Virus record (IMG/VR): IMGVR_UViG_3300042923_001076
Span: 1-25,492 of that record
From: a virus
DNA length: 25,492 nucleotides
Strand: one strand, 5' to 3'
Part shown: positions 1 to 25,492 of the stretch, in pieces
Layout: each line of letters begins with the position of its first letter
Numbering within the stretch: position 1 is the stretch's first letter
Notes under the pieces: model-generated
The model's input: the letters and a program-made list of their open reading frames with translations, nothing else
Told to the model about the DNA's origin: nothing
Database searches by the model: none
Made by a program: the position numbers and the translations under genes

Positions 1-1682
1 CTCTGAAATTCATCCATTGGAACAGGTTTGCTAAAAATATATCCTTGTATTTCATCACAAGAGATTTCCCTTAAGAAAGTTAATTCTTCCTTTGTTTCAA
101 CACCCTCAGCTACTACTTTCATTCCTAAACCATGGGCTAAATTCATAATTGATTTTACGATAAGAGCATCTGATTCATTGTTTGTAAGGTTTCGAATAAA
201 TGACTTATCAATTTTTAATACATCGAACTTAAATTGAGTTAAATAAGAAAGCGAAGAATACCCTTTACCAAAATCATCCAAAGATACTTTAATGCCATGT
301 TTCCTTAATATCTTAATCCTTGATTTTACTAGTTCCTGGTTATCTAATATGGAAGTTTCAGTTATTTCGATTTCTATCCATTCCCCATCTAGTTGAGTTT
401 TATTTAACACTTTTTCAACATTATCAATAAAATTCTTGGATAAAAAATGACCAGCAGAAACATTTATAGAAATCGGTACAAAAGGTATCCCTTTATTTTG
501 CCATGATTTAATTTGCATACAAACTGTTCGTAAAACCCATTGAGAAAGAGGATATATTAGTCCAGTTTCGTCTGCTATAGGAATAAATTCACTAGGTAAT
601 ATCATTCCCCATTCTGGGTGATTCCAACGAACTAAGGCCTCGGCACTTATAATTTCCCCTGTTTTCCCGTTTACTCGTGGTTGATAATACATCTCTAGCT
701 TATTTTCTTGTATAGCTAAGCGAAGGTCTTTTTCAAGTGAGAATCTTTTAAAAGTGTAAATATCCATTATTGGATTAAAAAAGGTATAGGTATTTCTTCC
801 TTTTGTTTTTGAACGATAGAGAGCGATATCTGCATTTTTCAATAATGATTTAAAGTCTTTACCATGCTGTGGATAAAAACTTATTCCTATACTAATAGTT
901 GTATAAAATTCATAATCATTTATTTGGAAGGGTGTCTCAGCGATATAATTTATAACGCTTTTAGCAAATAAATCTATAGCATCTTTTTTTATGAATTGCT
1001 TGTCCAAAATAATACTAAATTCATCGCCACCCACACGAGCTACAAATCCTTTGTTTTCAAAAATTTGAGCTAATCTTACAGATAATTCCTTAATTAATTG
1101 ATCTCCAATGGTGTGCCCTAATGTATCGTTTACATTTTTAAACCTGTCAATATCTAAATATAACAAGGCAAATGAGTTTTTATTGTTTTTAGTTTGCTCC
1201 AATAATTGTTCTATTTTTTTTCCGAAAAACCTTCGATTAGGAAGGTCAGTTAAATAATCATGATAAGCCATATGTTTTATAGCCTGTTCGTTAATCTTTT
1301 GTTCAGTAACATTACATGCATAGCCAACTAAACCATCATTAAAAGGAAATACCTTAACCTCCAGCCATTCTTTTGTTGGCTCATAGTAATCCTCAAATGA
1401 TATTGGGATTACTTCCTGCATAGCTTTATGGTAATAATGATAAAATTTTGACCCTATTGCTTCAGGAAGTACATCCCAAATAATTTTTCCAATAAGTTCA
1501 TCTCGACTTTTTCCAACAAAGTTTTCCATTTGTTTATTAGTATATTTTATAATCCAATTGCTCTCTAAAATAAAGAAACCATCAGTTATATTTTCTAAAA
1601 TTGCTTCGCTTTTTGGCAAAGTGAGTACCTTGTCTCTGTGTATTTCATCTTTTTTTAATAACTTATTTTTAAAAAAACTCAT
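1..1682 (-). CDS. PAS-GGDEF-EAL c-di-GMP cyclase/phosphodiesterase (3' end cut by window)
   Basis: I translated this gene by hand from the ATG at 1682, preceded by AAGGTGA; it stays open to base 1, giving about 560 residues. Residues about 26-130 look like a PAS sensor. The GGDEF domain carries an intact GGDEF at 218-222. The EAL domain starts near 320 with EAL at 348-350, followed by the family's other catalytic stretches: NVSAGHF, EITETS, DDFGKGYSSL, LKIDKSF and AEGVET. The stretch ends at SKPVP, close to the normal end of EAL domains, so only a few residues are missing. The product-inhibition RxxD site before GGDEF is absent (ENKG sits there). No membrane segment is seen, so it is probably cytoplasmic. 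By family knowledge, GGDEF makes c-di-GMP from GTP and EAL hydrolyses it; with both motif sets intact the net activity cannot be told. The leader holds a c-di-GMP riboswitch, which supports the assignment. Confidence 0.95.
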   Translation of the reverse strand, partial: MSFFKNKLLKKDEIHRDKVLTLPKSEAILENITDGFFILESNWIIKYTNKQMENFVGKSRDELIGKIIWDVLPEAIGSKFYHYYHKAMQEVIPISFEDYYEPTKEWLEVKVFPFNDGLVGYACNVTEQKINEQAIKHMAYHDYLTDLPNRRFFGKKIEQLLEQTKNNKNSFALLYLDIDRFKNVNDTLGHTIGDQLIKELSVRLAQIFENKGFVARVGGDEFSIILDKQFIKKDAIDLFAKSVINYIAETPFQINDYEFYTTISIGISFYPQHGKDFKSLLKNADIALYRSKTKGRNTYTFFNPIMDIYTFKRFSLEKDLRLAIQENKLEMYYQPRVNGKTGEIISAEALVRWNHPEWGMILPSEFIPIADETGLIYPLSQWVLRTVCMQIKSWQNKGIPFVPISINVSAGHFLSKNFIDNVEKVLNKTQLDGEWIEIEITETSILDNQELVKSRIKILRKHGIKVSLDDFGKGYSSLSYLTQFKFDVLKIDKSFIRNLTNNESDALIVKSIMNLAHGLGMKVVAEGVETKEELTFLREISCDEIQGYIFSKPVPMDEFQ

Positions 1683-1745
1683 GTATCTTAATCACCTTTT
1701 TAGTTTTATTACCAGTTTTCACCTCTACTACACATTCAATACAAT

Positions 1746-1784
1746 AAAAAAAGTGGTGCCCCAAAAATAGAGTAGCCACTTTTT
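1746..1784 (-). terminator. Riboswitch expression platform: intrinsic terminator in the GGDEF-EAL leader
   Basis: On the minus strand, arm AAAAAGTGG (1784-1776) pairs with CCACTTTTT (1756-1748), and the right arm runs on into T residues. It lies between the c-di-GMP aptamer and the start codon at 1682. The AGTGG of its 5' arm can alternatively pair with CCACT (1805-1801) at the 3' edge of the aptamer, which would give a competing antiterminator. That arrangement suggests ligand-favoured termination, but the direction of switching is inferred. Confidence 0.7.
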
Positions 1785-1804
1785 GTTTAATGTTGGTCGC
1801 AGTG

Positions 1805-1890
1805 GTATCGGTAGCTGGCTGACATGGATTAGTATCCTTTAGTCACTTTGCTTTGCGTCACCACCTTTTGATGGGTTTGCCATTTTCAAG
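1805..1890 (-). promoter_or_regulatory. Cyclic-di-GMP-I (GEMM-I) riboswitch aptamer
   Basis: Read on the minus strand, the hallmark segments of the GEMM-I class appear in order: GGCAAACC (1881-1874), a short hairpin with an A-rich tetraloop, the conserved GACGCAAAGC (1859-1850), a CTAA-containing stem, and CAGCCAGCTACCG (1821-1809). It sits about 120 nt upstream of the GGDEF-EAL start codon, about 10-20 nt after the predicted transcription start, and is followed by a terminator. Gene context (c-di-GMP metabolism) agrees with the ligand. Recognition is from consensus memory; no covariance search was run. Confidence 0.87.
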
Positions 1891-1907
1891 AAGAAATTCC
1901 AAATCCT

Positions 1908-1936
1908 ATATTAGTCTTTTTTTTCTATAAAATCAA
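1908..1936 (-). promoter_or_regulatory. Sigma-A-like promoter of the riboswitch/GGDEF-EAL transcript
   Basis: On the minus strand, -35 TTGATT (1936-1931) and -10 TAATAT (1913-1908) are separated by exactly 17 bp. Transcription would start near 1901, just ahead of the aptamer, so the riboswitch would lie at the 5' end of the mRNA. Confidence 0.7.
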
Positions 1937-1978
1937 TTAGATAACTTTCGCATTGCAGTGGAATTAATATATCTAATT
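1935..1978. repeat. 9-bp inverted repeat upstream of the GGDEF-EAL promoter
   Basis: AATTAGATA (1935-1943) and TATCTAATT (1970-1978) are perfect inverted copies. The left arm overlaps the -35 box of the minus-strand promoter. It could be an operator; AT-rich chance occurrence is also possible. Confidence 0.3.
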
Positions 1979-2007
1979 CTTAAACTAACCTGCTTCGTTC
2001 GTATTAT

Positions 2008-2050
2008 AAGGTTAGCCAGAATGCTAAATATTTCTGGTTGACCTTTTTTT
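2008..2050 (+). terminator. Strong plus-strand hairpin with T tract at the left edge of the IS110 element
   Basis: A 14-bp stem with two G-U wobbles is formed by 2008-2021 and 2032-2045 around a 10-nt loop, and is followed by an unbroken T run to 2050. It looks like an intrinsic terminator on the plus strand. No plus-strand gene is visible before it. It could shield the IS from readthrough, or be the site the IS inserted beside. Its right arm contains the TTGACC used as -35 by the next promoter. Confidence 0.65.
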
Positions 2051-2067
2051 ATATGGTCTTATTATAA
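2038..2067 (+). promoter_or_regulatory. Promoter for the IS110 non-coding RNA/transposase
   Basis: TTGACC (2038-2043) and TATTAT (2060-2065) are 16 bp apart; TTATAA (2062-2067) is an alternative -10 at 18 bp. Transcription would start near 2070-2075, right at the beginning of the structured non-coding region. The -35 probably lies outside the element in the left flank. Confidence 0.6.
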
Positions 2068-2069
2068 CA

Positions 2070-2250
2070 GTAGCCAGGGTAGAACGTAACTGCTCGTGGG
2101 GCTACGACCCCGTCAGCTAAACGGTTCGCCCCCTACTTGTAGAAACATGATTGAGGCTGGTTGGGACTTAGATCTCGTATAACAAGCGAAGCTGTGACAC
2201 TGCATGGAGGATTTAGGGGTACTGGCAAATCACTAGTTTAGGAGGAGGAT
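2070..2250 (+). ncRNA. Candidate IS110 bridge RNA (5' non-coding region)
   Basis: About 180 nt of GC-richer, non-coding sequence lie between a good promoter and the transposase start, matching the position and approximate length of bridge RNAs in the IS110 subgroup. Visible pairings include GTAGCC (2070-2075) with GGCTAC (2100-2105), GGGG with CCCC (2098-2101/2108-2111), CCCCTA with TAGGGG (about 2129-2134/2214-2219) closing a large domain, and ACTGG with CTAGT (2221-2225/2233-2237). Some are mutually exclusive, so the true fold is unknown. CAGCTAA (2114-2120) is complementary to TTAGCTG (3616-3622) next to the proposed right end, and TATAACA (2178-2184) repeats LE bases 2063-2069; both are possible guides but near chance level. 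Confidence 0.6.
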
Positions 2251-2255
2251 TTGGA

Positions 2256-3491
2256 ATGAATCCAGTCGTTGGTCTGGATATTTCAAAAGGGGAAAGTCAA
2301 GTTCAAGCATTTTTAGATAAAGGCAAACCATACCGTAAGAGTTTTAAAGTATCTCATACTATTGAGGGGTTAAGTTATCTTGTGTCGTTTCTGGATGATG
2401 TAAAAAAAGAGTCTGGTAAAAAGCCTTCAATCATTCTAGAAGCTACGGGGCATTATCAAACTCCTGTTGTTCATTATTTGGAAGAGCGAGGTTATTTGTT
2501 AATTATTATCAATCCGTTGATCTCATACAAAGCAAGAGGTTCAAGTTTAAGAAAAGTAAAAACAGATGCCATAGACGCCTATCTTCTTTGTGAGTTGTTC
2601 TATAAAGAGGAATTAGAGCCTTATAAAAAGCGTGGTGTCCAGTTATTAAATCTACGCAACCTTACTAGGCAACATGAAAATATAACTGGAGTGATGATTC
2701 AAACAAAGCTTCAATTTCAGGCAGTGCTTGAACAAGTGTTTCCTGAATATAAAGGGGTTTTTGGAGATTTATATTCGGTGGTGTCACTATTAACTCTTTC
2801 AGAGTTCCCTTCTTCTGAGGATATTTTGAATGCAAGCGAAGAAGTAATTACAGACAAGATAAATGGTCTTTGTAAGAGTCGATCAAGCAGGTGGGCAAAG
2901 GAAAAAGCGATTCAACTTAAAGCTGCGGCTGCACGTAATCCTTTTGAAAAGACAGTCTATCAGAGTCATATTTTAAGCCTTGGTATGTATATTAAAATGA
3001 TTCTTCAATACAAAGAGCATCTAGCAAAGTTAGAGTCAGAGATAGATGCCCTCGCTAAAGGTATTGAAGAATATAATATCATCAAATCTATTCCTGGTAT
3101 TGGAGAAAAAATCGCTGCAACGATTATTTCAGAGATTGGGGAGATAGATAGATTTAATGACCCTAAAAAGCTTGTAGCATTCGCTGGAGTTGATCCTAGT
3201 GTCTTTGAATCTGGTAAGTTTACAGCCACAAAGAATCGAATCACAAAACGAGGGTCAAGTAGGCTTCGTCACGCCTTATATATGGCTGTTCGTTGTGCGA
3301 TTCGTGATTGCCGTAAAAAGAAAACAACGGATGAAATCATCCCTCGCAACATGAAAATGCGAGAGTTTTACGACAAGAAACGTGGCGAAGGAAAACCCTT
3401 TAAAGTAGCTGTAATTGCATGTGTAAATAAACTCTTACATTGGATATTTGCCCTTTTAAAGAACAGAACCACTTTCCAAGATATAGCTTAG
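2256..3491 (+). CDS. IS110-family transposase/recombinase (DEDD)
   Basis: The product has 411 residues, usual for the family. The N-terminal RuvC-like DEDD domain shows D8 (GLDIS), E62 (LEATGHY), D104 and D107 (KTDAIDAY). The C-terminal Transposase_20 region includes the helix-hairpin-helix-like SIPGIGEKIAATI, then LVAFAGVDPS, a Ser-Gly (FESGKF) and TKRGSSRLRHALY; by family knowledge this domain supplies the catalytic serine used with the DEDD site. Family members cut and rejoin DNA under guidance of a bridge RNA that pairs with target and donor. The start is well supported by AGGAGGAGG seven bases upstream of ATG. The gene is intact, so the element may be active. It is transcribed away from the GGDEF-EAL gene and toward the phage block, opposite to the phage genes. 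Confidence 0.96.
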   Translation: MNPVVGLDISKGESQVQAFLDKGKPYRKSFKVSHTIEGLSYLVSFLDDVKKESGKKPSIILEATGHYQTPVVHYLEERGYLLIIINPLISYKARGSSLRKVKTDAIDAYLLCELFYKEELEPYKKRGVQLLNLRNLTRQHENITGVMIQTKLQFQAVLEQVFPEYKGVFGDLYSVVSLLTLSEFPSSEDILNASEEVITDKINGLCKSRSSRWAKEKAIQLKAAAARNPFEKTVYQSHILSLGMYIKMILQYKEHLAKLESEIDALAKGIEEYNIIKSIPGIGEKIAATIISEIGEIDRFNDPKKLVAFAGVDPSVFESGKFTATKNRITKRGSSRLRHALYMAVRCAIRDCRKKKTTDEIIPRNMKMREFYDKKRGEGKPFKVAVIACVNKLLHWIFALLKNRTTFQDIA

Positions 3492-3503
3492 AACCAAAAT
3501 AAA

Positions 3504-3552
3504 CCAAATAACACAAAACCTTCCAAAACCAAAATAACGGAAGGTTATTTGG
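3504..3552. repeat. Inverted repeat/hairpin in the IS110 3' non-coding region
   Basis: AACCTTCC (3517-3524) pairs perfectly with GGAAGGTT (3539-3546). CCAAAT (3504-3509) with ATTTGG (3547-3552) extends the stem across a bulge. No T tract follows, so it is not a classical terminator. It may protect the transposase mRNA 3' end or be a structural part of the right end. Confidence 0.5.
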
Positions 3553-3644
3553 CATGCACATTTTTAGTATAGCATGATATATTTTAAGTTTTTAATGAAA
3601 AATATTGACAAACTATTAGCTGGTTTAGTTAAAGAAAAGTTGAT

Positions 3645-3672
3645 AAAAAAGCACCCTATCATTCAGAGCGCT
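3645..3672 (-). terminator. Intrinsic terminator at the end of the phage late operon
   Basis: On the minus strand, AGCGCTC (3672-3666) pairs with GGGTGCT (3656-3650) with G-U wobbles, and the stem runs into six T. The 5' arm begins inside the last codons of the 55-aa ORF. Confidence 0.75.
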
Positions 3673-3826
3673 TCTTTTTGCGATATTCCTCAATCATTTT
3701 TTCCTCTTCGATGAATTCAATCATTCTGGCATTCACCCAAGTTGCTTTCCAATTTCTTTTTGTTTGTTTAATTGAAGACCTTGGAGAGCAATAATAACAC
3801 CAAGTATCCCCACAATAACAGTCCAT
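3659..3826 (-). CDS. Small Cys-rich phage protein (55 aa, possible zinc knuckle)
   Basis: ATG at 3826 to TGA at 3659. The protein begins MDCYCGDTWCYYC, a compact CxC-x4-C-x2-C cluster that could bind zinc, followed by a basic/aromatic stretch and a highly charged helix ending in KKKRSE. Short proteins with CxCGDTxC-type starts occur in phages of Gram-positive hosts (family memory only). It lies directly downstream of the tail-fibre gene, and its stop codon is embedded in an intrinsic terminator, as expected for the last gene of the operon. The best Shine-Dalgarno (AAGGGG) is rather far (about 16 nt) from this ATG and better placed for an overlapping frame, which lowers confidence. Function is unknown. 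Confidence 0.55.
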   Translation of the reverse strand: MDCYCGDTWCYYCSPRSSIKQTKRNWKATWVNARMIEFIEEEKMIEEYRKKKRSE

Positions 3827-3834
3827 GTTTTCAA
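3733..3834 (-). CDS. Alternative overlapping ORF: 33-aa single-TM peptide
   Basis: TTG at 3834 lies 8 nt after AAGGGG and opens a frame encoding one strongly hydrophobic segment (WTVIVGILGVIIAL) followed by a short polar, basic tail. It overlaps the 55-aa ORF completely in another frame. It resembles small membrane peptides found near phage lysis genes, but at 33 residues it is shorter than usual holins. Either frame, or both, may be translated. Confidence 0.3.
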   Translation of the reverse strand: MKTWTVIVGILGVIIALQGLQLNKQKEIGKQLG

Positions 3835-3849
3835 ACCATCATCCCCTTG

Positions 3850-3878
3850 AATAAAAATAGAGAGCATAGTAGGCTCTC
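3850..3878 (-). terminator. Intrinsic terminator after the tail-tip gene
   Basis: GAGAGC (3878-3873) and GCTCTC (3865-3860) form a 6-bp stem with a 7-nt loop, followed on the minus strand by TATTTTTATT. It separates the 1659-aa tail gene from the small ORF, whose ribosome binding site begins just after the T tract. Confidence 0.7.
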
Positions 3879-3894
3879 CAAATGTTTTATTTTT

Positions 3895-6800
3895 TTAAGC
3901 AGTCCTTTTCCACATATATACTGTTATATATGGTTGTAAATTATTATGGGCAGCGCCCCCACCAGCACTTCCAGTCACACCCGTTTTATCAATAATGTTT
4001 GGGTAGTTCCTGTTCGTACCGTCTCCTACCCCAGAGCCAGAAGAACCATAAGTAGTATGGGTGTGTGCTGGTATCTCAGAAGTGGTTAATGTGTGTGTCT
4101 TTGCTCCCCCAGTTTTCTCTACAGTGTTAAATGATGTATCACCTGTATTTATACCAACTAAAGTTCTACCTGAAGCAAATGCTACCCAAGTACCACCGAA
4201 TAATGTAGCTGGACTAGTTGAAACAACAGACATGTATATTGCACCGACTGGATAAACAGTGTCTAATATTGTTTTACCTCTTTGGTAAATGTCACCAGAA
4301 ATTTTGAGTGATGCATCCACATACAGTTCAAGGAAACTTTGCCACGTACCATAAATATTATTAAAGTGTTGTAGTTTTAACTTTTTTTCCGATACGTGAA
4401 ATTCTATTGAACCATCCTCGGTTTTATCTGCCTTTAAGTTTTGCATTCTTAATCTTGTATACCCTTCAGTGTTTACGGGTTTTCTAATCTCAACAATAGG
4501 AGATGATAGATTTCCGCTGAAATCACCTGTTACCCCTGATATATTACCTGCTATCACATTACCTAAATCGGCAGATAAGGCACTTAATTTTTCCACACTG
4601 AATACATCAGATAGCATTTTCGTTTCTGTCCAAAGTCCATTCCATTTATAAATACCTATTACTTTTCCATTGCTGTCTGTTTTAAACCAAGTTGCATTAG
4701 TTGCCGGATTGCTAGGAGCAGTAGGGCCCATATGAGCAATTCCGTCTGCCCCCTTTGGGCCTGTTGGGCCTACTGGACCTGTTGGACCTGTTGGGCCTGT
4801 TGAACCCTTCCCACCAGTGATGCAAGCAGGATTACTATATACAACAGTACCACTCGTATAAACTGTCTTTGTTCTACTCCAAATATACCTTCCGTCAACC
4901 CACGTAGGAGAAGTTGTCTGCCATGCTCCGCCTGTTTGAGTTGTTGCAGAAGTAGACAAGTAATATTCCACATCAACTGAAGAGATCCCATTACCTGTTG
5001 AACCTTGCCCACCAGAAACACATATAGGGTTAGTTGTGGATGTTGAAGCATCAGAATAAGTTATAATACTCCTAGTCCACATGAATTTTCCATCAGCCCA
5101 TGTTGGGACTGTCGTACCCCATGCACCTCCAACTTGAGAGGTACTTGAAGTTGATAGGTAATATTGTTCTACTATTGAGGTTATTCCTTTACCATTTGAT
5201 CCCTTAGCTCCTGTTATGCATACAGCATTGCTGTAGGAAGTTGAACTATCAGTGTATACTGTCTTTGTTCTTGACCACATATATTTACCATCAGCCCATG
5301 CTGGAGCAGTTGTTGACCATGCCCCTCCTGCTAAAGCTGTGGCAGATGTAGAAAGGTAATATTCAACATCTACAGAGGTTATTCCTTTTCCTCCATCACC
5401 TTTAGGACCTTGAGGACCTTGAGGCCCTTGAGGCCCTTGAGATCCTGTGACGTTCACTGGTGTTGTTGTCGATGTTGATGAATCTGTATATGTGATTATA
5501 CTTCTTGTCCACATGTACCTGCCATCAATCCAAGCAGGAGGAGTACCCACCCATGATCCTCCAGTTTGAGTTGTTGCTGATGTTGAAAGGTAGTATTGTT
5601 CAACAATTGAAGTAACACCTTTCCCAGTATCTCCTTTTTCACCTTTTGCTCCCGTAATACAAACGGCTGTGCTTTCAGATGTAGTACTATCCGTATATGT
5701 TGTGACCGTTTTTGACCACATATATTTGCCATCAACCCAAGTTGGTGCGGTAGTTGTCCAAGCCCCTCCTGTTAATGACGTTGCAGAGGTGGACAGGTAG
5801 TACTGAACATCAACTTTAGTTATCCCTTTACCTGAATTACCAGTAGATCCTTGAGCGCCAGTAACACATATAGGAGTAGTTGTTAGAGAAGTAGAATCTG
5901 AATATGTTATTATGCTTCTCGTCCATATAAATTTACCATCAACCCATGCAGGAGCTGTTGTACTCCAAGCACCACCAGCTTGAGATGATGAAGACGTTGA
6001 TAAATAATATTGTTCTACTATAGATGATACTCCTTTTCCAGTATCACCCTTTTCGCCTTTCGCACCTGTAATGCAGGCAGGATTACTTTCAATAGTTGAG
6101 TTATCAGTATACTTTGTGATTGTTTTACTCCACATATATTTACCATCAGACCAAGCTGGAGCAGTAGTAGTCCAAGAACCTCCAACTAATGAAGATGATG
6201 ATGTTGATAAATAATATTGAACATCTACAGATGAGATACCTTTTCCCGTAGGCCCTGCAGATCCTGTCACACAGATAGGTAATGTTGTGGATGTTGTATT
6301 ATCTGTGTAAGTTATAGTGCTTCTTGTCCACATAAATCTTCCTTCGACCCAAGCTGGCGATGTATTAACCCATGTGCCTCCTGTTTGTGTAGTCGCTGAT
6401 GTTGATAAATAATATTGTTCAATGATAGATGAAATACCTTTTCCTGCCTCACCCTTTTCTCCTTTATCACCCTTAACCTTATTCCAAGTATATGCTGCTA
6501 CATTATTACTATCTGCTTGGATGAAATCTACATATGTGCCGATCCAGATCCCAACATTTTCCCCATTATTTGCAGTAAATGTAGATCCTCCATCATCTGA
6601 ATATTTGACATGCAAGTATGATGTCTTACCTTCAGGCCCTATCTCACCCGGAATCCCATCATTACCTTTTATTAATGACCATTTATAAGATGCATAACCA
6701 GTTGGAGCTGATGAAGTTGTTGTTGTAGCAATTCCGATATATAATGCTCCTGTTGGCACATCTGTCATAGGGTTTCCGTTACTATTTGCACTATATTTTA

Positions 6801-8874
6801 CCCACAAATAGGAACTTGAACCATCGGCACCTTTTTGACCTGGCTGCCCGTCAAAATAGTCCACACCCTTGATTGGTGTGTATCCGTCCTCACCTTTGAC
6901 TTTATTCCAGGTGTAAGCACTAAAAGTCATGCTGTCCGCTTCGACAAAGTCCACATAAGTGCCGATATATTTACCGACTGTCTCCCCGTTATTTGCGGTA
7001 AAGCTTGTACCATTATCCGAATATTTTATGTGTAAATAACTGGTTCGTCCGTCCGGACCTTTTTCTCCTGGTGTACCATCGGTGCCTTTAACCAATGACC
7101 AAGAATAACTTGCGTATCCTGTTGGGGCAGCACCAGTAGTCGTAACAGCTGTACCAATATATCTTGCATCTGTTGGGTCGGTGGTCATAGGATTCCCGTT
7201 TGCATTTTGAGAATATCGTACCCACAAATAAGAGGATTGACCGTTTTGACCGTCCTTCCCGTCAATATAATCTGTGCCTTTTACGGGGGTGTATCCCGGG
7301 TCTCCTTTATCTCCCTTATCGCCTTTTATAAGTGCCCAAGTGTAATCTGCTGGATTAGTTGATTCCTGTGTTTCTGTCTTGTTGTGCACTAAACCTATAT
7401 ACAATTTACCATTTGGATTATCACTCATATTTAACCCACTGGCATTATCTGCGTATTTTATCCACGTATAAGTAGGTTGTCCGTCAGAACCTGCGGGTCC
7501 CCGAACACCTTGCGGACCAACAAACAATGACCAAACGTAATCACTCGAATCCATGGATGGCGTCTCCCCCGTTTGATTATACGAGAAACCAATATAGCTT
7601 TTACCTGATGGATTGTCGCTCATATTAGCTCCCAAGTCATCATCAGCATACATAACCCAAGTGTAGCTTCCGCCTGTAGGTATCCATTTATTTAGAGTAC
7701 TATCCCAAGTGTGGGCAATCTCAACTGACCCGCCTGTTTTAATCCAAACAGTGTTTTTTCTACCCATAGGAGCCGTAGGAGACTTAATAACTTTTGTACC
7801 ATACAGAGCTTGTAAATCTCTCCATGTCCTCATGATGTCCTCTTGCTTATACTCGATGACCTCGCCAAGTTTAAAAGTCTTTTTGGACTTATCAAACACA
7901 GAGCGCTCAACGGATATGACTCGGCTGTCTAAGTACATCGGTGGATTAAATTGCTCATCCTTTACCTTTGTTGTGTCACCTAACCTCGTTTTTTCGTGCT
8001 CATATCCAAATATGTGCTCAAGGCTTACCGCCTCAATTTCGTATTCTACAGCTGCTGCAATCCGCTTATTTAATTCCATGTTCCCTAGAGATGTTAATCT
8101 CTCCATTGTCATGTCCTGGTCAGAGGATTGCGGCTCATAAATCTCGACCAAATGCTTGCCTTTTCGGTTCCAGTTTTGGTAGGCAGCATCGTTACTTACG
8201 ATTGTCTCAAGCCGTTTTCCATCTTCTTTTTCAGGACCTAGGCAATGCAAGGCGGTCACAATGCGGTCAGAGTGTCTTTTACGGGTAATGCCGATTAAAT
8301 CCTTGCCGACTACTATCTCTTTGCCTCTGTCCATGCCCTGTTGCTTTAAAAAGTCTACATATCGTCCGGTTACTTTATAGCCATCTGTGGTAACTCTAAA
8401 CCGCAACTCGCACTCAAATAATGAAGCGATCGCTTTAAGAGCAGCTAAGGCACCGATATGCTTATCGATTGTCCATTTGCGTATGATAAAGACATCTACC
8501 ATGCCCAATTGCCAATCGTCTATGCCCTCTAGCACCATGTTTGCCGCTGTGCTAACGGTTTGACTTTCCAATTCTCGTGGAGCAATCACTTTAGCTTTTG
8601 TTAAATCTGTAAAGGATCCGACACTGTAAACCTCTTTTGAGTGATTAGCTGTAGATTCATAAATATAATCCACAATAAACTCTCTGTAATCGCCATCCTC
8701 GGCAGGGATGAGGATACGAGAGCGGTCACCTACTAGCTCCGCTCCTGGCTCAATAACAGACACTACAAAGTCATAGAATTCCTCATTTTTTACTGTATTA
8801 ATATGCCTATCCGATAAAGCTTTGCTAATCCAGCCCACAATCTGGTCCGTTTGATGATGCAATATGTGTATCAT
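3895..8874 (-). CDS. Tail-tip endopeptidase/receptor-binding protein with tandem repeats (Tal-like, 1659 aa)
   Basis: The start is best placed at ATG 8874: GGAGGG lies 10 nt upstream and the ATG overlaps the Dit stop as ATGA; an in-frame GTG at 8892 is less likely. Residues 1 to about 390 look like the prophage tail endopeptidase family (Tal, hub of the siphophage baseplate). From about 400 to 810 run six repeats of the pattern YxW(I/V)xY...YIG...YxWxLxKG, separated by collagen-like Gly-X-Y stretches. From about 810 to 1360 run eight KGI(S/T)S...YYLSTS...GG.W...W.DG...W repeats. After another GPTGPTG stretch comes a coiled/beta region. The last about 120 residues resemble a tail-collar/short-fibre tip: YPVGAIYMS, FGGTW, HTHT near 1602 (possible metal site), and LQPYITVYMWKRTA at the end. 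It likely binds the host surface at the tail tip. The frame is intact and very long for a Tal protein. Confidence 0.9.
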   Translation of the reverse strand: MIHILHHQTDQIVGWISKALSDRHINTVKNEEFYDFVVSVIEPGAELVGDRSRILIPAEDGDYREFIVDYIYESTANHSKEVYSVGSFTDLTKAKVIAPRELESQTVSTAANMVLEGIDDWQLGMVDVFIIRKWTIDKHIGALAALKAIASLFECELRFRVTTDGYKVTGRYVDFLKQQGMDRGKEIVVGKDLIGITRKRHSDRIVTALHCLGPEKEDGKRLETIVSNDAAYQNWNRKGKHLVEIYEPQSSDQDMTMERLTSLGNMELNKRIAAAVEYEIEAVSLEHIFGYEHEKTRLGDTTKVKDEQFNPPMYLDSRVISVERSVFDKSKKTFKLGEVIEYKQEDIMRTWRDLQALYGTKVIKSPTAPMGRKNTVWIKTGGSVEIAHTWDSTLNKWIPTGGSYTWVMYADDDLGANMSDNPSGKSYIGFSYNQTGETPSMDSSDYVWSLFVGPQGVRGPAGSDGQPTYTWIKYADNASGLNMSDNPNGKLYIGLVHNKTETQESTNPADYTWALIKGDKGDKGDPGYTPVKGTDYIDGKDGQNGQSSYLWVRYSQNANGNPMTTDPTDARYIGTAVTTTGAAPTGYASYSWSLVKGTDGTPGEKGPDGRTSYLHIKYSDNGTSFTANNGETVGKYIGTYVDFVEADSMTFSAYTWNKVKGEDGYTPIKGVDYFDGQPGQKGADGSSSYLWVKYSANSNGNPMTDVPTGALYIGIATTTTSSAPTGYASYKWSLIKGNDGIPGEIGPEGKTSYLHVKYSDDGGSTFTANNGENVGIWIGTYVDFIQADSNNVAAYTWNKVKGDKGEKGEAGKGISSIIEQYYLSTSATTQTGGTWVNTSPAWVEGRFMWTRSTITYTDNTTSTTLPICVTGSAGPTGKGISSVDVQYYLSTSSSSLVGGSWTTTAPAWSDGKYMWSKTITKYTDNSTIESNPACITGAKGEKGDTGKGVSSIVEQYYLSTSSSSQAGGAWSTTAPAWVDGKFIWTRSIITYSDSTSLTTTPICVTGAQGSTGNSGKGITKVDVQYYLSTSATSLTGGAWTTTAPTWVDGKYMWSKTVTTYTDSTTSESTAVCITGAKGEKGDTGKGVTSIVEQYYLSTSATTQTGGSWVGTPPAWIDGRYMWTRSIITYTDSSTSTTTPVNVTGSQGPQGPQGPQGPKGDGGKGITSVDVEYYLSTSATALAGGAWSTTAPAWADGKYMWSRTKTVYTDSSTSYSNAVCITGAKGSNGKGITSIVEQYYLSTSSTSQVGGAWGTTVPTWADGKFMWTRSIITYSDASTSTTNPICVSGGQGSTGNGISSVDVEYYLSTSATTQTGGAWQTTSPTWVDGRYIWSRTKTVYTSGTVVYSNPACITGGKGSTGPTGPTGPVGPTGPKGADGIAHMGPTAPSNPATNATWFKTDSNGKVIGIYKWNGLWTETKMLSDVFSVEKLSALSADLGNVIAGNISGVTGDFSGNLSSPIVEIRKPVNTEGYTRLRMQNLKADKTEDGSIEFHVSEKKLKLQHFNNIYGTWQSFLELYVDASLKISGDIYQRGKTILDTVYPVGAIYMSVVSTSPATLFGGTWVAFASGRTLVGINTGDTSFNTVEKTGGAKTHTLTTSEIPAHTHTTYGSSGSGVGDGTNRNYPNIIDKTGVTGSAGGGAAHNNLQPYITVYMWKRTA
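4800..6446 (-). repeat. Eight tandem ~68-aa repeats arranged as four alternating pairs
   Basis: Repeat starts fall near 6446, 6246, 6041, 5836, 5626, 5394, 5198 and 4998. Odd units read SIVEQYYLSTS...MWTRSIITYxD...PICVTG; even units read SVDVEYYLSTS...MWSRTKTVYTD...ACITG. The basic duplication unit is therefore an odd-even pair of about 400-440 bp, copied four times. The protein is well conserved between copies while third codon positions differ widely. Confidence 0.85.
6447..7690 (-). repeat. Six carbohydrate-binding-like repeats with collagen-like linkers
   Basis: Units share (S/T)Y.W..Y......M...P....YIG and YxWxLxKG, followed by GDKGDKGDPG or GTPGEKGPDG linkers. Units three and five are near copies, as are four and six (SYLHxKYSD...FTANNGE), so a two-unit block was duplicated here as well. 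Two units are followed by YTPxKGxDYxDG, a motif common in phage fibres. Confidence 0.75.
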
Positions 8875-10298
8875 AGATAAGCGTCCCTCCACTCTGTCCT
8901 AACTTCTTGTATTACCTCTGGAGGATTATACACGAGCTTATTGCTACCTTTTTGCAATTTAAAAAAGCGAGCGCCAAAGTCTTTTTTGGTAAACAGCTCG
9001 CCGTTTTTAAGTATTTTGCTTGTTTTGTGGTCAAAGGTAAACACGTCACCGGCAATCCCGATATAAGGCACTTGATTATCCGTAAGAGTGTTAATCTTGT
9101 AGACTTTAATATCCTCAATCGACATCGGACTTGGCGCGTGTGTGCTGTTGCAACCTATGTGTAAGACCACATAGGCCGCTTTGCGTGTAAACTGATTAGC
9201 CACGTCTGTCCACTCAATCCACCGCTGGGCAGTATGCCGGCCATTTACAAACTTAGTAACGTAAGCCGTCCACTTGTTGCCTACACGGGTAATCCGCAAC
9301 ATGCCCTCAAAGTTAATCCAAGTGCTCCAAGCGTCCCCACGCTCATTTATGATAAAGTGGTTATTGTCTCTGTCCCCTGCTCGAAGCTCGGCATAATTGC
9401 CGTCTGTGCCTGTTGAGTTATCTTTTAGCGCCAATTTACAGACAGCTTGCTTGTTACCATCTAAAATATATACCTCAACTCTACCAACTTTTGCATTACT
9501 ATCATTTTTTAAGTTTAATAGGACCTCTGCCTCAAAGTCTGTCAATGATTGCCCGATTGACTTAATACCAGCAGGACCGTGCCAACTGCTACCGGTGCCA
9601 TAATTATCCGTGTAAAATTGGTAGCCGTTGCTTTTCAGTACGCCCGCGACCGTGCCCCCGTCTATATCAGAGTTTTGAGCTGTGGCCCACCCGACTGTTG
9701 TGGATAGCTGGTCCCAAAAAATACGCTCGCGTTCAGGTAATACGATGTCGTCAATTTTAGCAGGCTGTCCAATACGCATATAGTCATTAGCTCCGATAAT
9801 GTCCAGATAGGTCGTAGGCTGTTTAAGTGTGACTGTGATCACGGGTGCTGTCTCTGCTGTGCCTCCTGCATTATAAATGACAGGTAATTCAAGATTTGTG
9901 GACTCGACTACTTTTGGGTAGGTGTATTTATAGGGGTCTGGGCAAATAAAAGTAATCCAACCCTCTCCTGCCGTCACCATCTCCTTTAAATCAGTGGAAC
10001 CATCTACTGCAGCATAGTATAAACAATCAGGCTCGTCTGGCAGGATTAACTCTGCAGGAGAATTTGCGACCAACCAATAGGCTAAATCTTCCTTTAGCTT
10101 TTGCAAATCTTTGAAATCAGTGTTTCCTACCAATACTCTAACCATAATCGGTCTAGGCTTTGTCTCCGTGTCCTGCAAGTACCCACCAGGCATGTTTGGG
10201 ATAGTTAGGATATTACGTGTTAATGGTGCGTAAGGAGGCCTGACGGTCTCCAAAACTGTAATATAAGGCTTAGTCATACCATTAAATTTTATCGACAA
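8871..10298 (-). CDS. Distal tail protein (Dit) with inserted domain
   Basis: 475 residues, roughly twice a minimal Dit. The N-terminal about 180 residues (a ring-forming, Sipho_tail-like region, with LTIPNMPGGYL and a conserved CPDPYKY) and the C-terminal about 70 residues fit the family. Between them, about residues 190-400, lies an insertion rich in W and beta-strand pattern (FWDQLSTTVGW, NYGTGSSWHGPAG, FEGMLRITRVGNKWTAYVTKF) that resembles a concanavalin-like carbohydrate-binding domain, as in 'evolved' Dit proteins. It would form the hexameric baseplate ring between tail tube and Tal and may add host-surface contacts. The start is a TTG at 10298 with GAGGAGG 9 nt upstream. The stop overlaps the next gene's ATG. 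Confidence 0.85.
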   Translation of the reverse strand: MSIKFNGMTKPYITVLETVRPPYAPLTRNILTIPNMPGGYLQDTETKPRPIMVRVLVGNTDFKDLQKLKEDLAYWLVANSPAELILPDEPDCLYYAAVDGSTDLKEMVTAGEGWITFICPDPYKYTYPKVVESTNLELPVIYNAGGTAETAPVITVTLKQPTTYLDIIGANDYMRIGQPAKIDDIVLPERERIFWDQLSTTVGWATAQNSDIDGGTVAGVLKSNGYQFYTDNYGTGSSWHGPAGIKSIGQSLTDFEAEVLLNLKNDSNAKVGRVEVYILDGNKQAVCKLALKDNSTGTDGNYAELRAGDRDNNHFIINERGDAWSTWINFEGMLRITRVGNKWTAYVTKFVNGRHTAQRWIEWTDVANQFTRKAAYVVLHIGCNSTHAPSPMSIEDIKVYKINTLTDNQVPYIGIAGDVFTFDHKTSKILKNGELFTKKDFGARFFKLQKGSNKLVYNPPEVIQEVRTEWRDAYL

Positions 10299-10312
10299 TT
10301 TTTACAGCCTCC

Positions 10313-13300
10313 TCACTTAAATCTATTTTCCTCATGTTCTTGAAACTCAGTTGTATATTTATATGTGCCTCGAGCAACCTCTCGATTATCCAGATACAAA
10401 GGCACTTCGATGAAAATGTCTCCTTGTCCTGATGATTGGGGCATGGTGGCCGCAATCATAGAACCTATTTTTCCCAGAACGGTATCCGTCAAGGGAATAG
10501 CCGCCTCTGGGCCTGCTTCTCCAAAACCTTTCATTCCGGCTGGCGTATTAAATAGAGTTGGCTTAGTAAAAATAGCACCATCGGCGTACCAATCGATATC
10601 CAATGACGGCATCGCTTTAAGCCAATCAAGTGGATTTTTAGACCAGTTCTTAATCTTAAAGTGAGGCATTTTTATGTTAGGTAGCGACAATTTCATGTTC
10701 GTAAAGAAGCCTTTGATTTCGCCTACGATTCCTTTGACTACATCTCGAGCCGTCTGAATCGGATGCATGATGGCATTTTTCACCCCATTAAAAACAGTAG
10801 TCGCACTATTTAGTATGTTGTTAAAATTCACTTTCACTGCATCGACAAAAATCTGGATGGTGCTCCTTAATGTCTTAATCATTGCCGACCAGATACTGGA
10901 TCCTGTTTGCCGGAAAAAGTTGAACCAAGTGATAATATTGTTAAAAAAAGACTTAAACGTTCCTACTACTGAGGTGCCGAAGGATTTAAAGAAATTAATT
11001 CCACCCAGAATAAAAGCTTTAATCCCACCGAGAAGTTTACCAATCATCATTAAGCTAAATAAGTTCCATAAGAATTGAAGTGCACCGCCAAGGAGCTGCT
11101 TTACGCCTTCCCATAAAAGTGACCAATCTCCAGTGAACAAACCCGTAAAAATCTTAACCAATCCCATGATAATTTTTAACGCTCCATCGATGACACCTTT
11201 AATGCTTGTCCAGACTGAATTGATGATAAAAAGCACGGCCGGCATGATAAATTGAATAATCCCAAGGATAAAATTAAATGCATTTTGAACAGCCTGCATA
11301 ATCTGTCCGCCATATTGATTCCAAAAACCCGTAATCATCTTAAGCTTTTCGCCAATGAATGTAACAATTTGCAGAATCAACGGCAGGATGTAAGGCGCCA
11401 AGAATCCAATCACCCTGGTAACGGCTGCGCGTATCCCCTCAAACGCTGCCGAGACAATTTGCCAAAGCGTGCTAACAAAATTTTTAATTAGATTAATTGC
11501 ATTGGCGACCAGCTGTACTTGTGCAGCTGACAAGCCGAGCTTAGTTAAGATATCACTTCCCTTCATAAAATTACCGTCAAAAAGAGCGAAAACTCCTTCT
11601 ACAAATTGTTTAAAGGGTGCCATCGTTTCTTTTGCTTGAGTTATCCCGTCTCTAATGCCAATGAAAAAGTTCTGAATGGCTCTATGTTTATCTTTTCCAA
11701 ATCCTTTTGATATTGCATCGAACAGGTTTGATGGGATATCACCTCGCATCATGTCGATAAAGCCTGTAAGTAAACCTTTTGCCGTCTCTACAAAATGATT
11801 AATGCCTGGCATCGCCTTTTGCTGAAGAGGGATTAACAACTCGCCGCTAATCATCCGCCAGATACCCACAAAAGCTTCACCAATCGAATTGTATTTTATC
11901 TCGTCTATTTTTTCGAGTGTGTCCGCTGTCATATCCGCTTGCGTTCGAACATTCCCTAATGACAGGATTGTATTTGCTTCTAGGTCTTCAAATTGCGTTC
12001 CAAAAAGTGCGACACCAATTGCATTTCTTTTGATAGGGTCCTCAATCTCGCCAAGACCTTTGAACACCTTGGCTAAGGCAGTTTGCGCACTTTCCCCGCC
12101 CGCCGCGAATTCCTTCGATGTCTTTTTTGCGTTAAGACCTAAAGCTTGGAAAGCTTCAGCTGAAGCCTCAGAGCCGTCTTTTACTCGAATACCTAGCTCT
12201 TTAATTGAGTCACCGACTTTATCGAGGTTAAACGCTCCGCCGTCAGCACCTGCCTTGAAAATATTCCACATTCCTTCAGCGTCAAAGCCAAGCTGCTTAA
12301 AGTAAACGGCATACTCCCAAAAACTATCCATCATATCGTCCGCGTAGTTAAGTCCATCCCTTTGCCCTTGAGCAAATAGAGTGAAAGCTTCATCTGCAGA
12401 TATGCCAAATTGCTTCATCATTACATTTGTAACTTTGAGACTCTCATTTACCTCGAAACCAAAACTATCTCTTAAGAGTATCGCCTTTGTCGTTGCATCT
12501 TCTAAGGCTTCTCCTGTTAATCCTGTCACCCTTCTAACTTGTGCCATAGCGTCAGCGATATCGTAAAACGACTCACCGTAGTTGTTTTTATAGATGTTAA
12601 TTAGAGAGGTTTCCATCTCTTTTATTTCTTCTCTTGTCGCATTGGTGTTTACTTCAAGGTGGTTCATGGCTTTTTTGAGTTCATCTCCTGCAGAAATAAA
12701 CTGCCAAACGGCAAGGATGGCTGCACCGATTGCTGCTACTACCCCAAGAACCGCGCCCTTTATCCCGCCAAATGCTCCAACAAATCCGCCCTCTGCCTCT
12801 TGGGCTGAGCCTTCAAGTTCTTCCGTATCCGAGCCAACATCATTAATCGAATCACCTAGATGGTCAAGCTCGTTCGATCCATTTTGCGCTAGCTGGTCTA
12901 TTTCCGCCTCTACATCGTTCACTGCGTCTTCCACCTCATGCAATGAATCTGAGCCAGCATCTCCTAAATGGTTGAGTTCCTGCTCTACCGCGTTTATCGC
13001 ATTTTCCACTTCTTGTAATGCGTCTGAGCTCGCATCTCCCAATTGGGTAAACTCCTGGTGAGCATCACTAATCGCGTCTTGTACTTCCTGCATGCTGGTT
13101 TCTGCAATTGTACCCGTTTGACTCAGCTCTTGCTGCGAGTTTTGGATAGCCTGGCTTAGTGCCTGGAACATCTGTGGATTATCAGAATTTGCAATGGCAC
13201 GCTCTAAGTCTTCTAGTGCTCGTTTGAATCTGCGCACTGCCTCATTCGAATCATCCATGGCTCTTTCAGTGGTTGTTCCCATTTGTGTAAAACTCTCTCG

Positions 13301-13375
13301 AATATTACGTACCTCTCGACGAAAGCCATCAGCGGTAGCAGAAAATTTAGCTTTCAATTCTTTAATCGTCGCCAA
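10313..13375 (-). CDS. Tail tape measure protein
   Basis: The true start is probably TTG 13375 (AAGGAGG, 8-nt spacing), overlapping the chaperone stop by 14 bp; an upstream in-frame ATG at 13435 has no such site and would overlap more. The product is then 1020 aa. Residues about 20-190 are coiled coil with an internal tandem repeat. A hydrophobic segment follows (GAVLGVVAAIGAAILAVW), then a PhageMin_Tail-like region (ADAMAQVRRVTGL...ALFGTQFEDLE), then further membrane-like helices (FLAPYILPLILQIV, IMPAVLFIINSVW). The C-terminus has IFTKPTLFNTPAGMKGFGEAGPEAAIPL, split here as a family-typical ending. It fixes tail length and is ejected during infection. Known scaling of about 0.15 nm per residue would give a tail near 150 nm (inference). 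Confidence 0.93.
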   Translation of the reverse strand: MATIKELKAKFSATADGFRREVRNIRESFTQMGTTTERAMDDSNEAVRRFKRALEDLERAIANSDNPQMFQALSQAIQNSQQELSQTGTIAETSMQEVQDAISDAHQEFTQLGDASSDALQEVENAINAVEQELNHLGDAGSDSLHEVEDAVNDVEAEIDQLAQNGSNELDHLGDSINDVGSDTEELEGSAQEAEGGFVGAFGGIKGAVLGVVAAIGAAILAVWQFISAGDELKKAMNHLEVNTNATREEIKEMETSLINIYKNNYGESFYDIADAMAQVRRVTGLTGEALEDATTKAILLRDSFGFEVNESLKVTNVMMKQFGISADEAFTLFAQGQRDGLNYADDMMDSFWEYAVYFKQLGFDAEGMWNIFKAGADGGAFNLDKVGDSIKELGIRVKDGSEASAEAFQALGLNAKKTSKEFAAGGESAQTALAKVFKGLGEIEDPIKRNAIGVALFGTQFEDLEANTILSLGNVRTQADMTADTLEKIDEIKYNSIGEAFVGIWRMISGELLIPLQQKAMPGINHFVETAKGLLTGFIDMMRGDIPSNLFDAISKGFGKDKHRAIQNFFIGIRDGITQAKETMAPFKQFVEGVFALFDGNFMKGSDILTKLGLSAAQVQLVANAINLIKNFVSTLWQIVSAAFEGIRAAVTRVIGFLAPYILPLILQIVTFIGEKLKMITGFWNQYGGQIMQAVQNAFNFILGIIQFIMPAVLFIINSVWTSIKGVIDGALKIIMGLVKIFTGLFTGDWSLLWEGVKQLLGGALQFLWNLFSLMMIGKLLGGIKAFILGGINFFKSFGTSVVGTFKSFFNNIITWFNFFRQTGSSIWSAMIKTLRSTIQIFVDAVKVNFNNILNSATTVFNGVKNAIMHPIQTARDVVKGIVGEIKGFFTNMKLSLPNIKMPHFKIKNWSKNPLDWLKAMPSLDIDWYADGAIFTKPTLFNTPAGMKGFGEAGPEAAIPLTDTVLGKIGSMIAATMPQSSGQGDIFIEVPLYLDNREVARGTYKYTTEFQEHEENRFK
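12869..13093 (-). repeat. Three 25-aa coiled-coil repeats in the tape measure protein
   Basis: Three consecutive 25-residue units start MQEVQDAISDAHQEF, LQEVENAINAVEQEL and LHEVEDAVNDVEAEI, each followed by QLGDASSD-like linkers. Copy-number change here would alter tail length by whole units. Confidence 0.75.
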
Positions 13376-14194
13376 GTTTTTTACCTCCTTCCTGCATCGC
13401 CTTAAATCGTTCAAGTTGTTCAAAATCAGTCTCATAGTGTGGCGCGTCTTTACTGCTCACCGTATCTGGTTTTATCAAATCGATAAACTTCTTACGGCCG
13501 TCGGCATCTCCTAGAGGATGCGAGTGGACTAAGGATAGATAATCTAACCAGCGGTCCATTTTCTCTTTCTTAGCTTTGTTCTCCTCTTCTTCCTTGTGTA
13601 GCTCCATGTATTTTAAAAGCTCCACTACAGGCGCTTTCAAGACCTCTGAGCGCCCGCCTAATTTAGCTGAGAGTTGGTAAATGAAAGCTTCGCTAATCTT
13701 GGGACCATCTGTTAACGTGTCGCTTTTCTTGCTATCCCCAGAAACTTGGCTTTTGCTAGCGTCACGCTTAAAGACTTTTTTATCCGGGTAACAAGCCTTT
13801 CAATGTCGTTCTCTTCTAGTATGGCGTCATAAATATCAAGAACATCGAAGAATTTTTGTTGTTGGAGTAAAGGGAGCTCAATGCCTGAAAGAACGCTAAG
13901 AAGTTTGAATGCCTGTTTTGGCGCTTTTATCGCTAGCGTGTCAAAGGAATTCAAGATTTGCATCACAAATTCTAATTCCTCATCCTCACCTTCCACTGCT
14001 TGTTCTTTTTTACCGCCAAGAAAATCACCTACTAAATCGGTTAAGGATTCATCGCTTCGTAATACTTTTATGGTTTCTTTGATTACTTCCATCATTTTTT
14101 CAAACTGCAGTAAATCGATATCCTCGATTTCATGTTGTCGCTTGATCACATTTCCTTGGTCATCTTTTACTTTTAGTGTGACTGTAGTGGGCAT
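13362..14194 (-). CDS. Tail assembly chaperone, -1 frameshift fusion product (gpGT-like, 277 aa)
   Basis: The downstream frame (stop at 13362) has no well-placed start of its own, but is open upstream back past the slippery sequence A AAA AAG at 13781-13775. A -1 slip there joins 140 residues of the upstream protein to VFKRDASKSQ... and on to LSAKLGGRSEVLK...LGDD. In lambda-type tails the G and GT proteins are made the same way and hold the tape measure protein during tail assembly; position just before the tape measure gene supports this. The C-terminal extension is charged and helical. The ribosome binding site of the tape measure gene lies inside its last codons. Confidence 0.85.
13712..14194 (-). 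CDS. Tail assembly chaperone, unshifted product (gpG-like, 160 aa)
   Basis: The start is best at ATG 14194 (MPTTVTLKV), with AGAGG 9 nt upstream; the in-frame ATG at 14218 lies directly after a terminator T tract and lacks a site. The protein is acidic and helical, with LLQFEKMMEVIKETI and FKLLSVLSGIELPLL segments, as in siphophage chaperones. It lies between the major tail protein and tape measure genes. Most ribosomes would stop at 13712 and a minority shift to make the longer form, giving a G to GT ratio set by the slip rate. Confidence 0.85.
   Translation of the reverse strand: MPTTVTLKVKDDQGNVIKRQHEIEDIDLLQFEKMMEVIKETIKVLRSDESLTDLVGDFLGGKKEQAVEGEDEELEFVMQILNSFDTLAIKAPKQAFKLLSVLSGIELPLLQQQKFFDVLDIYDAILEENDIERLVTRIKKSLSVTLAKAKFLGIARKATR
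13775..13781 (-). promoter_or_regulatory. Programmed -1 ribosomal frameshift site A AAA AAG
   Basis: On the minus strand, codons CGG ATA AAA AAG TCT contain the X XXY YYZ heptamer A AAA AAG, the same slippery sequence used in E. coli dnaX. The -1 frame is open from before the site to 13362. An SD-like AAAGG (13800-13796) lies 14 nt upstream, a position known to stimulate -1 shifts. Confidence 0.88.
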
Positions 14195-14221
14195 TTCATT
14201 CTTCCTCTCTTTGAGCATTAT

Positions 14222-14259
14222 AAAAAGAGCCCCTTTTAGCGTAGAAGCTAGAAGGGGCT
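14222..14259 (-). terminator. Intrinsic terminator after the major tail protein gene
   Basis: AGCCCCTT (14259-14252) pairs perfectly with AAGGGGCT (14235-14228); an inner TAGC/GCTA adds to the stem. It is followed by C and five T. It lies within the late operon, just before the chaperone gene. Confidence 0.88.
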
Positions 14260-14267
14260 AAAAAGGT

Positions 14268-14828
14268 TTAGACTACTACGTTGGGGTCTTTAGGTCCGAT
14301 ATAAAAGAAGTTACCCGGTTTGGCTGGATCAAAACCGTCACGAGGATACACCTTCATCTCTACTTCTTGTTTACCTTGTTCATTGCCATACGACCGGACA
14401 AACCCAGAGGTAGAGGCCATTTTATAAATGTTAATATCAAAATCTAAACTCGTTCCGAGTGCTCGAGGGTGTACAGTCACTTTCTTTGCACGACTGCGCA
14501 TGGACGTGCCAATCTTTGCATCCATTAACCCAACAGTAGTGCTCGTAGCGGTGTCCGTAATAGCGTCTGTATAGCTTAAGACGTTTTGTAAAACCTTAAT
14601 GCTATCTTGGCCTGCCACAAACTTAACCGTACCCTCATAGCCCACGATGATCTCGTCATAAACGGATTCACCTAAGTCTGCCATTTTGATTTCAGTAGTG
14701 ATGGGAGTAAGAGTGACCTCTCCGCCATCAGCCTGTAAAAACTCTTTACCGTCAAACTTAATCGCCTCTGCACCTTCACCAATGGTAATGTCCGCCATTC
14801 CAAATGGGATTTTAATTACTTCCGGCAT
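14268..14828 (-). CDS. Major tail (tube) protein
   Basis: 186 residues, beta-rich, with GGEVTLTPITTEIKMADLG, YEGTVKFVAG and KVTVHPRAL segments typical of siphophage tube proteins. The gene sits exactly between the tail completion protein and the chaperone pair. The ATG follows GGGAGG and overlaps the upstream stop by one base. It would polymerise into the tail tube. A strong terminator directly after it fits the high output needed for an abundant structural protein. No extra C-terminal Ig-like domain is present. Confidence 0.82.
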   Translation of the reverse strand: MPEVIKIPFGMADITIGEGAEAIKFDGKEFLQADGGEVTLTPITTEIKMADLGESVYDEIIVGYEGTVKFVAGQDSIKVLQNVLSYTDAITDTATSTTVGLMDAKIGTSMRSRAKKVTVHPRALGTSLDFDINIYKMASTSGFVRSYGNEQGKQEVEMKVYPRDGFDPAKPGNFFYIGPKDPNVVV

Positions 14829-15211
14829 TATAAAACCTCCCTAATAGTTGCTTGAAAATTAATGCTGTATTCCATGATTCTGTCTTGAGCTCCTAATCGA
14901 AGAGGCTCACTTAACGCTTCTACAAATAGGACCTGATATGGTATTTCATCTGCCGTTACTCGTTCACTTGACACTCCGTGCATTTGCTTAAATATTTTAT
15001 TCACAGCCTTTCTAGCAAAGGTCCAATCACTTGATCGGATAAACACCATATATTCGGGATAGCGTAACCCAGGGTCATAGGTATCTGGAGGGAGCCCGCT
15101 CTCCGAGTAAACCGTGCCTGTGTTATCTTGACCCGTATAAAAATCAATCGACCATTCCAGTTCTGGAACAGCCGATTGCGCTAAATCTTTTAAATAGGAC
15201 TGAATCATCAC
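14828..15211 (-). CDS. Tail terminator/minor capsid-type protein
   Basis: 127 residues: MMIQSYLKDLAQSAVPELEW..., then an RSSDWTFARKAVNKIFKQMHG segment and a C-terminal LRLGAQDRIMEYSINFQATI. Position between the HK97 gp10-like and major tail genes is where tail terminator proteins are encoded, and size and the closing beta hairpin fit. The ATG overlaps the previous stop as ATGA. The family name is inferred mostly from gene order. Confidence 0.65.
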   Translation of the reverse strand: MMIQSYLKDLAQSAVPELEWSIDFYTGQDNTGTVYSESGLPPDTYDPGLRYPEYMVFIRSSDWTFARKAVNKIFKQMHGVSSERVTADEIPYQVLFVEALSEPLRLGAQDRIMEYSINFQATIREVL

Positions 15212-15696
15212 TGATCACCTTCCAGTGTGCGTTCGAGAATTCGTTCAAGCATCTTTTCGTAATCCCTTTCAGTGGCGTTTATGGCGTTAAGGAGATATTT
15301 GCGCCCCGGCATCTTCCCTCGCCATTTGGGCTTTGACCGAGTACCTTCTCCGCGTCCGTTTACGTAGTAGTCAGGGAACTTAGCCCCATTCTCATACTTA
15401 GGGTGCCTGCCCATTCGATAAGGACGCTCATGCCGTTTTAAGGCATATTTGGAGTTAGAACCACCCTCCACTGCAACGCCACTGCCCTCAGGTTCTGCCT
15501 GCCCAAAATTGATGGAATCTTCTAAATCACTTTCATCATGATGGACAAGTGCTTTTGACCCTTCCTCTACCAGCATTCCGTAATCGGTATACTCTTCCTT
15601 CAGAATCCGCATAAACGCATCGTCCATCCCATCGAACAACTGCTCCAACTCCGCTAAACCTTCCCACTCAATATGGATAAAATCATTATTAGCCAA
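15208..15696 (-). CDS. HK97 gp10-like tail completion protein
   Basis: 162 residues. The N-terminus IEWEGLAELEQLFDGMDDA resembles HK97 gp10 proteins, which begin with a motif for a Gly-Leu-Glu-containing helix. The middle is basic with HERPYRMGRHPKYENG and KWRGKMPGRKYLLNAI, and a charged helix ends it. The start is a TTG at 15696 after AGGACGG, inside the end of the upstream gene. It likely caps the head-proximal end of the tail. Confidence 0.75.
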   Translation of the reverse strand: MANNDFIHIEWEGLAELEQLFDGMDDAFMRILKEEYTDYGMLVEEGSKALVHHDESDLEDSINFGQAEPEGSGVAVEGGSNSKYALKRHERPYRMGRHPKYENGAKFPDYYVNGRGEGTRSKPKWRGKMPGRKYLLNAINATERDYEKMLERILERTLEGDQ

Positions 15697-16009
15697 CGAA
15701 AACCGTCCTAAAAAACACCTTTGTTCCTGAAAGTTTAGTCGCCTCGTTCATCGAAACCACCTGTCCTTTCGTCACATTTTCAAAACGGTCCGTGTATTCG
15801 ATTTCCGTACCAAATGCAATGGGTGTTTCAGCGGGAAGATCTATTTCGAGAGAGGTTTCATACGTTTGGCCATTTGTCCCTTTAACCGTCCTGGTGGTGT
15901 ACTGGACCCGCGCTTTGGATGTTTGTGGTACCGTTATCGGTTTACTGTGCTCGTCCTTCTCACCTGTTGGCTGGTGTATTGTAACGACTTGTCTCATTGG
16001 TGGCCTCAT
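15689..16009 (-). CDS. Head closure/head-tail adaptor protein
   Basis: 106 residues, mostly beta: VTIHQPTGEKDEHSKPI, a TTRTVKGTNGQTYE stretch, then IDLPAETPIAFGTEIEYTDRFE. This matches the short SPP1 gp16-like or Phage_H_T_join type of adaptor that closes the portal channel. It starts at ATG 16009, overlapping the previous stop as ATGA; a second ATG four codons on is possible. Assignment rests on size, fold pattern and gene order. Confidence 0.68.
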   Translation of the reverse strand: MRPPMRQVVTIHQPTGEKDEHSKPITVPQTSKARVQYTTRTVKGTNGQTYETSLEIDLPAETPIAFGTEIEYTDRFENVTKGQVVSMNEATKLSGTKVFFRTVFVG

Positions 16010-16341
16010 ATCAATCTACCTACAGACGCACGAGCTGGCTTCAGAACGGCTAAAACATCGGGGGCAATGTTAGAGCCGTTGAAGGAGATAGACACGCCTT
16101 TAGTGGAGAAAGACTGGACACCATGCCGTTTATATTTAGAGAATTCCTCATCCTCCCCTTCCAACATAAAGAGAACTTGAAGGGCGATGACGCGGGCTGT
16201 GATTTTAGACTCTTTAAACTGATCTCTTAGAAGCTCCTCTGCCGTAAAGACGATAGCTTCTTTTGCCGCACTTTCCAGTTTTAAGTACGGCTCGTTATAA
16301 TGCAGCTTATTCAGATATTCATCTACCTGGATAAATTCCAT
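16006..16341 (-). CDS. Head-tail connector protein (gp6/gp15-like)
   Basis: 111 residues, largely helical: FIQVDEYLNKLHYNEPYLKL, ESAAKEAIVFTAEELLRDQF, ARVIALQVLFMLEGE, ending with FNGSNIAPDVLAVLKP. The helical bundle pattern and place between the small head gene and the head-closure gene fit the adaptor ring that docks on the portal. The start is ATG 16341. Confidence 0.68.
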   Translation of the reverse strand: MEFIQVDEYLNKLHYNEPYLKLESAAKEAIVFTAEELLRDQFKESKITARVIALQVLFMLEGEDEEFSKYKRHGVQSFSTKGVSISFNGSNIAPDVLAVLKPARASVGRLI

Positions 16342-16347
16342 CGCTTA

Positions 16348-16530
16348 TCACTTCTTATTCTTTAAGTTTGCTTTTGGCTTTTCCTCGACTGCTGCTGGCT
16401 TTTGGTCCTCGATACGCGTGACTTTATCGCCCAAGCGTTCTGCCTGCTCTTCGGTTAATTCTAAATCGTCGCCTGTTTGAACGACTTTCCCGTTATGGAC
16501 TAAATAAGCATTTGCTTTAAAGTTTGGCAT
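16348..16530 (-). CDS. Small head-module protein (60 aa)
   Basis: The short protein has FKANAYLVHNGKVVQTGDDLELTE and a Lys/Ala/Glu-rich tail, a pattern common just after capsid genes in phages of Firmicutes. AGGAGG lies 9 nt before its ATG. Its exact role is unknown; related short proteins are annotated as hypothetical. Confidence 0.7.
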   Translation of the reverse strand: MPNFKANAYLVHNGKVVQTGDDLELTEEQAERLGDKVTRIEDQKPAAVEEKPKANLKNKK

Positions 16531-16568
16531 GATATTTTTCCTCCTAAAATATTAAAATATGAGAATAG

Positions 16569-16601
16569 AAAAAGGCAAAGCTCGAAAACTCTGCCTCTTT
16601 T
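16569..16601 (-). terminator. Intrinsic terminator after the major capsid gene
   Basis: On the minus strand, AAAAGAGGCA (16601-16592) pairs with TGCCTTTTT (16577-16569) through about nine pairs, and the 3' arm ends in five T. It lies in the 77-bp gap between the capsid gene and the small head gene. Confidence 0.72.
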
Positions 16602-16607
16602 ACAATA

Positions 16608-17600
16608 TTAAATTGTTAAATGCACAATTGCTTTCGGACGCTGTAAGGCTGGGAAAGCTGTTTCACCTACGAATACTTCCTGCTTAGGAGGGTTTGTTTC
16701 CTGGATAACAGGTACAACGTATACGCCTGTTTGGAAATTCTTCTCTACAGTAGGTCCGATAAACGTCTGGCCTAGGTTTTCACCCAAGAATACCACTTTG
16801 TTATCAGCAAGCAATTGTGTAGCACCAGTGCCGTATACATCCACCACATCGTCATTGATAGCGTATGGAGGCAATCCAAGGGCGTTGAATACATTCTGCA
16901 TATCGTTGCGAGTAAGTAAGCGTTGGTCAGTTGGATTTCCGTAAACTTGATATTTGATATTTTGATTTTTTAGCAAGTAGGACTCGGCTTTGCTTGTCAT
17001 GTGCATAACAACCGGCTTTTTGTTGTTGTTCGCTGCTTTAAACTGGTCGACGCCTGCCTGAATGTCATCTAGAGGAGTAGACGTTGGGTCAGACCAGGTC
17101 TTTGTAACAGTTAACTTGTTTTCAGCAGGAATGCCGAAATCAACGTTAATCTGAATGTTGTTAACTGTATCATTGTAAGCTAGTGCCCCCGTGTAAAGGA
17201 CTTGAGCCCGTAAAAATTCTTCCGCATCATAAACACCGGTGATAAGGTTATCTGTTTGGTCGTATACATAATCCACAGCCATGTCGCGCTCCTCGTCATC
17301 ACGAGGACGGTTAAAGCGTAGGATCTCTTCCTCATCTAAACGGAAACCGTGCTGTAGCTTGGCAACCGAGCCGAAGTGCCTCTCAAGACCTTGTTTGTCA
17401 CGAACAGGAGCTCCAGCGTTAAATCCAGTGATGGATGCAGCTTGCGCATATTTGTTGTTAATGACATTGTAAGCAAAGTTAATATCTTTGGTTGGCTTGG
17501 TTGGTAAAAAGCTTTCTAGTAAATAAGCTCGTGTCTTAGGAACGTTTTCCACGTACCCTTGGAATTCAGGTTGTTGAAACTCATCAATGTGTAATGGCAT
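16608..17600 (-). CDS. Major capsid protein, phage_cap_E (lambda gpE-like) family
   Basis: 330 residues, close to the family's usual length. Recognisable segments are FLPTKPTKDINFAYNVI near residue 31, DKQGLERHFGSVAKLQHGFRLDEEEILRF, and the C-terminal TAFPALQRPKAIVHLTI. The family has the HK97 fold and builds the shell. AGGAGG precedes the ATG at 17600. It follows the scaffold-like and decoration-like genes and is followed by a terminator, as expected for the most abundant head protein. No N-terminal protease or delta domain is apparent. Confidence 0.93.
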   Translation of the reverse strand: MPLHIDEFQQPEFQGYVENVPKTRAYLLESFLPTKPTKDINFAYNVINNKYAQAASITGFNAGAPVRDKQGLERHFGSVAKLQHGFRLDEEEILRFNRPRDDEERDMAVDYVYDQTDNLITGVYDAEEFLRAQVLYTGALAYNDTVNNIQINVDFGIPAENKLTVTKTWSDPTSTPLDDIQAGVDQFKAANNNKKPVVMHMTSKAESYLLKNQNIKYQVYGNPTDQRLLTRNDMQNVFNALGLPPYAINDDVVDVYGTGATQLLADNKVVFLGENLGQTFIGPTVEKNFQTGVYVVPVIQETNPPKQEVFVGETAFPALQRPKAIVHLTI

Positions 17601-17628
17601 TTATATAATCCTCCTTATAATAAAAAAA

Positions 17629-17991
17629 TTAAAGTTCAAAATTGATACGACCAGTAACGGCTGTTTTAAAGTTAGCCGTTACACCTGTACATTTAGCTTC
17701 AAGTGGATGACCTGCAATTAGCATGCCTGTAAGCGAGTTAGCTCCTGCCACGTTTTTAACATCGTGCATAGTTAAACCTGCCTTTGTTACAGTGGCTGCA
17801 GTAGCCGCTTCCCATTTGCGTCCCATACCTGTACCGTCTACATAGACCGCCGTACCCGCCTTAATAATCTCTCCATCTGCCCAGTCTGTGCTTAATAAAA
17901 CGACGCCACCTGTTTTCACTTGCTGACCTTGGGTAGTACGTAAAAATTCTGCTTGGCTAATAATTGTTTCCTTACGTGGTTGTAAGTTCAC
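17629..17991 (-). CDS. Head decoration-like/capsid-associated protein (120 aa)
   Basis: A beta-rich sequence with VVLLSTDWADGEIIKAGTAV, VTKAGLTMHDVK and LTGMLIAGHPLEAKC is typical of small proteins encoded just before E-family capsid genes and annotated as head decoration or head fibre. The start is a GTG at 17991, 8 nt after AGGAGG, which lies within the last codons of the scaffold-like gene. Function is inferred from pattern and position. Confidence 0.7.
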   Translation of the reverse strand: MNLQPRKETIISQAEFLRTTQGQQVKTGGVVLLSTDWADGEIIKAGTAVYVDGTGMGRKWEAATAATVTKAGLTMHDVKNVAGANSLTGMLIAGHPLEAKCTGVTANFKTAVTGRINFEL

Positions 17992-17994
17992 GAC

Positions 17995-18768
17995 CTATTC
18001 CTCCTTTTTGTGGCGAGCTTTGGCACGTTCAGCGCCACGAGCTCGTACATCTACTTTTTTCTGTTTATTGCCTTTTTGCTTGGTACCTGGCTTAAAGGTT
18101 TTACTTTTTGCTTTCGATTTGGACTTTTTCTTTTTGTCCTCATCGTCTTCATCCTCGTCATCCTCTTCTTCTTCCGAAAAGTATTCTGGGAATTCCTCCT
18201 GAATTTCCTCGAATAGATCATCAAGGTTAACAGGCTCTCCATCCTCGTCTAATTCGACGGCATCGGTATCAATCAAACGGGCCAACAATTTCTGGTTATA
18301 TCCGTTATCCACGGCAAACTCTTTAATGGCTGCACGCTTTTCTCTACGTTCCGCACGCAGGAGCTTTTCAACGTCTTTTTTCTTGGTGTCATCGTCTGGA
18401 TTGTCATCTTTTTTCTTACCCTTATCAGCCTGTTCTTTGAGTCGGCGATACTCCTCTGGATCCACATCTTTGTACTTCTTCAACCGTTTTCCTAGCTGCT
18501 CCTTCATTTTTGCTTGGTACTTCTTTTTAAACTTAGGGTCTTTTAGAAGCTCGTCTAAATCAGGCGTGTCATCGTCTGGGTCATCGTCAGGATCGTCTTC
18601 CGGATCGTCCTCTGGGTCATCGTCAGCAAAGAGCTGCAGGTCGAGAGGTAGCAAAGGTTTAAATTCCCTATATGGTAATGCTTCTTTTTCCTTACGAATC
18701 GGTTTGGACAATAGCAAGAAAAACGTGATAATGATATGAACGATATGGGTATACAGTCTGGTAAACAA
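17995..18768 (-). CDS. Scaffold-like acidic head protein
   Basis: A PLDLQLFADDD motif near residue 41, a DDPEDDPDDDPDDD run, long charged helices (about 75-200), an EEEEDDEDEDDEDKKKK stretch and a basic Lys/Arg tail fit Firmicute phage scaffolds, which often begin with an LPLNLQxFA-type motif. The start is a TTG at 18768 with a perfect AGGAGG at 7 nt. This start adds an unusual 40-residue N-terminus with a hydrophobic segment (IVHIIITFFLLL), normally absent from scaffolds. A later start near the LQLFA motif has no good ribosome binding site, so the extension may be real. By family, it guides capsid assembly and then leaves the head. Confidence 0.75.
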   Translation of the reverse strand: MFTRLYTHIVHIIITFFLLLSKPIRKEKEALPYREFKPLLPLDLQLFADDDPEDDPEDDPDDDPDDDTPDLDELLKDPKFKKKYQAKMKEQLGKRLKKYKDVDPEEYRRLKEQADKGKKKDDNPDDDTKKKDVEKLLRAERREKRAAIKEFAVDNGYNQKLLARLIDTDAVELDEDGEPVNLDDLFEEIQEEFPEYFSEEEEDDEDEDDEDKKKKSKSKAKSKTFKPGTKQKGNKQKKVDVRARGAERAKARHKKEE

Positions 18769-18801
18769 GTTAATTCCTCCTATACTCTGCTTTTTTGCAT
18801 G

Positions 18802-18833
18802 AAAAAAGCAGGCAAAAATATTTGTCTGCCCGC
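18802..18833 (-). terminator. Intrinsic terminator after the minor capsid gene
   Basis: GCGGGCA (18833-18827) pairs with TGCCTGC (18814-18808) with one G-U, and is followed on the minus strand by six T. It stands in the 94-bp gap before the scaffold-like gene. Confidence 0.78.
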
Positions 18834-18862
18834 AGTTTTTATTTAAAGACCTTACTGGTTGG

Positions 18863-19972
18863 TCATGAGCTAGTGCCTCCGTTGTTCATGCTATGCGTAG
18901 CGCTTAGGTAATCACTTTGAAGCTGTTTCCACTTCTCGTCGTTCTTCCGCTTCATTCGGCGATAGGCGCCGATCGTTTTCGGGGCTTTATCGCCCATGGC
19001 TGCTTTCATTTTGGCATATTGCTTTTTTTCTTTATTAGCTTCACGGCGTATCGCTTGTTCTTTTTCGTAGGCTTTCTTTTGTGCTGGTGTCCGATTATCC
19101 TTTTCCGGATTAAACCTTTTCCACTTTTCCTTCTCTGCCTTGATTTCTTCTGCCGTTTTATACTTAATCACATAAGGGCGAATGGAATGCTCACAGTTCG
19201 GATGGTATGGTGGTAACTTGACCCCTGCATCGTTAACAGACTTAAAGCCTGACGTCTCTCCTGTTAAATCGATGACCATGCCCTGGTACCTTGAACACAC
19301 AATGCAGGTTGGATGGTGCTCTCCTACTTTCACCAGGTTTATGCCGTTCTCCACATAACGATTAACTGCGCCAGTGGTATGAGCCACCTTCATTTTTGTT
19401 TTGGTTACCGTTCGTGCATAAAAATCGAGAGGGAGCTTTTTTCCGTCTTTTGTGATAAAAGAGGTTAAGCCATTTTCCGCAAAGGATTTTGCCACCTTTT
19501 TCGAAACTACTTTATTGTGGTCACCCATGATCATGCCCTTTGCGATATCTTCTTTTACAGATTCGAGTGTTCTCTCGATGGCAATACCTGCATTCTCTTT
19601 AGCTGTCCGAATAGCCGCCTTTAAGTCCAGCAGGGTATCACCTGATATCTCATCAATCGCTTCTAGGTGCATTCGTTTCCGAAAACCTGATGCCACTTGC
19701 CCTGTCGCCGTTAATGCAAGGCCTCCCTGTACGACAATACCGCTCTCCACCAAAGAAGCTGCCGCTTCATCCATACCCATGAAATACAGCAGAAAAGCTT
19801 CTCGAGGTATTACATCCTCAATGGTTTTGTCCAGTCGGTCAAGCGCATCAATGATAGCCTCGAGTAAAGCTGTTTTGTTTTTGTCCTGGAGAAGGTCTTT
19901 TGCATTCAGTACACCCTCGAAGATATCGTTCATGACGGCTGCGATGTATTGGAGTAGTTGATCCGTATTCAT
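18863..19972 (-). CDS. Phage minor capsid protein (MuF-like, min_cap2 type)
   Basis: 369 residues. The N-terminal helical part is followed by a MuF-like core: AHTTGAVNRYVENGINLVKVGEHHPTC, CIVCSRYQG, and LPPYHPNCEHSIRPYV near residue 250. The paired Cys and His residues look like a metal site shared by the family. The C-terminal about 100 residues are Lys/Arg-rich and probably contact DNA or other head proteins. It lies immediately after the portal gene, as in many siphophages. GGTGA precedes ATG 19972. No toxin domain is fused. Confidence 0.85.
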   Translation of the reverse strand: MNTDQLLQYIAAVMNDIFEGVLNAKDLLQDKNKTALLEAIIDALDRLDKTIEDVIPREAFLLYFMGMDEAAASLVESGIVVQGGLALTATGQVASGFRKRMHLEAIDEISGDTLLDLKAAIRTAKENAGIAIERTLESVKEDIAKGMIMGDHNKVVSKKVAKSFAENGLTSFITKDGKKLPLDFYARTVTKTKMKVAHTTGAVNRYVENGINLVKVGEHHPTCIVCSRYQGMVIDLTGETSGFKSVNDAGVKLPPYHPNCEHSIRPYVIKYKTAEEIKAEKEKWKRFNPEKDNRTPAQKKAYEKEQAIRREANKEKKQYAKMKAAMGDKAPKTIGAYRRMKRKNDEKWKQLQSDYLSATHSMNNGGTSS

Positions 19973-19982
19973 AGCCCGTCAC

Positions 19983-21572
19983 CTATTCCTCATCATCAAT
20001 CGGATTTCCGTCTTTATCACGGTTATCCAGCATGTTTGATAAGGTCATTCGTCCACCAAGTAAGGCTCCTGTATCATCGGATTGCATCCCTTCTTCAATG
20101 CGAATCAGCTCTTCTTCAAGCCATTCCTCTGAAGCATTTGGGTTATTCCTTCGGACAGTAGTTTCAAGCGATTGGGCGCCTTTCTCAAGCGCGAGAACGT
20201 TCTCCTCGATTAATTCCTTACGGCTTATCGGAATCATCGATTTCAGCGTAATCTCTGGCTCCTCAATGATAACGACTGAATCGTCCTGGTTCGCCAGCCA
20301 CAAACAATTTTCGAACAGCTGCTGAAGGAAATAGATGTACTCGCCTTGAATCTGTTCTGCCTTGACGATGGAGATAAATAGATCGTAAAACTTAGCCACG
20401 CCTGACTGTGCAGCACTGCCACCATCCAGATAAAAGTCTACGGCTTTCTCAGATGTCTTTGTCTCAATAAACATGAGCTTCATGAGGTCCTTTACCCACT
20501 GCAAGTCGCCGATTTTCGTCACATCAATTTGGATAACTTCTAAGGCTTTTCCTTTTTCATCAAAGGTAGTGATTTCTAAATCCCTATGATCAATTTTCCT
20601 CTCATCCCCATATCGGTCATAAGCTGCTTCTCTTAGTTCATCCATGATTTCTTTAGAAACCGCTAATCGAGGTTTACCATTTCGTTCGTAAACGATGGAG
20701 CTCCTGGTTAAGGTCCAGTTAATCTCATCCTGCTTTGCCTCTTGGTTTTTCAACGCTGAATTTCCTAAAGGGTTGCTAAATGTTTTTTCGTTTGGCCAAT
20801 ACACGACAAACGGACGGGAGCGCCCTTTAAAGACTTCCTCTAAGGCTTCAAGTTCAAGAAGCTCTAACGCTTCACTTTCTTCCACTTCTTCTAGCTCGCT
20901 GCCTTCCACTTTGTAAAGAAAATGACTGGCTGTTAGGTTTCCCTCCTCTACACGTTCGCGATAAATGTGAAGATAAGGCTCTTCATCAAACGTGCGCTCG
21001 TACGCCAAATCCACACCCATGTCATCGTCATGAGGGAAGTAGATGTCTCTTTGCTTAAACTCGATACGCAAGCCTCTCTCATCGTTCCAAGGCACACCCA
21101 CTAGACCGCCGTCCACTTGATGTTGAACAATATTAGACCAGTGCTCGAATTGGAGTTTACTATTTTTCGAGATTTGGTTAATCAGCTCCTGTTGCAAATC
21201 CGTTATCTGATTATCCTTCGCATCGCCTCGAGGCCCGTCAATGATTTCATCCGTCTCCTCATTCACCGATTCGTTTTGATCGGCATTTGCTTTAAGCGAT
21301 GAATTCACTTTCCCGATTGACCGTGCTACAAGCATGGCGGGAATTTCCGGAACAAGCTTTGAGATGTTTGCCACGATATAAGGCGTCTTTACGTTTTTGG
21401 CGTTTACTTTGCCTTTGTAGATGGAATCAACGATTTCCCCTTTATCGATGAGCTCTTTTGCTCTGGGAAAAAGTTCTGCATGATTTCCCTCGTACAATTC
21501 ACGATAGAAACATACACGGCCATGTACTTCCTTCACTATTTTCTCGTCCCATTTCGTCCACTTGATTGTCAT
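19983..21572 (-). CDS. Portal protein (SPP1 gp6-like)
   Basis: About 529 residues from ATG 21572 (AGGTGAGG just upstream); a GTG at 21581 is an alternative in-frame start. Features: N-terminal KWTKWDEKIVKEVHGRVCFYREL..., NISKLVPEIPAMLVARSIG, a central VYERNGKPRLAVSKEIMDELREAAYDRYG, and IPISRKELIEENVLALEKGAQSLETTVRRNNP near the C-terminus, where gp6-family portals count and filter. It forms the dodecameric DNA channel. Placement between large terminase and minor capsid gene is canonical. The 195-bp gap upstream is unusually long for this junction. Confidence 0.88.
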   Translation of the reverse strand: MTIKWTKWDEKIVKEVHGRVCFYRELYEGNHAELFPRAKELIDKGEIVDSIYKGKVNAKNVKTPYIVANISKLVPEIPAMLVARSIGKVNSSLKANADQNESVNEETDEIIDGPRGDAKDNQITDLQQELINQISKNSKLQFEHWSNIVQHQVDGGLVGVPWNDERGLRIEFKQRDIYFPHDDDMGVDLAYERTFDEEPYLHIYRERVEEGNLTASHFLYKVEGSELEEVEESEALELLELEALEEVFKGRSRPFVVYWPNEKTFSNPLGNSALKNQEAKQDEINWTLTRSSIVYERNGKPRLAVSKEIMDELREAAYDRYGDERKIDHRDLEITTFDEKGKALEVIQIDVTKIGDLQWVKDLMKLMFIETKTSEKAVDFYLDGGSAAQSGVAKFYDLFISIVKAEQIQGEYIYFLQQLFENCLWLANQDDSVVIIEEPEITLKSMIPISRKELIEENVLALEKGAQSLETTVRRNNPNASEEWLEEELIRIEEGMQSDDTGALLGGRMTLSNMLDNRDKDGNPIDDEE

Positions 21573-21722
21573 TATCCTCACCTGCCTTTATGCACTAATT
21601 TCGGGAAATACTCATTTTCTGCCTCAAACAAATCCCTTTAAATCAACGATGTATAAAACTTTGTATGAAAATTAGAATAAACCGTTTAACAAATGTTAAT
21701 TTAATAGCTTTTATTTTTTTAC

Positions 21723-21754
21723 ATTACTTCGTAAAATGCTTTATTTTACGTAAT
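21723..21754. repeat. AT-rich hairpin in the terL-portal gap
   Basis: CGTAAAAT (21730-21737) pairs perfectly with ATTTTACG (21743-21750) around a 5-nt loop; ATTA/TAAT (21723-21726/21751-21754) extends it past a 3-nt bulge. On the minus strand A residues, not T, follow, so it is not a standard terminator. It could be an RNA processing or stability element. Confidence 0.55.
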
Positions 21755-21776
21755 AATCTTGAATACTTATACAAAC

Positions 21777-23108
21777 CTATTCAACTGTTGGTTGTTTCCG
21801 AATAATGAGCCCTCTTGTTCCAACTAAAACCGTATTGACAAAATATCTGTCACTGTCCATGTGATGGTCGTTTTGCTTTATTGGCTTATCTTCCCCGCGA
21901 TCAGCTGCTTTCGTGTCCCAGAGGTAAGAAGAAAATTCCCTAAAGGTTTCCTTGCAGCAATCGTTATAATAAATCAGCTTTTTATTTAAGGCAGTCATTA
22001 CGTTTCGAATTCCATCCTCAACATTGTTCTTTGCTTTAATTACTCGGAACCGGTCTTTTTTCAATTGGGCGATAAAACTAGCTGCCGATGGATCCACGAT
22101 AACGCCTTTAAGCCTTAAGGAGCCGACAAACTTTTTCAAATCTTCGCTGTACTCTGCATCAGTTCTTTGCTTGGATTCTATACGGCCCTCATAGTGATAC
22201 TCTTTCACCTTATACCAGGACTCTTTATGTTTTCCCCATAACCCAAATACAGTAGGGTTTTGAGTACCATAGTCAATCGATACATAGTAGTGAGTATATT
22301 GCCGATTTTCTGTCTCTACAACATGCACATCTTTATCAAACATATCGTAGATAATGCCCTCTGCAAGTACCCACAAGCCCAGGATAAACCGCTGATAGAA
22401 AACACCTTGGTACATGCGTCTATATCGCTCTTTCACTTTTTCCGATAAAGACAGATTATCGTTCATCGTGAAATGGATATGCAACATGTTTTTACTCGTT
22501 AGTTGATCGAGCCATTCCAGCTTAAACCAGTGATAAGGTCCAGCAGGGTTACAGTTAAACCAAAACTTTGCTCCGTCAACGGAACAACGAGCTGTTGCCT
22601 GGTTAACGAAAGACTGAGGCATTAAGGCCACTTCATCAAAAAACATTCCTGCCAGCGTTATCCCTTGGATTAAATCCTGTGATGATTCGTCTTTCCCGCC
22701 AAATATATAAAAATAATTTGTCTTACCTTTGAAGGAAATCGTTAGAAAGTTATCTGCACGATGGTCTTTTACTTTATATCCACGTGACTTTAGCATTCGC
22801 TTTAAAGGGGTAATCAGGTTACGTCGTAGTGAGCCTATTGTCTTTCCAGACATGCCAAAGTTCTGTTCTGTGAAGCTGTCCATCGCCCACATAACATAAG
22901 AAAGTGACATCACGACAGTTTTACCCGCACGAACGGACCCATCGCAAATAATCCCATCTTTATCTTTAACTGGAGATTCTTTTCGCCACCAAGTTAGTAC
23001 TTTTTTCTGTTTAATTGAAAATGGTTTGAATTGAAAGGGAGCTGGCTTTTTCCTCTTCATTGCATTCGTAAGAAAAGAGAATTTAATCTTCTTCGTCTGT
23101 GTCGTCAT
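21777..23108 (-). CDS. terL: Terminase large subunit (XtmB/Terminase_3-like)
   Basis: 443 residues. The ATPase half has a Walker A GSVRAGKT near residue 60, a Walker B-type MFFDEVAL near 155-160, and a coupling motif region around FNCNPAGPYHW. The C-terminal nuclease half contains SIDYGTQNPTVFGLW and VIVDPSAASF, with acidic residues expected for RNase H-like metal binding. It drives ATP-powered DNA packaging and cuts the concatemer. The ATG at 23108 overlaps terS by 26 bp and follows GGAGG at 9-10 nt, supporting the start. Full length for the family. Confidence 0.95.
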   Translation of the reverse strand: MTTQTKKIKFSFLTNAMKRKKPAPFQFKPFSIKQKKVLTWWRKESPVKDKDGIICDGSVRAGKTVVMSLSYVMWAMDSFTEQNFGMSGKTIGSLRRNLITPLKRMLKSRGYKVKDHRADNFLTISFKGKTNYFYIFGGKDESSQDLIQGITLAGMFFDEVALMPQSFVNQATARCSVDGAKFWFNCNPAGPYHWFKLEWLDQLTSKNMLHIHFTMNDNLSLSEKVKERYRRMYQGVFYQRFILGLWVLAEGIIYDMFDKDVHVVETENRQYTHYYVSIDYGTQNPTVFGLWGKHKESWYKVKEYHYEGRIESKQRTDAEYSEDLKKFVGSLRLKGVIVDPSAASFIAQLKKDRFRVIKAKNNVEDGIRNVMTALNKKLIYYNDCCKETFREFSSYLWDTKAADRGEDKPIKQNDHHMDSDRYFVNTVLVGTRGLIIRKQPTVE

Positions 23109-23976
23109 CTACCCACACCTCCGAAGTAGTTGCATCTAAAGCAGCTGAAAAGCCATCATCTTCATACTCCTCTTCTTCATTTGCACCAAAAACTTTATGA
23201 TGCGCAATCTTAAGCTTTTCCTCTTCAATCTGGCGCTTAAATTTATCTGGGAACAAATCAAAATAAAGCGAGAGTTTATCCAACGCTTTCATGCGATCTT
23301 CAAGCTTAATAGAAACGCCATCTTTTCCTTGCTTCACTTCTGAAATTATGGTCCCGTCAACGAATCCAGAGTCTTTAAAATCAACGTAGTTTACTTCTTC
23401 CATCACTTGCTTTCCGTCTTCATCGAGAACAGGACCCATCATACCGATGACTGGTACCCACTTTTGTCCAAAGGTTAAGAAATCTGTGATATCTGAGAAG
23501 GCAATTTTGATGTACTTGTTCAGAACGTCCATGGCTTCAATGTAGAGGTCACTGGTCATGATTTGTTTCATTCGCTTGATTTCATTGCGTACTCTAACAT
23601 TTCCCAACAACCTTGGGCCTTGGACATGAGCAGTTGCTGGAGAGTATCCTGCATTAATAGCTGCCTGGGTTGCGTTGAAGGATTTAATATAAAATAAACA
23701 AAACATCCTTTGTTTCTCTGTTAATTCGGTCTCTTCAAGAAAATTATCCAAAGAAACTTCTGCTTCAGGATTTACTTCTTTAACGGTTGCAACCTTTTTC
23801 GTGAGGGTTGCAACTTTATCTTTTTTAGTTGCATTCTTTTTCGGGGAACCTCTAGACCACTCTTCACGGCTTTTTCGGCTTTTTAACGTGCCTATTTTTA
23901 TGCCATATTTTTCAGCAAGCGCTGCTAATGTAACCGTGGATGTCTCATATTCTTTTCTGATATCAGCCCAGTTCAC
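23083..23976 (-). CDS. terS: Terminase small subunit (XtmA/Terminase_2-like)
   Basis: The likely start is GTG 23976 (VNWADIRKEYE) after GGAGG and GGTGA. An in-frame ATG at 24030 would translate through an intrinsic terminator hairpin and is rejected. The protein is 297 aa: an N-terminal HTH-like segment (TLAALAEKYGIKIGTLKSRKSREEW), a Lys-rich linker, then the Terminase_2 core LTEKQRMFCLFYIKSFNATQAAINAGYSP with RLLGNVRVRNEI, and an acidic C-terminal tail. It recognises the phage packaging site and hands DNA to the large subunit. It overlaps terL. Confidence 0.92.
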   Translation of the reverse strand: MNWADIRKEYETSTVTLAALAEKYGIKIGTLKSRKSREEWSRGSPKKNATKKDKVATLTKKVATVKEVNPEAEVSLDNFLEETELTEKQRMFCLFYIKSFNATQAAINAGYSPATAHVQGPRLLGNVRVRNEIKRMKQIMTSDLYIEAMDVLNKYIKIAFSDITDFLTFGQKWVPVIGMMGPVLDEDGKQVMEEVNYVDFKDSGFVDGTIISEVKQGKDGVSIKLEDRMKALDKLSLYFDLFPDKFKRQIEEEKLKIAHHKVFGANEEEEYEDDGFSAALDATTSEVWVDDDTDEED

Positions 23977-23998
23977 TACATCTTCACCGCCTCCAAAT

Positions 23999-24021
23999 AA
24001 AAAAGCACCCCGTAGGATGCT
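23999..24021 (-). terminator. Intrinsic terminator between the DUF4145-like gene and terS
   Basis: AGCATCC (24021-24015) pairs with GGGTGCT (24010-24004) around a TACG loop, followed by six T on the minus strand. It begins 6 nt after the stop of the upstream gene. Confidence 0.82.
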
Positions 24022-24026
24022 GAATT

Positions 24027-24614
24027 TCATTTTGAATGTCTTGCTGCCATTCTACCGGGCATTTCATAAACAAACCTAAGTAGCATTTCTGTAAACTCTA
24101 ATAATTCAACTGCATCATCTTTTGTTAAACTTGGAATTTCGTGAGTAGCTTCATTCCCTTTTTTTCTTATATGGTCAACCCACTCTCGACTATTAGGAGG
24201 AATGAAATGATTTTCTTCAAGGAAAGTAACATAGAAAGCAAATGTTTTTCCTGCCTCTGCTCCTTTTGAGACAGAAACATTCATTAAAAGCTTCCTGCAA
24301 GACAATACAGAGGAAGTATATGCATTTACTGTTATACATTTTCTTGCCTCGTTGTATAGTTCCTCAATACTTGGTGGAAGGTACTCAATTTCTTCACCTA
24401 ATATCGGACCAGGTACTTGCTCTTTTCCATCATAACTAATAAAAGTAGGTCTATTACAATTTGGACAAATATAAATACTCCCAAATCTATGCGGTTTACC
24501 ATCACAATAATAATATCTTGATGGACCAGACTTCAAACCACAATAACCACACGTATATGAATTCCCCTTAGTTTCTGATGCGCCATACCATGATCCGCCT
24601 AATTTTTGTACCAT
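24027..24614 (-). CDS. DUF4145-like protein with zinc ribbon (HEPN-like), phage accessory gene
   Basis: 195 residues. Residues about 20-60 form a zinc ribbon: CGYC, then CPNC about 30 residues later. The helical C-terminal part (LYNEARKCITVNAYTSSVLSCRKLLMN, then WVDHIRKKGNEATHE) matches DUF4145, a family I recall being grouped with HEPN-type helical domains; the R-x-x-GN-x-x-x-H stretch is the matching signature. HEPN proteins are often RNases in defence or toxin systems, but no activity is shown for this protein. AGGGG precedes ATG 24614. The gene is flanked on both sides by intrinsic terminators and lies between phage genes, so it looks like an independently regulated cargo gene. The 227 bp before it show no convincing promoter, only a doubtful 24-codon ORF. 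Confidence 0.8.
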   Translation of the reverse strand: MVQKLGGSWYGASETKGNSYTCGYCGLKSGPSRYYYCDGKPHRFGSIYICPNCNRPTFISYDGKEQVPGPILGEEIEYLPPSIEELYNEARKCITVNAYTSSVLSCRKLLMNVSVSKGAEAGKTFAFYVTFLEENHFIPPNSREWVDHIRKKGNEATHEIPSLTKDDAVELLEFTEMLLRFVYEMPGRMAARHSK

Positions 24615-24841
24615 TCTATTTCAACCCCTTTTATCTACTTATTTTCGACAAAAGGAGATAATTTCCTGCATGCAAATTGTTAATATTTAGTGAATAATTT
24701 ATTTGCTCTTGGTTAAGTTAAATATATAAATCTATTTAGGCGGTGGTTTGTATTCAGGAGTTTTTTGAAATAACACTACTTTTGGTAAGGATTCTTTATT
24801 ATTCATTAAAGATAAAAAACTTACACCCAAAACATTATTTT

Positions 24842-24870
24842 AAAAAAAGCCCCGTAGTCTTCTACGGTGG
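24842..24870 (-). terminator. Intrinsic terminator after the 47-aa phage gene
   Basis: CCGTAG (24867... read on minus) and CTACGG (24862-24867/24852-24857 on plus) form a 6-bp stem with a TCTT/AAGA loop, extended by GG/CC, followed by seven T on the minus strand. Confidence 0.82.
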
Positions 24871-24906
24871 AAGCTCCTAATACAAAATAATTAGATGTTT
24901 GACTTC

Positions 24907-25050
24907 CTAATTCCCCCACGCTCCACCACGTTTTCTATGCAAGATGGGCGAGGATGGTTTCATTAAGTCCTTTAATTCCCTCGTGCTCAACTTCTCTTTA
25001 CTCGGCATCTTCTTCGCTGTAGGTTCCTGCTGCGTCTTCTTCACTGTCAT
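24907..25050 (-). CDS. Small basic phage protein (47 aa)
   Basis: ATG 25050 to TAG 24907, with GGGGTGA 5 nt upstream of the ATG. The sequence is Lys-rich at first, then LSTRELKDLMKPSSPILHRKRGGAWGN. Very short proteins of the (T)RELxDxM...R.RGGA form occur in Firmicute phages upstream of terminase genes (from memory). A promoter with an overlapping inverted repeat lies upstream and a terminator downstream, so it forms its own unit. Role unknown; the basic C-terminus could bind nucleic acid. Confidence 0.7.
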   Translation of the reverse strand: MTVKKTQQEPTAKKMPSKEKLSTRELKDLMKPSSPILHRKRGGAWGN

Positions 25051-25078
25051 CAGCTTCACCCCATTATATAGTCATAGA

Positions 25079-25123
25079 AATATAACCGATGATGAAGGCC
25101 TGTCAGAGGTATTAGCTCTGACA
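25079..25123 (-). promoter_or_regulatory. Promoter with inverted-repeat operator candidate
   Basis: On the minus strand, CTGACA (25106-25101) and TATATT (25084-25079) are 16 bp apart and would start transcription about 15-20 nt before the 47-aa gene. An 8-bp perfect inverted repeat, TGTCAGAG (25101-25108) and CTCTGACA (25116-25123), covers the -35 box, a natural site for a repressor or activator. Confidence 0.5.
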
Positions 25124-25172
25124 CTTAGCAAGAAACCCCCTGTAGTGGCATCAGTTACATTTGTATAAGCAT

Positions 25173-25204
25173 AAAAAAAGACGATACCAAATGGCACCGT
25201 CTTT
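25173..25204 (-). terminator. Intrinsic terminator upstream of the phage block
   Basis: A 12-bp stem with two wobbles (25204-25193 with 25188-25177), a 4-nt loop and T residues on the minus strand. It would stop transcripts coming from the right before they reach the phage genes. Confidence 0.8.
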
Positions 25205-25304
25205 AAAAGAGGGGGGAAATCTATAAATTAAGCTTTGCATAATTTGTTGTTGTTGTCAAAAAGTGTTTGTTTTGTCCTTTTTTCATGAGTGAAAAATGTA
25301 GTAC

Positions 25305-25321
25305 AATAAGTTGAACTTATT
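25305..25321. repeat. 17-nt palindrome at a plus-strand promoter
   Basis: AATAAGTT-G-AACTTATT is a perfect inverted repeat. It overlaps a possible -10 (TACAAT, 25302-25307) and the probable start point of the gene at 25340. It may be an operator; no good -35 is visible. Confidence 0.45.
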
Positions 25322-25339
25322 TATTTATCGAGGTGTAAT

Positions 25340-25492
25340 ATGAACATTTTTGAAGGTGTAAAACTAAATACAATGCAATTTGTAGGACCAATAATTATCT
25401 TAGTGATAACAATGTTTTTGACTACCTTTATTTTTAGAGTGCTTTTCGGTTGGCTCCCTAAAAGACTTTTCAACTATTTGCTTGGACCAATG
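25340..25492 (+). CDS. Membrane protein, N-terminal part (cut by window end)
   Basis: The ATG at 25340 follows GAGGTG, and 51 codons remain open to the window end. The sequence MNIFEGVKLNTMQFVG leads into a hydrophobic segment (PIIILVITMFLTTFIF) and then LFGWLPKRLFNYLLGP. It is on the opposite strand to all phage genes, so it is probably a host gene or a phage-borne accessory gene. I do not recognise the family. Confidence 0.7.
   Translation, partial: MNIFEGVKLNTMQFVGPIIILVITMFLTTFIFRVLFGWLPKRLFNYLLGPM

What the first reader, a model, noticed from the sequence alone, without database searches (positions are those of the whole stretch)
2038..2255. Candidate bridge RNA of an intact IS110 element
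A promoter, about 180 nt of structured non-coding RNA and an intact DEDD recombinase gene follow one another, the layout of RNA-guided IS110 recombinases. Such systems are programmable by their loops, and this one, from a Firmicute prophage border, may have a distinct target.
Basis: partly seen in the sequence, partly recalled or inferred. Interest (0 to 1): 0.75.

Follow-up and report, generated by a model that had tools for sequence, protein, structure and literature searches.

The report
IS110 bridge RNA targeting Bacillus cassette repeats
This is a jumping gene of the known RNA-guided IS110 type, with an intact enzyme and a well-supported guide RNA; the unusual point is that its guide sends it into a family of repeated, integron-like recombination sites in relatives of Bacillus.

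Summary
Window 2000-3624 is a complete IS110-group element: a left end of about 256 nt carrying a structured non-coding RNA, a 411-aa DEDD recombinase with all five catalytic residues, and a 133-nt right end. Across 60 relatives the RNA follows the IS621 plan (5' stem-loop, target-binding loop, donor-binding loop). 99% of proposed pairs are kept, nine pairs carry compensatory changes, and no shuffle equals the covariation score. Guide bases co-vary with the flanking target: at one position guide A goes with target T in 8 of 8 elements, with at least three changes on the tree. The likely main promoter spans the joined ends of the circle. The target is one half of a dispersed ~95-bp inverted repeat; the predicted empty site occurs exactly in two related genomes. 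These repeats form same-orientation arrays with single small ORFs and a 279-aa Xer-like recombinase: an integron-like system in Bacillaceae for which I found no description. The element is a new member of a known kind. Transcription and activity are inferred, not shown. The integron-like target is the most novel part and was followed only partly.

The parts
1977..1997 (+). left half of the interrupted target site (TTCTTAAACTAACCTGCTTCG)
   Evidence: differs between elements at the same place; matches unoccupied repeats
1998..1999 (+). left core TT (placement within GTT inferred)
   Evidence: rejoining of flanks fits natural empty sites best in this phase
2002..2007 (+). TATTAT, -10 box of the circle-junction promoter
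   Evidence: TTGAC[AT]-spacer-TA[AT]TAT in 63 of 64 elements
2011..2042 (+). 5' stem-loop of the RNA (GTTAGCCAG ... CTGGTTGAC)
   Evidence: at least 8 of 9 pairs in 61 of 63 elements, with some paired changes
   Evidence: present; frequency at chance level, TTGACC kept in 58 of 63
2073..2226 (+). bridge RNA body closed by helix 2073-2076 / 2223-2226
   Evidence: two of four pairs with compensatory changes in 23-29 sequences
2077..2131 (+). target-binding loop: outer stem 2077-2085/2124-2131, inner hairpin 2097-2112
   Evidence: 98-99% paired, six pairs with changes on both sides
2088..2097 (+). left target guide AACTGCTCGT
   Evidence: co-varies with the left flank, 0 of 5,000 within-class permutations as good
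2113..2120 (+). right target guide TCAGCTAA
   Evidence: co-varies with the complement of the right flank
2146..2196 (+). donor-binding loop: outer stem 2146-2149/2193-2196, inner hairpin 2163-2176
   Evidence: 99-100% paired but mostly invariant
2156..2162 (+). left donor guide GCTGGTT, same as the element's right end
   Evidence: sequence identity to 3620s terminus; both nearly invariant
2179..2190 (+). right donor guide AT...CGAA, complement of left terminus TTCG.AT, interrupted
   Evidence: AU with terminus AT versus UU with terminus AA in the other clade; one clear exception, L042
2240..2248 (+). ribosome-binding site AGGAGGAGG
   Evidence: sequence
2256..3491 (+). IS110 recombinase, 411 aa; D8, E62, D104, D107, S319
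   Evidence: residues invariant in 44 relatives
3492..3624 (+). right non-coding end, with TTGACA (-35 of the junction promoter) at 3605-3610
   Evidence: conserved to this point in relatives
3625..3626 (+). right core TT
3627..3639 (+). right half of the interrupted target site (AGTTAAAGAAAAG)

Best explanation
Window 2000-3624 is an intact IS110-group insertion sequence whose left end encodes a bridge RNA. In the excised circle the right-end TTGACA and the left-end TATTAT come together and should drive transcription of the RNA and then the recombinase; an internal promoter may add transcripts in the integrated form. The first internal loop (guides 2088-2097 and 2113-2120) pairs with the two strands of a genomic target. 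The second (2156-2162 and 2179-2190) pairs with the element's own joined ends. The recombinase swaps strands at a TT core and the element inserts into one half of a dispersed attC-like repeat (here CTAACCTGCTTCG/TT/AGTTAAAG). Shown by comparison: ends, RNA structure, guide-target covariation, catalytic residues, target family. Inferred: transcription, RNA binding, circle formation, recombination.
For: IS110 recombinase with invariant DEDD and Ser. Precise ends in 60+ relatives. RNA covariation, 0 of 500 shuffles. Guide-target covariation within guide classes, 0 of 5,000 permutations, Fisher p = 5e-7 at one position and at least three changes of the guide base on the tree, followed by the target. 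Junction promoter in 63 of 64. Natural empty sites.
Against: No transcript data. Folding energy is not below shuffled sequence. The left guide of the window matches its own target only in part (CTGCT, then a one-base offset), and the right guide has one mismatch and one wobble. Permutations and shuffles only partly correct for common descent. Donor covariation rests mainly on one clade split.
Confidence: 0.9

Rival explanations
1. The upstream structure is an ordinary 5' leader that regulates translation or attenuation of the transposase, and the protein alone chooses the target.
For: The RNA directly precedes the ribosome-binding site, and the 5' stem-loop is followed by a T run (sequence).
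Against: A leader does not explain why loop bases match each element's own flanks and switch with them.
Confidence: 0.05
2. Guide-flank resemblance is inherited rather than functional: elements and sites were copied together.
For: Many elements share sites and ancestry; class A and B are large clades.
Against: Within-class permutation remains significant; sister elements L011 and L012 differ in guide and target together; left-guide class changes at least six times on the tree.
Confidence: 0.04
3. For the target: the repeats are ordinary REP-like intergenic palindromes, not recombination sites of a cassette system.
For: IS110-family elements are known to target REP sequences (PMC11208160, PMC11187229); many repeats stand alone between genes.
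Against: 109 neighbouring repeat pairs in the same orientation and none opposed; largest ORF on the strand opposite to the repeat in 65 of 76 intervals; homologous segments bounded by repeats; a dedicated 279-aa tyrosine recombinase in the arrays.
Confidence: 0.3

Closest known systems
IS621 and its bridge RNA (IS110 group; PMC11208160, PMC11208158)
   Same: DEDD plus Ser recombinase; RNA of similar size in the left end; 5' stem-loop, target loop, donor loop; promoter across the circle junction; two-base core with nearly invariant second T; interrupted right donor guide; repeated palindromic target.
   Different: Recombinase 411 aa against about 326, with a longer middle part; core TT instead of CT; an extra helix closes both loops; right target guide about 8 nt against 4; five instead of two-three bases interrupt the right donor guide; target is an attC-like repeat of Bacillaceae.
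IS1111-attC elements such as ISKpn4 and ISPst6 (PMC11187229)
   Same: RNA-guided IS110-family elements that insert into recombination sites of gene cassettes.
   Different: IS1111 group with the RNA in the right end and subterminal inverted repeats, in Gram-negative integrons; here the RNA is in the left end and the sites are a different, Bacillaceae repeat.
Integrons (attC arrays with IntI; PMC9024848)
   Same: For the target only: same-orientation arrays of inverted-repeat sites, mostly one small ORF per unit, a tyrosine recombinase, two short box pairs (CTAAC/GTTAG) separated by a spacer.
   Different: Recombinase is Xer-like, 279 aa, far below the integron-integrase cut-off (82-104 against 265 bits); boxes differ by one base from the attC consensus I recall (RYYYAAC/GTTRRRY); the recombinase gene lies between repeats itself; no attI identified.

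Membership tests
IS110 family recombinase | DEDD_Tnp_IS110 and Transposase_20 domains with DEDD residues and catalytic Ser | tested here: met
   PF01548 103 bits, PF02371 92 bits; D8, E62, D104, D107, S319 aligned to IS621, invariant in 44 relatives
IS110 group (against IS1111 group) | bridge RNA in the left end, upstream of the gene | tested here: met
   covarying RNA at 2011-2230, upstream of 2256; right end is 133 nt
IS1111 group | guide RNA in a long right end | tested here: not met
   the covarying RNA with target-matching loops lies in the left end
Bridge RNA system | two internal loops whose bases pair with target and donor | tested here: met
   target loop by covariation; donor loop by complementarity and one co-varying base
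Bridge RNA system | promoter reconstituted at the circle junction | tested here: met
   63 of 64 elements by sequence; activity not measured
Bridge RNA system | RNA expressed, bound by the recombinase and required for recombination | not testable with these tools
   needs RNA-seq and biochemistry
Integron (for the target arrays) | integron integrase (IntI) by curated model | tested here: not met
   TIGR02249 over cut-off in 0 of 17 genomes; array recombinase 82-104 bits against 265
Integron (for the target arrays) | array of recombination sites in one orientation with cassette ORFs between | tested here: met
   109 same and 0 opposite neighbours; 65 of 76 ORFs on one strand
Integron (for the target arrays) | attC structure with paired R and L boxes | tested here: inconclusive
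   box symmetry visible by eye, but RNAalifold gave no consensus pair on alignment A2

The most novel reading that the evidence does not exclude
A lineage of IS110 bridge RNAs has specialised on the recombination sites of a so far undescribed integron-like cassette system in Bacillaceae. Different elements carry guides for the 5' half, the 3' half or the reverse strand of the same site, so that RNA guides track a mobile cassette system.
Probability: 0.6. Interest if true: 0.75.

Novelty: new member of a known kind. Interest (0 to 1): 0.45.

Why it matters
It gives a well-defined, naturally varied bridge-RNA family from Bacillaceae: over 60 related RNAs with known ends, targets and guide switches, useful for testing guide rules. 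Its target points to same-orientation cassette arrays with their own recombinase in a phylum reported to be nearly free of integrons (PMC9024848).

Tried and rejected
Single-sequence folding: not below shuffles. Rfam: no bridge RNA hit. IMG/VR relatives of the recombinase: none. Second copy in the window's own record: none. Host of the window: the left flank found only short 63-85% matches in 17 related genomes. Phage relatives by DNA: only short weak matches. Right core placed one base earlier (rejoined GTTTAG): rejected because unoccupied sites mostly read GTTAG or a variant of that length, and 36 of 49 rejoined sites fit the repeat better in the later phase, 13 worse. True integron integrase: none above cut-off. 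Papers on integrons or cassette arrays in Bacillaceae or Bacillota: nothing matching in the held library, which lacks preprints and most subscription journals. I did not find a one-to-one pair of occupied and empty alleles of the same locus.

Full report
What was checked. The window is a 25,492-bp IMG/VR virus record with no other copy of the element. ORF 2256-3491 encodes a 411-aa IS110 recombinase, related by sequence to IS621 and ISCro4 in the PDB (E about 1e-24). Aligned to IS621, its catalytic residues are D8, E62, D104, D107 and S319 (the serine of 'ESG', matching IS621 S241). All five are invariant in 44 intact relatives.

Element ends. A scan of GTDB genomes returned 79 loci, nearly all from Bacillaceae and neighbouring families, at 57-96% identity. 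In nearly all, DNA similarity begins at about window 1962-1999 and stops at about 3626-3650, while the flanks beyond differ. The left terminus is (TT)CGTATTATAAGG and the right terminus TTGACAAACTATTAGCTGGT(TT). Joining the flanks at the TT core reproduces the unoccupied repeat. For L009 the rejoined site scores 87.5 bits against a repeat profile, and over all sites this phase fits better in 36 and worse in 13. The window's predicted empty site, CTAACCTGCTTCGTTAGTTNAANAA, occurs with no mismatch in two related genomes and with up to two mismatches in 15 of 23, and never for the reversed control pattern. A few left cores read AT instead of TT; IS621 likewise tolerates change at the first core base but hardly at the second (PMC11208158). 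The exact placement within GTTT remains inferred.

The RNA. Energy alone does not support structure (z = -0.25 and +0.57). Comparison does. In 60 distinct sequences RNAalifold finds a closing helix (2073-2076 with 2223-2226), a target-loop outer stem (2077-2085 with 2124-2131), an inner hairpin (2097-2101 with 2108-2112) and donor-loop stems (2146-2149 with 2193-2196, and 2163-2176). With the predicted guide-to-guide pairs left out, 25 pairs keep 99% pairing, nine have changes on both sides, and 0 of 500 shuffles match the covariation score. The closing helix switches between GCCAG/CTGGC and GTCGG/CCGAC among relatives. A 5' stem-loop precedes it in 61 of 63 elements. The shuffles do not correct for relatedness; the slid controls do, and fall to 32-51% pairing. 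The donor-loop stems are nearly invariant and so are the least tested part.

Promoter. In the circle, TTGACA of the right end lies 18 nt (17 if the core is placed one base earlier) before TATTAT of the left end; 63 of 64 elements have this arrangement. It is the layout reported for IS621 (PMC11208160). Either promoter would make an RNA with both loops, starting near 2014 or near 2072. The 3' end is not known.

Guides. The left guide falls into classes: CTGCCC-like (A), GCACCC-like (B) and GGGTGC (C, L045-L047). Left flanks carry the same strings, down to variants such as GCCTCC (L028) and GCACCAG (L023). The right guide (UCA[AG]CUAA) is the complement of the right flank (TTAG[TC]TGA). Within guide classes, matches exceed permuted pairings for both guides, with 0 of 5,000 permutations as good. 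At the base next to the core, all eight elements whose guide has A instead of U have T instead of A in the target (Fisher p = 5e-7 on the seven with full flanks). On the recombinase gene tree this guide base changes at least three times, once between sisters L011 and L012, and the left-guide class at least six times. The donor loop carries GCUGGUU (as the right terminus) and AU...CGAA (complement of left terminus TTCG.AT). In the other large clade the terminus reads AA and the guide UU, with one clear exception, L042. This split is mostly one evolutionary event, so donor covariation is suggestive only. In the window itself the right guide makes six pairs, one wobble and one mismatch with its target, and the left guide shares CTGCT.

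The target. The consensus site is TTCAACTAACCTGCCCCGTTAGTTGAA (12 of 17 genomes within 3 mismatches, up to 26 copies, reversed control zero). It is half of a longer element, TTCAACTAAC-CTGCCCC-GTTAGTT...AGCTAAC-GCACCC-GTTAG. Class A guides fit the 5' half, class B the 3' half, class C the reverse strand of the 3' half. The two halves together resemble an attC site: outer and inner box pairs CTAAC/GTTAG around a spacer. I read this from the sequence; RNAalifold on the repeat alignment returned no pairs. The window's own site matches the repeat profile only over its left half (E about 2e-4), so it is a partial or decayed copy.

The arrays. In the fetched stretches, neighbouring repeats within 3 kb have the same orientation in 109 cases and opposite in none; in 65 of 76 intervals the largest ORF lies on the strand opposite to the repeat. 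Cassette-like ORFs include an acetyltransferase, a HAD hydrolase, a transporter and unknown proteins. Some segments are 92-97% identical between genomes and bounded by the repeats. One such segment carries a 279-aa XerC/D-like recombinase. Full or near-full copies above 480 bits occur in about 16 of 43 genomes related to G016, against about 130 bits for ordinary Xer proteins. In one chromosome it lies a few kb before about 18 repeats spread over about 25 kb. The stretches were chosen because they hold repeats or the recombinase, so the counts describe such regions, not whole genomes. IntegronFinder 2.0 reported a single complete integron in Firmicutes (PMC9024848). My full-text searches found no description of these arrays, but the library is incomplete. 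IS1111-type elements that insert into attC are known (PMC11187229).

Verdict. Bridge RNA of an intact IS110-group element: well supported by comparison, not by experiment. It is a new member of a known kind. The integron-like target is the part that would surprise a specialist and deserves its own study.

Noticed in passing
L097, L098, L110-L113, L128-L129 and others (Bacillaceae genomes): Integron-like arrays: attC-like repeats all in one orientation, single small ORFs between them, and a 279-aa Xer-like tyrosine recombinase that itself lies between repeats and is about 97% identical in different surroundings. No description found in the held literature.
   Followed up: partly
window 1807-1891 (-): c-di-GMP-I riboswitch (61 bits) upstream of a PAS-GGDEF-EAL gene at 3-1682 (-); the IS110 element sits about 100 bp upstream of it, near where its promoter should be.
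   Followed up: partly
window 3640-3895: Remnant coding sequence between the element and the phage tail gene; no complete lysis or integrase gene was recognised next to the tail end, so the prophage border here may be eroded.
   Followed up: no
L020, upstream of 3752: The left flank of this element ends in CTATTAGCTGG, the right terminus of the same IS type: apparently one copy inserted next to another copy's end.
   Followed up: no
window 3895-8892 (-): 1,665-aa tail protein with collagen-like GPTGP stretches and many repeated YYLSTS...GG.W modules.
   Followed up: no
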